Positions 1 to 64,000 of a stretch of 64,000 bases of DNA are shown piece after piece (the stretch's first letter is position 1; every line of letters starts with the position of its first letter). The DNA is from Planctomycetota bacterium (GTDB taxonomy: Bacteria > Planctomycetota > UBA1135 > UBA2386): positions 1 to 64,000 of the forward strand of contig JACRLW010000025.1 in NCBI GenBank assembly GCA_016235155.1, in the 5' to 3' direction. The translations under genes and the position numbers were made by a program. A model generated the notes under the pieces. It searched no databases. It worked only from the letters and a program-made list of their open reading frames with translations, and had not been told where the DNA came from.

Positions 1-1
1 C

Positions 2-322
2 CCGCTCAACGACCGGATCGAGACGCTCGCCCTCAAGAAGGTGCTCGGCGAGCACGCGCGGAACGTCCCGGTGTCCTCGACGAAGTCGATGACCGGTCAC
101 CTCCTCGGAGCCTCGGGAGCGATCGAGTTGGTGTTCACCGCGCTCGCGGTGCTGCGCGGGGCCGTGCCGCCGACCATCAACTACGAGACCCCCGACCCCG
201 ACTGCGACCTCGACTACGTGCCGAATGTCGCGCGCGAGGTCACGATCGATGTTGGGGTGAGCAACTCGCTGGGTTTCGGCGGGCACAACACGGCCCTCGC
301 GGTCGCGCGATTCCGCGGCTGA
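2..322 (+). CDS. fabF: beta-ketoacyl-ACP synthase II, C-terminal part (runs off window start)
   Basis: Frame open from base 2; [18 protein letters not shown] and NSLGFGGHN are KAS II C-terminal motifs (active-site His, GFGGHN). Confidence 0.9.
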
Positions 323-464
323 GCCGCGTGGCGCACGCCGATGCGGCGGGACTTTCCCTCCGCGTCCCTGGTCGATCAGGGGGGCACGGCTATCATCCCC
401 GCGCGCCGCGCGACAACGCGCCGTGCCCGATCCAACCCCTCTGGCCCTCTCCTCAGGCAACGCC

Positions 465-821
465 GTGAAGAAGAAGTTCCGAGACCTGCTCCATCGCTTC
501 AAGGTGGAGTCGTTCAAGACCTCGCACAACCATGAAACCGACGAGGAACTCGGCCGAGAGATCAAGCGGTTCACCGAACACGCCCTGAACGACGCGTTCC
601 ACTTCCACTTCCAGAAGGACCCGAGCCCGGAGCGCCTCGAGACCTTCACGATGATCAAGAACTACACGCTCCAGTCTCTGATGCCTCCGGTCATCGAGAA
701 GATCATGCAGCGCGTGGTGACGGTCGAGCGCCAGCACCGCCTGATGGTGAAGATGCTCGACGAGTTGCTGGAGATCCTCTCGCACGAGGAGCATCCGACC
801 GGCGCGCGCGACGCCGTCTGA
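465..821 (+). CDS. conserved hypothetical small protein (alternative GTG start at 423)
   Basis: ORF 423..821; in-frame GTG at 465 gives MKKKFRDLLHRFKVESF...; hydrophilic helical protein between fabF and ddl. Confidence 0.6.
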   Translation: MKKKFRDLLHRFKVESFKTSHNHETDEELGREIKRFTEHALNDAFHFHFQKDPSPERLETFTMIKNYTLQSLMPPVIEKIMQRVVTVERQHRLMVKMLDELLEILSHEEHPTGARDAV

Positions 822-857
822 GCGGACGAGGTCCGGCGCGTTCGCGCGGGGTAATCG

Positions 858-1919
858 ATGCTCGATGTCGCCGTACTCGGCGGCGGACGTTCGGCCGAGC
901 ACGACGTCTCGCTGCGTTCTTGCGCCGCAGTCCTGCGGGCGATCGACCGGACGCGCTGGCGCCCATGGCCGGTCTTCCTCGCACGTGATGGTGCCTGGCA
1001 CGCCGCGCCGACGCCGCTCGGTCCGGGTGCACCGCCACCCGCCCTCGCCGCATCGCTGGGCGCGCCCCGTCGACCCGGCGCGGCGCTCGCCGCGCTCGTC
1101 GATGCCGGCGTCCGCGTCGTCTTCCCCGCACTCCACGGTCGCGCGGGAGAGGACGGCACCCTGCAGGGGATGCTCGAGTTGCACGACCTCGCCTTCGTCG
1201 GATCGGGAACCGCGGCGTCGGCGGTCGGAATGGACAAGCTCCGCACACGCGAGTGCCTGACGGCTCACGGCGTGCCGATGGCCGCTTCGGTCCACGGACC
1301 CTTGGATGGCGCCGACTCCGCTCGCGAAGTCGAGCGGATCGAGCGCACGATCGGATTGCCGTGCTTCCTCAAGACCGACCTCTCCGGCTCGAGCTTCGGC
1401 GTCGTGCGCTGCGAAGACGCCGCGGCCGTGCGCGCGTTCTTCGCGAAGGAACGCGGGCGACGCTATGTCGCCGAGCGACCGCTGCGGGGCGAGGAGATCA
1501 GCGTCCCGGTGCTCGGCAACAGCGGTGAACCCCTGGAGCCGCTGCCCCCGGTCGGCATCTATCCGCGCGTCGCGGAGTGGTTCACTCCCGACGCCAAGTA
1601 CCAGGACGGCGGAGCCCAGGAGATCATCCCGCCGCGTGGACTCGACGCCCTCGGCGTCGGCGAGGTGCAGGCGCTGGCGGTGCGGTGCCACGAGGCGCTC
1701 GGTTGCGACGGCGTGTCGCGCACCGACATGATCGTCACCGTCGACGGCCCGCGCGTGCTCGAGGTCAACACGCTGCCGGGACTCACCGAAGCGAGCCTGT
1801 TGCCGAAGTGCGCCGCGGCGGCGGGGATCTCGTTCCAAGCCCTGCTCGATCGGTTGCTCGACGCCGCACTGAGGCGCTCGCGCCAGACCTCGCGGACGAC
1901 ACCGGATCGGAGTTCCTGA
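858..1919 (+). CDS. ddl: D-alanine--D-alanine ligase
   Basis: ATP-grasp ligase motifs: GGRSAEHDVSL, FPALHGRAGEDGTLQGMLEL, VNTLPGLTEASLLPK. Confidence 0.92.
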   Translation: MLDVAVLGGGRSAEHDVSLRSCAAVLRAIDRTRWRPWPVFLARDGAWHAAPTPLGPGAPPPALAASLGAPRRPGAALAALVDAGVRVVFPALHGRAGEDGTLQGMLELHDLAFVGSGTAASAVGMDKLRTRECLTAHGVPMAASVHGPLDGADSAREVERIERTIGLPCFLKTDLSGSSFGVVRCEDAAAVRAFFAKERGRRYVAERPLRGEEISVPVLGNSGEPLEPLPPVGIYPRVAEWFTPDAKYQDGGAQEIIPPRGLDALGVGEVQALAVRCHEALGCDGVSRTDMIVTVDGPRVLEVNTLPGLTEASLLPKCAAAAGISFQALLDRLLDAALRRSRQTSRTTPDRSS

Positions 1920-3496
1920 TGCCGGCGGAGAGCGGAGTTGCGGACTGGTTCGCGCTCCTCTTGGCGGAACCCCTGCTGTTCGAAGTCCCGTTGCTCGTGG
2001 CGATCGCGGTCGTACTCGTCGTTCGCGACCGGCGCAGCGTGCTGCGCGCGCGGCGGGCCACCGGCCACCCAGCCCTCGACGAGCGCCTGCTCGGAGTGGA
2101 AGCGTGGCTCGCGCGCGACGCCGCGACCGCGGTGCATCGCCTCGTCCGCGCGTGCGAGGGCGATCCACACGACGCGATCGCCAAGCGACTCCTCGCGGCC
2201 GCGCGCGAGCGACTCGCCGTGGCGGACTCGCCGGCGCACGCGATCGAGGATGCCGTCGCGCCGGCGTTCCCCGCGGACCGGCGATTCCTCGAAGAGCGAG
2301 CCGCCGTCGCGGCGTGGATCGCCCGCGTCCCGGAGTTGATGCGACGCATCGACGATCCGCGCCGCGTGCTCGACGCACTCGAGCTCAACCGCGCACATCT
2401 GGCCCGCGTCGTCGCGGCGGCGATCGACGGCGATGACGCGGCGCGAGCCGAACTCATCGAACTCGGCGGCGCATCCGCCGGCGAAGTCCTCCACCAGGTC
2501 GCGACGCTCGGCGCCGACGACGACCGCGGCGTTGCCCTGTGCGCGGCGTTGGGCGCGGACTTGTTCGCCGCACTGCTCGCGGAACTCGCGACCATGTGCG
2601 AGCGACGCAGCGAACGATCCCGCGAGTTCGCGGTCGTGCGCCGAGTCGCGGCGGCGCTTGGTGCTTCTGCGGATCCGGGCCTCGACTCCGCCGCACGAGG
2701 GATGCACGCCGCACTCCGCGAACTGGCCCTCGACGCCGCGATCGAGGGCGGCGACGCGACAGGTCTCGCACGTCGCGCGCACGCAGCGAGTCCGGGCGAG
2801 TTGCGGCGGGCGGTGGCGCGCGCGCGACCGGAGTTCCTCGCCCGGATCGTCGCGGCGCCGGACTGCGACTCGCTCGTGCTCGCGGCGATACTCGACGATC
2901 CTCGGCCGACGCTGTGGCGCGCACTCGTCGACGTGCAGGCCGCGGGTTCCGCATCCGCGCTGCTCTCGGCAGCCTTGCGGCGTGACACGACACTCGCGGT
3001 CCTCGCACCGCAACTCGCCGCGGAGCTCGACGCCGCGACGCCGTCGTCCGTTCTGGAACTCGTCGCGGCCGCCGGCAACGGCGCCGCCGATGCGCTGGCG
3101 TTGCGTGCGACGGATCCGTCGCTGAGGCCCGCCGATCGCGCGCCGTCGCTCGACCTGCTCGCGGCATGCGGTGCCGCGGCGGTGGGCGCTCTCGGGCGCA
3201 CCGTGGGGGATGCCCCGTCGCCGACCGATCGGTACGTCGTGGCCGCCTGGGTCGCGCTCGGCGCGGACGCCGTCTTGCCGCTGCGAGCGTTCCTCGACGG
3301 CGTACTGCGTATCGCCGAGTCGGCAAGGAGAGACCACCGGGGGCGACTCGCGATCGAAGCCTTGGCGGCGATCGGAACCAGCAGCGCGAAGCGGGTCCTC
3401 GACGCGCTGCGCCGGCAGGCGATCGCGCCCGAGCTCGCCGCGGCGGCAACCGACGCACTCGCCGCGCACGCGCGATCCAGGAGGACGCCGTCGTGA
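1919..3496 (+). CDS. hypothetical membrane-anchored alpha-helical (HEAT-repeat-like) protein
   Basis: ATG at 1919 overlaps the ddl stop (ATGA-type); N-terminal TM segment followed by Ala/Leu-rich helical repeats. Confidence 0.65.
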   Translation: MPAESGVADWFALLLAEPLLFEVPLLVAIAVVLVVRDRRSVLRARRATGHPALDERLLGVEAWLARDAATAVHRLVRACEGDPHDAIAKRLLAAARERLAVADSPAHAIEDAVAPAFPADRRFLEERAAVAAWIARVPELMRRIDDPRRVLDALELNRAHLARVVAAAIDGDDAARAELIELGGASAGEVLHQVATLGADDDRGVALCAALGADLFAALLAELATMCERRSERSREFAVVRRVAAALGASADPGLDSAARGMHAALRELALDAAIEGGDATGLARRAHAASPGELRRAVARARPEFLARIVAAPDCDSLVLAAILDDPRPTLWRALVDVQAAGSASALLSAALRRDTTLAVLAPQLAAELDAATPSSVLELVAAAGNGAADALALRATDPSLRPADRAPSLDLLAACGAAAVGALGRTVGDAPSPTDRYVVAAWVALGADAVLPLRAFLDGVLRIAESARRDHRGRLAIEALAAIGTSSAKRVLDALRRQAIAPELAAAATDALAAHARSRRTPS

Positions 3497-4677
3497 CGCC
3501 GCCGCGACCACGTTCGACGGCGAGAGCCGTGGGTGCTTTCCTGCTGCCGCGATCGCGGCGTGCGCGGCTCGCCGTCTACCTCATCCTCGCGCTGGTCGTC
3601 GTCGGGCTTCTCGCACCGCTGTTCGGTCTGCTCGGCCGGACCTTCGACGTCGCCGCGTGGCTCGTCGGACCGGTGCTCGGCACACCGTTCGGCCGGCTCG
3701 CCGTCGTGAACCTCGTGGTGCTCGCAGCGCTGCTTGCGTCGCGCACCCGCCTGCACGCGCACTTCGCAGCGCGGCGGCGCGACGAACTCGGGGCTGCGCA
3801 ACTCGAGCTCCTCGATCGGCTGGTGGACGAACCGTCGACCGCGCTTGCCGGCGCGCGACGCGTCCTCCGCGTGGCGAGACTGCCGCACGGCGCGGCGCCA
3901 TGGATCCGGACGCAGGCCGAGATCGCACTCGCGCGCGCTCACCTGGCCCACGGCGAGGCGGCGGCAGCGGCAGCCGTGTTGCGCACGCTCGATCTGGAGC
4001 GCACCCCGATCGAACTCCAGCGCAGCGCCGCGCAACTCGACGCGCGGCTCGCGGCGGACGACGGGGATACCGCACGCCTCGCGGCGGCGATCGAGCGCTT
4101 CCCTCACGACGCGGTGATCCTCCGGGAGCAGCGCCGCCTCGCGCACAAGAGCGGCGATCTGCTCGCGGTCTGCGCGGCGCAGGCCCGGGTCGTCGAGGCC
4201 GCCCATCCCGCGGAGCGGGTGACCGAACGCAGGCAACTCGCGGCCGACTGGGCCGATGCCGGCACACGTTCCCTCGCATCCGGCGAAGCCGGTCTCGTGC
4301 AGGCGACAGCGTGCGTCGCGCGTGCGCGCGATGCCGACCCATCGAGCCCCCCTGCCGCGGTCCTCGCCGGCGATCTCGCCGTGCGCGACGGACGCGACAC
4401 GCTCGCCATGCAGGAGTGGTCACGCGCCGGCACCGAGGATGCCTGGCGGCGCGTGATCGCCCGACTCGACGCCGCGAGCAGCCCGTTCACTCCGGCGGAA
4501 CTGGTCGACGCGGTCCGGCGCGATGCCGTGCTCGTCCTGATCGCGAGGGACGCCCTCTTGCGCGGCGATCCGGCTCTCGCCGAGCGGGCGGGTCGCGTGC
4601 TGCTGCGCCGCAGCGGCGGGTCGCCGGCGGCAAACGCCCTGCTCGAGTGCGTGGCGCGCGCGGCGCGTGAGCGCTAA
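3493..4677 (+). CDS. hypothetical membrane protein with TPR-like helical C-terminus
   Basis: GTG at 3493 overlaps the upstream stop; two N-terminal hydrophobic segments, then helical repeats. Confidence 0.6.
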   Translation: MTPPRPRSTARAVGAFLLPRSRRARLAVYLILALVVVGLLAPLFGLLGRTFDVAAWLVGPVLGTPFGRLAVVNLVVLAALLASRTRLHAHFAARRRDELGAAQLELLDRLVDEPSTALAGARRVLRVARLPHGAAPWIRTQAEIALARAHLAHGEAAAAAAVLRTLDLERTPIELQRSAAQLDARLAADDGDTARLAAAIERFPHDAVILREQRRLAHKSGDLLAVCAAQARVVEAAHPAERVTERRQLAADWADAGTRSLASGEAGLVQATACVARARDADPSSPPAAVLAGDLAVRDGRDTLAMQEWSRAGTEDAWRRVIARLDAASSPFTPAELVDAVRRDAVLVLIARDALLRGDPALAERAGRVLLRRSGGSPAANALLECVARAARER

Positions 4678-4690
4678 CCTCCCCGCCCGC

Positions 4691-4773
<83 letters not shown>

Positions 4774-4792
4774 TCGCGGCCCGCGCCGCAAC

Positions 4793-5608
4793 TCAACGCG
4801 GCGGAGGCACGAGTTCGTCGCGGAGGCGTGCGGTGGCGAGGCACGTGTTCGGATTGACGTCGAGGCGCCAGTACCCCACGGGCAGGCTCGGCGTGACCTT
4901 CTCGCCGAGACGCTCCCGTTCCGCGCGCGCGATGATCTCGCGTCGCTCCTCGTAGCTCAGCCGGTTGAAGGCCGCGGCCCGTTCGCGCCTCAGTTCGTTC
5001 TCCAGCGAGAGCACCGCTTCGTACGGAACGCGGAGCTCTGGCTGCGTGAGGTCGATCGGCACGAAGACGTCGATGCGCGCGCCGTCGGGCGTCGTCTCGT
5101 TGGTCGTCATCGCGTAGTACGACCAGCTTTCCGGCAGCTTCGGGTGCGAGTTGGCGCGCACGGTCCAGTAGTGGCCGTCGGCGAGCAGGCCGGCCGCGAC
5201 CAGTGCCTTCTGACCGTTGAGCAGATCGGACGCCTGGAGCCTCGCGCTCGCGACATCCTCCACGTGCGCCGACTCGGCTGCCGCGATCTGCTGCGCGCCG
5301 GAGTTGCGGAGCATGCTCACCAGGCCCTGGGCGGTCCTCTCGGGCAGCGGGCCGAAGGTCTCGAGGACGCCGACGTCGATCACGTCCGGCGCAGGTGCTC
5401 CGGTCTTCGTCTCGATCGCCGTGCGTTCCGCGTCGCACGGGATGCGGCGGTAGCGGACCGCCGCTCCCCGCTCGAGGGCGGGCGACCAGGTCGAGACCTC
5501 CGCGAGCGTCGTCGCGGGGACGGCGGGCGACTCCCCGGCGTCGCCGGCGAGGTGGACGGCGACCAAGATGCCGACGAGTCCGAGGACGATCAGATGGGCG
5601 CGGTTCAT
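4793..5608 (-). CDS. hypothetical secreted/anchored protein
   Basis: N-terminal hydrophobic signal (MNRAHLIVLGLVGILVAVHLAG); no family recognised. Confidence 0.65.
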   Translation of the reverse strand: MNRAHLIVLGLVGILVAVHLAGDAGESPAVPATTLAEVSTWSPALERGAAVRYRRIPCDAERTAIETKTGAPAPDVIDVGVLETFGPLPERTAQGLVSMLRNSGAQQIAAAESAHVEDVASARLQASDLLNGQKALVAAGLLADGHYWTVRANSHPKLPESWSYYAMTTNETTPDGARIDVFVPIDLTQPELRVPYEAVLSLENELRRERAAAFNRLSYEERREIIARAERERLGEKVTPSLPVGYWRLDVNPNTCLATARLRDELVPPPR

Positions 5609-5760
5609 GGCGATTCGGTTCCTTCTCACCTGGATGCGAACGAACGCACCGAGGCTGCAAGTCCCCGGTGGTCCACCGGAAGCAAGGGTACGACATCGCG
5701 CGGAACCTGGTCCGCGCGTCGAGGGCCAAGGGGCCGGCCAAGCGTCGCGCAACGAGACGC

Positions 5761-6360
5761 TCAGTGGAGCGGCGGCGGACCTTCGCAGCCGACGCAGACT
5801 TCGCGAAGGATGAACTTGCGCGAGAAGTTCAGGCCCTGAGCGTCGCCGCAGTTCACGGCGATCTGCGAGGTCGTCGAGTCACCTTCGCGCGCGGTGCCAT
5901 CGCCGCCGTTCTCAGACTTCTTGCGGCACGGGACCTTGGTCTTGCCGACGTGTCGAACGTCGCACACCGGGCTCACGAGCGACAGCTCACCGACGCGCTT
6001 GGGGCCGGTGTCCGACTCCGATTGGTAGTCGACGTAGGCGTTCGTCGCGCACGGCGGCGCCGGGATGATGGGCGGGGTGAAGCCGACGGTGACCTTGAAG
6101 TCGCCGTCGCAAGGGCGCGGCGTGAAGATCAGTGCGCAATAGCCTTCGGCGCAGATGCCGACCTCGTTCGCGTCATCGGTGGTCCAGGACAAGGTCCAGG
6201 CACCGTTGCCCTCGGGCGCCTCGATCTCGAGCTTGGGCTCGCAGCGGCACTCGACGTAGACGTCGAATGCGATCGGCGGCGTGGGCCGCGGCGTCGCCGA
6301 GGCGAAGAGGAAGGGAAGGGTGAGAGCGGTCGTCAGCGAGAAGAGGGTTCGCATCCTCAA
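5761..6360 (-). CDS. hypothetical Cys-rich secreted protein
   Basis: Signal peptide (MRTLFSLTTALTLPFLFASA) and many Cys residues; start may be the internal Met at 6354. Confidence 0.55.
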   Translation of the reverse strand: MRMRTLFSLTTALTLPFLFASATPRPTPPIAFDVYVECRCEPKLEIEAPEGNGAWTLSWTTDDANEVGICAEGYCALIFTPRPCDGDFKVTVGFTPPIIPAPPCATNAYVDYQSESDTGPKRVGELSLVSPVCDVRHVGKTKVPCRKKSENGGDGTAREGDSTTSQIAVNCGDAQGLNFSRKFILREVCVGCEGPPPLH

Positions 6361-6541
6361 CGGCTACCACCCGTCTGCGACCGCGGACGACCGCGCCCGA
6401 TCCTCGTCTCAGTGCTGGACGAGGACGACGCCGAGGGACCGACCGCAGCGACGGGATCGCGCCGGCGCCCGCGCATGGCGGCGCGCGGCGAGCGGAGAGC
6501 AGTAGCGGGCACCACGACGCACCCGATGGTCGCGGAGCGTC

Positions 6542-7819
6542 ATGCACGACCGAACCCTCGCCACGCTGCGCGGTGATCGCGCCGACCCATGGCACGGCCT
6601 GCTGCGCGTCGGCGTCAACGCCGCGGCGCGCGTCGGTCTTGGGATCGGAGTCGCGAGGACCGCGGGCACGGAGTCGTTCGCGATCTGGGTGGCTTTGGTC
6701 ACCGTCGAGGTCCTGCTCTCGACCCTGCTGATGGCCGGCTGGTTGACGGCGCTCGGTTCGATCGCCCCGCGCCTGCCGGTGGCCGACGCGGAGAACCTGC
6801 TCGCGCACGGGTGCCGGCGCGGCCTCGTCCTCGCGACCGGGACGACGCTGGCGCTCGTCCTGGCGACGCCGCTGGCCACTCTCTGCGGCGTGCCGGTCGC
6901 GGTCCACCTCGCGTTCGTCGCGGCGACGGGTGCCTGGCTCGCCTCGCAAGTGCACGCGACGGTGCTCGTCGCCGCGTACCGCAGCGCGTCCGCGGTGCGA
7001 GCCCAGGCCCTCGCGTACCTGCCGCCGCTCGCCGGGATCGGGGCTTCGGCACTCACCGGAGCCGATCCCCTGGTTGCGGTGTTCCTCGCGAGTGCCGGGG
7101 GTCAACTCGGCGCGGCCCTGTGGATGCGGCGCGCGATCCCGCGCGCGACGACGCCGACCCTTCCGACTCGTGTCGCCGAGGAGGTGGCGGCCGTCGGTCG
7201 CGCCGCGCTCCTCGGCTCGGTCGCGAATTCGGTGTGCACGCGCGTGCAACCGTTCGCGCTCGCCTGGCTCGGCGGTCCGATCGCCGTGGCCTTGTTCGGG
7301 GCCGCGAACACGCTGGCGGGACCGCTGCGCGTCCTGGCGGGCGCCGCCGGCGACGTGCTGCGTCCGCGGCTCGCACGCCACCAAGGGCCGCTCGGCGACC
7401 CGGCGGTTGCGCGACGTCTGCTCGCCTTCTCTTTCGCCGCCGTCGCGGCGGGAGGCATCGCGCTCGTCGCGGGATGCGTGCTGTTCGGCGAAGGGATCGG
7501 GACGCGGATCTTCGGCGGGCGCTTCCTCGGCATCGGCGAGGTGATGCCGGCCGCGGCGATCTTCGTGACGATGGCCGCCGTCGTGCACGTGCTGGTCGTC
7601 GCCCTGCAGACCCGTTCGCTCGAGGGCACGCAGTTGGCGACACGGGCGCGGTCGATCGCTGCGGCGGCGACCCTCGTGCTCGTCGGGCCGAGTTGCGCTC
7701 TCGACGGCGCGCGAGGCGCCTTCGTCTCGATGATCGCCGGCGAGGTGACGTTCCTCTCGATCGTCGCACGTTCCCTGTGGCGTTCGGCCGACGGCGCGAT
7801 CGAGCCGGCCCGACCATGA
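6542..7819 (+). CDS. polysaccharide flippase-like multi-TM protein
   Basis: About 12 hydrophobic segments with a Wzx/MATE-like pattern. Confidence 0.65.
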   Translation: MHDRTLATLRGDRADPWHGLLRVGVNAAARVGLGIGVARTAGTESFAIWVALVTVEVLLSTLLMAGWLTALGSIAPRLPVADAENLLAHGCRRGLVLATGTTLALVLATPLATLCGVPVAVHLAFVAATGAWLASQVHATVLVAAYRSASAVRAQALAYLPPLAGIGASALTGADPLVAVFLASAGGQLGAALWMRRAIPRATTPTLPTRVAEEVAAVGRAALLGSVANSVCTRVQPFALAWLGGPIAVALFGAANTLAGPLRVLAGAAGDVLRPRLARHQGPLGDPAVARRLLAFSFAAVAAGGIALVAGCVLFGEGIGTRIFGGRFLGIGEVMPAAAIFVTMAAVVHVLVVALQTRSLEGTQLATRARSIAAAATLVLVGPSCALDGARGAFVSMIAGEVTFLSIVARSLWRSADGAIEPARP

Positions 7820-8439
7820 CCGCGACCTTTGGTGCTCTCTGGCGCGTCACGCCGCGAGTCTGGCCGTCGCCGCCAGGCCGGCTGCACGATCCCGGCGGGG
7901 ACGTGCACGTGTTCCGCGCCGACCTCGACGACCCACGGCGGAACGTCGACCTCTATCGCCTGATGCTCGCCGACGCCGAACTGCGCCGCGTCGACGACGT
8001 CGGGCACCCGCACACGCGACGTCGCCTCTCGATCGCGTTCGGCCTGGCACGCATCACGCACGCGGCGCACGTGCTCGCACCCGGCGAGGCGGCGCTCGAC
8101 GTCGTCAGCGCGCGGCTCGGATCCGTCGCGGTGTTCGCGGCTTCGCGGGGACCACGGGTCGGAATGGCGCTGGTGCCGGCGGCCGCGGGAACGCGCGGCG
8201 TCGCCCTCGCCGCTCTCGAGGCGATCGGGCACGCAAAGGGTCGCGCCACTGACCCGGACGCGGTCGACACGGCGGGCGTGGGGCAGACCCTGGCGCGCGG
8301 ACGGGCCGCGCTCCTCCGCGTCGAGGTCGGCGGCAGCGCGTGGAACGTGCAGGTCCTCGGCCTCGCGCCCGACGTCTGCCTCGTGATCGCCGGGCCCGGA
8401 CCACTCCGCACGCTGCGCTGCTGGGCGCTCGGAGCGTAG
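7816..8439 (+). CDS. possible degenerate 4'-phosphopantetheinyl transferase-like protein
   Basis: ATG overlaps the flippase stop; Sfp-like layout (VHVFRADLDD...RRLSIAFGLAR...GSVAVFAASRGPRVGMAL), but the metal-binding GVDxE motif reads GMALV. Confidence 0.45.
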   Translation: MTATFGALWRVTPRVWPSPPGRLHDPGGDVHVFRADLDDPRRNVDLYRLMLADAELRRVDDVGHPHTRRRLSIAFGLARITHAAHVLAPGEAALDVVSARLGSVAVFAASRGPRVGMALVPAAAGTRGVALAALEAIGHAKGRATDPDAVDTAGVGQTLARGRAALLRVEVGGSAWNVQVLGLAPDVCLVIAGPGPLRTLRCWALGA

Positions 8440-8448
8440 CGGCCGTCG

Positions 8449-8796
8449 TCAGCCTTCTGGTACGAGCGCGACGACGCCGTCACGCTCGACGACGCGGCCG
8501 GCACTGCGCGCACGTTCGAGTACCTGGGCCGAGAGCAAGAGCGATGCGGCGGTCCGCTCGGCGAACCAATTCAGCAGGTCCTCGCGCGTCGTCGCCCCGC
8601 CGAGTCCGGCGAGGACCGCGACCAACGCATCGATGTCCGCCGACTCGCCCCCGCGCGAGAGCGCGTCGAACTCCTCACCAGCGCCGCCGCAGCACGGTTC
8701 GAAGTTGGAACCGCAGATGCTGCACTGCTCGTGACCGTGCACGCGCACGGTGGTGCTCAGCCGGTGGCACGCGGAGCAGCGGACGCGGCGCGCCAT
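8449..8796 (-). CDS. small Cys-rich (zinc-ribbon-like) protein
   Basis: CSAC...CSIC...CC at the N-terminus, then a helical domain; 8 bp downstream of the Nfu gene on the same strand. Confidence 0.6.
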   Translation of the reverse strand: MARRVRCSACHRLSTTVRVHGHEQCSICGSNFEPCCGGAGEEFDALSRGGESADIDALVAVLAGLGGATTREDLLNWFAERTAASLLLSAQVLERARSAGRVVERDGVVALVPEG

Positions 8797-8804
8797 CGCC
8801 CGGC

Positions 8805-9377
8805 TCACGCCGAGACGACGGCGAGCTCCTCGTCGACTTCTGCCTGGAGGAGATTCTGGATCGCCATCAGCGTCCCGCCGATCGAACTCGGACACGACCC
8901 GCAGGCGCCCTGATAGCGGATGAGCAGCGTCTTGCCGTCGAGACCGAGCACTTCGAGTCCGCCGCCGTCGCCCGCGAGCGCCGGACGGATGCGGTCGTCG
9001 AGCACCGCGTTGATCCGATCCAGCAGCGCCTGCTCGCCGGGGGACAGCGAAACCGTCGTCGGAACGGCTGCGGACACGCCGGGCGCCGCTTGGGCCGCCG
9101 CGTTGCCGTAGGGCGACTCGAAGTCCTCGAGAGCGCGGGTCGTCGCTTCGTGGACGGCGCGCCAGTCGGCGCTCGGCTTCATGCTCACGGTGACGAATCG
9201 ATCGCAGAAGAACAACGTGTCGACACCGTCGATCGCGAACAGCTGCTCGGCGATCGAGAACCCCTTCGCGTCGCTGGACCTGGTGACGCTCTTCGTGCCG
9301 GGCCACAAGAGGGCGTCGACGACGAACTTGAAGGCGTTGGGATTCGGCGTGGGCTGGATGCTGAGGACTGAGACCAT
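8805..9377 (-). CDS. NifU/Nfu-type Fe-S scaffold protein
   Basis: Nfu_N-like QPTPNPNAFKF and NifU C-terminal GDGGGLEVLGLDG...GACGSCPSSIGGTLMAIQNLL. Confidence 0.9.
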   Translation of the reverse strand: MVSVLSIQPTPNPNAFKFVVDALLWPGTKSVTRSSDAKGFSIAEQLFAIDGVDTLFFCDRFVTVSMKPSADWRAVHEATTRALEDFESPYGNAAAQAAPGVSAAVPTTVSLSPGEQALLDRINAVLDDRIRPALAGDGGGLEVLGLDGKTLLIRYQGACGSCPSSIGGTLMAIQNLLQAEVDEELAVVSA

Positions 9378-9436
9378 GGCGGCGTGTGGCGAACCCGCTC
9401 GATTAGGGCTCGCGCGGCTCCTCGGCAAGCCGCGGA

Positions 9437-12400
9437 TCAGTGGAGCAGTTCACCGCGCGGGTCGACGGGTCCCGTCGTGAGCCGTGCCGGCTTGTGCATC
9501 CCGCCCGCGCCGACATGGTCGACGACGCGCAGGACGAGCCGATGCCGCCGGCCGGCGGTGAGGTGCGGTCCTAGATCGCAGGTCGTACGGATCAACCAGA
9601 CCGTCTCGCCGGTCGCCGGATCGCCGAAGCGCCCACGCTCTTCGCCATCGGCGTAGAGACGGTAGGAATCGTCGACGCCCTCGAACACGGCGGTGATCGG
9701 CTTGCCGGCCCAGTCCACGGGGACGTCCACGTCGATGCGGTACCACGCGACGCCGTCGTAGTGCGGCACCCCCTGCGCCTCCCAGTGGGCCCCGGCGCGG
9801 ATCGGGCGCCACTCTGCCCCGTCGCCTTCGCCGTCCGACCAGCCGTTCGCGAGTCCGATGTCCTTCGGATCGAGCGCGAGCTGCCACTCCGCGAGGTCGA
9901 GCACGCGCGTGTCGAGTTCGCCCGAGAGTCGCGCGATCGTCGCGGCGGAGAGCGCCCGCCGCGGCGCTTCCCCTTCGACCAAGCACCGCGCCAACTCTTG
10001 TTCGACGTAGCGACCACCCGGCGAATCGCCGGCGAGAGTCGTCGCGGCGAGCCGGCCCTTGCCGACGCGCGTCGTGAATGCGAGCAGCCAGCGGTTCACA
10101 CGATCGACGTCGTGGGTGTCCCAGAAGGCAAGCACGGGATCGACCTCCTCGATGAGTTGGTCGCCGCGCATCGCACGTCCGGTCTCGAGGTCGAAGCTTT
10201 GCAGCTCGAGCAGCATCGCGGCGGGAACGCCGGCGTGGATCGCGTGGGAGGGTGCGATCGGGGCGCCCTTCAGGAACCAGAGTCCGTCGGTGCGCAGGCA
10301 CTGCTTGCGGGCGTCGGCGTGCAGGAGCACGCGTCCCCCGGCTTGGAGGAAGTCGAGCGTGGCGACATCGAGAGTGTCGACGACACGGAGATCGGTCGGT
10401 GCCGTCCACGGCCGGTCCGCGCCGACCCAGAGGTCCCAGGCGTTCGACGCCGGGTGTGAGCCCGTCAGTTCCGCGCGGACGTGGATGCGGTGGGGGAGAG
10501 CGCAAGTGGCGCGAGAGATGTCGATCGCCACTTCGATCCCGTCGGAGACGCCGCACGGATCGCAGCGAACGCCGCCGACGACCGCGGTCGAGGGTGTCGG
10601 TTCGAGTCCCTCGACCGTGACCGTGAGGGTCCGGGCGAGCGGACCGTGTCCGGCGTGCGTCACGCGGAAGCGGAGGGCGCGTGTCGTCGCGTCGAGCAGG
10701 CGCCGGTCGCCGTCGAGGTCGAGGCCGATCAGCGTGTCGCGATGCCAACGCCAGTCGTCGGGGCTCCACTTGGCCTGGCCGAAGTCGTCGAAGACGCCCA
10801 TGCGCGCGGTCGTGAAGTCGCGGACGACCGACAACGTGTAGCCGGCGTCCGGGAGCGTCATGCGCAGGCGCTCGACCTGGTACTTGCGGTTGCGGAGCGC
10901 ATAGGCGCGCGAGTTCGGCACCAAAGCCGCGCGCTCCGCCGCGCCGTACTCCAGTTCGACGAAGTCCGCGAACGCACGCTGCGCCGGCAGGCCGAGCGGC
11001 GCCCACCACGACGCGTCGTCCGTCCCGCGGCGGTCCCACTCCGCGAGGTCGAGCCAGGTGTCCGCCGCGATGCACTCGCCGAGGATCAGCGGCAACGCGC
11101 GGCGTTCGGCGACGAAGCGCCGCAGCTCGTTCAGCTTGCCCGGCCACCACGAGTTGTTGCCGTAGGGATGGTCGTCCCAGAAGTCGTGGATGCGGTGCCA
11201 CGAGATCCACGCGCTGTCGTCGACCAGCAGCGTGTTCGGCACGAGCTCCTTGCAGCGGTCGAAGAGCGCACGCACGACGTCGAGATCCGCCGAGTGGCCG
11301 GTCTCGCAGGTGAGGCTGCGCACGGCGACCGACGGGTGCCCGCGGTCGTAGCGGTGGAGTTCCTCGTACTCCGCGCGCAAGTCGGGAAGGAACTCGGCGG
11401 TGAGCTTCGGATGCCAGGTCGGGTACTCCTGCCAGACGACGAGTCCGATTTCGTCCGCGAGGTCGTAGACGCAGCGCGGCGGCATCCACAGGCAGGCCTT
11501 CACCAGGTTGCAGCCGAGCGCGCGGATCGCTTCGAGCTCCTTCCGCCATCGCACCGGGTCGTCCGACGGCGCGAAGCGCGGCGCGTCGTAGCCCCAATGG
11601 AGCATGCCGCGCAGTTGGAGCGGTTCGCCGTTCCAGAGCAGAGTGGTGCCGCGCTGTCCCACGGAGCGGAAGCCGGTACGAAGATCGAGTTCGTCGAGCA
11701 GCGCGCCGTCGGTGACGTCGAGCAACTCGCAGACGACGCGGTAGAGGTTGGGATGGCCCGGGGACCACGGACGGATGTCGGCTGGGGCGAGGAGTTCGAG
11801 CTTCGGCGTGAGCACCGACTCGCCGCTCGCGACGCGAAGTTCGCCACGGACGAGTTCGCGCGCACCGTCGCGGAGCGACACGCGCAAGCGGACGTCCCGC
11901 GGCGACGGACCGGGCAGGATGGGGAGTTCCACGCGGAGCACGGGCCCGCGATCGGTGAGCTCGCCGAACGCGAACGCGAGCTCGGCATCGAGGACGGGCG
12001 CGACGTCGCTCGTCAGTTCGACGGGCCGCCACAACCCGCCGAAGTGGGGTTGGATGACCGGCAGGAATCCCTGCGTGTTGTGGCCCACGCGTTCGTCGAC
12101 CCGGATCTCGAGGCGGTGCTCGGCGTCGTCAGACAGTGGCAGCTCGACGCGGAACGGGGTCCAGGCTCCGAGGTGACGGCCGAGTTCCACGCCGTCCAGG
12201 AAGACCGTTGCCGCCGTCGCCGCGGCGTGCGCGAGCAGGCGGTGACGTCCCGGCCCGGGAGCCTGCACGGTGCGCCGGTACCAGGCGACGCCGTCGAAAC
12301 GCGGCCCGAGTTCGTCCTCGAAGGTGTGGGGGACTCGCACCTTGCGCCACCCTTCGGTCGGCCGCTCGCCCGCGATCGTCTCGGGAGCGAACTCCCAGTC

Positions 12401-12481
12401 GTCGGCGAGCGGCGTGCGCGATTGCGCGGCGAGCGTCGTGCTCAGCGCGAGCACGCTCCATGCGAGGCGACGGAAGATCAT
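9437..12481 (-). CDS. glycoside hydrolase family 2-type protein (secreted)
   Basis: Signal peptide; GH2 sandwich domains, FRSVGQRGTTLLWNGEPLQLRG, SLTCETG (acid/base Glu region), LILGECIAAD (nucleophile region). Confidence 0.85.
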   Translation of the reverse strand: MIFRRLAWSVLALSTTLAAQSRTPLADDWEFAPETIAGERPTEGWRKVRVPHTFEDELGPRFDGVAWYRRTVQAPGPGRHRLLAHAAATAATVFLDGVELGRHLGAWTPFRVELPLSDDAEHRLEIRVDERVGHNTQGFLPVIQPHFGGLWRPVELTSDVAPVLDAELAFAFGELTDRGPVLRVELPILPGPSPRDVRLRVSLRDGARELVRGELRVASGESVLTPKLELLAPADIRPWSPGHPNLYRVVCELLDVTDGALLDELDLRTGFRSVGQRGTTLLWNGEPLQLRGMLHWGYDAPRFAPSDDPVRWRKELEAIRALGCNLVKACLWMPPRCVYDLADEIGLVVWQEYPTWHPKLTAEFLPDLRAEYEELHRYDRGHPSVAVRSLTCETGHSADLDVVRALFDRCKELVPNTLLVDDSAWISWHRIHDFWDDHPYGNNSWWPGKLNELRRFVAERRALPLILGECIAADTWLDLAEWDRRGTDDASWWAPLGLPAQRAFADFVELEYGAAERAALVPNSRAYALRNRKYQVERLRMTLPDAGYTLSVVRDFTTARMGVFDDFGQAKWSPDDWRWHRDTLIGLDLDGDRRLLDATTRALRFRVTHAGHGPLARTLTVTVEGLEPTPSTAVVGGVRCDPCGVSDGIEVAIDISRATCALPHRIHVRAELTGSHPASNAWDLWVGADRPWTAPTDLRVVDTLDVATLDFLQAGGRVLLHADARKQCLRTDGLWFLKGAPIAPSHAIHAGVPAAMLLELQSFDLETGRAMRGDQLIEEVDPVLAFWDTHDVDRVNRWLLAFTTRVGKGRLAATTLAGDSPGGRYVEQELARCLVEGEAPRRALSAATIARLSGELDTRVLDLAEWQLALDPKDIGLANGWSDGEGDGAEWRPIRAGAHWEAQGVPHYDGVAWYRIDVDVPVDWAGKPITAVFEGVDDSYRLYADGEERGRFGDPATGETVWLIRTTCDLGPHLTAGRRHRLVLRVVDHVGAGGMHKPARLTTGPVDPRGELLH

Positions 12482-12519
12482 CGCCCCGCATGGTAGCGGT
12501 CACCCGGTCGTGCTCGGTC

Positions 12520-14880
12520 CTACCGGTTGTGCGGATAGAGGAACGGCGCCACGTAGTACCACTTGTTCCAACGGAGATCGTCGGACACCGGTTGCGGGTA
12601 GAGCTTGGCGAGCTGCCACGCGATGCGATCGCGGGTCGCCGCAGTTCGCGCGTAGTCGCCCATCAGAGAGAGCCCCGCGACGAACATGGAGTTGACGCTG
12701 CCCAACGGCTCGCCAGGGAGCACTGCGCCGTATGCCGGGTCGGCGTCGCGGTAGTTGGCGGGAACGTGCTGCCCGTCGACACGCAAGGGCGTCGCATAGC
12801 GGATCGAGTCGACGGTGTACTGCCCGGTGCGCGGATTGGTGTAGTTGCTGACCCAGGAGTAATCGATGGCAACCACGACGTCCTCCGCGATGTCGAGCGC
12901 CTCCGTGGATCCGAACCAGCGATAGGCCCCGAGATAACCGAGCATCACCGAGCCCATCTGCCAGGCCGCGCAGGTGGTCGTGTTCGGCCCGACCCCATTG
13001 CGGGGGTCATAGCTCTGCTCGAACAGCGGGCGGCCGGGATGATCACGCCAGCGCTGCGTGTTGACGATCTCGCGGATGCGGCGGTTGGCGTAGTCCTTCG
13101 TCGCGGCGTCGCCGGTTGCGAGGTAGGCCTGCACGAAGCCGACCATTGCCCAACCCTCGGCTCGTGCCGGCTGCACGTAGGCGCTCCAGTAGCCGGTGAG
13201 GCGCATGGCACTCTTGAGGCTCTGACCGATCTGACGGAGTTCCTCGCGCGCCCAATGGTCACCGGACACGGTCCAGTAATCGAAGAGCAGGTCGGTGGTC
13301 CAGTGCTCCATGTCGTACCCGTAGAAGCCGTGGTTCCGGAAGTCGACGCGCGTCCGGAGTTGCGGGTACGGGTCGTTGCGATACAGAGCGCGCCGGCCGA
13401 GGCTCTCCCTCGAGATGTCCGAGGTGTTCGGGTTCATCACCATCGGGATCCACAGGCAGAGATCCTGTTCGGCACCCACCGTGAGTCCGTAGAGGTGGTA
13501 CGGGCGGACGGCTTGGACCCAGCCCTTGCACTCCAGGACGACCATGAGGTCGCGGGAGCGGGCCTGGACCGCATGCGCGAGGTCCGCGCCGAGGGGTCCA
13601 TTGCGTGGCGTGCCCGTCGTGTGGGTGTCGGGAACGTCGCCGAAGTCGCCCCAGGTGCCGAAGTGCCCGCCGTTCAGCCAGCGGTCGTACTCTTCCGCAG
13701 CGCGAGTCGCCGCGTCGGCCGGACCGTCGATCGGACCGCCATGAAGTCCGAGGCCCGCCGACTTCTGGCAGGTCGGCAGGTCGCAGATCGGATAGAGGGG
13801 CGCCGTGACGCGCGCCGTGAAGCTCGTCTGCCAGCGTCGCTTGACCTCATCCGTGGCACCCGGGTGCTGGACGCGCAGATGGAAGCGGTACCGACGGGTC
13901 TGGCAGTCGTCGAAGTGGGTGTCCGTCATCGTACGAAACCGGACCCACTCGCCCTCGACGACCGGCGCCTGGATCTCGTTCCACTCCGGACGGTATGCCC
14001 TCACCTCGTCCGCGCCTTTCACGAGCAACGACGCCTCGTTCACGTCGACGCCGCCCAACACGTAGAGGTTCGGGTCCGTGCTGCCGGCCGGGTTGTCGGC
14101 GCCGTGGTAGTCGTCGCCGAGGATCCAGTCGACGGTCACAGAGGGGATGTCGCGGAACTCGTACACGTAGAACGTCGACGTGAGGAAGTCGCGCGTGATG
14201 CCGCCCGTGCCCGTCTTGTAGTGATAGAGCCGCTTCCGCGTGACCCGGACGAGCGGAGTCTCGCTGAGGACCGCGCCGCCCAGGACCGTGGTCTGGGCCT
14301 CATAGGCGTTGTTGTTGATGTCGCGCACACGGGGTCGCACGAACAGCCGATCGCCGAATTGCGCGAGCCACTCGTTCGGCGTGAACGATCCCACCAGCGG
14401 CGTGACGTCACGGACGACGTCGTACGACTTCGTCTCGCTCGGCGCGAAGTCGTCGGTGAACTGGGCTTGCGCGACGCGCACCGTTCCGTCCGGCCAGGTC
14501 TGCATCGGCATCCAGGCGGTCGCACGACCGCTGACGCCGACGTTGTCCAGGTTCGCGATCATGCCGATCGGGAACAGGACACTGGCAAGCACGGTGTCGG
14601 TGCGAGTGTCGGTCGACACGCTCTGCACGTCGAAACGCGGCGTGATCACGAGGCGCTGGCCCGTGCCGCCCCCGCCACCACCACCGCCACCGCCGCCACC
14701 ACCACCACCCCCGCCACCGCCCCCCGTGCCGCCGCCCGACGGACTCGAGCCGCCGCCGCAGGCCGAGAGGCACGCAAGCGCGACGCCGATCGCGGCGCGC
14801 AGCGCGCCCGAACGATGAGAATGGCCGTCGAATCGCGACGCCCTGGTCGAGCCTTGCTGTGTGCAGTCTTGCATCGTCAT
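12520..14880 (-). CDS. secreted lipoprotein with poly-Gly linker, beta-sandwich and helical-toroid-like C-terminus (polysaccharide-active candidate)
   Basis: Lipobox-like ALACLSACGGG, 20-Gly run, then RIFT-barrel-like region and (alpha/alpha)-toroid-like EYDRWL...WQMGSVMLGYLGAYRW. Confidence 0.6.
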   Translation of the reverse strand: MTMQDCTQQGSTRASRFDGHSHRSGALRAAIGVALACLSACGGGSSPSGGGTGGGGGGGGGGGGGGGGGGGGTGQRLVITPRFDVQSVSTDTRTDTVLASVLFPIGMIANLDNVGVSGRATAWMPMQTWPDGTVRVAQAQFTDDFAPSETKSYDVVRDVTPLVGSFTPNEWLAQFGDRLFVRPRVRDINNNAYEAQTTVLGGAVLSETPLVRVTRKRLYHYKTGTGGITRDFLTSTFYVYEFRDIPSVTVDWILGDDYHGADNPAGSTDPNLYVLGGVDVNEASLLVKGADEVRAYRPEWNEIQAPVVEGEWVRFRTMTDTHFDDCQTRRYRFHLRVQHPGATDEVKRRWQTSFTARVTAPLYPICDLPTCQKSAGLGLHGGPIDGPADAATRAAEEYDRWLNGGHFGTWGDFGDVPDTHTTGTPRNGPLGADLAHAVQARSRDLMVVLECKGWVQAVRPYHLYGLTVGAEQDLCLWIPMVMNPNTSDISRESLGRRALYRNDPYPQLRTRVDFRNHGFYGYDMEHWTTDLLFDYWTVSGDHWAREELRQIGQSLKSAMRLTGYWSAYVQPARAEGWAMVGFVQAYLATGDAATKDYANRRIREIVNTQRWRDHPGRPLFEQSYDPRNGVGPNTTTCAAWQMGSVMLGYLGAYRWFGSTEALDIAEDVVVAIDYSWVSNYTNPRTGQYTVDSIRYATPLRVDGQHVPANYRDADPAYGAVLPGEPLGSVNSMFVAGLSLMGDYARTAATRDRIAWQLAKLYPQPVSDDLRWNKWYYVAPFLYPHNR

Positions 14881-15017
14881 CCTCCTGGTTTCGTCGAAGT
14901 CCCGGGCACTGTTTCGGCAGACGCGGTCGGTTGCTGGATGACGGCACGACAGGTCGGTTGGAATCGCGTCCTCGATCGGGAGTCGCTCCACGAGCGGGCG
15001 GTGCCACGGTCCGCCGG

Positions 15018-16556
15018 TCACTCGCGCCTTCCGTCCCGATCCAAGCCATGCGCCGGGAGGAGCTGGGCTTGCAAGTGCTCGAGGAATGCCTCCGTCCCCA
15101 GTTCTCGGCCGGTGCCCGCGATCAGGAGTTCACGGGGCGTGAGGGTCGCGCCCGGTGAATGCACACGCCGTCGCAACCAGGAGAGCAGCGGCCCGAACTC
15201 GCCGGCCGCGAACGCGGCGTCGAGGTCGCCGAGTTCGGCGCGCGCGCTCGCCATCCACTGCGCGGCGGCGAGGTTGCCGAGGGTGTAGGTCGGGAAGTAG
15301 CCGAACAGGCCAGCCGACCAATGGACGTCCTGTAGGCAGCCGGAGCGGTCGTCGGGCACGAGGACACCGAGCACCTCCTTGTAGAGCGCGTTCCAACGCC
15401 CGGGCAGGTCGGCGACGGACAGGCTGCCGTCGAGCAATTCCTGCTCGATCGCAAAGCGGATCGCGACGTGCAGATCGTAGGTCGCCTCGTCGGCGTCGAC
15501 GCGGATCAACGACGGTTCGACGCGCCATGCGGCATGCGCGAGCGCTGCCGCCGAGTGCACGCGCTCGCTCGTGCCCGCGTGGCGGCGCAAGCGCGGCGCA
15601 CACCATTCCCAGAACGCGGCGCTGCGGCCGACGTGGTTCTCCCACAGTCGACTCTGGCTCTCGTGGATGCCGAGCGACGCGGCCTGTCCCGCGGGCAGCC
15701 CGGCCGCCGTGACGGACAGTCCCTGTTCGTAGAGCCCGTGACCGACTTCGTGGATGGTCGAGTAGAGCGCGTCGAAGAGATCGCACTCGTGAAAGCGCGT
15801 CGTGATGCGTACGTCGTTCGCGTGAGTCCCGCTCGTGAACGGGTGCGAAGAACGGTCGAGACGTCCCCGCGCGAAATCGAAACCGAGCGCTCTCGCGACT
15901 TCGTTCACGAACGCCTCCTGCGCGGCGATCGGCACGGGCACGCGGCGAGCCGAGTCGTCGGGTCGTCGCGGTGACGCGACGCAGCGCCGGACGAGTGCCG
16001 TCTGCCGCGGCACGAGATCCGCGAACAACGCACGGAGCTCGCGTGCGCGGACCCCGGGTTCGAAGTCCTCGGCGAGTGCGTCCCAGGTCTCGCCGCCTGC
16101 CGGCGTTCCGAATGCGGCAGCTTTCGCGCGCGCAAGTCCGACCAGCCGTTCGAGCCAGGGCCGGAACGCCGGGAAGTCGTTCGCGGCGCGTGCGGCCGCC
16201 CAGTGCGACTGCGCGTTCGCCTCGACGAACGCGCACTCCGCCACGAGGGCGGAAGGGAGCTTCCGCTTGCGATCGATTCGCCGCCGTAACTCCCTGAGGC
16301 TCGCGCGCTGCACCTCGGTCGCACCGCCCGCCCGCGCGATCTCCTCGCTCGCCGTCAGGTCATCGTCGAGGGCCGGGTCGATGCTGCGTTCGTGGCTCAA
16401 CCGTGCGAGCAGCGCCTGGGCGTCGGCCCGTTGCGCGAGTCCTTGCTCGGGCATGCCGACCTCGCGATCCCAGGCGAGAAGGTCCGAGGACGCGTCCAGG
16501 AGGTGGATCTCGCGCAGTCGGGCGACGAGGCGAGCCCAGGCGGTGTCGAACGTCAT
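15018..16556 (-). CDS. M32 family metallocarboxypeptidase (carboxypeptidase Taq)
   Basis: HPFTSGTHANDVRITTRF, TIHEVGHGLYEQG, GIHESQSRLWENHVGRS. Confidence 0.93.
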   Translation of the reverse strand: MTFDTAWARLVARLREIHLLDASSDLLAWDREVGMPEQGLAQRADAQALLARLSHERSIDPALDDDLTASEEIARAGGATEVQRASLRELRRRIDRKRKLPSALVAECAFVEANAQSHWAAARAANDFPAFRPWLERLVGLARAKAAAFGTPAGGETWDALAEDFEPGVRARELRALFADLVPRQTALVRRCVASPRRPDDSARRVPVPIAAQEAFVNEVARALGFDFARGRLDRSSHPFTSGTHANDVRITTRFHECDLFDALYSTIHEVGHGLYEQGLSVTAAGLPAGQAASLGIHESQSRLWENHVGRSAAFWEWCAPRLRRHAGTSERVHSAAALAHAAWRVEPSLIRVDADEATYDLHVAIRFAIEQELLDGSLSVADLPGRWNALYKEVLGVLVPDDRSGCLQDVHWSAGLFGYFPTYTLGNLAAAQWMASARAELGDLDAAFAAGEFGPLLSWLRRRVHSPGATLTPRELLIAGTGRELGTEAFLEHLQAQLLPAHGLDRDGRRE

Positions 16557-16620
16557 CGGGTGGGTGGGCGGCGGCGAACGGCGTCGATACGCGGTGCGCC
16601 TCGACGGAGGGCGGACCACT

Positions 16621-17766
16621 ATGCCGGGAGCGGATGTCCCCGGCGCGAGTCGGTCGATAGAGTGCGCGCTCGTGCGTCCGGCTCGTCCAGCCTGGCTTGC
16701 GTGGTTCACGCTCGGTCCGCTCTTCGTGGCGACGGGTGCCGCGTGCGGTTTCCTTCTCCGCCCGATGGCCGTGCCCGCCCCGAGCCCGGTCCAGGAGACC
16801 GCGCGGATCACCGGCGTGCCGAGCCTCGCGCCGATCGTCGAGCGAGTGCGAGATGCGGTGGTCGGAATCCGCGCGGTCCAGATTCCCGGCGCGGGCGCGC
16901 CGGCGGCGGATGCGCACGAGGTGCAGGACGGCGAGACCCGCGGCACCGGATTCCTCTTCGATCCCGCCGGCCTGGTGCTCACGGCCCACCATCTCGTCGT
17001 CGCAGCTCAGCGGATCGAGGTCGAGGTCGCCGGCGCGGGAACGCTCGCCGCGACGCTGGTGGGCGACGATGCCTCGACCGATCTCGCGGTTCTGCGCATC
17101 GACGCGCCGCCGGGTCCGCTGCCGTGTGTCGCCATCGCGACGACCGACGACGTGCAGCAGGGTGATTGGATCTTCACCATCGGCAACCCGCTGAGCTTCA
17201 AGCGCACCGTCGGCGCGGGGGTCGTCGGCTACGTCGGTCGCCACCTGCTGCACGACGGCCTACCGGTCACCAACGAGTACCTCCAATACAGCGCTCCCGT
17301 ACACGCCGGTTCGTCGGGCAGCCCGGTCTTCGATCTCCATGGGCGCGTGATCGGCGTCACGACGCGCGCTGCGGTCGACGGTGACGGCCTCGGGTTCGCC
17401 GTCGGCGGTCGCACGATCCGCAACGTGCTCTCGGCGATGGAACGCGACGCGGGTCGTGTGCGCCGGGCGCGCCTCGGCATCGCATTTCGCGAGCGGGTTC
17501 CCGAGCGTGGTTCTGTCCTGATCGAAGTGACCCAGGTCGCGAAGGGACAGCCGGCCGAGCGAGCAGGGCTGCGCGTCGGAGACGTCATCCGCTCGCTCGA
17601 TTCGCAGCCGCTGGCGAGCGCGTTCGACTTCTATGACCGCGTGACCTGGTCGGAACCGGGCCGCGAGGTCCTCCTCGGCGTCGAACGGGAGGGTCGAGTG
17701 CTCGGGCCTCTCGCCGTCGCCCTCGGCGAACTCGGTCCGCGCGACCCCGGCTCGCAGCCGCAATGA
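16621..17766 (+). CDS. trypsin-like serine protease with PDZ domain (DegP/HtrA-type)
   Basis: Triad context TAHHLVV, STDLAVLRI, HAGSSGSPVFD; C-terminal PDZ (GLRVGDVIRSLDSQPL). Confidence 0.85.
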   Translation: MPGADVPGASRSIECALVRPARPAWLAWFTLGPLFVATGAACGFLLRPMAVPAPSPVQETARITGVPSLAPIVERVRDAVVGIRAVQIPGAGAPAADAHEVQDGETRGTGFLFDPAGLVLTAHHLVVAAQRIEVEVAGAGTLAATLVGDDASTDLAVLRIDAPPGPLPCVAIATTDDVQQGDWIFTIGNPLSFKRTVGAGVVGYVGRHLLHDGLPVTNEYLQYSAPVHAGSSGSPVFDLHGRVIGVTTRAAVDGDGLGFAVGGRTIRNVLSAMERDAGRVRRARLGIAFRERVPERGSVLIEVTQVAKGQPAERAGLRVGDVIRSLDSQPLASAFDFYDRVTWSEPGREVLLGVEREGRVLGPLAVALGELGPRDPGSQPQ

Positions 17767-18449
17767 CGCCCCAAGGCGGCGCGATGAACCTCGAAACCAG
17801 CCCACCTCCCGCGCCGCCTCCCTCCCAGTTCGCCGACGCCTTGCTGCTCGACTTCGTCGCACCGGGACTGTTGCACTCCCTCGGCAACCAGCTCTTCGCG
17901 ATCCAGGGCAGCGCGCACGTGCTCGGCGCGAGCAAGCAGACCGGCCGCTTCCGCGAGACCATCCTGGAAGCCTGCGGCAAGGCCGAACATGCGCTCGAGG
18001 TCCTGCGACACGCCGGTCCGGCGACGGCAGATCCGCCGCGAGTCGAGCAGGCGGGCATCTTGCTGGTTCGCCTCGCCGACGTCTGCCGGGTGCCGTTGCG
18101 CGAACGCGGCGTGCGACTCGAACTCGCTCACAGTTCGAAGGACTCACCGCGCCGTGTCGACGCGCGGACTTTCGTGCGCGCCCTGTGCGAGATCCTCCGC
18201 TGTGTCGCCCTCGAGGTGCCGGCTTGCTACGCGGGGGAACTCCGCCTGGATCTCAGCGACCAGCGCGGGGCCGGCGTCGCCGTCGACCTCGCGCTCCGCG
18301 CCGATCCGGGCTGCCTACCCTTCCGGATCGGGATGACCGCCGCCCGCGCGGGTTCCGCAGGCGTACTCGACTCGCTCGCCGTCGGCGTGGACGAACTCGC
18401 GGTCGATTGCCTGCGCCTGCGCATCCCCGCGACGGGTGCCACGGCCTGA
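17763..18449 (+). CDS. histidine-kinase-like (HisKA/HPt-like) protein without a clear ATPase site
   Basis: ATG overlaps the protease stop; LLHSLGNQLFAIQGSAHVL resembles a HisKA H-box; no N/G1/G2 boxes seen. Confidence 0.4.
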   Translation: MTPQGGAMNLETSPPPAPPPSQFADALLLDFVAPGLLHSLGNQLFAIQGSAHVLGASKQTGRFRETILEACGKAEHALEVLRHAGPATADPPRVEQAGILLVRLADVCRVPLRERGVRLELAHSSKDSPRRVDARTFVRALCEILRCVALEVPACYAGELRLDLSDQRGAGVAVDLALRADPGCLPFRIGMTAARAGSAGVLDSLAVGVDELAVDCLRLRIPATGATA

Positions 18450-18507
18450 TCGGCGCTCAAGCCTTCGCTGTCATCGGCCGATCAGGAGGGGGGACATTCG
18501 CTCCCCG

Positions 18508-19860
18508 ATGACGCTCGCCGCCACGACCCGAGTCCCCGCGCCCAAGGCGCTCCGCGCGGCGTCCAGCACGGCGATCCCCACGGCGCCGCGGGCTCTTGAC
18601 GCCGGGTCGCTCGGCGTCGCGTTGCGGGTCGCCGCGCTGGGACTGACGACGGTGCTCGGGTTCGTCCTGGCGCGCTGGCTCGGGCCGGCCGAACTCGGTC
18701 GCTACGAAGCGGCGATGGGCTGGTCCGCGCTGCTCGCGGTGCTGATCGTCGCGGGAACGGATCGACTGCTCGTCCGCGAGACGGCCGCTGGAATCGCGCG
18801 CGAGGACCACGCACGGGTCCGCCGCGTACGAGCGTGGAGCGCCCTGCGGCTGCGCAACGGGACGCTTCTGGCGATCGGCGCGGGAGGAGTCGCCGCCGCG
18901 TTCGCCGGCGACGTGGCGAGCGCGTCGCTGGTCCTCTCCGGTGCGATCCTCGCCGCGGGAACCGCCGGGACGCGCCGGCGCGCCGCGATCCTGCAGGGCC
19001 TCGGCCGGGTCGGTGCGTCGCAGTTCGTCGAACTCGTCCTGGTGCCCGGGCTCGCTCTGGTCGCGATCGCCGGTGCGGTGCTTGCCGGTGCCGTCGCACG
19101 CTCGGCGTCGGCCGCCCTCGCCTGCCAGGCCTTCGCCGCGGTCACGGCGTTCCTCGTCGCCCGGGCGTGGCTCGTCCGGAGCACGACGGACGAGGGCGGT
19201 CGCGCGCTAGCGGACGGTGAGCTCCGCGCCTGGCGCACGACGTCGTTCGCGCTCCTGGCGATGGGCGTCCTGTCGGTGCTGCAGGGCAAGGCGGACATCG
19301 TGCTCTGCGCCGCCCTGACCGGCGACGCGGAGATCGGCCGGTTGGGAGTCGCGACGCGGATCGGGAACCTCGTCGCCGTGCCCTTGCTGGTCGCGAACGC
19401 GGTGATCGCTCCGCAACTCGCGCGCGCGCACGCGCAGGGCGACGCAACCGGATTGGCGCGGATCGCGGTCGGGTCGGCGCGCCGTGCGTCGGGATTCGCC
19501 GCGGTCCTCGCCGCGGGGGCGCTGCTCTTCGCCGATCCCCTCCTCGCCCTGTTCGGCACCGGCTACGGCGACGCGAGACCGGCCCTCTTCGCGGTCGTCG
19601 TCGCGCAACTCGTGAACGTGGCGATGGGGTCCGTTGGGCTCGCGTTGCTGATGACCGGACACGAACGCAGCGCTCTCGTCGGACTGGTCGCGGGCGTCCT
19701 CGTGGATCTCGTCGGAATCGTGTGGCTCGTGCCGCAGCACGGCGCGTTCGGCGCCGCCCTCGCGCGTGGGGCGGGCCTCGTCGTCTGGAACGTGCTGCTC
19801 GCGATCGCCGTGCGGCGACGGCTCGGCGTCGCGATCGAGGCCTGGACGGTGATCCGATGA
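18508..19860 (+). CDS. polysaccharide/oligosaccharide flippase
   Basis: Multi-TM; VALRVAALGLTTVLGFVLARWLGPAELGRYE is the typical flippase N-terminus. Confidence 0.82.
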   Translation: MTLAATTRVPAPKALRAASSTAIPTAPRALDAGSLGVALRVAALGLTTVLGFVLARWLGPAELGRYEAAMGWSALLAVLIVAGTDRLLVRETAAGIAREDHARVRRVRAWSALRLRNGTLLAIGAGGVAAAFAGDVASASLVLSGAILAAGTAGTRRRAAILQGLGRVGASQFVELVLVPGLALVAIAGAVLAGAVARSASAALACQAFAAVTAFLVARAWLVRSTTDEGGRALADGELRAWRTTSFALLAMGVLSVLQGKADIVLCAALTGDAEIGRLGVATRIGNLVAVPLLVANAVIAPQLARAHAQGDATGLARIAVGSARRASGFAAVLAAGALLFADPLLALFGTGYGDARPALFAVVVAQLVNVAMGSVGLALLMTGHERSALVGLVAGVLVDLVGIVWLVPQHGAFGAALARGAGLVVWNVLLAIAVRRRLGVAIEAWTVIR

Positions 19861-20783
19861 GCTCGACGCGCGGTCCCTCGTTCTTCGTCGTCGGCGCGCC
19901 GAAGTGCGGCACGACCGCGCTGCAGGACTACCTCGGGCAGTCGCCGGCGGTCTTCTTCCCGCAGGGGAAGGAGTTCCATCACTTCGCCGACGACCTGCTT
20001 CGACCCGACGATCCGCTTCTCGATCGCGATCGCTATCTCGCGCTGTTCGCGGGCGCATCGGCGTCGCAGGTGATCGGCGAAGTCTCGGCGTTCCATCTGT
20101 TCTCGACCGCCGCGGCGACCAATCTCCGCGCCTACCGGCACGACGCTCGCATCCTCCTGATGCTGCGCAACCCCCTCGACGTGGTCCCCGCGCTGCACGC
20201 CCAACTGGTCTTCAACGGCGAGGAACCGCTCACGTCCCTCGAAGCCGCGCTCGACGCCGAGCCCGCGCGTCGCCGCGGCCAGGCGATCCCGCCGCGCGCC
20301 CGATTCGGCCGCAAGCTGTGCTATGTCGACGTTGCGCGCTTCACCGACCAGGTGCGACGATTCCTCGACGCGTTCCAGCACGTCCACGTGATCTGGCACG
20401 ACGACTTCCGGCGCGACACCGGCGGAGAAGTCGCGCGTGCCGCGGCGTTCCTCGGCGTCGATCCCTCGTTCCCCGTGACCCTTCCGGTGGTCAACGCCAA
20501 CCAACGGGTGCGGAGCCGCGCCGTGCAGGAACTCCTGCTCGCTCCACCGGCCCCGCTCGTCGCGCTCGGGCGACGGCTGGTCCCCAAGCGGCTGCTGCTG
20601 GCCGCGCGCCGCGTGTTGATGCGCGTCAACGCCGTGGAACAACCCCGCGAACCGTTGCCCGCACGCCTGAGGGAGCGGCTCCTCGGTGAGCTCGCGCCGG
20701 ACGTCGAACGCCTCGGTCGCCTGCTCGGCCGGGATCTCTCCGCATGGATCGCGACGCCGCAGAGCGCGCGCGCGAACCGATGA
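19857..20783 (+). CDS. sulfotransferase (Sulfotransfer_1-like)
   Basis: FFVVGAPKCGTTALQDYLGQSP PAPS 5'-PSB loop; ILLMLRNPLDVVPALHAQ 3'-PB motif. Confidence 0.88.
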   Translation: MSSTRGPSFFVVGAPKCGTTALQDYLGQSPAVFFPQGKEFHHFADDLLRPDDPLLDRDRYLALFAGASASQVIGEVSAFHLFSTAAATNLRAYRHDARILLMLRNPLDVVPALHAQLVFNGEEPLTSLEAALDAEPARRRGQAIPPRARFGRKLCYVDVARFTDQVRRFLDAFQHVHVIWHDDFRRDTGGEVARAAAFLGVDPSFPVTLPVVNANQRVRSRAVQELLLAPPAPLVALGRRLVPKRLLLAARRVLMRVNAVEQPREPLPARLRERLLGELAPDVERLGRLLGRDLSAWIATPQSARANR

Positions 20784-21610
20784 CCATGGACCTCGAACGG
20801 ATCACGACCGAGCCCGTCGACCACCACGACCCGTTCGGGCGCGGCGACTACCTCTCGATCGAGCACGTCGAACGCTATCGCTTCGCGACCGCACGGCTCG
20901 CGCCCGGTACACGCGTCCTCGACCTCGCGTGCGGAGCGGGCTACGGCACCGCGCTGCTTGCCGTCCACGGCTGCACCGTGACCGGCGTCGATTGCGATCC
21001 GCGCACCGTGTCGATCGCGCGCGAGGCCTTCCCGGCCGGCGACTTCCAGTGCGCCGATGCGCGCGAACTGCCCTTTGCCGACGCGAGCTTCGATGCGGTC
21101 GTGAGCTTCGAGACGATCGAACACGTCCGCGACGGCGAGCGTTTCCTGCGCGAGTTGCGCCGCGTCCTGCGACCGGGCGGCAGGTTGATCGCGTCGACTC
21201 CGAACGTCGCGTACACCGCCCACCCGGTCTTCCACGTGCGCGAGTACTGCCCCGCCGAGTTCTTCATGCTGGTCGAGCGGGTCTTCGGCGCGACCGAGCG
21301 GCTCGGGCAGTACGTGCGCCTCGACGATCGGCTGACCGACCTCTACCGCTGGCACGTGAAGCCGGCGCTGCTCGCGGCGGCGCAGGCGATGGGGGTCCGG
21401 CAACTCGTGCGCCGCATGAAGAGCCGGCCGGACACGCCGGGCACGCCGGGCACGCCGGGCACGCCGGCGCCCGACTCGCGCATCGCCGCGCTGCGCACGC
21501 TGCTCGCCGAACCGCCGCATCGCGAGCACGGCGTTCGCGCCTGGTCCGGCGATCGGCTGCTGCGGATCATGGTCGCGGTCGCGTCGCACCACGCCGGAGG
21601 ACGGGAATGA
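20780..21610 (+). CDS. class I SAM-dependent methyltransferase
   Basis: VLDLACGAGYGTALLA, SFDAVVSFETIEHV; C-terminal TPGTPGTPGTP repeat. Confidence 0.88.
   Translation: MTMDLERITTEPVDHHDPFGRGDYLSIEHVERYRFATARLAPGTRVLDLACGAGYGTALLAVHGCTVTGVDCDPRTVSIAREAFPAGDFQCADARELPFADASFDAVVSFETIEHVRDGERFLRELRRVLRPGGRLIASTPNVAYTAHPVFHVREYCPAEFFMLVERVFGATERLGQYVRLDDRLTDLYRWHVKPALLAAAQAMGVRQLVRRMKSRPDTPGTPGTPGTPAPDSRIAALRTLLAEPPHREHGVRAWSGDRLLRIMVAVASHHAGGRE
21434..21467 (+). repeat. 9-bp tandem repeat (ACGCCGGGC, about 3.8 copies)
   Basis: Read directly; encodes TPG repeats within the methyltransferase. Confidence 0.9.
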
Positions 21611-22629
21611 GGGTCGGAGTCGTCCTTCGCGAGCGCGAGCCGATGAGCATCGCCACCTACCGTGCCCGGGTCGTCGCCGGACTCGGCGAACAGGGGGTCG
21701 CGGTCTGCGACGTGCCCGCGGCGCAACGCGGCACGCCGGACGTCGATCTGCTCTGGGATCCCGGGCTCGGCATGCGCCGGGTCGCACCGGTGATCGCGCG
21801 GGCGTCGTTGCCGCTCGCGGTGACGGTGCACGGGCTGCTGGGCTTCGTGCTGAGCGACCAGGAGGCGGGCGATGGCGGATTCGACGTCGCGCGCCGACTC
21901 GTGCAACGCATGCGCATTCGCGCGAGTTGGCGGTCGATCCGCGGGCGAGTCGGCGCGGTGATCACGCCGTCGGCCTACGGCGCGCGCGAGGTGCAGGAGG
22001 TGCTCGGCATCGACGCTTCGCGCGTGCACGCCATCCACCACGGCGTCGACCACGAGACGTTCCGCCCCCTCGGTGCGCGCGACGTGCCCTCGCGGCCGTA
22101 CTTCGTCGTCGTCGCGCAGCACCAACCCAAGAAGAACGTCGAGAGGATCCTCGCCGCGCACGCGGCCCTGCCCGCCGAAGGTAGGCCCGCCCTCGTCGCC
22201 GTCGTGCCGGGTCTGCCCGCGACCGTGAACCCGCACGACGGCGTCGAACTGCGTCGCGCGGCGGCGTCACCGTCCGAACTCGCCGCGCTGTTCCGCGGTG
22301 CGCTGGCGCTCGTGCTGCCCTCCCTGCACGAAACCTTCGGCATGCCCCTGCTCGAGGCGATGGCCTGCGGCTGCCCGGTGCTCACGTCGAACACGACGGC
22401 CTGTCCCGAGGTCGTCGGTGACGCCGGCCTCGTCGTGGATCCACGCGACGTCGTGGCGATCCGCGACGCGATGGTGCGGCTCGCGACCGATGCGGGATTG
22501 CGTGCGCGCTTGCACGACCACGCCGTCGCGCGCGCGGCGTCCTTCACGTGGGAGCGCTGTGCGAGCGGGCACGCGGCAGTCCTCGCCGGCGTGGCCGCGG
22601 CCCATGCCGGAACGGGGGTTGCGCGATGA
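21607..22629 (+). CDS. glycosyltransferase family 1/4-like
   Basis: AVITPSAYGAREVQEVLGI, PYFVVVAQHQPKKNVERIL, LPSLHETFGMPLLEAMACGCPVLTSN. Confidence 0.9.
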   Translation: MRVGVVLREREPMSIATYRARVVAGLGEQGVAVCDVPAAQRGTPDVDLLWDPGLGMRRVAPVIARASLPLAVTVHGLLGFVLSDQEAGDGGFDVARRLVQRMRIRASWRSIRGRVGAVITPSAYGAREVQEVLGIDASRVHAIHHGVDHETFRPLGARDVPSRPYFVVVAQHQPKKNVERILAAHAALPAEGRPALVAVVPGLPATVNPHDGVELRRAAASPSELAALFRGALALVLPSLHETFGMPLLEAMACGCPVLTSNTTACPEVVGDAGLVVDPRDVVAIRDAMVRLATDAGLRARLHDHAVARAASFTWERCASGHAAVLAGVAAAHAGTGVAR

Positions 22630-23531
22630 GTCCGCGGCCGCCGATCGTCGTGCTGGGCGCGCATCGATCCGGAACGAGCGCTGTCGCGCGCGTCCTCGAA
22701 CAGCTCGGCGTGTTCGTCGGCGCGCGGCTCGATCCCAACCACGAGGCGCGGTTCTTCCTCCGACTCGACGAATGGCTGCTCGCCCAGAGCGGCGCGCGCT
22801 GGGATCAGCCGACGGGGATCTCTGCCCTGATCGCCGACGAACGGCAGAGCGCGCTCGCGGCCGAGTACCTGGCGCTGTGCCTGCGGACCCCGCGAGCGAT
22901 CGGCTACCTCGGCTTGCGCCGCTGGCTGGCCACGCCGCGCATCGATCGCCTCGCGACGCCCTGGGGCTTCAAGGACCCGCGCGCGACGTTCACGTTGCCG
23001 ATCTGGTTGCGACTGTTCCCCGAGCTGCGCGTCGTGCACGTTCACCGGCACGGCGTCGACGTGGCGCAGAGCCTGTGCAAGCGTCACCGTGATCACTTCG
23101 CGCGCAGCGCGGACGCGTTCGCGCGCAACCGCGGACTGCTCGGCATCCTCCGCAAGCGCGCCGGCTTCGGCGACTCACCGCGCCTGTCGACGTTGCTCGG
23201 CGGCTTCACGCTGTGGGAGGAGTACGTGCGCGAGGCGCGGCGACAGGTGGCGGTGGCCGGCACGCGCGCGGTCGAGATCCGCTACGAGGAACTCGCCGCG
23301 CAGCCTGACCTCGTCGTGCGGGACCTCGCGCGCGCCTGCGAACTCACGCCGGACGATGCTTCGATCGCGCGCGCGGCCGCGTCGATCGCGCCCGATCGCG
23401 CGAGCGCGCATCGCAACGATCCGGAGTTGCGCGCGTTCGCTGCCGAAGTCGAGGAGCGCGTGCGCGCGCTGCGCGACGTCCACGCCTCAACGATCGCGTC
23501 CGAGCCACGCATCCGCGCCGGCACGGCGTAG
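22626..23531 (+). CDS. sulfotransferase (Sulfotransfer_3-like)
   Basis: VVLGAHRSGTSAVARVLEQLG PAPS loop; VVHVHRHGVDVAQSL. Confidence 0.85.
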   Translation: MSPRPPIVVLGAHRSGTSAVARVLEQLGVFVGARLDPNHEARFFLRLDEWLLAQSGARWDQPTGISALIADERQSALAAEYLALCLRTPRAIGYLGLRRWLATPRIDRLATPWGFKDPRATFTLPIWLRLFPELRVVHVHRHGVDVAQSLCKRHRDHFARSADAFARNRGLLGILRKRAGFGDSPRLSTLLGGFTLWEEYVREARRQVAVAGTRAVEIRYEELAAQPDLVVRDLARACELTPDDASIARAAASIAPDRASAHRNDPELRAFAAEVEERVRALRDVHASTIASEPRIRAGTA

Positions 23532-24491
23532 ACCGGCGCGAAGCGCGGAGCGTTCGGCGAGGGCGCGGCGCCACAGCGGCAGGCAGGTCTTCGGCGCATG
23601 AGTCCGCGCGAGGAACAGCGCTTCGATCGCGCGGACGGCGAGCACCGGCAACCCGAGCAGCACGCGATGGAGCGGCCAGTGGCGCAGTGCGAGCGCGATC
23701 GTGTTGCGCTGCACCCAGGTCCTGCGCCTGGCGCGCGCGACCGACGCCTTCCGTCCGGCAGCCGCCGACACGCCGCGCCGGTGGGGGAGCAAGAGGTCGG
23801 GCAACAGCAGCGCCTCGTGGCCGCGGGAGCGCAGACGGAACGCGAGGTCGACGTCCTCGAACAGGACGAAGAGCTCGTCGTCGTAGAGCCCGACCTCCGC
23901 GAGCGCAGCGCTGCGCAGGAGGGCTGCGGCACCGCACGCGCCGAAGATCGGACGCGGCGATCCCGCGACCGCGCGCGCCGGCTCGCCGGCGAAACGGTCG
24001 TGCGCACCCGGCAGGGCGCGGGGCGCGAGCCCAGCTGAGTCGATCCGATCCGGGTCGTCCGCGGCAACGAGCAGCGGCTGGAGCGCGGCCACCTGCGGCG
24101 GCGCGGCGGCCGCGGCCAAGCGCAGGCACGCGAGGAAGTCGGCGGGGGGCTCCGTGTCGGCGTTGAGGACGAGACACCACGTTGCGCCGCGCGACAGTGC
24201 GACTCGGAGCCCGGCGTTCACGCCGCCGGCGAAGCCGAGGTTCTCGCCGTTCTGCACGACGATCGCCTCGGGATGCGCCGCGCGCACCGCAGCTTCGGTG
24301 CCGTCCTCCGAGCCGTTGTCCGCGACGACGAGCAGGTCGGCCTGCGTGAGTTGCGGAGCGATCCGCTGGAGGCAGCCGAGCGTGTCGGCCCGCGAGTTCC
24401 AGGTCAGGACGACGACGGCGATCGCCGGCGACCCCGGCCGCGCTTCGTCGCGCGCCGGCGCGGTCGCTGCTGCAGCGTCGAGCGTCGTCAT
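23487..24491 (-). CDS. glycosyltransferase family 2
   Basis: AVVVLTWNSRADTLGCL, DNGSEDGT, ENLGFAGGVNAGL, LVLNADTEPP, LFEDVDLAFRLRSRG. Confidence 0.92.
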   Translation of the reverse strand: MTTLDAAAATAPARDEARPGSPAIAVVVLTWNSRADTLGCLQRIAPQLTQADLLVVADNGSEDGTEAAVRAAHPEAIVVQNGENLGFAGGVNAGLRVALSRGATWCLVLNADTEPPADFLACLRLAAAAAPPQVAALQPLLVAADDPDRIDSAGLAPRALPGAHDRFAGEPARAVAGSPRPIFGACGAAALLRSAALAEVGLYDDELFVLFEDVDLAFRLRSRGHEALLLPDLLLPHRRGVSAAAGRKASVARARRRTWVQRNTIALALRHWPLHRVLLGLPVLAVRAIEALFLARTHAPKTCLPLWRRALAERSALRAGLRRAGADAWLGRDR

Positions 24492-24550
24492 CCGCCCGTT
24501 CCTATCGGCAAGACCGTCCTCCGGACCCGACCCGCCCGTGCCGATCGGGA

Positions 24551-26942
<2,392 letters not shown>

Positions 26943-27033
26943 GGCGCACCTGGAACGAACGGCGCGCACGTTATCCTGCGCGGCCCGACGCGGCCCGGAT
27001 CCTGACGGACCGCCCCGCGGCCGGCAAGTCACC

Positions 27034-28725
27034 GTGAACGACTCCGCCCCCCTTGCGGACGCCGCCGGCGTCCATCGCCGCCTCGCCGCATTGCTCGCAA
27101 GGGTCGAAGCCAACGACCGGTTGTGCGCCGAGTTGGATCGCGCACGCCGCGAGTTCTTCGGCCAAGACCGATCCGATCCCGCCGACGGGCTGGATCCCAC
27201 GGCGCGCGCTGCCGCGGCCCAACGCTTCGTCGAGTGGTTCGTCATCGAGAGGCAAAGCGACGTCCTCGGCGGGACCGTCGTCGACTCGTTCGGCGACCCG
27301 GACGACAACGACGCCCCGCTGGCCCACAGTCGCGCCGGCCTGTTCCTGGTCGAGACGGGCGGCGCCGACCCGACCGTTCGCGATCTCGACGGCGGCGAAG
27401 CGCTCCAACTCGTCGATGCGAGTCCGACCCTCCGCCCGGGCGATGTGCTCGCCGGCCGCTTGTTCCCGCTCGACGACGGCGCCTACGCGCCCTCGATCGC
27501 GACCGGGCTCTTCGCCGAATCACCGGGGCTCGCCGTCGCGTTCCAACGCGACGGCCGGCGGCTCGCGTTGGGGCGCCGCCTGTCGCAGGCGGAACTCGAA
27601 CGCCTCGTGTTCCAGCAGTGGGCCGCGGCGGCGGGGGCGCGGCAGGGTGCCGCCGACGATGCGCCGCCGCTCGAGAGGATCGAGGCCGACCTGCAGCGCC
27701 TTCTCGAGACCGCCGGGCTCGACGACCTCCACTCGGCGACGTCGCTCGGCGCCGCGATGAAGGCCGCGATCGATCGACCCGGCGCGGTGATCGGCCCCAT
27801 CCTCGACGAACTCGCGTTCCAGACCGAAGCCGATCTCGACGCCGCGCGCGTCCTGCTCCTGCAGCTCTGGAACGCGCACCGACGGCGCGCCACCGGCGAA
27901 CGGACGACCAGGTCGGCACCGTTCGAGCCGCCCCAGGCGCCGCCGCAGTTCCAGGAGCAGACCGGTGAGCACCTCGGGCAGCGGCTCGCGCGTCGCATCG
28001 AGGAGGGACTCGGCAACCACGAGGACATCGAATCGCTGTTCGCCGACGTCGAGCGACTGCTCGGCGAACCGCTGGACGACGAGTCCGAGCCCGAGTCTGC
28101 CGGAGAAGGGATCGAAGACGGCGACCTCGCCGCGCTGCTGCGCGAGTTCGCGTGGGAGACTGGTCTGGCCGCCGCGGAGGAACAACAACTCGACGAACTG
28201 CTGCGCGCGCAGCAGCAGGCGCCGGTGCCGCGATTGAACGTCGAATACCTGCAAGCCGACGACTGGCTGCGCTGGCTCTGCCAGATCTGGTTGGGCGCGA
28301 AGCCCGCGCGGCGAGCGGAAGCCGTGCGCGGCGCCTTCGACCTCGCGACGCGCTTCTGCGAGTGGCTCGCCGACACGCAGGCGATCGATTGCCGCGACCG
28401 GCTCGTGGCGCCGCGTCGCGTGCTGCTCGACGCCGCCGACCGCCTGCAACGCGCCGGATCGTCGTTGGGGGACGACGCGCTCCCACCTGGTGGTCCCTTC
28501 GGCGTGCGCCTGCTGCGCGTGCTCGGCCGTCGCGAGGACGCGTTCGAGGTCGAGTCCATCGACGACGGCAACACGACCTGGGTCGCGGCGCCGGCCAACG
28601 CACTCGCGGCGCTGGAGATCGGCGACCTGCTGTTCGCCGCGGTGGATGCGGCCGGGGACTCGACGGCGCGGCTGAAAGGTCCCGTCGCACTGTTGCCCGC
28701 GGGCACCGAGTCCCTGCTCGGCTGA
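27034..28725 (+). CDS. large hypothetical protein (GTG start 27034, alternative ATG 26941)
   Basis: Long ORF, in same-strand series with the 28843 gene; no family recognised. Confidence 0.65.
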   Translation: MNDSAPLADAAGVHRRLAALLARVEANDRLCAELDRARREFFGQDRSDPADGLDPTARAAAAQRFVEWFVIERQSDVLGGTVVDSFGDPDDNDAPLAHSRAGLFLVETGGADPTVRDLDGGEALQLVDASPTLRPGDVLAGRLFPLDDGAYAPSIATGLFAESPGLAVAFQRDGRRLALGRRLSQAELERLVFQQWAAAAGARQGAADDAPPLERIEADLQRLLETAGLDDLHSATSLGAAMKAAIDRPGAVIGPILDELAFQTEADLDAARVLLLQLWNAHRRRATGERTTRSAPFEPPQAPPQFQEQTGEHLGQRLARRIEEGLGNHEDIESLFADVERLLGEPLDDESEPESAGEGIEDGDLAALLREFAWETGLAAAEEQQLDELLRAQQQAPVPRLNVEYLQADDWLRWLCQIWLGAKPARRAEAVRGAFDLATRFCEWLADTQAIDCRDRLVAPRRVLLDAADRLQRAGSSLGDDALPPGGPFGVRLLRVLGRREDAFEVESIDDGNTTWVAAPANALAALEIGDLLFAAVDAAGDSTARLKGPVALLPAGTESLLG

Positions 28726-28842
28726 ACTCGCGCGGTGGGTGAGCGACCGATGCGATCGGCGCTCCCCGCCGTCGCGGCGACGGGGTGAGGCGGACTGCCG
28801 ATAGCGTCGTCCGGCGCCAGTCGGTGCCGACGCGTACGCACC

Positions 28843-30735
28843 ATGGGCTGGGAGACTGCACTCGATCGACTCGTCACCCGACAGATCCACCTCGCGGAGC
28901 GCGGCGAACTGCCGCACGAGGATGCGATCGCGATCGTGCGCGAGGTCCACGCGCTCCAGCCGGGGCGTGCGGAGACCGCGTTCCATCTTGGACATGCGCG
29001 CGCGTTGCTCGGCGCGGACCTGAAGGAACCCGACGCGCGCGACCACGCCGCGCGCCGCTGGTACCTCTTCGGGCGGCTGCGAGGTCACGAGCGCCGCGGC
29101 GACCAGGACCGCGCGGACAGCACGCTCGGGATCCTCCAGAAGTGCGTCCGGCTCGGGTGCTTTGCGCAACTGCCGGACGGCGTCCGCGCCGGCTATCACG
29201 CCGAACTCGGCACACGTCTCCTCGCAGCGAGCGAATTCGACGAGGCACGCCAGCACTTCACCATCGCCGGTCCGATCGCCGGGACGGAACGCTGTCTTCG
29301 CAGCCGCACCGCGGTGGGTGAGGCGCTGGCCTGTCTGCGCGTCCATCGGATCGAGGAGTTGCGTCCGCAGCCCGAGCGAGCCGACCGCGCCGCGGCCATG
29401 GCGTATCTCGACGCCGGCGGCGACGGCGACGAGGGCACGGTTCCCGAGGCGCATTTCCTGCGCGGGCTCTTCGCCTACGAGACCGGGAACTGGCAGGAAG
29501 CCGCGACGCGCTTCGATCTGTGCAAGCGTCGTTTCCGGCGCGTCGGCGGGCGGGACGACCGCGTGCTCGCGCGCACCGACTTCCTGTTGGCGGCGTCGCT
29601 GCTCGCGAGCGGCAACGCGGACGAGAGCGCGCGCGCCCTGCGCCTGATGGACGAGTCGCTGGGAACGGTGCGGCCCGACCTCGAGACCTTCTATGCGGTG
29701 CACGAGGAACTCAAGGCTCGCGATCGCAGGCTCGCGCTGCGATTCCTCGACGCGGTCGACGTCGGCCGGGGAACCGCGCCGGACCAGTTGCTCTTCGTCG
29801 CGCTCGAGTACCTCGCCCTCGGGGAGGCGCAGCCGGCATCCGCGGCCGCGGAGCGCGTACTCGAAGTCGCGGTCGATCTCGACCAGCGCGTCGAGGCGAT
29901 GCGCGTGCTGCTGACGGTGCACAACATGCGCGGTGATCGCGCGGCGGCACGAACGACGTATCAGGACATCCGCGAGCTCCTGATGCAGCGCGGCAAGTTC
30001 GCCGAGATCGAACGCCTGTTGAAGGACGAGGACTTCGTCGGTCAGGCGCTCGACCACGTCGAGACCAAGGTCGAACTCGTGGGCGTCTACGAGGAGATGG
30101 AGGGCAAGGAGATCGACAAGGCGCAGCTCCAGATCGCGATCGCCCGATCGCTGCGGGCACGCAAGGACGAGTCCTCGCTGCGCGACGCCTTCGCCCTGCT
30201 GCGCGAGGTCGACGCCGCCTTCCCCGAACTCGCTCAGGACGAACTGCGCGCCCTCGGCAAGCTGATCGAACTCGCCGACGAGAGCCAGCCGGACCTCGGC
30301 GCCGGGGCTCAGCGCTGCAAGGACCTGTCCGCTTCGCTCGGCCGCCGGGCGCGCGTGCTGGTCGTCGGCGGGAACGAACGACAACGGCGGCACCATCCGA
30401 AGCTCGAGGCGCTCGCCGCCGAGTGGGGCTTCGACGGCGAGTGGTTGATGGCGAACTACTGCTCCCCGCAGAAAGTCGTGTCGGCGATCGCGGACCGGCT
30501 CCAACACGGCGTCGACGTCGTGGTGCTGTTGCACTGGAATCGCCACGAGACGACCGAACCGGCGCTCGAGCTGGCGCGGCGTGCGAGCGTGCCGGCACGG
30601 ACCGTGCACTACGCAGGCTTCACGAGCCTCCAGGTCTGCCTGCTCGAGATGCTCGAGCGGGCGATCGGTCAGGGTGCGGCGGAGCAGGAACTCGCGGGAT
30701 CGGCGAAGGGCGGCCGCGGCAAGGGCCGGCGCTGA
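28843..30735 (+). CDS. helical-repeat (TPR-like) protein with DUF2325-like C-terminal domain
   Basis: C-terminus RVLVVGGNERQRRHHPKLEALAAEWGF...VDVVVLLHWNRHETTEPALELARRASVPARTVHYAGFTSL resembles DUF2325. Confidence 0.6.
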   Translation: MGWETALDRLVTRQIHLAERGELPHEDAIAIVREVHALQPGRAETAFHLGHARALLGADLKEPDARDHAARRWYLFGRLRGHERRGDQDRADSTLGILQKCVRLGCFAQLPDGVRAGYHAELGTRLLAASEFDEARQHFTIAGPIAGTERCLRSRTAVGEALACLRVHRIEELRPQPERADRAAAMAYLDAGGDGDEGTVPEAHFLRGLFAYETGNWQEAATRFDLCKRRFRRVGGRDDRVLARTDFLLAASLLASGNADESARALRLMDESLGTVRPDLETFYAVHEELKARDRRLALRFLDAVDVGRGTAPDQLLFVALEYLALGEAQPASAAAERVLEVAVDLDQRVEAMRVLLTVHNMRGDRAAARTTYQDIRELLMQRGKFAEIERLLKDEDFVGQALDHVETKVELVGVYEEMEGKEIDKAQLQIAIARSLRARKDESSLRDAFALLREVDAAFPELAQDELRALGKLIELADESQPDLGAGAQRCKDLSASLGRRARVLVVGGNERQRRHHPKLEALAAEWGFDGEWLMANYCSPQKVVSAIADRLQHGVDVVVLLHWNRHETTEPALELARRASVPARTVHYAGFTSLQVCLLEMLERAIGQGAAEQELAGSAKGGRGKGRR

Positions 30736-30779
30736 AGCCTGGGTCGGAGTCGGGAATCGAAGCGACGGCTCGACCCTCA

Positions 30780-30811
30780 CCACTTCCGATAATGTGCCTT
30801 ATGCCAAGTGG
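30780..30811. repeat. hyphenated dyad CCACTT-CCG-ATAA-TGTGCC-TTAT-GCC-AAGTGG
   Basis: Read directly; 6-bp outer and 4-bp inner complementary arms upstream of the DUF1549 operon. Confidence 0.7.
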
Positions 30812-30957
30812 CGGGTGCCTTCCAACCAGCCATCCGAGCGGTTTGCCGACCAGCCCCGGCTTCCCCCAGACAAGCTCGGTACGAGCTTCCCGTGTTGCAG
30901 TGTGGCGCAGTGCCGTACCCGGGCGACCTTTGGCAAAGCCGCGGAGCGGACCGAAGC

Positions 30958-33075
30958 ATGACATCAGGATCGATGAACCTCGCCGTCGCACTCAGCTTCC
31001 TGCTCGCCGCCGCCGCCAACGCGCAGGAGTCCAGCCCGACCAGACAGTCGCCTGACCCCGAGCGGATCCGCGCCGCGGCCGCCGAACTCGACCGTCTCCT
31101 CGACGAGGAACTGCGCGCTCGCGGCGTCCAGCCGAGCGAACGCATCGACGACGCGGAGTTCTGCCGGCGCGCGTGGCTCGTGATCGCGGGACGCATCCCG
31201 ACCACCGGGGAACTCGCGTCGTTCGTCGCGGACCGTTCGAAGGGCAAGCGCGACGTCCTCGTCGATCGACTCCTCGCAGCGCCGGCGCACGTCAGCCACT
31301 CGTTCAACCGCTGGGCCGACGTCCTGCGCATCCAGTCGCGCGGCATGCGCGGCACGTCGGGCGAGCCCTACGCGCACTGGCTCAAGCAGGCTCTCGCCGA
31401 CGATCGCCCGTACGACGAACTCGTGCGCGAGCTGCTGACGGCGCAAGGACCCGCGCACGCTCGCGGCAACGGCGCGACCGGTTGGTATCTGCGGGACCTG
31501 GGAATGCCGCTCGACAACCTGTCGAACGCGATGCGGACCTTTCTCGGCACGCGCATGGAGTGCGCGCAGTGCCACGACCATCCCTTCGACACCTGGACCC
31601 AGAAGCAGTTCTACGAACTCGCGGCGTTCACCGGCGGGATGCGCTACGCGGCCGAGGGCACCGGCATGGACCCGCGGCGACTCCAGACGCAGACCCGCGA
31701 ACTGCGGCAGAAGTACGGCGAGGATGCCCAGCGTGTCCTGCAGCAGTTGCGCCGCCAGGTCGCAACCGGCATCGCGGGCAGCGGCACCGGCGCCCTCGCC
31801 CTTCCCAAGGACTACAAGTACGACGACGCTCGGCCCGGGCAGGTCGTCCGGGCCAGGGTCCCCTTCGGCGAGCAGCCCCGACTCCGCGAACCGGAGCGCG
31901 TCAACGAACGGCGGCCCCTGCGCCCCGCTCGCGGCGATCGCGCCGGCGGCGCCGCCGGCCTGGCCGAGATCGACTCGCGCGCGGCATTTGCGTCCTGGGT
32001 CACCTCCGAAGCGAACCCGCGCTTCACGAAGGTGATCGTCAACCGGCTGTGGAAGGAGGCCTTCGGCCGCGCGTTGCACGAACCCGTCGACGACTTCCGG
32101 GAAGAGCAGGCGCTCGAACACACCGGGTTGTTCGCGTTCCTCGAGCGCACGATGCGGGAGTTCCGCTACGACCTGCGCGCGTTCGAGGCGGTGCTGTTCA
32201 AGAGCGCCCTGTTCGAGCGTCGGGCCGTCGTCGCCGAGGCCGAGTCGGAAGCGTCGTTCGCGTTCGCAGGCCCTGCCCTGCGCCGACTCACGGCCGAGCA
32301 ACTCTGGGACTCGGTGCTCACCCTCGGCATCGGCGATCCCGACGCCACGCTCGCGGCGCCGGGCGCCAAGGCCGAGCCGGTCTACCGCGAGTACGACTCG
32401 CTCCTCGCCAAGGCCAGCGACGACCTCGACGCGCTCGTCCAGCGGGAACGCCTGCGAACGACCGATCCCGCGGAGTACCGCAGGCTGCGCGCACAGGACA
32501 TGGCCGCGATGACGACCGATGCCCCGATGGGTGTCGGTGAGAACCGGCGCGACGGTGAAGACCTGCGAGCCAAAGGACAGGAACTCGCGCGCCAGTTGAA
32601 GGCGGCGCGCGAAGCCCGCGATCGCGCGAAGATCGAGGCGCTCGGGAAGGAGATCGCCGCGCTTCGCGACCGCACGACCCGCGACGCCCAGGCGCGCAAC
32701 CGCGATCTCGTGCGCGCGTCGGAACTGGCGCAGCCGACGCGTCCCGGACACTTCCTTCGCGAGTTCGGACAGAGCGACCGCGAGCAGATCGACGCGTCGA
32801 GCAGCGAGGCCAACGTGCCGCAGGCCTTGCGCCTGATGAACGGCGTGGTCGACGACCAGTTGCTCGCGAAGGGCTCGCTCTTGGTCCGCACGCTCGAGAA
32901 TGCCGCCGATTCGAACGACCGGATCCGTGCCGCGTACCGCGCCGTCCTCTCGCGGGAACCGCGCCGCGACGAACTCGCGCTGTGGCGGAAGGACATCGAC
33001 GTCGATCCCAGCACCGGCGCGCGCGATCTGGTGTGGACCCTCGTGAATTGCCAGGAGTTCCGCTTCGTCCCATGA
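30958..33075 (+). CDS. DUF1549/DUF1553 domain planctomycete protein
   Basis: CRRAWLVIAGRIPT, NRWADVLRIQS, MECAQCHDHPFDTWTQKQFYELAAFTGG, FTKVIVNRLWKEAFGRAL. Confidence 0.9.
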   Translation: MTSGSMNLAVALSFLLAAAANAQESSPTRQSPDPERIRAAAAELDRLLDEELRARGVQPSERIDDAEFCRRAWLVIAGRIPTTGELASFVADRSKGKRDVLVDRLLAAPAHVSHSFNRWADVLRIQSRGMRGTSGEPYAHWLKQALADDRPYDELVRELLTAQGPAHARGNGATGWYLRDLGMPLDNLSNAMRTFLGTRMECAQCHDHPFDTWTQKQFYELAAFTGGMRYAAEGTGMDPRRLQTQTRELRQKYGEDAQRVLQQLRRQVATGIAGSGTGALALPKDYKYDDARPGQVVRARVPFGEQPRLREPERVNERRPLRPARGDRAGGAAGLAEIDSRAAFASWVTSEANPRFTKVIVNRLWKEAFGRALHEPVDDFREEQALEHTGLFAFLERTMREFRYDLRAFEAVLFKSALFERRAVVAEAESEASFAFAGPALRRLTAEQLWDSVLTLGIGDPDATLAAPGAKAEPVYREYDSLLAKASDDLDALVQRERLRTTDPAEYRRLRAQDMAAMTTDAPMGVGENRRDGEDLRAKGQELARQLKAAREARDRAKIEALGKEIAALRDRTTRDAQARNRDLVRASELAQPTRPGHFLREFGQSDREQIDASSSEANVPQALRLMNGVVDDQLLAKGSLLVRTLENAADSNDRIRAAYRAVLSREPRRDELALWRKDIDVDPSTGARDLVWTLVNCQEFRFVP

Positions 33076-34385
33076 CCCGATCCAAGGACCTCGCCTCCCA
33101 CCTCGACGAGCCGACGCGCCGCGCGTTCCTGTCCCGCATCGCCGCGGGCTGCCTCGGCGTGACGACGATGCCCTGGTTGTGCGGCGCGGCGAGCGCCGCG
33201 ACTGCCGCGGGCACGCTGCGGCGCGGCAGTGCCAGCCGCGTGATCTACCTGTTCATGAGCGGCGGGATGTCGCACCTCGACTCCTTCGACCCGAAGGCTC
33301 CGGGCAGCGACGTGATGGGACCGACCGAAGTGCTCGCGACGAACGTCGACGGCATCCGCGTCGGACAGCACTTCGCGCACCTCGCCAGGCAGATGGACAA
33401 GGTCGCGGTGCTGAACTCGCTCTGGTCGAACCAGGGCGCGCATGCGCAGGGCCGCTACTACATGCACACCGGCTACACGCTGCGCGGCACGATCCGCCAC
33501 CCGAGTCTCGGCGCGTGGACGAGCAAGCTGCTCGGCCCCGCGAACCCGACGCTCCCGGCGCACGTCTCGGTCGGCGACAACGACGTGTACGGACCCTCGG
33601 GCGGCTTCTTCGAGAGCCGCCACTTCCCGCTGCCGGTCGGCGATCCGGAGGACGGACTCCGCAATGCGCGCCTGCCGCGCACGGTGACCGAGGAGCGGTT
33701 CCACGACCGGCTCGAGAAGCTCGCGGCGATGGACCGCGCGTTTCAGGAGCGCTTCCAGGCCGAGAAAGCGGTGCACGCCTATGCCGAGGCCTACGAGCAG
33801 GCCGTCCAGTTGATGCGCAGTCGCGACTTGGCCGCGTTCGACCTCGACTCGGAGGACGCCGCCCTGCGTGACGCGTACGGCCGCAACGACTTCGGCCAGG
33901 GCGTCCTGCTCGCGCGCCGGCTCGTCGAGCACGGCGTGCGCTTCGTCGAGGTGAACAGCGGCGGCTGGGACACCCACAACGAGAACTTCGAGACGCTGGA
34001 AGACCGCATCCCGCCGGTCGACCGCGCGCTCGCGGCGCTGCTCGCCGATCTCGACGCGCGCGGCATGCTCGAGGACACGCTCGTCGTGTTGACCACCGAG
34101 TTCGGCCGCACACCCGAGATCACGCGCGATCGCAACGGCCGCAACCACCACGCGAAGGCGTTCTCGAGCCTCCTCGCGGGCGGCGGCATCCGCGGCGGCG
34201 TCGTGCACGGCCGCACCGACGAGCGTGGCGACGAGATCGTCGAGGGCAAGGTCCGCGTCACCGACTTCAACGCGACGATTGCGCACGCGCTCGGCATCCC
34301 GATCGACTTCGTCCTGCACTCGCCGTCGGGCCGTCCCTTCAAGGTCGCCGACGACGGCCAGCCGGTCCTGTCGCTGTTCGCGTGA
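33072..34385 (+). CDS. DUF1501 domain protein (Tat-exported)
   Basis: TRRAFLSRIAAGCLG Tat-like signal; VIYLFMSGGMSHLDSFDPKA; GGWDTHNENFE; LTTEFGRTP. Confidence 0.93.
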   Translation: MTRSKDLASHLDEPTRRAFLSRIAAGCLGVTTMPWLCGAASAATAAGTLRRGSASRVIYLFMSGGMSHLDSFDPKAPGSDVMGPTEVLATNVDGIRVGQHFAHLARQMDKVAVLNSLWSNQGAHAQGRYYMHTGYTLRGTIRHPSLGAWTSKLLGPANPTLPAHVSVGDNDVYGPSGGFFESRHFPLPVGDPEDGLRNARLPRTVTEERFHDRLEKLAAMDRAFQERFQAEKAVHAYAEAYEQAVQLMRSRDLAAFDLDSEDAALRDAYGRNDFGQGVLLARRLVEHGVRFVEVNSGGWDTHNENFETLEDRIPPVDRALAALLADLDARGMLEDTLVVLTTEFGRTPEITRDRNGRNHHAKAFSSLLAGGGIRGGVVHGRTDERGDEIVEGKVRVTDFNATIAHALGIPIDFVLHSPSGRPFKVADDGQPVLSLFA

Positions 34386-34389
34386 ACCG

Positions 34390-35439
34390 ATGAGCGAGTC
34401 CATCACGCCGCTCCGCGCACTCACCCTGTTCGCGGTGGTCACCGTCTTCTCCCCCGCCGCACGCTCTCAGGAGCCGGTGTCGTTCCGGACCGACGTCCTG
34501 CCGATCCTCGAGGAGCGTTGCTTCGACTGCCACCAGGCCACGCGCACCGACGCACGCGGCCGCACGAAGAAGCACAAGGGCGGACTGCGCCTCGACGGCA
34601 ACGCCTGGATCCTCCGCGGCGGCGACGGTGGCGACGTCGTGGTCGCGGGCAAGCCCGACGACAGTCCCCTGCTGACGCGCGCCGAACTCGACGAGGACGA
34701 CCCCGATCACATGCCCGATCGCGGCGATCCGCTGACCGTCGCGCAGCTCGAGGTGATTCGCCGCTGGATCGCCTCGGGAGCGTCCTTCGGCGACTGGACC
34801 GGTGCCCCACTCGACGCATCCGCCGCGTCGGTCCCCGTCGCGCAGGCGGGCGCGACGGTCCCGGCCGGAGCGCGCGCGGCCCGTCTGCTCGCACTCGCGG
34901 ACGGTCTCGCGCCGCTGAGCGAGGCGGAGCGCAAGGCGTTGGGCGAGGCCGGTGCCCACGTCGAAGACCTCCTCGGCGATCGCCGGTTGTTCCGCATCGG
35001 TTTTCCCGGCCGCCAGGCGTCGATCGACGACGCCGCGCTGCGTGTGCTCGACCGGGTGAAGGAACACGTCGTCGAACTCGATCTCGCGCGAACCCCCATC
35101 GACGACTCCGCACTCGACTCGCTCGCGCGCCTGCCCCGTCTCTCGCGCCTCGACCTCTCGGACACGCGCATCTCGGCCGCGGGCCTGCGCAAGCTCACGC
35201 GTGCGGCGTCGCTCCGCACGCTCGTGCTGGTCGGGACGACCTTGCACGAGGACGCCGTCGGCGTGCTCGCCGGGATGCCGCATCTGGAGACCGTGCACCT
35301 CTGGCGCAGCGGACTCGGCGACGGCGAACTCGCCGCGCTGCGCGACGCGTCGCCGCAACTCCGCGTCGTCGGCCCACCTTCGCTGCCGCCTCCCGAAGCT
35401 CCGAGCGCGGGACGCGACGGCCCCCGCCGCCGTCGCTGA
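34390..35439 (+). CDS. planctomycete cytochrome c-type (CxxCH) plus leucine-rich-repeat protein
   Basis: FRTDVLPILEERCFDCHQ, MPDRGDPLTVAQLEVIRRWIASGA, then LRR-like LARLPRLSRLDLSDTRISAAGL. Confidence 0.88.
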   Translation: MSESITPLRALTLFAVVTVFSPAARSQEPVSFRTDVLPILEERCFDCHQATRTDARGRTKKHKGGLRLDGNAWILRGGDGGDVVVAGKPDDSPLLTRAELDEDDPDHMPDRGDPLTVAQLEVIRRWIASGASFGDWTGAPLDASAASVPVAQAGATVPAGARAARLLALADGLAPLSEAERKALGEAGAHVEDLLGDRRLFRIGFPGRQASIDDAALRVLDRVKEHVVELDLARTPIDDSALDSLARLPRLSRLDLSDTRISAAGLRKLTRAASLRTLVLVGTTLHEDAVGVLAGMPHLETVHLWRSGLGDGELAALRDASPQLRVVGPPSLPPPEAPSAGRDGPRRRR

Positions 35440-35452
35440 GGAGTCGGGCCGC

Positions 35453-36451
35453 TCAGTGCGGTCCGACGTCCATCGTGACGCTCAGCCACGCACTGAAGTC
35501 CGGAGCGATGTAACCCGACAGGTCCTCGCCAAGACCCCATTCGAGTCGCGTCCCGTCGCTCAGGCGGTGTCGCAATGCGATCCAGAGCAGCCATTGGTCG
35601 TCGGCGGCGCGCCCGAAGCCGAGACCCCGCAACGTCGACGACTCGTACTGCGTCTGCACGAGGAACGAGCACGAATCCGCGAGCGCGACCTCGGCGCCGA
35701 GATCGAACGAACTGACGTCGCCGAAGGCGAGTCCTGCCGCGCGCGCGCGATCCGGCGTGCGCGCGAAGCTGTGCGCGGCCTGTGCGGTCCACGCGATCGG
35801 ACCCGTCCGCAACTCGCAGACGACGCCGAGTGCCGCGTCGATCCCGCCGTTGCCGAAGCCGGCGTCTTCGTCCCCCGCCGGAAGTTCCACGCCGCCGCGC
35901 AATGCGACGCCGACGCGATGCTCGGCGTCGATCGACCACGGCGCGAACGTCAGCACGATCGGCACGTCGCCCAGGTGGAGACCGTTCGGCTCGACCTCGA
36001 ACACCGTGGCGCCGTCGCGCACCGCGCGGATCGCGACCGCGTCGGACGGCGCGGCGTCGCGCCCCTGATCCGGAAAGCCGAACCAGTCGTGCCAGTCGAC
36101 GACGAAGTCGTCGAGGAAGCCGCCGGACGCGTGCAACACCGGGAGTTCCGCCGCGACATCGAAGCCGCCGCCGAGTCCCACGCGCACCGCGGCGGCGGTG
36201 CGCAACAGTTCACCGTCCATGATGAACGAACCGCGGGAGTCGGAGCCGCTGAGGAAGTAGCTCGAGTACGCCGTCGACAGGTCGACTCGCGCGGTGCTCG
36301 CATCGAGCACCTCGGCGGAACGAGGCGACAGGCGTTGCACGGTGAGTTGCGCCGGATGCTGGTTGCGGACCGCGAGCGGACCGTCGAAGCGGGGGACCGA
36401 CGCGCAGGACGCACACGCGACGAGCGCGCCGACAGCCGCTCGCCGCTTCAT
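35453..36451 (-). CDS. DUF3187-like outer-membrane-type protein
   Basis: LAVRNQHPAQLTVQRLSPRSA, beta-rich, MKRRA..ACASC lipoprotein-like N-terminus. Confidence 0.65.
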   Translation of the reverse strand: MKRRAAVGALVACASCASVPRFDGPLAVRNQHPAQLTVQRLSPRSAEVLDASTARVDLSTAYSSYFLSGSDSRGSFIMDGELLRTAAAVRVGLGGGFDVAAELPVLHASGGFLDDFVVDWHDWFGFPDQGRDAAPSDAVAIRAVRDGATVFEVEPNGLHLGDVPIVLTFAPWSIDAEHRVGVALRGGVELPAGDEDAGFGNGGIDAALGVVCELRTGPIAWTAQAAHSFARTPDRARAAGLAFGDVSSFDLGAEVALADSCSFLVQTQYESSTLRGLGFGRAADDQWLLWIALRHRLSDGTRLEWGLGEDLSGYIAPDFSAWLSVTMDVGPH

Positions 36452-36566
36452 CCAAGACTGCCTCTGCGTCCGATCGCCGCGCGTCACCGGGAGCCCTTCT
36501 AGCACCGCGGTCGGTCGCGGCCAATCGCGGGCCGCACTCACGGAGATCCGTACCGACGCGCTTGCT

Positions 36567-37787
36567 ATGCTGCGCCGCTCCGTCGCGGTGCCCGCCTTGC
36601 AACACGCCTCCCCCACTGCCGCGCTCGCCGTCGTTTCGGTTGCAGCGTTCTTCCTCCCGGCCTGCTCGAGCGGCGGCAAGCAGAACGGCCTGAACGGCCA
36701 GATCAAGCTCGCGGCCAACCACTACCTGTTCGGCATGGTGGCACGGCCGAGCTTCGGCCACTTCCCGACCGTCGCGGCGGACGTGGAGACCGTCGACGGC
36801 CGCTTCTTCGTGAAGGACACCGGCCGCTACGAGCTGCGCCTCGCTTCCGGCACCCTGCTGTCCGAGAGCGAGTACGCGCTCGACCCCGACGGCACGTTCT
36901 CGATCGCGGTGCCGACCAGCACGCAAACCGTGGTCTACCGCGGCGCGTACGGGCTCGAGGGTAAGAGCGGCGACGTCGTCCTCACCGACCACATCGGTTC
37001 GGGAATCGGGCTCTACGTCGGCGCGGCGCTCGTGCAGGGCAATCCCGCCCTGCCGGCGATGGTCGGCAACTGGCATGTGTTCACGCTGCACGCGGTGCTC
37101 GCCCCCGCCGGTTCGGTACCCGACGAGGACTCGGTCGGCCTCGCCTTCGGCGGCACGCTCGCACTCGCGGCCGACGGCTCGTTCACCGGCACCGGCGTCG
37201 AGTCCGAGAACGGCAACATCTCCCTGCGCGGTGACCCGAACGACTTCCAGGCCTTCGCCGACGGTCGCTTCGCGCTCGAGATGCTCTACGACCCGCCGAC
37301 GCGACCCGACTACCAGCGCGGCTTCGTCGCGGGTGGCACGACCCGCTTCGTCGCGGGCGTCGACGAGGACAGCGGCGGCACCGACGGCGCGGCCGGCACG
37401 ATCCTCCTGATGCGGCACCGCACGGCGGCATATGCGGCCGCCGATCTCGCCGGCAAGTACCGACTGGGCATGCAGACCCTGTTCATCCGCTCCGACGCCT
37501 CGGGTTCCGACGCGGCGCTCGGTGAACTCGAGCTGACGGCGACCGGCGACTTCCGCATCGACGCGACCAACAACCAGGGCCAGGACTTCTCCTACACCGG
37601 GACCTGGGTCGCCGCCGCGGACGGCACCTTGACCTTCACCGTGTCGGGCACCAACGAGACCTGGCGCGGCGCGTTCGACGACGGCTACGACACCGTGGTC
37701 TTCGTCGACCCATTCAAGGAAGTCCGCGCCAACCTCCAGAAGGAACTGAACCTCGGCGTCGCCCTGCGGCCCAAGCCCGTGCCCTGA
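36567..37787 (+). CDS. hypothetical lipoprotein, beta-rich repeats
   Basis: Lipobox-like AAFFLPACSSGG; beta-rich body. Confidence 0.65.
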   Translation: MLRRSVAVPALQHASPTAALAVVSVAAFFLPACSSGGKQNGLNGQIKLAANHYLFGMVARPSFGHFPTVAADVETVDGRFFVKDTGRYELRLASGTLLSESEYALDPDGTFSIAVPTSTQTVVYRGAYGLEGKSGDVVLTDHIGSGIGLYVGAALVQGNPALPAMVGNWHVFTLHAVLAPAGSVPDEDSVGLAFGGTLALAADGSFTGTGVESENGNISLRGDPNDFQAFADGRFALEMLYDPPTRPDYQRGFVAGGTTRFVAGVDEDSGGTDGAAGTILLMRHRTAAYAAADLAGKYRLGMQTLFIRSDASGSDAALGELELTATGDFRIDATNNQGQDFSYTGTWVAAADGTLTFTVSGTNETWRGAFDDGYDTVVFVDPFKEVRANLQKELNLGVALRPKPVP

Positions 37788-37796
37788 GGAACCGCG

Positions 37797-38702
37797 ATGA
37801 GCCTCGAGACGCTCGACGACGTCGTCCTGACCACCGACCTGCCGTTCTGCAGGAAGCTCGGCGCCGGCAAGGTCCGCGACCTCTACGAACTCGGCGGCGA
37901 TCTCCTGCTGGTCGCCACCGACCGCGTCTCCGCCTTCGACGTCGTGATGCGCGAGGGCATCCCGGGCAAAGGGCGCGTGCTCACCGCCGTCTCGGCCTTC
38001 TGGTTCCGCAAGCTCGCGGACGTCGCGCCGAACCATCTGATCTCGACCGACGTCGACGCGTGGCTCGACGTGCCCGCCGCGCACCGTGCCGTGCTGCGCG
38101 GCCGCACCATGCGTTGCCGCCGCGTGCAGCCCTTGCCGGTCGAGTGGGTCGTGCGCGGCCATCTCGCCGGCTCCGGCTGGACCGACTACCAGAAGTGCGG
38201 GGTCGTCTCCGGCGTCGCCCTGCCCGCCGGCCTGCTCCACGCGAGCCGCATCGAGCCGCCGGTCCTCACGCCGTCGACCAAGGCGGAGTCGGGCCACGAC
38301 CAACCGATCTCGTTCGCGCGCGCGGCGGATCTCGTCGGTCGCCGCGTCGCCGAGACCGCGCGCGACGCCGCGCTCGCGCTGTACGACCGGGGTCGCAGTT
38401 TCGCGGCGACGCGCGGCATCGTGATCGCCGACACCAAGTTCGAGTTCGGAGTCGATGGCGACCGTGTGGTCCTCATCGACGAGTGCCTCACCCCGGATTC
38501 CTCCCGCTTCTGGCCGGCGGACGAGGTCGTCCCCGGCGGCAAGCCGACGAGCTACGACAAACAGGTGCTCCGCGACTGGCTCACCGCGAGCGGTTGGAAC
38601 AAGGAGCCGCCGCCGCCCGCTCTGCCGCGCGAAGTCGTCGAGCGCACGGCCCGCACCTATCGCGAACTCGCCGAGCGCCTGACCGGCACGAAGGGTGCCT
38701 GA
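37797..38702 (+). CDS. purC: phosphoribosylaminoimidazole-succinocarboxamide synthase
   Basis: GAGKVRDLYELGGDLLLVATDRVSAFDVVM; VEWVVRGHLAGSGW; KFEFGVDGDRVVLIDECLTPDSSRFWP. Confidence 0.96.
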   Translation: MSLETLDDVVLTTDLPFCRKLGAGKVRDLYELGGDLLLVATDRVSAFDVVMREGIPGKGRVLTAVSAFWFRKLADVAPNHLISTDVDAWLDVPAAHRAVLRGRTMRCRRVQPLPVEWVVRGHLAGSGWTDYQKCGVVSGVALPAGLLHASRIEPPVLTPSTKAESGHDQPISFARAADLVGRRVAETARDAALALYDRGRSFAATRGIVIADTKFEFGVDGDRVVLIDECLTPDSSRFWPADEVVPGGKPTSYDKQVLRDWLTASGWNKEPPPPALPREVVERTARTYRELAERLTGTKGA

Positions 38703-38706
38703 CGCC

Positions 38707-39210
38707 ATGCAGAAGCCCATCGCCTTCCTCCTCGGTTCCGACTCCGATCTGCCGCAACTCGAGGGCGCGTTCGACGCGCTGCGTCAGCTCGAGGTCGGCT
38801 TCCACGTCCGCGTGTTGTCCGCGCACCGCTCACCCGACGAAGCCTGCGCGTTCGCGCGTGATGCGGCGAAGAACGGCGTGAAGGTCCTGATCGGAGTCGC
38901 AGGCATGGCGGCGCACCTCGCCGGGACGCTCGCCGCGCACACGACCTTGCCCGTGCTCGGCGTTCCCGCCGAAGCCGGCCCCCTCCGCGGCGCGGACGCC
39001 CTGCTCTCGACCGTGATGATGCCGCCCGGCATCCCGGTCGGAACGCTCGGGATCGGCTCCGCCGGTGCACGCAATGCGGCGTTGCTCGCCGCGCGGATCG
39101 TCGCGCTGGGCGACGAGAAGCTCGCCGAACGCCTGCGCGCGGCACGCGAGTCCGACCGCAAGAAGACGCTCGAGAAGGACAACAAGGTCCGCCAGCAGTT
39201 CGACTGCTGA
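38707..39210 (+). CDS. purE: N5-carboxyaminoimidazole ribonucleotide mutase
   Basis: GSDSDLPQ, VLSAHRSPDEA, IGVAGMAAHLAGTLAAHTTLPVLGVP. Confidence 0.95.
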   Translation: MQKPIAFLLGSDSDLPQLEGAFDALRQLEVGFHVRVLSAHRSPDEACAFARDAAKNGVKVLIGVAGMAAHLAGTLAAHTTLPVLGVPAEAGPLRGADALLSTVMMPPGIPVGTLGIGSAGARNAALLAARIVALGDEKLAERLRAARESDRKKTLEKDNKVRQQFDC

Positions 39211-39219
39211 TCGGCGAGG

Positions 39220-40416
39220 ATGCCGATGCAGCCCGCGATCCGTTGGGTCGGCGACGAGGACGGCCGGCTCGAGGTCCTCGACCAGACCTTGCTCCCCGAC
39301 GTCGAGCGCGTGCTCCGCATCGACGACGAAGACGCGGCGATCGATGCCATCTCCCGACTCGCGGTCCGCGGTGCTCCGGCCCTCGGAGTCGTCGCCGCGT
39401 TCGCGACGGTGCTCGGCGTGCGCGCGCGACGCCCGTCCGACGCGACGTCCTTCACGGCGGCGCTCGCCGCATCGTGTGAGCGCCTCGCCGCGTCGCGACC
39501 CACCGCGGTCAACCTCGCCGCGGCGCTCGCGCGCGTTCGCGACGCGGCCGCGCGCGAACCGACGCTCGCCGCGCTCCTGCGCGTCGCGCGATCGCTCGCC
39601 GACGACGACGCGCGGTGCTGCGCGGCGCTCGCGCAACACGGCGTCGGGCTCGTGCGCGACGGCGCCACGGTGCTCACCCACTGCAACACCGGCCGCCTCG
39701 CGACCGCCGGCGACGGCACCGCGCTCGGCTTGCTGCTCGAAGCCCATCGCCGCGGCGTCCGCTTCGCCGTCCTCGCCGGCGAGACCCGCCCGCTGCTGCA
39801 GGGCAGTCGACTCACGGCGCTGGAATTGTCCAAGGCCGGGATCGCGGTCGAACTGATCGTCGACTCCGCCGCCGCGGGGATCATCGCCCGCGGCGGGATC
39901 GACCTCGTCCTGTGCGGCGCGGACCGGATCGCGCGCAACGGAGACGTCGCCAACAAGGTGGGCACCTATGGGCTGGCCCTCGCTGCCGCGACCCACGACA
40001 TCCCGTTCTGGATCGTCGCGCCGACCGGCACCTTCGACCTCGCGACCCCGTCGGGTGACGGGATTCCCATCGAGGAGCGCGACCCGCGCGAGGTCCTCGA
40101 GTTCGCCGGGCGTCGCGTGGCGGCACGAGGCGTCTCCGCACGCAACCCGGCCTTCGACGTGACGCCCGCCCGTCTGCTGACCGGGATCGTGACCGAGCAC
40201 GGCCGGATCAGCCCGGTCGATCGGGACAGCGTCGAGGCGCACTTCCAGTCGCGGGCACCTCTGATCCGATCCGGGCTCCATGAGTCCCGGGGGCAGTCAG
40301 ACAAAGACGGCGCACAAGCAAGCGGCGGCGCGCAAGCCGACCGCACGCGCGCGCAAGACGGCGGACAAGCCGGCCCCTCGAAGCGCTCGACGCACGACGC
40401 CTCGCACGGAACGTGA
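39220..40416 (+). CDS. mtnA: S-methyl-5-thioribose-1-phosphate isomerase (extended C-terminal tail)
   Basis: IRWVGDEDGRLEVLDQTLLPDV, AVRGAPALGVVAAFA, THCNTGRLATAGDGTALG, LCGADRIARNGDVANKVGTYGLA. Confidence 0.93.
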   Translation: MPMQPAIRWVGDEDGRLEVLDQTLLPDVERVLRIDDEDAAIDAISRLAVRGAPALGVVAAFATVLGVRARRPSDATSFTAALAASCERLAASRPTAVNLAAALARVRDAAAREPTLAALLRVARSLADDDARCCAALAQHGVGLVRDGATVLTHCNTGRLATAGDGTALGLLLEAHRRGVRFAVLAGETRPLLQGSRLTALELSKAGIAVELIVDSAAAGIIARGGIDLVLCGADRIARNGDVANKVGTYGLALAAATHDIPFWIVAPTGTFDLATPSGDGIPIEERDPREVLEFAGRRVAARGVSARNPAFDVTPARLLTGIVTEHGRISPVDRDSVEAHFQSRAPLIRSGLHESRGQSDKDGAQASGGAQADRTRAQDGGQAGPSKRSTHDASHGT

Positions 40417-40609
40417 CGAGTTGCAGAAGGAACGGAACGGCGACGTCGCCGGGCCCGCGCGTTCCGCGCCGATGGAGCAGGAGATCGGTCCCGACGAACT
40501 CGAGTTCATCGCGGCCCTCGACCTCTTCAAGAAGCAGAACGGCCGGCCGTTCCCCTCGTGGAGCGAAGTGCTCTTCGTGCTGCGCGGTCTCGGCTACCGC
40601 AAGGCCTGA
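40280..40609 (+). CDS. small conserved protein; N-terminus overlaps the mtnA 3' end (alternative start 40471)
   Basis: ELEFIAALDLFKKQNGRPFPSWSEVLFVLRGLGYRKA looks like a compact conserved domain; basic low-complexity N-terminus. Confidence 0.65.
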   Translation: MSPGGSQTKTAHKQAAARKPTARARKTADKPAPRSARRTTPRTERDELQKERNGDVAGPARSAPMEQEIGPDELEFIAALDLFKKQNGRPFPSWSEVLFVLRGLGYRKA

Positions 40610-40625
40610 CCGCAAGACCTGAACG

Positions 40626-41420
40626 TCAGCGGTCGAAGACGCCGGCCGCGCACATCCAAGCGAGCGCGAGCCCCGCCGCGATCCGATACCACGCGAAGGG
40701 AGCGAACGTGTGCTTCTGCAGGAAGCGCACGAAGGGCACGACGACGACGATCGCGGTGAAAAAACTCGCCGCCGCCCCGATCGAGAGGTCCGCGAGGTAC
40801 TCGCCGCCGAGTCGGTCGCGCTCCTTCCACAGCTTGAGCAGGCACGCTCCGTAGAGGATCGGCAGACCGACGAGGAACGAGAACTCGGCGGCCGCCGTCC
40901 GCGAGAGCCCGGCCAGCAGTCCGCCGGCGATCGTCGCCGCCGAACGGCTCGTGCCCGGGACCAGCGCGAGGCACTGCAAGGCGCCGACGAACACGGCGTC
41001 GCGCGGGGTCATCTGCGTGGAATCGCGCCGCGTCGCCTGCGGCGTCCGGCGGAGCCAGCGCTCGAGCAGCAACAAGAGCACGCCGCCCGCGATGGTCGTT
41101 CCGGCGACCACTCCGGGGCGGAACAGGTGCGCGTCGAGGAAGTCGTCGAAGAGCAGGCCGAGCACCGTCGCGGGCAGCGCCGCGACCACGATCAAGGTGA
41201 GGAGGTTCGAACCGATTCCGCCGCCTGATCGCAGGATCCCGGCCGCCGCGTGCAGCAGCCGCTTCCGGTACAGCACGGCGATCGCGCTGATCGCGCCGGC
41301 CTGGATCGCGACCAGAAAGGTCGGGTCGTCGTGTCCGAGCAACCGGTTCGCGACGACGAGATGGCCGGTGCTGCTGACCGGCAGGAACTCCGTGAGACCC
41401 TCGACGAGGCCGAGGATCAC
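40626..41420 (-). CDS. uppP: undecaprenyl-diphosphatase (start uncertain; GTG 41420 or CTG 41480)
   Basis: ILGLVEGLTEFLPVSSTGHLVV; LVPGTSRSAATIAGGLLAGLSR. Confidence 0.93.
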   Translation of the reverse strand: MILGLVEGLTEFLPVSSTGHLVVANRLLGHDDPTFLVAIQAGAISAIAVLYRKRLLHAAAGILRSGGGIGSNLLTLIVVAALPATVLGLLFDDFLDAHLFRPGVVAGTTIAGGVLLLLLERWLRRTPQATRRDSTQMTPRDAVFVGALQCLALVPGTSRSAATIAGGLLAGLSRTAAAEFSFLVGLPILYGACLLKLWKERDRLGGEYLADLSIGAAASFFTAIVVVVPFVRFLQKHTFAPFAWYRIAAGLALAWMCAAGVFDR

Positions 41421-41476
41421 CGCCGCGATCAGGCCGGGCCCGATCAGGTCCGCGTCGTCGAGCGACGGCTCGCCGC

Positions 41477-42586
41477 TCAGAGCGCCTTCTCCGGGGCGAC
41501 GTACTCGTAGCCGAAGGCCTCGGCGACGCCCGGATGCGTGACCTTGCCGTCGATCGCGTTCGCCGCCGTGCGCAGGCCAGGTTCCTGCAGCGCCGCGCGT
41601 GCACCGAGCTTCGCGAGACGGATCGCCCAGGGCGCCGTCGCGTTGGCGAGCGCGAACGTCGACGTGCGCGGCACGGCGCCGGGCATGTTCGCGACGCAGT
41701 AGTGGATGACGCCGTCGATCGTGAAGGTCGGTTTCTCGTGCGTGGTCGGCTTGCAGGTCTCGACGCAGCCGCCCTGGTCGACGGCGACGTCGACGATCAC
41801 CGGTCCGTCGTCCTTCATGATCTTCAGGTCTTCGCGGCGCACGAGCCGCGGCGCCCTCGCGCCATGCACCAGCACGGCGCCGACGACGAGGTCCGCGTGC
41901 GGGAGCTGCTCGCGGATCGCGAAGGGGTTGCTGTGCAGCAGGTGCACATTCGCGGGCATGACGTCGGCCAGGTAGCGCAGGCGCTCGAGGTCGATGTCCA
42001 TCAGGATCACGTTCGCGCCCATCCCGGCGGCCATCTTCGCCGCGTGCGTGCCGACGATGCCGCCGCCGAGCACGAGGACCGTCGCCGGTTCCACGCCGGG
42101 CACGCCGCCGAGCAGGATGCCGCGGCCGCCGTTGTGCATCTCGAGGCACGCCGCGCCGACTTGGATCGCCATGCGTCCGGCGACCTCGCTCATCGGCGTG
42201 AGCAAAGGCAGCCGGCGCTGCACTTCGAGCGTCTCGTAGGCGAAGCAGTGCGCTCCCGACTTCAACATCGCATCGGTGAGTTCCTGGCTCGCCGCGAAAT
42301 GGAAGTAGGTGAACAACACCTGCCCGCGACGGATCAGCGGGTACTCGCCCGGCAGCGGCTCCTTCACCTTCACGACCATGTCCGCGCGGCCGTAGACCTC
42401 TGCCGCCGTCGCGACGAGCTTCGCGCCCGCGCCCTCGAACGCCGCATCCGAGATGCCGGCGCCGAGTCCGCCGCCCTTCTGGACGAGGACGGTGTGCCCG
42501 GCCTCGACGAGCCCGTGCACCATCGCCGGCACGGCGCCGATGCGGTTCTCCTGCGGTTTGATCTCCTTGGGGACGCCGATGATCAT
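41477..42586 (-). CDS. ald: alanine dehydrogenase
   Basis: MIIGVPKEIKPQENRIGAVPAMV; HCFAYETLEV; VLGGGIVGTHAAKMAAGMGANV. Confidence 0.97.
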   Translation of the reverse strand: MIIGVPKEIKPQENRIGAVPAMVHGLVEAGHTVLVQKGGGLGAGISDAAFEGAGAKLVATAAEVYGRADMVVKVKEPLPGEYPLIRRGQVLFTYFHFAASQELTDAMLKSGAHCFAYETLEVQRRLPLLTPMSEVAGRMAIQVGAACLEMHNGGRGILLGGVPGVEPATVLVLGGGIVGTHAAKMAAGMGANVILMDIDLERLRYLADVMPANVHLLHSNPFAIREQLPHADLVVGAVLVHGARAPRLVRREDLKIMKDDGPVIVDVAVDQGGCVETCKPTTHEKPTFTIDGVIHYCVANMPGAVPRTSTFALANATAPWAIRLAKLGARAALQEPGLRTAANAIDGKVTHPGVAEAFGYEYVAPEKAL

Positions 42587-42745
42587 CGCGGTCGCTTCAG
42601 CCTTTCACGGGACAGGGTCGTCGCGCGCGTGCGCGGCGCGGAAGCATCGCCGTGCGGAGCGACGCTGGCAAACACGGCCTCGCGCCGCGAAACGGCCGGC
42701 GCTCTTGATCCCGTTCCCCCCGATCGCTACGACACCCGCCCTCGC

Positions 42746-42819
42746 GGGCGTTTAGCTCAGTTGGCTAGAGCACCAGCTCGACAAGCTGGGGGTCACTGGT
42801 TCGAGCCCAGTAACGCCCA
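42746..42819 (+). tRNA. tRNA-Val (anticodon GAC)
   Basis: GGGCGTT...AACGCCC acceptor stem; CCAGCTCGACAAGCTGG anticodon arm; GGTTCGAGCCC T-arm; CCA not encoded. Confidence 0.94.
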
Positions 42820-42859
42820 TTCCCGCAGCCGGCAGGGTCGCGGCTAGGATCCGCGGCCC

Positions 42860-45157
42860 GTGCGGCTCGCCTCGTCGATCCTCTTCGCTGCCCTCGCAAC
42901 GACGTTCGCGTCGCGCGCTCAGGACCTCCGCGGCGCACCGGCGGAACTCGCGGCCTTCGTCCGGGAGCACTGCGCGCGCTGCCACGGCGAGGAGGAGACC
43001 GAGGCGGACCTCGACCTGGTGCGTCTCGTGCGCGCCGCGCCGGACGCCGCGGACGCGGCGGAACGCGCCGCAGACTGGCTGGACGTCCGCGACGTCCTTT
43101 CGGACTGCGCGATGCCGCCCGAGGAGGAGCCGCAGCCCGAGCCCGCTGCGCGCGCGAACGCGATCGAGCAGGTCAGAACGCTGCTCGCGGCGCTGAAGAC
43201 CGGTCTCGGCGACGACCCGGGCCGGGTCACGATGCGCCGACTCAGCCGCGTCGAGCTCGCGAATTCGATCCGCGACCTCTGCGGCGTCGCGATCGATCCG
43301 GGCGAGTTGCCGGCCGACGACCTCGCCTACGGCTTCGACAACGTCGGCGACGCGCTGACCCTCTCGCCGCTCCACCTCGAGAAGCTCGCCGCGATCGCCG
43401 AGCGCGTGGCCGCGACGGCGCTGCCCGAGCCCGATCCCGCGACTCCGGGGGCGCTGCGGTTCCTGGCCGATCAACTCACGAGTTCGCTCGACGGCGGCGC
43501 ACGCGGCGAGAGCCTCGGGCTCTACACGAACGGCGTCGCATCGTGTCGCGCCGCACTGCCGCGCGCGGGTCGCTACCGCGTCGCGGTCACCGCGTGGGCG
43601 ACCCAGGCCGGCGACGAACTCGCGCGCCTCGTGGTGCGGGCCGACGACCGCGCGGTCGATCGCTTCGAGGTCGCCGCGACGCGCCAGGAACCCGGCGTGT
43701 TCACCGTCGAGGTCGATCTGCCGGCGGTGGTCACCCTCGGCGCCGCGTTCGTCAACGATCACTGGGACCCGCAGAATCAGGACGCCTCGCGGCGCGACCG
43801 CAATCTCTACGTGCAGGGCATCGAGATCGCCGGCCCTCTCGACCCGCGCGAACCGACGATTGCCGAGCGCTGGCTCGCGCCCTTCGAACCGTCGCGGGGC
43901 ACGCCCTTCGCCCGCGCGCGGCCGGTCGTCCGCGAGCTGCTGCGTCGCGCGTGGCGACGACCGGGGAAGGCCAAGGAGGTCGATCGCCTCGCGCGGCTCG
44001 CCGCGGACACGACGAGCTCGGGCGACACCTTCCGCGGCGGACTCCGCGCGGCGCTCGCCGCGGCGCTGGTCTCGCCGTCCTTTCTGTTCCGCGTCGAACC
44101 GCAGGCCCGACCCGCGAGCGCACCGGTCGACCTCGACGGCTGGGCTCTCGCGACGCGCTTGTCCTATTACCTGTGGAGCTCGCTGCCCGACGACGCGCTG
44201 CTCGCGCGCGCGAAGGGCGACGCGCTGCGCGATCCCGCCGCGCTGCTCGCCGAGTCGCGCCGGATGCTCCTCGACCCGCGCGCCGACGCCCTGGCGACGA
44301 ACTTCGCCGCGCAGTGGCTCGAGCTGCGCAAGCTCGACAACCTCGCACCCGACCCCGACCGCTTCCCCGGCTACACGAAGGAGCTCGGCCACGCGATGCG
44401 CCGCGAGACGGAACTGCTCGTGCGCGACGTCCTGCGCACCCGTCGGCCGGTGCGCGATCTCCTGCTCGCCGATCACGCCTTCGTCGACGCGACGCTCGCG
44501 CGTCACTACGGACTCGACGACGTCGCGCCCGACGCGACGAACGGGGACTTCGTCCGCGTCGAACTGAGCGGCCGTCGCCTCGGCGGCCTCCTCGGTCAGG
44601 GCAGCATTCTCGCGATCACTTCGCATCCGACGCGCACGTCGCCGGTGCGCCGGGGTCGCTGGATCCTCGACGCGATGCTCGCCGATCCCCCGCCGCCGCC
44701 CGCGCCGGGCGCGGACAGCTTCCCGCCGCAGGCGCGACTCGACACTCCGGCCGACATGCGCGCGCAACTCGCGCGACACCGCGAGGACGCGGCCTGCGCG
44801 GTCTGCCACGACCGCATCGACCCGCTCGGTCTCGCGCTCGAGGGTTACGACCCGCTCGGCCGGACGCGCGTGGGAGACATCGACGTCGCCGGGCGCCTGC
44901 CCGACGGCCGCAGCGTCGACGGACCGGAGATGCTGTGCCAGGTCCTCGCGCAAGGCCGTGCCTTCCCGCGCGCGGTCCTGCACAAGCTGTTCGTGTTCGC
45001 GCTCGGACGCGAGCCGCGCCCCGCCGACGCGATCGCGCTCGACGACGCGCTCGCCGCGCTGCCCGACCCACCGACGCTCGAGGATCTCGTGCTCGCCGTC
45101 CCCAAGCTCTCGGCGTTCCGTCGCCGCGGTCCCGCTTCGAACCAGGAGTCGCGATGA
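42860..45157 (+). CDS. DUF1592/DUF1588/DUF1585-type planctomycete CxxCH protein
   Basis: CARCHGEEET N-terminal CxxCH; MRRLSRVELANSIRDLCGV; YYLWSSLPDDALL; HPTRTSPVRRGRWILD; CAVCHDRIDPLGLALEGYDPLG. Confidence 0.93.
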   Translation: MRLASSILFAALATTFASRAQDLRGAPAELAAFVREHCARCHGEEETEADLDLVRLVRAAPDAADAAERAADWLDVRDVLSDCAMPPEEEPQPEPAARANAIEQVRTLLAALKTGLGDDPGRVTMRRLSRVELANSIRDLCGVAIDPGELPADDLAYGFDNVGDALTLSPLHLEKLAAIAERVAATALPEPDPATPGALRFLADQLTSSLDGGARGESLGLYTNGVASCRAALPRAGRYRVAVTAWATQAGDELARLVVRADDRAVDRFEVAATRQEPGVFTVEVDLPAVVTLGAAFVNDHWDPQNQDASRRDRNLYVQGIEIAGPLDPREPTIAERWLAPFEPSRGTPFARARPVVRELLRRAWRRPGKAKEVDRLARLAADTTSSGDTFRGGLRAALAAALVSPSFLFRVEPQARPASAPVDLDGWALATRLSYYLWSSLPDDALLARAKGDALRDPAALLAESRRMLLDPRADALATNFAAQWLELRKLDNLAPDPDRFPGYTKELGHAMRRETELLVRDVLRTRRPVRDLLLADHAFVDATLARHYGLDDVAPDATNGDFVRVELSGRRLGGLLGQGSILAITSHPTRTSPVRRGRWILDAMLADPPPPPAPGADSFPPQARLDTPADMRAQLARHREDAACAVCHDRIDPLGLALEGYDPLGRTRVGDIDVAGRLPDGRSVDGPEMLCQVLAQGRAFPRAVLHKLFVFALGREPRPADAIALDDALAALPDPPTLEDLVLAVPKLSAFRRRGPASNQESR

Positions 45158-46509
45158 CAGGTGTTCTCGACCGTTGCGCCCTCTCCCGCCGCCGCTTCCT
45201 TCGGGGCGCGGGAGCGTGCGTCGCGCTGCCCTGGCTCGACGCGATGCAGCCCGCTCTCACGCGGAGCGAACGCCCGTCGCCGCGCGCCCTGTTCGTGTTC
45301 GCGCCCAACGGCAAGAAGCTCGACGAGTGGCGCCCGCGTGGCGAGGGTGCGTCAGCCGAACTCCCGTACCTGCTCGAGCCGCTGCGTGACGTCTGGTCCG
45401 AGCTCAGCGTGTTCTCGGGACTCGCGATCGACGGCGGCCGCGGTCACGGCGACGGACCCGGCGACCATGCGCGCGCCGCGGCGTCGTTCCTCACCTGCGC
45501 GCATCCGAAGAAGACCGGCGGCGCGGACCTGCGCGCGGGCGTCTCGGTCGACCAGGTCCTCGCGCAGGCGATCGGCGGCGCGAGCGTCCTGCCGAGCCTC
45601 GAACTCGGCATGGAGCCCGGCGCGGCGGCAGGCGTGTGCGACTCCGGCTACTCGTGCGCGTACTCGAACAACGTGTCCTGGCGCTCGGTCGGCACACCCG
45701 CGGCGAAGGAGACCGACCCGCGCGCGATGTTCGTGCGGCTGTTCGGCGATCCCGACGAGCAACTCGACTTCGCGGCGCGGTCGCGCGCCCGCCGGCGCAC
45801 GCGCAGCATCCTCGAAGCAGCGCTGGCCGACGCGCGCGACCTCGAGCGTGAGCTCGGCCCCGGCGACCGCGGCAAGCTCGCCGAGTACCTCGACGCGGTG
45901 CGCGACGTCGAGACGCGCATCGAACGGCTCGAGAGCGAGTCCGCCGCGGCGACTGCGGACCGCGTCGATCCCGCCTTCCTCGTCGACGCGGTCGGCGACG
46001 GATTCCGCGGTCGCTTGCGGATCGTCTACGAACTCGTCGCGCTCGCGATGCAGACCGGACGCACGCGCGTGATCACCCTCATGCTCGGCAACGCCGGCAG
46101 CGACCGCAGCTACCGCTTTCTCGGCGTTCCCGACGGACACCATTCCATCTCGCACCACGGCAAGGACCCGAACAAGCTCGCCGCGATCCGGAAGATCAAC
46201 CGCTTCCACGTCGAGGAGTTCGCGCGCTTCCTGTCGCGCTTGCAGTCGACGACGGAGCAGGACGGCGACCTGCTGCGCCACGCCGCGATCGTCTACGGCT
46301 GCGGCATCGGCGACGGCGACCGTCACAACCACGACGACCTGCCGATGCTGCTCGCCGGTCGAGCCGCCGGGGCGCTGACACCGCGCGGCCACGTGCGCTT
46401 CGCGACGGAGACGCCGGCCGCGAACCTCTACCTCACGATCCTGCGGGCGCTCGGCGTCGAACACGCTGCCTTCGCGGACAGCACGGGCACGCTGGGCGAG
46501 ATCGCGTGA
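45154..46509 (+). CDS. DUF1552 domain protein (Tat-exported)
   Basis: SRRRFLRGAGACVALPWLDAM Tat-like signal; SSLELGME-type PSLELGMEPG; HHSISHHGKDP. Confidence 0.93.
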   Translation: MTGVLDRCALSRRRFLRGAGACVALPWLDAMQPALTRSERPSPRALFVFAPNGKKLDEWRPRGEGASAELPYLLEPLRDVWSELSVFSGLAIDGGRGHGDGPGDHARAAASFLTCAHPKKTGGADLRAGVSVDQVLAQAIGGASVLPSLELGMEPGAAAGVCDSGYSCAYSNNVSWRSVGTPAAKETDPRAMFVRLFGDPDEQLDFAARSRARRRTRSILEAALADARDLERELGPGDRGKLAEYLDAVRDVETRIERLESESAAATADRVDPAFLVDAVGDGFRGRLRIVYELVALAMQTGRTRVITLMLGNAGSDRSYRFLGVPDGHHSISHHGKDPNKLAAIRKINRFHVEEFARFLSRLQSTTEQDGDLLRHAAIVYGCGIGDGDRHNHDDLPMLLAGRAAGALTPRGHVRFATETPAANLYLTILRALGVEHAAFADSTGTLGEIA

Positions 46510-46522
46510 CGCACCGGCGCCG

Positions 46523-47203
46523 ATGAGCACGATCGCGATCCTGGTCGGTCCCCTCGCCGGGTACTTCGGGGACGGCGTGCGCGCCGCGGCGCGCGAGAAC
46601 GGTGAGGCCCCGCCCGACGACGACGCGCTGCGCGCGAGCGTCGTCGCCTGGCGCGAGTGGATCAGCGAGGGGCTCGAACGCGAAGGACTCCTGCTGCGCC
46701 CGCTCGTCTGGGACGAGAGCACGCCGCCCGATCCCGGCCACGCGCTCCTGCTCCCTGCGCTGCAGGCGCTCAAGCTCTTCCTCTCTCACGGCGGTTCGGC
46801 GTCGTGTCCCCCCGAACTCCCTCCCGACCCCGAACTCGATCCGGCCTGGGTGGCCCTGGCGGAATCCGACTTCGCCGACACGTCCTACGACCAGCTCCTC
46901 GTTCCCGAGTTGTGGTTGCCGGCCGCGTTCGACTTCACGTTCGCGTGTCCGTTGCCCGACGGCCACGAAGTGCAAGCCGGTTCCGTCGACGCCCTGCTCG
47001 CCCAGTGCGCGGCGTTGCGCGAACGCTTGTTCGCGGCGACGCCGATCGACGCGGCGATGTGGGCGGAGGCGCCGCCGTCGGGTGCCGGGGTGCGCGCCCT
47101 TGCACGGCACGCGGCAGGTCGCATCGAGCGTGCCGCGTCGAGCGCGGCGGCGTCACGCGTGCCGATGCTCCTGTGCGCGGCGCCGATCAGCCGGCTTTCT
47201 TGA
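46523..47203 (+). CDS. hypothetical protein
   Basis: ORF 13 bp after the DUF1552 stop; 17-bp convergent overlap with the TraB gene. Confidence 0.55.
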   Translation: MSTIAILVGPLAGYFGDGVRAAARENGEAPPDDDALRASVVAWREWISEGLEREGLLLRPLVWDESTPPDPGHALLLPALQALKLFLSHGGSASCPPELPPDPELDPAWVALAESDFADTSYDQLLVPELWLPAAFDFTFACPLPDGHEVQAGSVDALLAQCAALRERLFAATPIDAAMWAEAPPSGAGVRALARHAAGRIERAASSAAASRVPMLLCAAPISRLS

Positions 47204-48221
47204 AGCTCGCGCGCCGAGCGCGAAGCGCGTCGATCCGCTCCTGTAGCGACTTCACCTCGCTCTCGAGCGTCTCGATCTCCTCGTCGAGGTTGGCGGGACT
47301 CTCGGGGACGCGGGTCACCGCAAAGCCCTGCTCGCGCAGCAGCTTGACCAGGCCGGTGTTGCCGAACGCGTGCGCGGCGCCGACGGCGAAGAACCAGCAA
47401 CGTTGCGGTTGCTCGCGCAGCTTCACCGCGATGCGGTCCGCCATGCGGTGGTTGCGATCGTGGAGCAAGGCCTTCTCGATGCGCTTGCTCAGCTCGCTGT
47501 CGTCGTCGGCCTCGTTCATCAGCGCCTCGAGCTGCGCACCGGAGCCGTCTACGTACGACTTGATCAACTCCTCGTAGAGGTCGCGGCCCTTCGCCTTGAA
47601 GTCCTCCACCTGGTCGATCGCCTTGCGCAGCATCTCGCCCTGCTCGAGGTCGGTCAGGCCGTCGAAGACGCCCATCTGCTCCTCGATCGTCTCGAGTCCG
47701 CCGACCTCCTTGTCGTCGTCCTCTGCGCGCTGGTAGAGCTGCAGGTCGAGCGCCTTGCCCATGGCGATCTCCGTGAGGTGGTCGAACAACGCGACCTGCG
47801 ACGCGATGACCCACGGCTTCATCCGCTCCATCGGCGCGAGCGGCATCTCGCGCGCGGCGAAGAAGGCCTCGAGCTTCGCATGCACCTCTTCGGGAAGGAC
47901 CGTCTTCAGCGTCTTGCCGCGCGGCAGCATCATCCCCTTGGTCGCGGCACTGAGCAGTTTCATGTCCATCGCGAGCTCGGTGTAGAGCGCGTCGCAGCGC
48001 TCGATCGCGGCCTCGACCTCGGCGTGCAGCGTGGTCACCCGCTCGTCGGGCAGGTGGATCGTGCCGAACAGGAACGACGGGGTCTCGCCGTCGATCCGCC
48101 ACAGGAAGGGTCGCTCGGGGGGCTTGGGCTCGACGTCCTGTGCGCGCGGGGGAATGACGAGCAGCGCGAGCGCGGCGATCGTCGTTGCGATGAGCTGGGC
48201 GAAGCGTGAGGAGCGGTTCAT
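47187..48221 (-). CDS. TraB/GumN family protein (secreted)
   Basis: FLWRIDGETPSFLFGTIHLPDERV; CDALYTELAMD; CWFFAVGAAHAFGNTGLVKLLREQGF. Confidence 0.9.
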   Translation of the reverse strand: MNRSSRFAQLIATTIAALALLVIPPRAQDVEPKPPERPFLWRIDGETPSFLFGTIHLPDERVTTLHAEVEAAIERCDALYTELAMDMKLLSAATKGMMLPRGKTLKTVLPEEVHAKLEAFFAAREMPLAPMERMKPWVIASQVALFDHLTEIAMGKALDLQLYQRAEDDDKEVGGLETIEEQMGVFDGLTDLEQGEMLRKAIDQVEDFKAKGRDLYEELIKSYVDGSGAQLEALMNEADDDSELSKRIEKALLHDRNHRMADRIAVKLREQPQRCWFFAVGAAHAFGNTGLVKLLREQGFAVTRVPESPANLDEEIETLESEVKSLQERIDALRARRASFKKAG

Positions 48222-48340
48222 GGCGGATGTGGGCGCGGACCCTACGCGCCTGCGAGCGTGCGCGCGAGGGCACCGCTATCCTCCGCCGCGCGGATGACCG
48301 GCCAACCCAGCGACGACGCGACGACGCGTGGTGATCTCAC

Positions 48341-48405
48341 GCTGGGCCCGAAGGCCGGAGAATCGTCGCGGGACGCGACGATTCGGGAGGCCGGAGGGCC
48401 CCAGC
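48341..48405. repeat. 65-nt long imperfect inverted repeat containing an 11-bp perfect stem
   Basis: GCTGGGCCC-GAA-GGCC-GGA-GAATCGTCGCG-GGA-CGCGACGATTC-GGGA-GGCC-GGA-GGGCCCCAGC, read directly. Confidence 0.85.
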
Positions 48406-48417
48406 AAGAAGAGCGGG

Positions 48418-48479
48418 CGAGGCCGTCTTGGTCGTCGCGTCAGCGACGACGCATGCAACCCGGATGGGTTGCGGCCTCG
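48418..48479. repeat. nested inverted repeats compatible with a three-way junction
   Basis: CGAGGCCG/CGGCCTCG outer arms enclose GTCGTCGC-GTCA-GCGACGAC and GCAACCC-GGAT-GGGTTGC. Confidence 0.8.
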
Positions 48480-48485
48480 GCCGCG

Positions 48486-49940
48486 ATGGATTGGCAAGGA
48501 GCGCCGCACGCGTTGGCGCCCCTGTCGAAGCTGCGCCTTGGAAAGGACCTGGGCGTCCTGCGCTGGATCTTCGAGTTCGGCCGACATGCCGTCTTCCGCC
48601 TGCTGGACGGGATCGCTCGCGCGGCGCTGGCGATGCTCGGTTCGGGTGCTTCGCCGCGGCCGCCGGGCAAGGAGCCGCGTGCCGGCGGGCCGATCGCCTT
48701 CGTGCTCCCGGTGCTCCCCGATCTCTCGCACACCTTCGTCTACCGCGAAGTCGAGGCGATCCTCGCCCTCGCTCCCGACGCGCTCGTCGTCGTCCTCGAG
48801 CACGGGACGACGCGCGTCGTGCATCCCGAGGCGGCACGCCTCCTGCCGCGCGCGCGCTACGTGCCGGCGCGCGGCGTGGTCGCGCGCGCGTGCGGGTTGT
48901 TCGTCCGGTTCGCGACGTCGCCACGCCGCGTGCGCGCGCTCGCCGCGCTCTATCGCGACGGACCCGGCGGCGCCGCCGCGGCCCTGCTCGGCAAGCTGCC
49001 CCTGCGCGAGGCCCGCCATCCCGGCCGCGCCTTCGAACTCGCCGCGCTGCTCGCCCCGTTGAGGCCCGCGCAGATCCACGTCTACGGGTCCACCTGGTCC
49101 GCGAACGTCGCACTCGGCGCCGCCGTCCTGCTCGACGTGCCGCTGAGCATCTCGAGCTACGTCGACTTCGAGTTCGACTACGCGCACAAGCTGCTCGCGA
49201 CCAAGTTCGAACACGCCCGCTTCTTCCGCGTCTGCACGCGCGACTGCCGCAGGCGCCTCGCACGGATGCTCGCGCGCGAGGACCTCGCGACAAACGACAT
49301 CCGCGTGCCGATCCTGCACTGGGGCATCGACGCGGCGCGCCTGCGCGCACGATCGCCGGCGCCGCCGCCTCGTCTCGCGCGCGAGAACCTCCGCTTGATC
49401 AGTGCTTGCCGCGTCGTGCGGAAGAAGGGCCTCCACCTCGTCCCGCCGCTGCTCGCCGCGCTCGTGCGCGACGGAATCGACGCGCGCTGGACGCTCGCCG
49501 GCGACGGTCCCGAACTCGCGCGCGTGAAGTCGCTCGCCCACGAGCACGGCGTCGAAGCGCGCTGCACGTTTGCAGGCCCGTTGCCCAACGACGCGCTTCT
49601 CGCAGCCATCGAGTCGAACGACATCGCGCTGCTCCCCTGCGTCGAGACCGACGACGGCGAACGCGACGGCATCCCCGTCTTTCTGATCGAGGCGATGGCG
49701 CTCGGCCGCTGCGTCGTGAGCACCTGCGTCTCGGGCATTCCCGAGCTGATCGAGGACGGCGCGAACGGCTGGCTCGCGTCCGCCGAGCCCGGCGCTCTCG
49801 CCGCGCGCATCGGCTCGATCCTCGCCGACCCCGTCGCCGCGCGCGCGATCGCCGAACACGGACGCGATTCCGCGCTCGCGACGGAGGACAGCGCGGCGAG
49901 CGCTGCGGCCCTGCTCACGCGCCTGCGTGCCGCGCCATGA
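48486..49940 (+). CDS. glycosyltransferase family 4-like (ORF open from 48258; ATG at 48294, 48453 or 48486)
   Basis: LISACRVVRKKGLHLVPPLLAAL; GDGPELARVKSLAHEHGVEARCTFAG; ETDDGERDGIPVFLIEAMALGRCVVSTCVSGIPELI. Confidence 0.85.
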   Translation: MDWQGAPHALAPLSKLRLGKDLGVLRWIFEFGRHAVFRLLDGIARAALAMLGSGASPRPPGKEPRAGGPIAFVLPVLPDLSHTFVYREVEAILALAPDALVVVLEHGTTRVVHPEAARLLPRARYVPARGVVARACGLFVRFATSPRRVRALAALYRDGPGGAAAALLGKLPLREARHPGRAFELAALLAPLRPAQIHVYGSTWSANVALGAAVLLDVPLSISSYVDFEFDYAHKLLATKFEHARFFRVCTRDCRRRLARMLAREDLATNDIRVPILHWGIDAARLRARSPAPPPRLARENLRLISACRVVRKKGLHLVPPLLAALVRDGIDARWTLAGDGPELARVKSLAHEHGVEARCTFAGPLPNDALLAAIESNDIALLPCVETDDGERDGIPVFLIEAMALGRCVVSTCVSGIPELIEDGANGWLASAEPGALAARIGSILADPVAARAIAEHGRDSALATEDSAASAAALLTRLRAAP

Positions 49941-51247
49941 AACTCGTCTTCGTCATCCACCAGTACTTCCCCCAGTGCCACTCCGGCACCGAGCAGTACT
50001 GCCGTGCGGTCGCGCGCGAGGCGACGCGGCGCGGTCACGAGGTGACCATCCTCGCGCTCGATCCGTGGGTCTGGCGCGACGACCCGCCGCTCTGGCTGCG
50101 CGACGAACCCTACGAGGGACTGAGCACTCTGCGCCTGCGGCACTGGGAGGGGCTGTCCGCGAACGACGTGCTCCTCGACGGCCACAACCCGATCGTCGCG
50201 CACAAGGTCGCGGACGTGCTCGCGGACGTGCGCCCCGACGCGGTGCACGTGTTCCACCTGCGACGGCTCGGCGCGGACCTGATCGACGCGGCGCGCGCTC
50301 ATGCGAGGCGCGTGGTGGTGAGCCTCACCGACTTCTGGTTCCTCTGCCCGCGCTTCACGCTGCAGAAGCGCGACGGTTCGCTCTGCGAGGGTCCGCCCGA
50401 CGGCGGGCTCGGTTGCCTCCGCTGCGAGTTCGAGGACCTGGCACCGATGGCCGACGACCCGGCGATCGCGGGAGCGCTGCGCGCCGTCGCTGCGGGCGTC
50501 GATCACAGCCCACATCGACGCGATCCCGCCGCGCGCGCGATCGCGGTGTTGCGTCGCAAGAACGAACTGCTCGCGCGCCTCCTGCGCGCACACGCCGTGA
50601 TCGCTCCGTCGCGCTTCCTCGCCGCGATGTTCCAGAAGAACGGCTTCCCCGCCGAGCGCCTGCAGGTCCTCCCCTACGGCCTCGAACCCGGCCGCGTGCA
50701 GCGCTTGCCCGTCACGCGCCCGCGCCGTCCCTTGTCCGTCGGCTTCGCCGGCGTGCTCTCGCCGTGGAAGGCGCCGCACGTGCTCGTGCGCGCCGCGCTG
50801 CGCGTGCGCGGTGAGTTGCGCGTCGCGATCCACGGCCGCACCGAGGAGGGCATGTTCCAGGCCTACATCGACGCGATGCGGCGCGACGCCGCCTCCGATC
50901 CGCGCATCAGCTTCCCCGGCGCCTTCGACCAGACGCGCGTGAGCGAAGTGATGGCCGGGCTCGACCTGCTGGTCGTGCCCTCGCTCTGGTACGAGAACAC
51001 GCCCTTCGTCGTGCTCGAGGCCTTCGCGGCCGGCGTGCCCGTCGCGGTCTCCGCGCTCGGCGGCCTGACCGAGGTCGTCGATCCCGGAGTCAACGGTTTC
51101 ACGTTCCCGGCCGGCGACGTCGATGCGCTCGCCGCCTTGCTGCAGCGCCTCGTCGACGACGCGTCGCCGCTCGCGGGCCTGCACCCCACGACCGTGAGTT
51201 CGATCGCGAGCAACGTCGAGGTCTTCGAGCCGCTGTGGCGGGGCTGA
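49937..51247 (+). CDS. glycosyltransferase family 4-like
   Basis: MKLVFVIHQYFPQCHSGTEQYCRAVAREATRRGHEVTIL; VGFAGVLSPWKAPHVLVRA; VVPSLWYENTPFVVLEAFAAGVPVAVSALGGLTEVV. Confidence 0.93.
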   Translation: MKLVFVIHQYFPQCHSGTEQYCRAVAREATRRGHEVTILALDPWVWRDDPPLWLRDEPYEGLSTLRLRHWEGLSANDVLLDGHNPIVAHKVADVLADVRPDAVHVFHLRRLGADLIDAARAHARRVVVSLTDFWFLCPRFTLQKRDGSLCEGPPDGGLGCLRCEFEDLAPMADDPAIAGALRAVAAGVDHSPHRRDPAARAIAVLRRKNELLARLLRAHAVIAPSRFLAAMFQKNGFPAERLQVLPYGLEPGRVQRLPVTRPRRPLSVGFAGVLSPWKAPHVLVRAALRVRGELRVAIHGRTEEGMFQAYIDAMRRDAASDPRISFPGAFDQTRVSEVMAGLDLLVVPSLWYENTPFVVLEAFAAGVPVAVSALGGLTEVVDPGVNGFTFPAGDVDALAALLQRLVDDASPLAGLHPTTVSSIASNVEVFEPLWRG

Positions 51248-51252
51248 AGGCG

Positions 51253-51849
51253 TCAGCGCGACCCGACTTCGATCACAGCCCCCGCCGCGACGAACTCGCT
51301 CTCGGGTTCGCCGGCCGCGGTCGCCCGCACGACCGTGACGCCGCCGGCTCCGAGGACGCGACCGCCGATCATCACGCGGCTCTGGATCGCGGCGCCCGCC
51401 GAGGTCCCGCCGACGGCGCCGCCGCGGGCGAGCAGTGCCTTGATCTCCGTCTCGACGCGCGTGCCGGCGTAGACCTCGGCGAGGCGCTTCTGGTCGCCGC
51501 CGCCGAACCAGACCGCGGTGGCGGAACGCAGGGGCGCGACGAAGTCCGCCGCGTCGGCCTCCGCGCGATCACGCGAATGGAGAACGACGACCTCGGCGAC
51601 GCCCCGCTCGCGCCAGCGCGCGACCTGGCGCTCGAGCGCCTCGGGCTCCTCCGCCGTGCGGCTCGCGCCGGGGATCAGCACGAGTCTTGCGTCCCCGCCT
51701 CCGGCGTCCCGCACGAACTCGGCGAGCAACTCGGGCGCGAGCGTGCCTCCGCCGCAGACCCACAACACGCCGGGTCGCGGATCCGGACTGCTCGCCGGCG
51801 GCGACGCGCACCCGAAAAGAAGCAACAAGGCGACGAGGGGCCTTCGCAT
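51253..51849 (-). CDS. cyanophycinase/peptidase S51-like lipoprotein, apparently C-terminally short
   Basis: LLLLFGCASPP lipobox; VLWVCGGG; AVWFGGGDQKRLAEVY; GGTSAGAAIQS nucleophile motif; ends soon after. Confidence 0.7.
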   Translation of the reverse strand: MRRPLVALLLLFGCASPPASSPDPRPGVLWVCGGGTLAPELLAEFVRDAGGGDARLVLIPGASRTAEEPEALERQVARWRERGVAEVVVLHSRDRAEADAADFVAPLRSATAVWFGGGDQKRLAEVYAGTRVETEIKALLARGGAVGGTSAGAAIQSRVMIGGRVLGAGGVTVVRATAAGEPESEFVAAGAVIEVGSR

Positions 51850-51963
51850 GGCGATCTCCGGGATCGTGCTCACGGGGTCTCGAACCAGGCCGCGCACAGT
51901 AGCGAGCTCCAAGCGCGGGAGGCTCGCCGCCCGTTCTTCGTTTCGCGACACTCCGCTCCAGCG

Positions 51964-53379
51964 ATGACCGCCCACCGATCCGTCCCCCTCGCGATCTGCC
52001 TCGCCCTCGGCGCTCCGCTCACAGCGCAGGGCCTCAAGCCGCCGACGCTCCTCGAGAACGCACCGGCCGAGGCCGACGAGCTCGACATCCGCACGACTCC
52101 GGTCGTGCGCGCCGTGCAACGCGCCGCGGACTCCGTCGTGAGCATCTACGTGCTCGACGCCAACGCGCCGCGCGACGACCAGGCGGTCGAGGGTCAAGGT
52201 TCGGGCGTGATCGTCGACGAGTCCGGCCTCGCGATCACCAACTGGCACGTCATCGGTCCGGTCGTCCTGCAACCCGGCCGTCACCGCGTGCAGGTGAGGC
52301 TCCGCGACGAGCGCCGCTTTGCCGCGGCGGTGTTGAGCAGTTCCGCCGAGCATGACCTGGCACTGCTCCAACTCGAACTCGGCGGCCAGAAGGTGAAGCC
52401 CGTCACCGCGGGACGCTCCGAGGGCCTGATGATCGGCGAGACGGTGGTCGCGATCGGCAACCCCGAGGGTCAGGCCAACACGGTGACCACGGGCGTGCTC
52501 TCGGCGATCGACCGCTTCATCTCCGTGCGCGCACCCGACGGCCAGGTGCGCCGCTACACGGGACTGCTGCAGACCGACGCGGCGATCAACCGCGGCAACA
52601 GCGGCGGTGCCCTCCTCGACATCACCGGCAAGCTGGTCGGCATCAACAACGCGATGGCGGTCGGCGTCGAGAACATCGGCTTCGCCATCCCGGTCGACAC
52701 CGTCAAGCGCGTGTTCCAGGACGTGCTGTTGAGCGCCGACAACCTCGCGAGCGTGTGGCTCGGCGCGCGCGTCGAGGACGTGAACGGCGTCGCCGTGATC
52801 ACCGCGGTCGCGCCGGCGAGCCCCGCCGACCGCGCCGGTCTGCGGCGCGGCGATCGTCTGAGCAAGGTGCGCGGGCAGGACGTCCGCAGCGCCCTCGACT
52901 ACGCGCGCGCCCTCGCCAGCGTGCGGCCGGGGCAGGACGTGTCGTTGAGCGTGACTCGCGACGGCGAACGCGCGCTCGAACTCAGCGCCCGTGCGATGAG
53001 CAACGCCGAGCGCGAGATCCTCGCGCGCACCGGCCTCGAACTCGAGACGGTCGACGAAGCGACCGACAAGGAGATCGTCCGCAAGGCGACGCTGCTCTTC
53101 TACCAGGGTGCACGCCGCGGCCGCGTGCCGAGCCTCGGCACCGTGTTGCGCGTGCGCGAGGCGCACCAGGACAGCCCGGCGCAGGACCTCGGCTTCCAAT
53201 CCGGCGACGTGATCGTCGCGGCGCGCGTGCCCGACTACTTCGGCTCGCGCAACGTCGCGCTGCGCAGCCTCGAGGAGTTCGCCGACGCCTCGCGCCAACT
53301 CGCCGGCAGCCGCTTGTTCCTCGTCGTCATGCGCGACGGCGAAGCGCTCGAGGGCGAGCTCGACGTCAAGCGGCTCTGA
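51964..53379 (+). CDS. HtrA/DegP-like serine protease with PDZ domains
   Basis: ITNWHVIGP, EHDLALLQL, AAINRGNSGGALLD; PDZ ASPADRAGLRRGDRLSKVRG and SPAQDLGFQSGDVIV. Confidence 0.9.
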   Translation: MTAHRSVPLAICLALGAPLTAQGLKPPTLLENAPAEADELDIRTTPVVRAVQRAADSVVSIYVLDANAPRDDQAVEGQGSGVIVDESGLAITNWHVIGPVVLQPGRHRVQVRLRDERRFAAAVLSSSAEHDLALLQLELGGQKVKPVTAGRSEGLMIGETVVAIGNPEGQANTVTTGVLSAIDRFISVRAPDGQVRRYTGLLQTDAAINRGNSGGALLDITGKLVGINNAMAVGVENIGFAIPVDTVKRVFQDVLLSADNLASVWLGARVEDVNGVAVITAVAPASPADRAGLRRGDRLSKVRGQDVRSALDYARALASVRPGQDVSLSVTRDGERALELSARAMSNAEREILARTGLELETVDEATDKEIVRKATLLFYQGARRGRVPSLGTVLRVREAHQDSPAQDLGFQSGDVIVAARVPDYFGSRNVALRSLEEFADASRQLAGSRLFLVVMRDGEALEGELDVKRL

Positions 53380-53392
53380 GTCGCCGACTCGT

Positions 53393-54904
53393 TCAGCGAA
53401 TCACCCACGCACAGCGGCCGACGATCGAGAAGCGCGTCGCGAGATCGTCCTGTTCCTGGTCGAGCACTCCGTCGAGCGCGCGACGCAAGCCGGTCCGCGC
53501 GAGCACGCGACGGCGCGCGGGGTCGCTCAGGCCGTCGAGCAGCAGCACCGCTTCCGCCGCGCCTTCGACGCGCACGGGGTCGAAGCTCCCCCGCGCGCTG
53601 CGCATCACCGAGAGCGCGAGTCCGTCGCGGCCGTCGAGCAGGATCTCGAGCGCCGCGGACTCGACGCGGTCGAGGACGTCTGCGAGTCCGCGCGACGGCC
53701 GCCGCTCGAGATGCAGGCGCAGGGCCGGCAGGAGGATCCCCGCCGTGAGCCAGAGCCGGTCGCGCACGACCTCGCCGCTGCGCGTCGCGCCCTCCCCGTA
53801 GCGGAAGGTCCGCATCGCCGGATCGAAACGCCGGACGATCTCCTCGGCGAGCGCGTCGCACGCCGCGCGCACCGGCGCGTGATCGACGTAGCGCAGCGAG
53901 GACTCGAGCTCGAAGAGCGGCCAGGCGTCGTCGCGAAGGCGGTCCTCGGTCCCCCGCCTCGGTTCGCGCGCCCGCACGCGCGCGGCGAGCGACTGCACGA
54001 TCGTGAGGACTTCGAGGAGCAGGTCGCGGTCGGCACAGGTCGCCGCGACGAGCAACGCACCGCTGGTCCACACGTGTCCGAGCTCGGGCAAGGCGTCGCG
54101 GTGGTCGCGCCCATGGCGGAAGGGCAGTCCACTGCGACGGTCGAGGTCGACGTCGACCAGGTGCCACGCGCACTCGCGCGCGCGCTCGAGCAGATCCTGG
54201 TCCCCGGTCGCGAGCGCGAGGCGAACGAAGGCCAGCGTGGTGTCGAACTCCTGGTTGGTCACGACGACCGGTTCCTTGCCGCGGAGGTAGTCGCCCCGGC
54301 CGCGCGATCCCGGTGCGCGCGGGAGCCTCGGCACGGTCGCAAGCAGTTCTTCGCGCAGGGCGCGCCCGCTGCCGTCGGCACGCGGCAGGACACCCTGCTC
54401 GCGCCAGACGCTCGCGGGGACGTCGACGCGCGCGCGCCGCGACGCGAGACCGGCCGACTCCGTCCGCAGCACCTCGCCCGCCTCGCGCGGCTCCGAACTC
54501 GTGGGTTCGGGCGCGAGCAGGAGTCGCCGCTCGCGCCGGTCGACCGTGCCGTCCGCCCAGGTCCAGACGCTGAGCGTGAGTTCGGCCGCGTCGTCGCCCG
54601 TGCGTTCGACGGCGAAGCGGCACAGCGGACCCTGCCCCGGATCCGCGGCGCGCACCCCGCCGAGCAGCAATCGGGTCGACCCGCTCGCACCGGTGAGCAC
54701 GACCTCGATCCAGATCCGCTCGCCGATGCACGGCGCGTCGGGCGCGAGCAGGGACCACTGGAGCGAGGCGCCGCGGGCGCCGTCGACGCGCAGACCCCGC
54801 TCCAACACGCGCGCTTCGACCGGCAACCCGAAGCGCACCGGTCCCTGGCCCTCGACGACGACCGTCGCGACGAGCTGCGCGACGCACAAAGCGGTGGCGA
54901 TCAC
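53393..54904 (-). CDS. hypothetical secreted helical-toroid-like protein
   Basis: GTG start 54904 gives signal-like MIATALCVAQLVATVVV; QEFDTTLAFVRLALATGDQDLLERA helical repeats. Confidence 0.6.
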   Translation of the reverse strand: MIATALCVAQLVATVVVEGQGPVRFGLPVEARVLERGLRVDGARGASLQWSLLAPDAPCIGERIWIEVVLTGASGSTRLLLGGVRAADPGQGPLCRFAVERTGDDAAELTLSVWTWADGTVDRRERRLLLAPEPTSSEPREAGEVLRTESAGLASRRARVDVPASVWREQGVLPRADGSGRALREELLATVPRLPRAPGSRGRGDYLRGKEPVVVTNQEFDTTLAFVRLALATGDQDLLERARECAWHLVDVDLDRRSGLPFRHGRDHRDALPELGHVWTSGALLVAATCADRDLLLEVLTIVQSLAARVRAREPRRGTEDRLRDDAWPLFELESSLRYVDHAPVRAACDALAEEIVRRFDPAMRTFRYGEGATRSGEVVRDRLWLTAGILLPALRLHLERRPSRGLADVLDRVESAALEILLDGRDGLALSVMRSARGSFDPVRVEGAAEAVLLLDGLSDPARRRVLARTGLRRALDGVLDQEQDDLATRFSIVGRCAWVIR

Positions 54905-54935
54905 GGCGCGCTGGTGTGCGCGCGTGCCCCGGCGG

Positions 54936-55400
54936 TCACGCCGGATCGTCGTCCCAACGGGAACGGAACCAACGACCGCCCTCTGCCAGCCACGACAAGA
55001 AACTGTCGTGGTAGGGCGCACGCAGCCGATCACGCAGCTCCGCGGGAGTCAGCCACGCGACGGCGAGGATCTCGCTGCCCGCCCGTGGTTCGCCGTCGTA
55101 CTCCGCCACCGCGAAGAAGAACGAGCGCCACGCATGGTGCCGCGCCCCGGCCGCGATCCGTTCGCCCTCCTGCACGAACAGGAACTCCGGCGCGCCGCGC
55201 ATCGCGATGCCGAGTTCCTCGTCGAGTTCGCGCGCGAGCGCTTCGAGCACGAACTCGCCGGGCTCGACTTGTCCGCCGGGCAGGTCCCAGGTCGTCGTGC
55301 GGACGCCGCGCACGACGCGGTCGTTCTCGACCATGAGGATGCGATCGCCGCGGCGGAGCACCGCGAAGGCGCCGAGGAAGTCGGATGCTGGTCGGGTCAC
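54936..55400 (-). CDS. Nudix hydrolase
   Basis: GGQVEPGEFVLEALARELDEELGI Nudix box; GTG start overlaps the upstream glycosyltransferase stop. Confidence 0.9.
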   Translation of the reverse strand: MTRPASDFLGAFAVLRRGDRILMVENDRVVRGVRTTTWDLPGGQVEPGEFVLEALARELDEELGIAMRGAPEFLFVQEGERIAAGARHHAWRSFFFAVAEYDGEPRAGSEILAVAWLTPAELRDRLRAPYHDSFLSWLAEGGRWFRSRWDDDPA

Positions 55401-56557
55401 GTCGATCGGCCGAGCGCGGCTTCGTACGCCTCGAGCAGCGCTTCGGCAACGCGCGCGGGCTCGCAGGCCCTGACGAGTTCCGCCGCACGGTCCGCGAGGC
55501 GCGGCCGGCCCGCGGCGTCGAACGCGCGCACGCGAACCGCCAGGCCAGGGACCCCCTCGCTCTCCGGCGCGGGATCGGGTCCGCCGCAGGCGGCCGCGAG
55601 ATCGCGTACGCCGGGGACGTCGAATCCGAGCGTGGGCACGCCTGCGGCCGCCGCCTCGACGCCGACGATCGGAAAGCCCTCGCGACGGCTCGGGATCACC
55701 AGCAGGTCGATCGCCGCGACGATCGCGGCCGGATCCGGAGTCGTGGGCAGGATGCGCAGGCGACCGCCGAGTTGCGCGGCGGCGGCGCGCAGGGTCGCGC
55801 GCTCGGGGCCGTCGCCCAGCGCGACCCCGATCGCGGTCGGCACGCGCGTGAGGAGTTCGGCGAAGAGCGCGGGACGCTTGATCCCGACCATGCGCCCGAT
55901 GCAGCCGAGCACCAACGCATCGGGAGGTAGATCGAGGGCGCGCCGCGCGGCGATCTTGTCCGCGCGCGCGAAGGCGGCGGTCGCGACCGCGGGCGGGATC
56001 ACGCGCACGTCGCGCGCGACGCGCAGGGTCGCGAGTTCGGCACGGCAGGACTCGCTGACCGCGACCAGCAGGTCGCTGCGCGCCGCGAACCAGCGCTCGA
56101 TCCGACGCAGAGTCCACGAGCGGAAGGGACCGGCGTAGTCGGACAGCACGAGGCCGTGGAAGGTGTGCGCGATCACGGGAACGCGCCGGCGATGCGCCGC
56201 GAGACGGCCGAGCCAACCCGCCTTGCTCGTGTGGGTGTGCACCACGTCGGGGGCGAAGGACGCGATCAACCGGGCCAACGCACGCAGCGCCGCGACGTCG
56301 CGGAGCGGAGCCACGCGCCGCCGCAGTGCGTCGAGCACGCAGATCCCGTCCGCGTCGCGTCCGGCGCGGAGCGCAGCATCGAGCTCGAGGAGGGGCGGTC
56401 CGCCGCCCGCGAGCGGCAGCGCGCTCTCGTCGTCGTCGCAGACCCCGACGACGAGGAGCGTCCGCACGCCGAGCGCGCGATGCGCGTGCCACAGCGCCAG
56501 CGCCTGCCGCATCGGCCCGCCGACGTTCGGCCGCGTCACGACGCGCAGGATCCTCAC
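55397..56557 (-). CDS. glycosyltransferase family 4-like
   Basis: VRILRVVTRPNVGGP; VVHTHTSKAGWLGRLAAH; GCIGRMVGIKRPALFAELL; VIPSRREGFPIVGVEAAAAGVPTLGF. Confidence 0.92.
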   Translation of the reverse strand: MRILRVVTRPNVGGPMRQALALWHAHRALGVRTLLVVGVCDDDESALPLAGGGPPLLELDAALRAGRDADGICVLDALRRRVAPLRDVAALRALARLIASFAPDVVHTHTSKAGWLGRLAAHRRRVPVIAHTFHGLVLSDYAGPFRSWTLRRIERWFAARSDLLVAVSESCRAELATLRVARDVRVIPPAVATAAFARADKIAARRALDLPPDALVLGCIGRMVGIKRPALFAELLTRVPTAIGVALGDGPERATLRAAAAQLGGRLRILPTTPDPAAIVAAIDLLVIPSRREGFPIVGVEAAAAGVPTLGFDVPGVRDLAAACGGPDPAPESEGVPGLAVRVRAFDAAGRPRLADRAAELVRACEPARVAEALLEAYEAALGRST

Positions 56558-58299
56558 CGCACCGCCTCGCGCGCACGGTGCCAGAGCTCGTCGGCGACGA
56601 GCAGCCACAGCGCGTGGCCGAGCATCAGCGTTCCCTTGCGTTGGGCGTCGACCATGCGCCGCACGCCGCCGGGGTCGAGTGCGCCACGCTCGAGCGTGCG
56701 CTTGTCGAGCAGCAGGTCGGGCAGCGCATCGTCGCTCCGCCACCACCGATCGAGCGGGACGGCGAAGCCGCGCTTCTTCTGCGCGAAGTGACCGCGCGGC
56801 AGTTCCGCGGCGAAGCGCACGCGCAGGGGACGCTTGCCGAAGACGGCCAGCGGATCGCCGGCGACCTCGTCGCAGGCGAGGACGGCCGGGTCGAGGAAGG
56901 GACAGCGGCCTTCGATCTGCGCGGCGAGCGTCGCGACGTCGAGCTTGGGAAGCAGATCGCCGCGGAGGTACTGCGTGATCTCGCGTTCGCGCACGCCGTG
57001 CCAGCCGGGCGCCCGCGGCGCGGGCAGGTCCGCGTGGTGCAGTTCCGGCACGAGCACTGCGCGACGGAACGCCGCCGGCGACGCTTCGAGCAGAGCCTCG
57101 TGCGCGTCGTCCGCCCGCGCGGCGCGCAGGAAGCGTGCGCCCCGCGTCATCGACAGGCCGTCGCCTGCGGGCGCGAACCGGCGCAGGGCGCGCGGCACGC
57201 GCAAGAGGACGCGCAAGGCGCGATGGCGTGGATAGCCGAGCAGCACTTCGTCGGCGCCCTCGCCCGAGAGCAGCACGCGCGCTCCGCTCGCGGCGACAGC
57301 ACGCGCGAGGGCGAACACCGCGAGCACCGACGGATCGCCGAGCGGCAGGCTGGACCAGGCCGCGAGTTGGGGAGCGCGCGCGAGGACCGAAGCGTCGAGG
57401 TCGACCGGCACGAGTTCGAGCCCGAGCCGCGCCGCGACCGTGCTCGCCTGCGCGCGCTCGGCAGGATCCTCGCCGTCGGCACGGAGCTGGAACGCGCGCG
57501 GACGATGTCCTTGCGCGACGAGTTCGGCCGCGACGCACGCGCTGTCGATCCCGCCCGAGAGCGCGAGCGCCACGGGTTGCTCCGCCGACGCACAGCGCGC
57601 GACGCCGTCGCGGAACGCGTGAGAGAAGCGCTGCGGTGTGCGCGTGACACCGCCGCGGTCCGTCTGCTCGAGCAGGGCGCCGCGAGCGCGGTCGACGAAG
57701 ACCCCGCTCGGCACGTCGACGAGCTCGAGCCCCCCCACCGCGCGCGGTGCGCTTTGCGCGAAGCCGAAGCGCAGGAGTCGGGCGCGCTCGGCGTCGGGCA
57801 GCGTGATCGACAGGCCGAGCGCTTCCAGCGCCGGCACGGTCGACGCGAAGGCGACGACCCGCGTCCCGTCGTGCACCAGCCAGAGCGGCTTCTCACCGCA
57901 AGGATCACGTCCCAGCCAGAGTTCGTCGCGGATCGGATCGACCAGCGCGAAGGCGTAGGGTCCGGTGAGCGCGAGCAGGCCGGCCGCGCCGTCCGCCGCG
58001 AAGCGCAGCAGCAGCAACTCGGCGTCGTTGCGCGTCCGCGCCTGCGGGAAGCGGGGCCATTGGCTCGCGGCGTCGGTCAGGGCACCGTTGAGGACGGCGA
58101 CGCGGCCGCTCGCTTCGCAGCGGATCGGCTGGTCGTGTCCCCGGTCGGTGATCGCAAGGCGCGCGACGCCGAGGGACCAGTCGCCCGCTTCCGCACGGCA
58201 CAGCGCGTCGCGCCCGCGCCAGCGGAGGGACTCCAGCGCTGCATCGAAGCGCGCGAAGAGGAGCCGCGAAGATCGCCGGACGCCGAGGATGCCGCACAC
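56554..58299 (-). CDS. asnB: asparagine synthase (glutamine-hydrolysing)
   Basis: GTG at 58299 gives M-CGILGV with N-terminal Cys2; RNDAELLL; ALALSGGIDSACVA; LLSGEGADEVLLGYPRH. Confidence 0.9.
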   Translation of the reverse strand: MCGILGVRRSSRLLFARFDAALESLRWRGRDALCRAEAGDWSLGVARLAITDRGHDQPIRCEASGRVAVLNGALTDAASQWPRFPQARTRNDAELLLLRFAADGAAGLLALTGPYAFALVDPIRDELWLGRDPCGEKPLWLVHDGTRVVAFASTVPALEALGLSITLPDAERARLLRFGFAQSAPRAVGGLELVDVPSGVFVDRARGALLEQTDRGGVTRTPQRFSHAFRDGVARCASAEQPVALALSGGIDSACVAAELVAQGHRPRAFQLRADGEDPAERAQASTVAARLGLELVPVDLDASVLARAPQLAAWSSLPLGDPSVLAVFALARAVAASGARVLLSGEGADEVLLGYPRHRALRVLLRVPRALRRFAPAGDGLSMTRGARFLRAARADDAHEALLEASPAAFRRAVLVPELHHADLPAPRAPGWHGVREREITQYLRGDLLPKLDVATLAAQIEGRCPFLDPAVLACDEVAGDPLAVFGKRPLRVRFAAELPRGHFAQKKRGFAVPLDRWWRSDDALPDLLLDKRTLERGALDPGGVRRMVDAQRKGTLMLGHALWLLVADELWHRAREAVR

Positions 58300-58357
58300 G
58301 CGCAAGAGACGTTAGCCGCCGCGCCCGCCTTCCGCGCGCGCGGCCGTCACGCGACTC

Positions 58358-58867
58358 TCAGCCGACCTGCGCGAACAACCAGAGGTGCCAACCAAGGAGC
58401 ACGGAGTAGCCGCCGAGGATCACGGCAAGGCCGAGCTTCGCGAAGCGGAAGTTCTTGGCCACGGTGAGCACCGCGACGCAGACCCCGATGCCGAGGCTCT
58501 TGAGCGCGATGAACGGCCAGGTGCCGACGCGCAGCACGGCGTCGACGAGCGGGTTGAGCTCCGTGCCGCCGTGCGAGAGGAAGAAGATCGTGAAGAACGC
58601 GTCGAGGAAGTTGAGGGCGACGATCGCGACGACGACGAGGAAGAGGCGCGAGCCGTGCACGTCGACGAAGGCTTCGCGATCATCGAACGCGCGGCGGCCG
58701 GCGAGTTGGCGCCGGCCGCCGAAGAACGTGTAGCGGGAGAGCAGGGGAGTCGGTCGGAGACGGCGATCGGGCCCGCGGTAGGGCGCGGCGGAGTCCTCGA
58801 GCAGAACGGCGACGAGCTGCGGGGCGGGCGCGGTCACGAGGTGAGCGTACGACACGCTCGGGCGCAT
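58358..58867 (-). CDS. DUF5658-like small membrane protein
   Basis: YRGPDRR and FGGRRQLAGRR motifs then four TM segments (ALNFLDAFFTIFFLSHGGTELNPL). Confidence 0.65.
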   Translation of the reverse strand: MRPSVSYAHLVTAPAPQLVAVLLEDSAAPYRGPDRRLRPTPLLSRYTFFGGRRQLAGRRAFDDREAFVDVHGSRLFLVVVAIVALNFLDAFFTIFFLSHGGTELNPLVDAVLRVGTWPFIALKSLGIGVCVAVLTVAKNFRFAKLGLAVILGGYSVLLGWHLWLFAQVG

Positions 58868-58940
58868 GGCGGATGCGCGGGACGGGGCTGGCGGCGTCGG
58901 GCCGGTGCCAGCGGCCTTACGTGCGCGAGATTTCCGCGGC

Positions 58941-59375
58941 TCACCCGCGGCGCGGGGTCCAGGTCACCGCGATCGCCCGGCCGTCGAGCTCGGCCGCGTA
59001 GCCGCCGTCCCAGCGTTTCGTCCCGGCGCCGTCGGGCAGCTGGCCGCGGACGACCGACCAGAGCAGTGCGAAGTCGGCTTCGTCCTTCAGCGCGAGCGCG
59101 GCTGCTCGACCGTCGACGAGCTTCTTCACGGTGCCGCCGCCTTCGCGCACGAACTCCGTGTGCGTGCCGTCGGCGTGGCTCGACCAGCGGAAGCGCGAAG
59201 CGTCGAACTCGAGTTCGCCCGCGAGCGTGCGTTGTCCGCCCGCGTCGCGGATCTCGATGCGCACGTCGCCGCGGAGCGCCGCCATCTCGGCGAGCAGCGG
59301 CGCCTCGCCTCCGCAGCCGGCGAGGAGGAGCGCCGTCGCGAATGGTGCCGGTGGAGAGCCGATGCGGGTGCGCAT
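58941..59375 (-). CDS. hypothetical lipoprotein
   Basis: ATALLLAGCGGE lipobox. Confidence 0.65.
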   Translation of the reverse strand: MRTRIGSPPAPFATALLLAGCGGEAPLLAEMAALRGDVRIEIRDAGGQRTLAGELEFDASRFRWSSHADGTHTEFVREGGGTVKKLVDGRAAALALKDEADFALLWSVVRGQLPDGAGTKRWDGGYAAELDGRAIAVTWTPRRG

Positions 59376-59446
59376 GGTGAGGGCGCGGATCAGAACGTGC
59401 GAACGGCGGAGCGACAAGCGGTGCCTTCGGCTCTACAACGCGCGCC

Positions 59447-60519
59447 GTGCTGCCGGAGCTGCGCCTGAAGATCCGGGTCCACGGCCGCCATCCGTGGTTC
59501 TTCCGCAAGATGATCGTGCGGCCGGAGCGGGTCGTGCCTGCGGGTTCGTTCGTGCGCGTCGCCGACCGCGACGGCCGGGCGGTCGGAGTCGGCTTCTACA
59601 ACCCCCGCACCGATCTCGCGCTGCGGATGCTCGGGCGAGCGGGTGATGCAAACGCGAGCGAGGACGCGGATGCGATGCTCGCGGCCCTGCTCGACTCCGC
59701 GATCGCGCTGCGCGACGACGTCCTGCAGTCGTGGCGCAGGTCTTCGCCCTCGGCGTGCAGAAGCGCATCGAGCGCATCGGCGAGCGACTGCTCGCACGGT
59801 GGCCGAAGGCGCGCCTGGTCCTCACGCTCGATGCGACGGCGAAGGAGCGCGAGGGGCTCGAGCCGCTGCCGCCGCCGGGGCGCGTCGAGGTGAACGTCGT
59901 CGAACACGGCGTGCGCTATGCGGTGCGCGCGGGCCACGGCCACAAGACCGGCTTCTTCGCCGACCAGCGCGACAACCGCCAGCTCGTGCGGCGCCTGAGC
60001 AAGGGTCGCAAGGTGCTCGATCTCTGCTGCAATGCCGGCGGCTTCGCCATCAACGCGGTGCGCGGCGGCGCGCGCGAGGTCGTCGCCGTCGACCTCGACG
60101 AAGAGAGCGTCGCGCGGACCCGCGAGAACGCGGCGCGCAACGATGCGAAACTCGAGGTCCGTCACGGCGACGCGTTCGACGCCTTGCGCGAGCTGAAGTC
60201 CGGCTCGTTCGACCTGCTGGTCCTCGATCCGCCGAAGTGGGCCAACGGCAAGGACGAGGTCGAAGCCGGCGTGCGGCGCTACTTCGACTTCAACCGTCTC
60301 GCGTTCGACCGCGCCGGTCGCGGCGCGCTGGTGCTGACGTGTTCGTGTTCGGGCGCGGTCAGCGAGTCGCGCTTCCTCGCCGTCCTCCGTGACGCCGCCA
60401 CCGAAGCCGGCCGCGACGTGCGCCTGCTCGACGTGAGCGGCGCGGGGCCTGACCACCCGATCGCGCTCGAATGCCAGGAGACCCGCTACCTGAAGGCCGT
60501 GCTCCTGGAGCTGCGATGA
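59447..60519 (+). pseudogene. RlmI-like class I SAM-dependent 23S rRNA methyltransferase, frame-disrupted with central deletion
   Basis: N-terminal PUA part in frame 2 (HPWFFRKMIV...ALRDDVLQ), catalytic part in frame 1 (VVAQVFALGVQKRIERI...HGHKTGFFADQRDNR...VLDPPKW...LTCSCSG); switch near 59725. Confidence 0.75.
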
Positions 60520-60527
60520 TCGACGAC
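60461..60527 (+). repeat. direct repeat copy A (3' end of rlmI-like gene plus ATGATCGACGAC)
   Basis: Aligned by eye without gaps to copy B 520 bp downstream: 58 of 67 bases match. Confidence 0.92.
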
Positions 60528-60611
60528 AAGCCTTGGCCCGCTGTGCCGGCGCGGATCGCTTCCCCGAGGCATCACCGCGTGGTCCTGAAGCCGGGGCTGC
60601 TGCCGAGATGA
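60516..60611 (+). CDS. small ORF of 31 codons using the copy-A ATGATCGACGAC start
   Basis: MIDDKPWPAVPARIASPRHHRVVLKPGLLPR; ATGA overlaps at both ends; coding status uncertain. Confidence 0.3.
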   Translation: MIDDKPWPAVPARIASPRHHRVVLKPGLLPR

Positions 60612-61039
60612 GTTCCCAAGACGCTTTCCCCGGCGGCGAAGTCATCGTCTATCGAGCGCCGGAAGGGCAGGTGCGGGTCGACGTGCGCCTCGAACGGGAG
60701 ACCGTCTGGTTGACCCAGCAGCAGATGGCTGAGTTGTTCGGACGCGAGCGCTCGGTCATCACCAAGCCTGTCCGCAACCTGTTCAAGGAAGGGGAGCTTG
60801 GCGAGGAGAGCAATGTGCACTTCTTGCACGTTGCCGGGTCCGACAAGCCGGTCGGCTTCTACAGCCTCGACGTCATCATCTCGGTCGGCTACCGCGTCAA
60901 GTCGCTCCGCGGCACGCAGTTCCGCATCTGGGCGACGACCACGCTCCGCGAGCATCTGCTGAGCGACTGGACCAAGAAGATCGCGCTCGATTGCAAGGAG
61001 ACCCGCAATCGGAAGGCGGCACTCCTGGGGCTGCGATGA
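60608..61039 (+). CDS. truncated RhuM-family protein fused to a duplicated rlmI C-terminal tail
   Basis: VRLERETVWLTQQQMAELFGRERSVITKPVRNLFKEGELGEES...FYSLDVIISVGYRVKSLRGTQFRIWATTTLREHLL then IALDCKETRNRKAALLGLR. Confidence 0.8.
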   Translation: MSSQDAFPGGEVIVYRAPEGQVRVDVRLERETVWLTQQQMAELFGRERSVITKPVRNLFKEGELGEESNVHFLHVAGSDKPVGFYSLDVIISVGYRVKSLRGTQFRIWATTTLREHLLSDWTKKIALDCKETRNRKAALLGLR

Positions 61040-61047
61040 TCGACGAC
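60981..61047 (+). repeat. direct repeat copy B (fused 3' to the RhuM fragment, contains the Nudix start)
   Basis: See copy A; same reading frame used in both copies. Confidence 0.92.
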
Positions 61048-61605
61048 GCGGCGCTGCGCGCGGTCCTCGACCCCGTGCCCTCGGCCTTCGACCTGCGCGC
61101 GGACCTGCGCCTCGCCGCGGTCCTCGTGCCGTGGATCGTCCAGGACGGTGCGGATCACCTGCTGCTGACCCGCCGCCGCGAGGATCTCCCCCAGCATCCC
61201 GGCCAGATCTCCTTTCCCGGCGGTGCGCGCGAAGGCGACGAGGACCCGGTGAGCTGCGCCTTGCGCGAGAGCGAGGAGGAGATCGGGATCGATGCGCGCC
61301 GCGTCGTCGTGCTCGGGTCCCTGCCGCCGCGCGTGAGCATCGGAGGCTTCTGGGTGCACGTGATCGTCGGTCGCGTTCCGGCCGACGTGGTGCTGCGACC
61401 CGATCCGCGAGAAGTGGCGAGCGTGCGGGCCTGGCCGCTCGCCGTGCTGCGTGATCCGACGCGCTGGCAGGAGCGCGCGCCGGCGATCGATCCGGCGCGG
61501 CGGCCGATGCCGCACCTCGATTGGGAGGGCGAGACCTTGTGGGGACTGACGGCGAGGTTCGTGCTCGACCTGTGCGGGCGTTGCTACCCTCGCGCGCCCA
61601 GGTGA
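61036..61605 (+). CDS. CoA pyrophosphatase-type Nudix hydrolase (NudL-like)
   Basis: LPQHPGQISFPGGAREGDEDPVSCALRESEEEIGI. Confidence 0.92.
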   Translation: MIDDAALRAVLDPVPSAFDLRADLRLAAVLVPWIVQDGADHLLLTRRREDLPQHPGQISFPGGAREGDEDPVSCALRESEEEIGIDARRVVVLGSLPPRVSIGGFWVHVIVGRVPADVVLRPDPREVASVRAWPLAVLRDPTRWQERAPAIDPARRPMPHLDWEGETLWGLTARFVLDLCGRCYPRAPR

Positions 61606-61636
61606 TGGACCGAAGGTCAACGACGCGTCGTGCCGC

Positions 61637-61828
61637 GTGACGGTCGAAGATCACCCTGCGCCCTTGAAGGATCTGGAGCTCTTCCGTCGGTTTCGCCTCG
61701 ACGAGGAACTCAACGCGATCACGTGGCCGTCCGGCGCCGACCTCGCGCCCGAGTTCCTCTACGAGCAGGCATCCCGAGGAGCGGATTCCGGCGGCAGTCC
61801 GCGCAGGCGAAGCAATCGGCCGGCATGA
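61637..61828 (+). pseudogene. DUF2442 C-terminal remnant
   Basis: LKDLELFRRFRLDEELNAITWPSGADLAPEFLYEQA matches the DUF2442 C-terminal half; N-terminal half absent upstream. Confidence 0.6.
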
Positions 61829-61915
61829 CCCGACCTGGACTCACTCGCTGCGGCCGCCCGAGGCAGCAGGGAGCGACGTCGAAGACGGGGCCACGGTGAC
61901 GGGTCCAGCCCGGCC

Positions 61916-64000
61916 CTACCCCCTCAGCACCGCACCCAGTTCCCCACACCTCGCGCGCACCCGCCCGAGATACCGCTCCTCGTCCTTGCTCGTGAGCGTG
62001 CGCGACGACGACCCGAGCGTCACGGTGAAGTTGAGGCTCTTCTGCCCGGCCGGGATGCCCTCGCCGACGTAGGTCTCGAAGAGCTTCACGTCCTGCACGA
62101 GGTCTTCGCCGCCGTCCTTGCCCAGCGTGCGGAGGAACGCCGCCAGTTCCGCGACGCGGCGTTCGGCGGCGACGACCAGCGCGACGTCGATGGGTTGGCT
62201 CGGATAGGCGGGGATCGGCCGGTAGCGCGCGGCCGCGGGATCGGCGGTGAGCAGGGCCCGCACGTCGAGGTTGGCGATGGCGACTTCGGCGTCGAGACCG
62301 AGCGCCCGCGCGACCTGCGGATGGAGCAGACCGACGTACCCGACACCCACTCCGCCGCGATCGAGCCGGGCCGTGCGGCCGGGGTGGTTCCACGGCGCCG
62401 GCGAGTCGAGTTCGTGCTCGGTCGTCACCGGATACCCGACGCGCGCGAGGATCGTCTCGAGTCCCGCGCGCAGCTCGGCATACGGACTCACCCCGCCCTT
62501 GCGCGCCCACGCGAACGCGAGCTCGCGGACCTCGTGGGGCAGGCCGTGTCCGTCGCGGTGCTCGACGTGGTAGCCCTTGCCGTCTTCGAAGAGCAGGACC
62601 TCGGGGGCTCGCCGCAGATTCGACGCGAGGTTGCCGAGCAGGCTCGGCATCACGTGACGGCGCATGCGCGCCGCCTCGGGTGCCACCGGGTTGCTGACCC
62701 GCGCGTAGCGGTGTGCGCCCGCGCCGCAGGCTTCCAGCAGCGCATCGGGCACGAACGAGTAGTCGTAGACCTCGTGCGCGCCGATCTCGGTCGCGGCGAG
62801 ACGGCACAGCGCCCGGCACAGCCAGGGCTCTTCCTCGCGATGAGGCGCCGCGATCACGCTGCGCAGCGGCTGTTCCTGGATGTTGTCGTAGCGGAACATG
62901 CGACCGACCTCCTCGATGAGGTCGTCCTCGATCGCGATGTCCTTCGTCGCACGGAACGACGGCACGCCGACCTGCAGGTCCTCGTCCGCGTCGCGCACGT
63001 CGAACTGCAGGCTGCGCAGGATGCCGGCGACCCGGTCTCGCGGCAGCGTCACGCCGAGTTTGAGGTCGAGCCGGGCCTTGCGCAGCCGGATCGTCCGCGG
63101 CGAGAAGCGCCACGCCGCCGGATCCGCGATCGGTCCGACGGCGCGCGCACCCGGCAACGCCGCGGCGAGCATCGTCAGGAAGCGGTGGACGGCGAGTTCG
63201 GTGAGCGCCGGGTCGAGCGACTTCTCGAAGCGCGCGCTGGCGTCGCTGCGCAGACCGAGACGCGTGCTCGTGCGCCGGATCGTCGCAGCGTGGAAGGTCG
63301 CCGACTCGAGCAGGATCGAGCGCGTGCTCGCGTCGACCTTGCTGCCCTCGCCGCCCATCACGCCGGCCAGCGCGACGGGCTGGTCCCCCGCCGTGATCAA
63401 AAGGTCCTTCTCGACGAGTTCGCGGCAAGCACCGTCGAGCGTGGTCATGCGTTCGCCGCGCCGCGCGAAGCGCACCCCGATCGCTGCGCCGCCGAGCCTT
63501 TGCGCATCGAACGCGTGCAACGGCTGACCGAGATCGAACATCACCCAGTTGGTGAGGTCGACGAGCAGGTCGATGCTGCGCGCACCGACCGACGCCAAGG
63601 CCCACCGCAGCCAGTTGGGCGACCGCGCGTGCTGCACGCCCTCGACGTAGACGCCGAGATAGCGCGGGCAGGCGCTCTGGTCTTCGATCGCGATGCGCGG
63701 GCTCGCTCCGGAGGCCGGCAGATCCGCGCGCGGACCAAACGGCTTCAACGGGCGGCCCCAGATCGCCGCGAGCTCGCGCGCGATGCCGTAGTGCCCCCAT
63801 AGATCCGGGCGGTGGTTGATCGACTTGTTGTCGATCTCGAGCACGTGGTCCGCCACTCCCAGCGCTTCCGCGAAGGGCTTGCCGAGCTGCGCCGCCGCGG
63901 CCGCCTCGTCGAGCACGAGGATGCCGTCGCCACCTTCGCCGATGCCGAGTTCCGCTTCCGAGCAGATCATCCCCGCACTCTCGACGCCGCGGATCTTCGC
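61916..64000 (-). CDS. pheT: phenylalanine--tRNA ligase beta subunit (runs off window end)
   Basis: MICSEAELGIG, DHVLEIDNKSINHRPDLWGHYGIARELAA, PLHAFDAQRL, GVMGG, C-terminal FDX domain. Confidence 0.97.
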   Translation of the reverse strand, partial: AKIRGVESAGMICSEAELGIGEGGDGILVLDEAAAAAQLGKPFAEALGVADHVLEIDNKSINHRPDLWGHYGIARELAAIWGRPLKPFGPRADLPASGASPRIAIEDQSACPRYLGVYVEGVQHARSPNWLRWALASVGARSIDLLVDLTNWVMFDLGQPLHAFDAQRLGGAAIGVRFARRGERMTTLDGACRELVEKDLLITAGDQPVALAGVMGGEGSKVDASTRSILLESATFHAATIRRTSTRLGLRSDASARFEKSLDPALTELAVHRFLTMLAAALPGARAVGPIADPAAWRFSPRTIRLRKARLDLKLGVTLPRDRVAGILRSLQFDVRDADEDLQVGVPSFRATKDIAIEDDLIEEVGRMFRYDNIQEQPLRSVIAAPHREEEPWLCRALCRLAATEIGAHEVYDYSFVPDALLEACGAGAHRYARVSNPVAPEAARMRRHVMPSLLGNLASNLRRAPEVLLFEDGKGYHVEHRDGHGLPHEVRELAFAWARKGGVSPYAELRAGLETILARVGYPVTTEHELDSPAPWNHPGRTARLDRGGVGVGYVGLLHPQVARALGLDAEVAIANLDVRALLTADPAAARYRPIPAYPSQPIDVALVVAAERRVAELAAFLRTLGKDGGEDLVQDVKLFETYVGEGIPAGQKSLNFTVTLGSSSRTLTSKDEERYLGRVRARCGELGAVLRG

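Follow-up and report, generated by a model that had tools for sequence, protein, structure and literature searches.

A two-module structured repeat inside a glycosyltransferase gene of an uncultured Planctomycetota bacterium is very probably a non-autonomous mobile element

Introduction

A cluster of GC-rich hairpins lies near the start of a glycosyltransferase gene in an uncultured Planctomycetota bacterium. We analysed it within the window, a 64,000-nt stretch of contig JACRLW010000025.1 (assembly GCA_016235155.1). The first-pass annotation had placed the hairpins at 48311-48485, between divergent TraB-like and glycosyltransferase genes, and considered a 5' UTR regulatory RNA, an ncRNA or a palindromic (REP/MITE-like) insertion. 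The locus therefore raises the question of whether these hairpins regulate a neighbouring gene or came in as a repeat. Here we report that 48343-48490 is, with high confidence, a copy of a two-module non-autonomous mobile repeat that is probably moved in trans.

Results

We folded 48338-48494 and found a minimum free energy of -101 kcal/mol, compared with -69.5 +/- 4.0 kcal/mol in shuffles (z = -7.95). None of 200 dinucleotide-preserving shuffles was as stable as the native segment (0/200), and the hairpins thus stood the comparison with shuffled sequences. The reverse strand was likewise stable (z = -8.6).

The fold contains two modules on the forward strand. Module 1 is a long interrupted hairpin (48344-48401) with helices at 48344-48349/48396-48401, 48353-48356/48389-48392 and 48360-48370/48374-48384. 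The 11-bp perfect stem GAATCGTCGCG/CGCGACGATTC and its two purine internal loops, described earlier at 48341-48405, were reproduced. Module 2 is the three-way junction that had also been described (about 48413-48484); it was recovered with a closing stem at 48413-48424/48473-48484 and hairpins at 48429-48453 and 48455-48472. An alternative pairing had been proposed as well. GACGCGACGAC (48315-48325) does complement GTCGTCGCGTC (48431-48441), but the "mutually exclusive" fold is incidental, since 48315-48325 belongs to the host coding sequence beyond the element's boundary and is not conserved in the sister species.

We then compared the fold across 47 copies from three species, using an alignment with 49 pairs and 500 shuffles. 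Both-sided changes were found in 21 pairs and 117 cells, compared with 12.3 pairs and 41 cells in shuffles; the copies are kin and fall in subfamilies, so these counts do not represent independent events. The covariation score was 0.167, compared with 0.086 in shuffles, and 0/500 shuffles reached the pair, cell or score value. Structures shifted by 1-3 columns gave only 8-16 pairs and 11-31 cells. Compensatory changes are spread over every helix, with covariation of helices 1-3 supporting module 1 and that of helices 4, 6 and 7 supporting module 2. In the version found in another genus (G016, described below), the closing stem is altered coherently, for example GGCCGTGGCC with GGCCACGGCC. The covariation that the first-pass annotation had proposed to look for is therefore present, and it is strong evidence that the fold of the element is maintained by compensatory change. 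G-U pairs (67) do not clearly outnumber A-C mismatches (50), so neither strand is singled out as RNA.

With 71% GC and an open reading frame running through it, the element region could owe its hairpins to chance. The stability (z = -8), the covariation, the presence of about 100 copies and the absence of the stretch from an ortholog already refute this explanation, and its probability is practically nil.

The neighbouring genes were determined by comparison with a sister species of the same genus (G001; JADLHO01, Planctomycetota bacterium isolate SJ480). An orthologous segment of this genome (contig C256), 76-77% identical, has the same divergent TraB-family and glycosyltransferase genes without the element. 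The divergent neighbour belongs to the TraB/PrgY/gumN family (47187-48221, minus strand; PF01963, 2e-62), and the glycosyltransferase gene (GT group 1) occupies 48294-49940 on the plus strand (PF00534, 5e-24), with its start and the empty site taken from the sister genome. The glycosyltransferase there has its start at the position that corresponds to ATG 48294, and its protein begins MSGTPSHDREPPALIPWPGGPQALAPLAKL. The window protein starts at ATG 48294 as MTGQPSDDATTRGDLT, passes through the element and resumes WQGAPHALAPLSKL, and the frame is open from this ATG across the entire element. When the element was excised with one end word kept, the join read DLT-L-D-WQGAP, in frame.

Since the ortholog lacks the element and the frame is kept, the element adds 48 in-frame codons to the window glycosyltransferase, near its N-terminus. 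The equivalent start in the ortholog also means that the intergenic gap spans 48222-48293 and does not include the element; the placement of the hairpins between the divergent genes was thus wrong. The first-pass annotation had asked about protein-level conservation across 48294-48485, and here the frame does run through, but the orthologous protein lacks the stretch. Because the gene starts upstream of the fold, a 5' leader RNA is effectively refuted at this locus. This single cross-species empty site, together with the frame tests below, is the basis for a presumed 4-bp TGGG duplication. A 20-kb comparison of contig C118 with the sister genome gave no further empty site, as the flanks of the copies did not align. 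Some neighbouring genes are common to loci L041 and L062, and others to L042 and L069, but the copies at these loci did not align as orthologous sites.

The host draft (G000) comprises 5.34 Mb in 152 contigs and is 85.5% complete. The other copies that a BLASTN search had been expected to reveal were found: 48294-48500 gave 49 matches in this draft, some of them in tandem and many with an identity above 90%. With a covariance model trained on 50 copies we obtained 114 matches at E <= 0.001, and since these include partial copies and places matched on both strands, we put the copy number at roughly 100. An independent scan with an 18-mer of the 3' end (<=1 mismatch) gave 87 matches, compared with 1 for the reversed control. 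Contig ends fall in a copy at least 9 times, so the true number is higher. The nearest relative is at least 95% identical in 26/85 curated copies, which suggests that the family spread recently.

The covariance model matched the window copy at exactly 48343-48490 (plus strand; 169 and 166 bits). The earlier extent, 48311-48485, was corrected to these boundaries, giving a 148-nt element that runs from 5' TGGG to 3' GATGGA. Its ends are sharp. Across 84 copies, conservation starts abruptly at TGGG and stops abruptly at CGCGATGGG, dispersed copies have unrelated flanks, and tandem copies have one TGGG in common. By the end logo and the frame test, the 5' end word TGGG (48343-48346) is presumed to be a target copy; by the sequence and the end logo, the 3' end word of the window copy is TGGA (48487-48490), where the family consensus is TGGG. 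For copies not preceded by another element, we found a weak preference for A at -1 (p = 2e-5) and C at -3 (p = 0.002), and this preference upstream of the target resembles the element's own 3' end. Rare end-word variants were found at both ends of one copy 4 times, compared with 1.2 expected, a weak effect (p = 0.02).

The two ends, TGGGCCCG... and ...GCGATGGG, are not inverted copies of each other, and a classical MITE, which has terminal inverted repeats, was rejected on this ground. The element is 148 nt long and has no transposase gene of its own; no longer form was found. An autonomous parent with the same ends was also considered and rejected, as the isolated 3' ends proved to be truncated copies or copies at contig ends.

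Several variants were observed among the copies. A subfamily (L031, L035, L036, L039) carries a 15-nt insertion at the tip of the first hairpin and totals ~163 nt. Two copies (L050:2498-2646 and L130:2503-2651) are apparently chimeric, with halves from different subfamilies, which suggests that copies have recombined or exchanged modules. The two modules also exist as separate pieces, either a solo 5' hairpin or a solo 3' three-way junction (L024, L033, L054, L060, L148, L155, L157, L197-L220). One perfect inverted repeat formed from the element's 3' end, CCCATCGCGGCC-TC-GGCCGCGATGGG, stands alone past a gene end at L199:2995-3028 (contig C102 of the host draft, near 27110).

We evaluated the position of the copies relative to genes with a codon-usage gene caller trained on the host draft. 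Outside called genes we found 73/85 copies, although the surrounding sequence is 87% coding; a few of these "outside" copies, including the window copy, are truly intragenic, as the caller set the gene start too late. Furthermore, 7-8 other copies split a coding frame into two halves, and taking the element out with a single TGGG left behind restores the frame. An open coded join resulted in 7 cases when the flanks were joined with 1, 4 or 7 nt kept from the 3' end, whereas keeping 0, 2, 3, 6 or 8 nt gave none and keeping 5 nt gave one; these tests set the kept length only modulo 3, and slightly different limits give eight cases. The interrupted genes include those for an AcrB/CusA-type RND pump, an AAA_14/DUF4143 ATPase, a YhgA-like protein and an HD-domain protein, and a fifth resembles an MFS transporter below the Pfam cut-off. 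Residues 1-497 and 557-1066 of the RND pump align with ZneA 1-498 and 510-1019. The ZneA chain is thus nearly unbroken, and the two blocks place the insert between two conserved halves. A net insert of 143 nt breaks the frame, and inserts of 144 and 138 nt keep it. In-frame insertions in protein genes were found for the window copy, L026 and L135.

Some copies lie at the ends of genes. The upstream gene apparently stops at the TAG of the element's CCGTAG at L057, L127, L129, L140 and L156, and the ATG within the terminal GATGGG apparently serves as the start codon of some downstream genes. Copies may therefore alter gene ends through CCGTAG and GATGGG. Two small genes between two same-strand copies (L032:2808-3406) look, by eye, like a ParDE-type toxin-antitoxin module.

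A cis-acting 5' UTR RNA, a riboswitch or leader controlling the glycosyltransferase and many other genes, would agree with the covarying fold and with the divergent gaps, which hold 24 copies compared with 6 in convergent gaps. But divergent gaps are also longer, and the excess becomes weak once all intergenic bases are taken into account (chi-square ~3.9, 2 degrees of freedom). In co-directional gaps orientation is unbiased, with 20 elements along transcription and 17 against it, and copies lie inside unrelated genes in both orientations. No Rfam family matches the element, even at E up to 1. Elsewhere in the window, a TPP riboswitch was recognised at 26147-26241 on the minus strand (RF00059, 69.5 bits). 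With orientation at 20 versus 17, no Rfam match and G-U at 67 versus A-C at 50, the suggestion of a 5' UTR regulatory RNA or ncRNA was not supported.

The distribution among genomes also bears on this question. The copies of the sister species, ~20 in number, are more diverged. In another genus of the family (G016; JAEUHP01, MAG-20) the version is 124 nt long and lacks the middle hairpin, two copies were found in a third genus (G005), and one further genome of the order gave a single weak match. In an order-wide scan that scored only 20 candidates per genome under stricter filters, any match was found in 5/154 genomes, and 149/154 were without. Such a patchy distribution is typical of mobile DNA. 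Roughly 100 copies in one species, against 149 of the 154 order genomes without any, further oppose a leader RNA, which we regard as highly improbable. In viral contigs, the 3'-end pattern gave no match; matches in Frigoribacterium and Saccharofermentans contigs were examined and are not convincing copies.

We searched the carriers for an enzyme that could move the repeat. The Y1 (RAYT/IS200) transposase domain PF01797 was found neither in the host and sister genomes, which are incomplete drafts, nor in G005, and G016 gave one sub-cutoff match. The DEDD transposase of IS110 (PF01548) was not found in the incomplete drafts of four carriers. Genes between closely spaced copy pairs were ordinary.

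These results bear on a GTAG-type REP or another IS200/IS605-derived element whose RAYT-like Y1 transposase is missing from the draft. The repeat is structured and has a fixed end word, about one copy in three has GTAG close to its 5' end, the draft is only 85.5% complete, and REPs have been reported in Planctomycetes (PMC3733652). However, PF01797 was not found in two independent carriers (host and sister) or in G005, with only the sub-cutoff match in G016. Furthermore, GNAG lies at element positions 8-11, with T second in 30/84 copies, and is internal; it is not the terminal motif of a REP. We consider this explanation unlikely.

A retro-element-like repeat, copied via RNA and primed at its 3' end, was weighed as well. 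Partial copies are more often 5'-truncated (~23) than 3'-truncated (~7), which would suit such priming, but both the covariance search and the 3'-end search are biased toward 3' halves. Reverse transcriptases were found in the carriers G001 and G016 and also in the non-carriers G009 and G015, and none was found in the host draft or G005. The lack of a clear G-U enrichment over A-C also speaks against copying via RNA, and we judge this route improbable. We therefore conclude no more than that the element moves in trans, through an enzyme that would recognise its folded form, most likely as DNA.

Discussion

Of the readings offered by the first-pass annotation, the palindromic (REP/MITE-like) insertion is the one that the many copies, the empty site in the sister genome, the intragenic insertions and the covariation support. 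Copies with sharp ends, an empty site and no transposase gene of its own place the element in the broad class of small non-autonomous mobile repeats. It fits best as a new family within the known class of small non-autonomous structured mobile repeats. A literature search outside subscription journals revealed no description of the family.

Several described systems are close to it. REP and REPIN sequences are hairpins of 20-40 bp that carry a terminal GTAG, are associated with RAYT genes and have been reported in Planctomycetes as well (PMC3733652, PMC3116915). Like them, the element is folded, dispersed, non-autonomous and sometimes intragenic, but it is 148 nt long with two modules, has no terminal GTAG, and no RAYT was found. 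The RPE repeats of Rickettsia are palindromic, 105-146 bp long, and occur between genes and fused in frame in protein genes (PMC2229807). The in-frame insertion is shared by the window copy, L026 and L135. In contrast, RPE have terminal inverted repeats where the element has direct TGGG words at its ends, and the copies here are mostly outside genes, with some breaking the frame.

The bcr1 repeats of the Bacillus cereus group are 100-400 bp long, reach up to 130 copies per genome, and have a mobility tied to a TTTAT motif (PMC6542083, PMC3446304). Likened by description, they share with the element its size, copy number, fixed short motif, restriction to one lineage and absence of a known dedicated transposase; they differ in having TTTAT rather than a TGGG end word and in an unrelated host and composition. 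YPAL/RU-2 of Yersinia is 168 bp long, not AT-rich, and has internal inverted repeats and no TA ends, and CIR of Caulobacter forms two separate long stem-loops, one from its 5' section and one from its 3' section (PMC2229807). Both come from unrelated hosts and are likened by their published descriptions; YPAL has target duplications of 3 to 26 bp, whereas the end word here is fixed. By analogy, the best reading is that the element works like REP, RPE or bcr1 repeats.

We propose that an enzyme supplied in trans would recognise the folded element. The recognised form would probably be DNA, either single-stranded or as a cruciform, because the fold is conserved but the orientation relative to genes makes no difference. 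The element would be joined at a TGGG target, with a weak preference for CNA-TGGG, leaving TGGG at both ends. In IS200/IS605 elements, guide tetranucleotides pick the target. As a further guess from this analogy, an internal CCCA that pairs with the terminal TGGG in the fold might help to select the target. In the window, the insertion hit the glycosyltransferase gene in frame near the N-terminus and was tolerated. It is possible, but rather doubtful, that this amounts to a new mobilisation system, in which a hairpin and a three-way junction without terminal inverted repeats and with a fixed TGGG end word would be moved by an enzyme of a class other than Y1, DEDD or reverse transcriptase, with CCCA as the target guide.

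For practice, a GC-rich hairpin cluster near a gene start calls for a check of copy number before it is called a regulatory RNA. The repeat also breaks draft assemblies, with at least 9 contigs ending in a copy. For the organism, we describe a family of roughly 100 structured copies, apparently recently active, in uncultured Planctomycetota and absent from Rfam, whose architecture and end word are unlike the REP, RPE and bcr families as described. It has reshaped proteins, adding 48 residues to the glycosyltransferase and to the RND pump and breaking others. If the mover is not a RAYT, the family would point to a new way in which folded DNA is moved.
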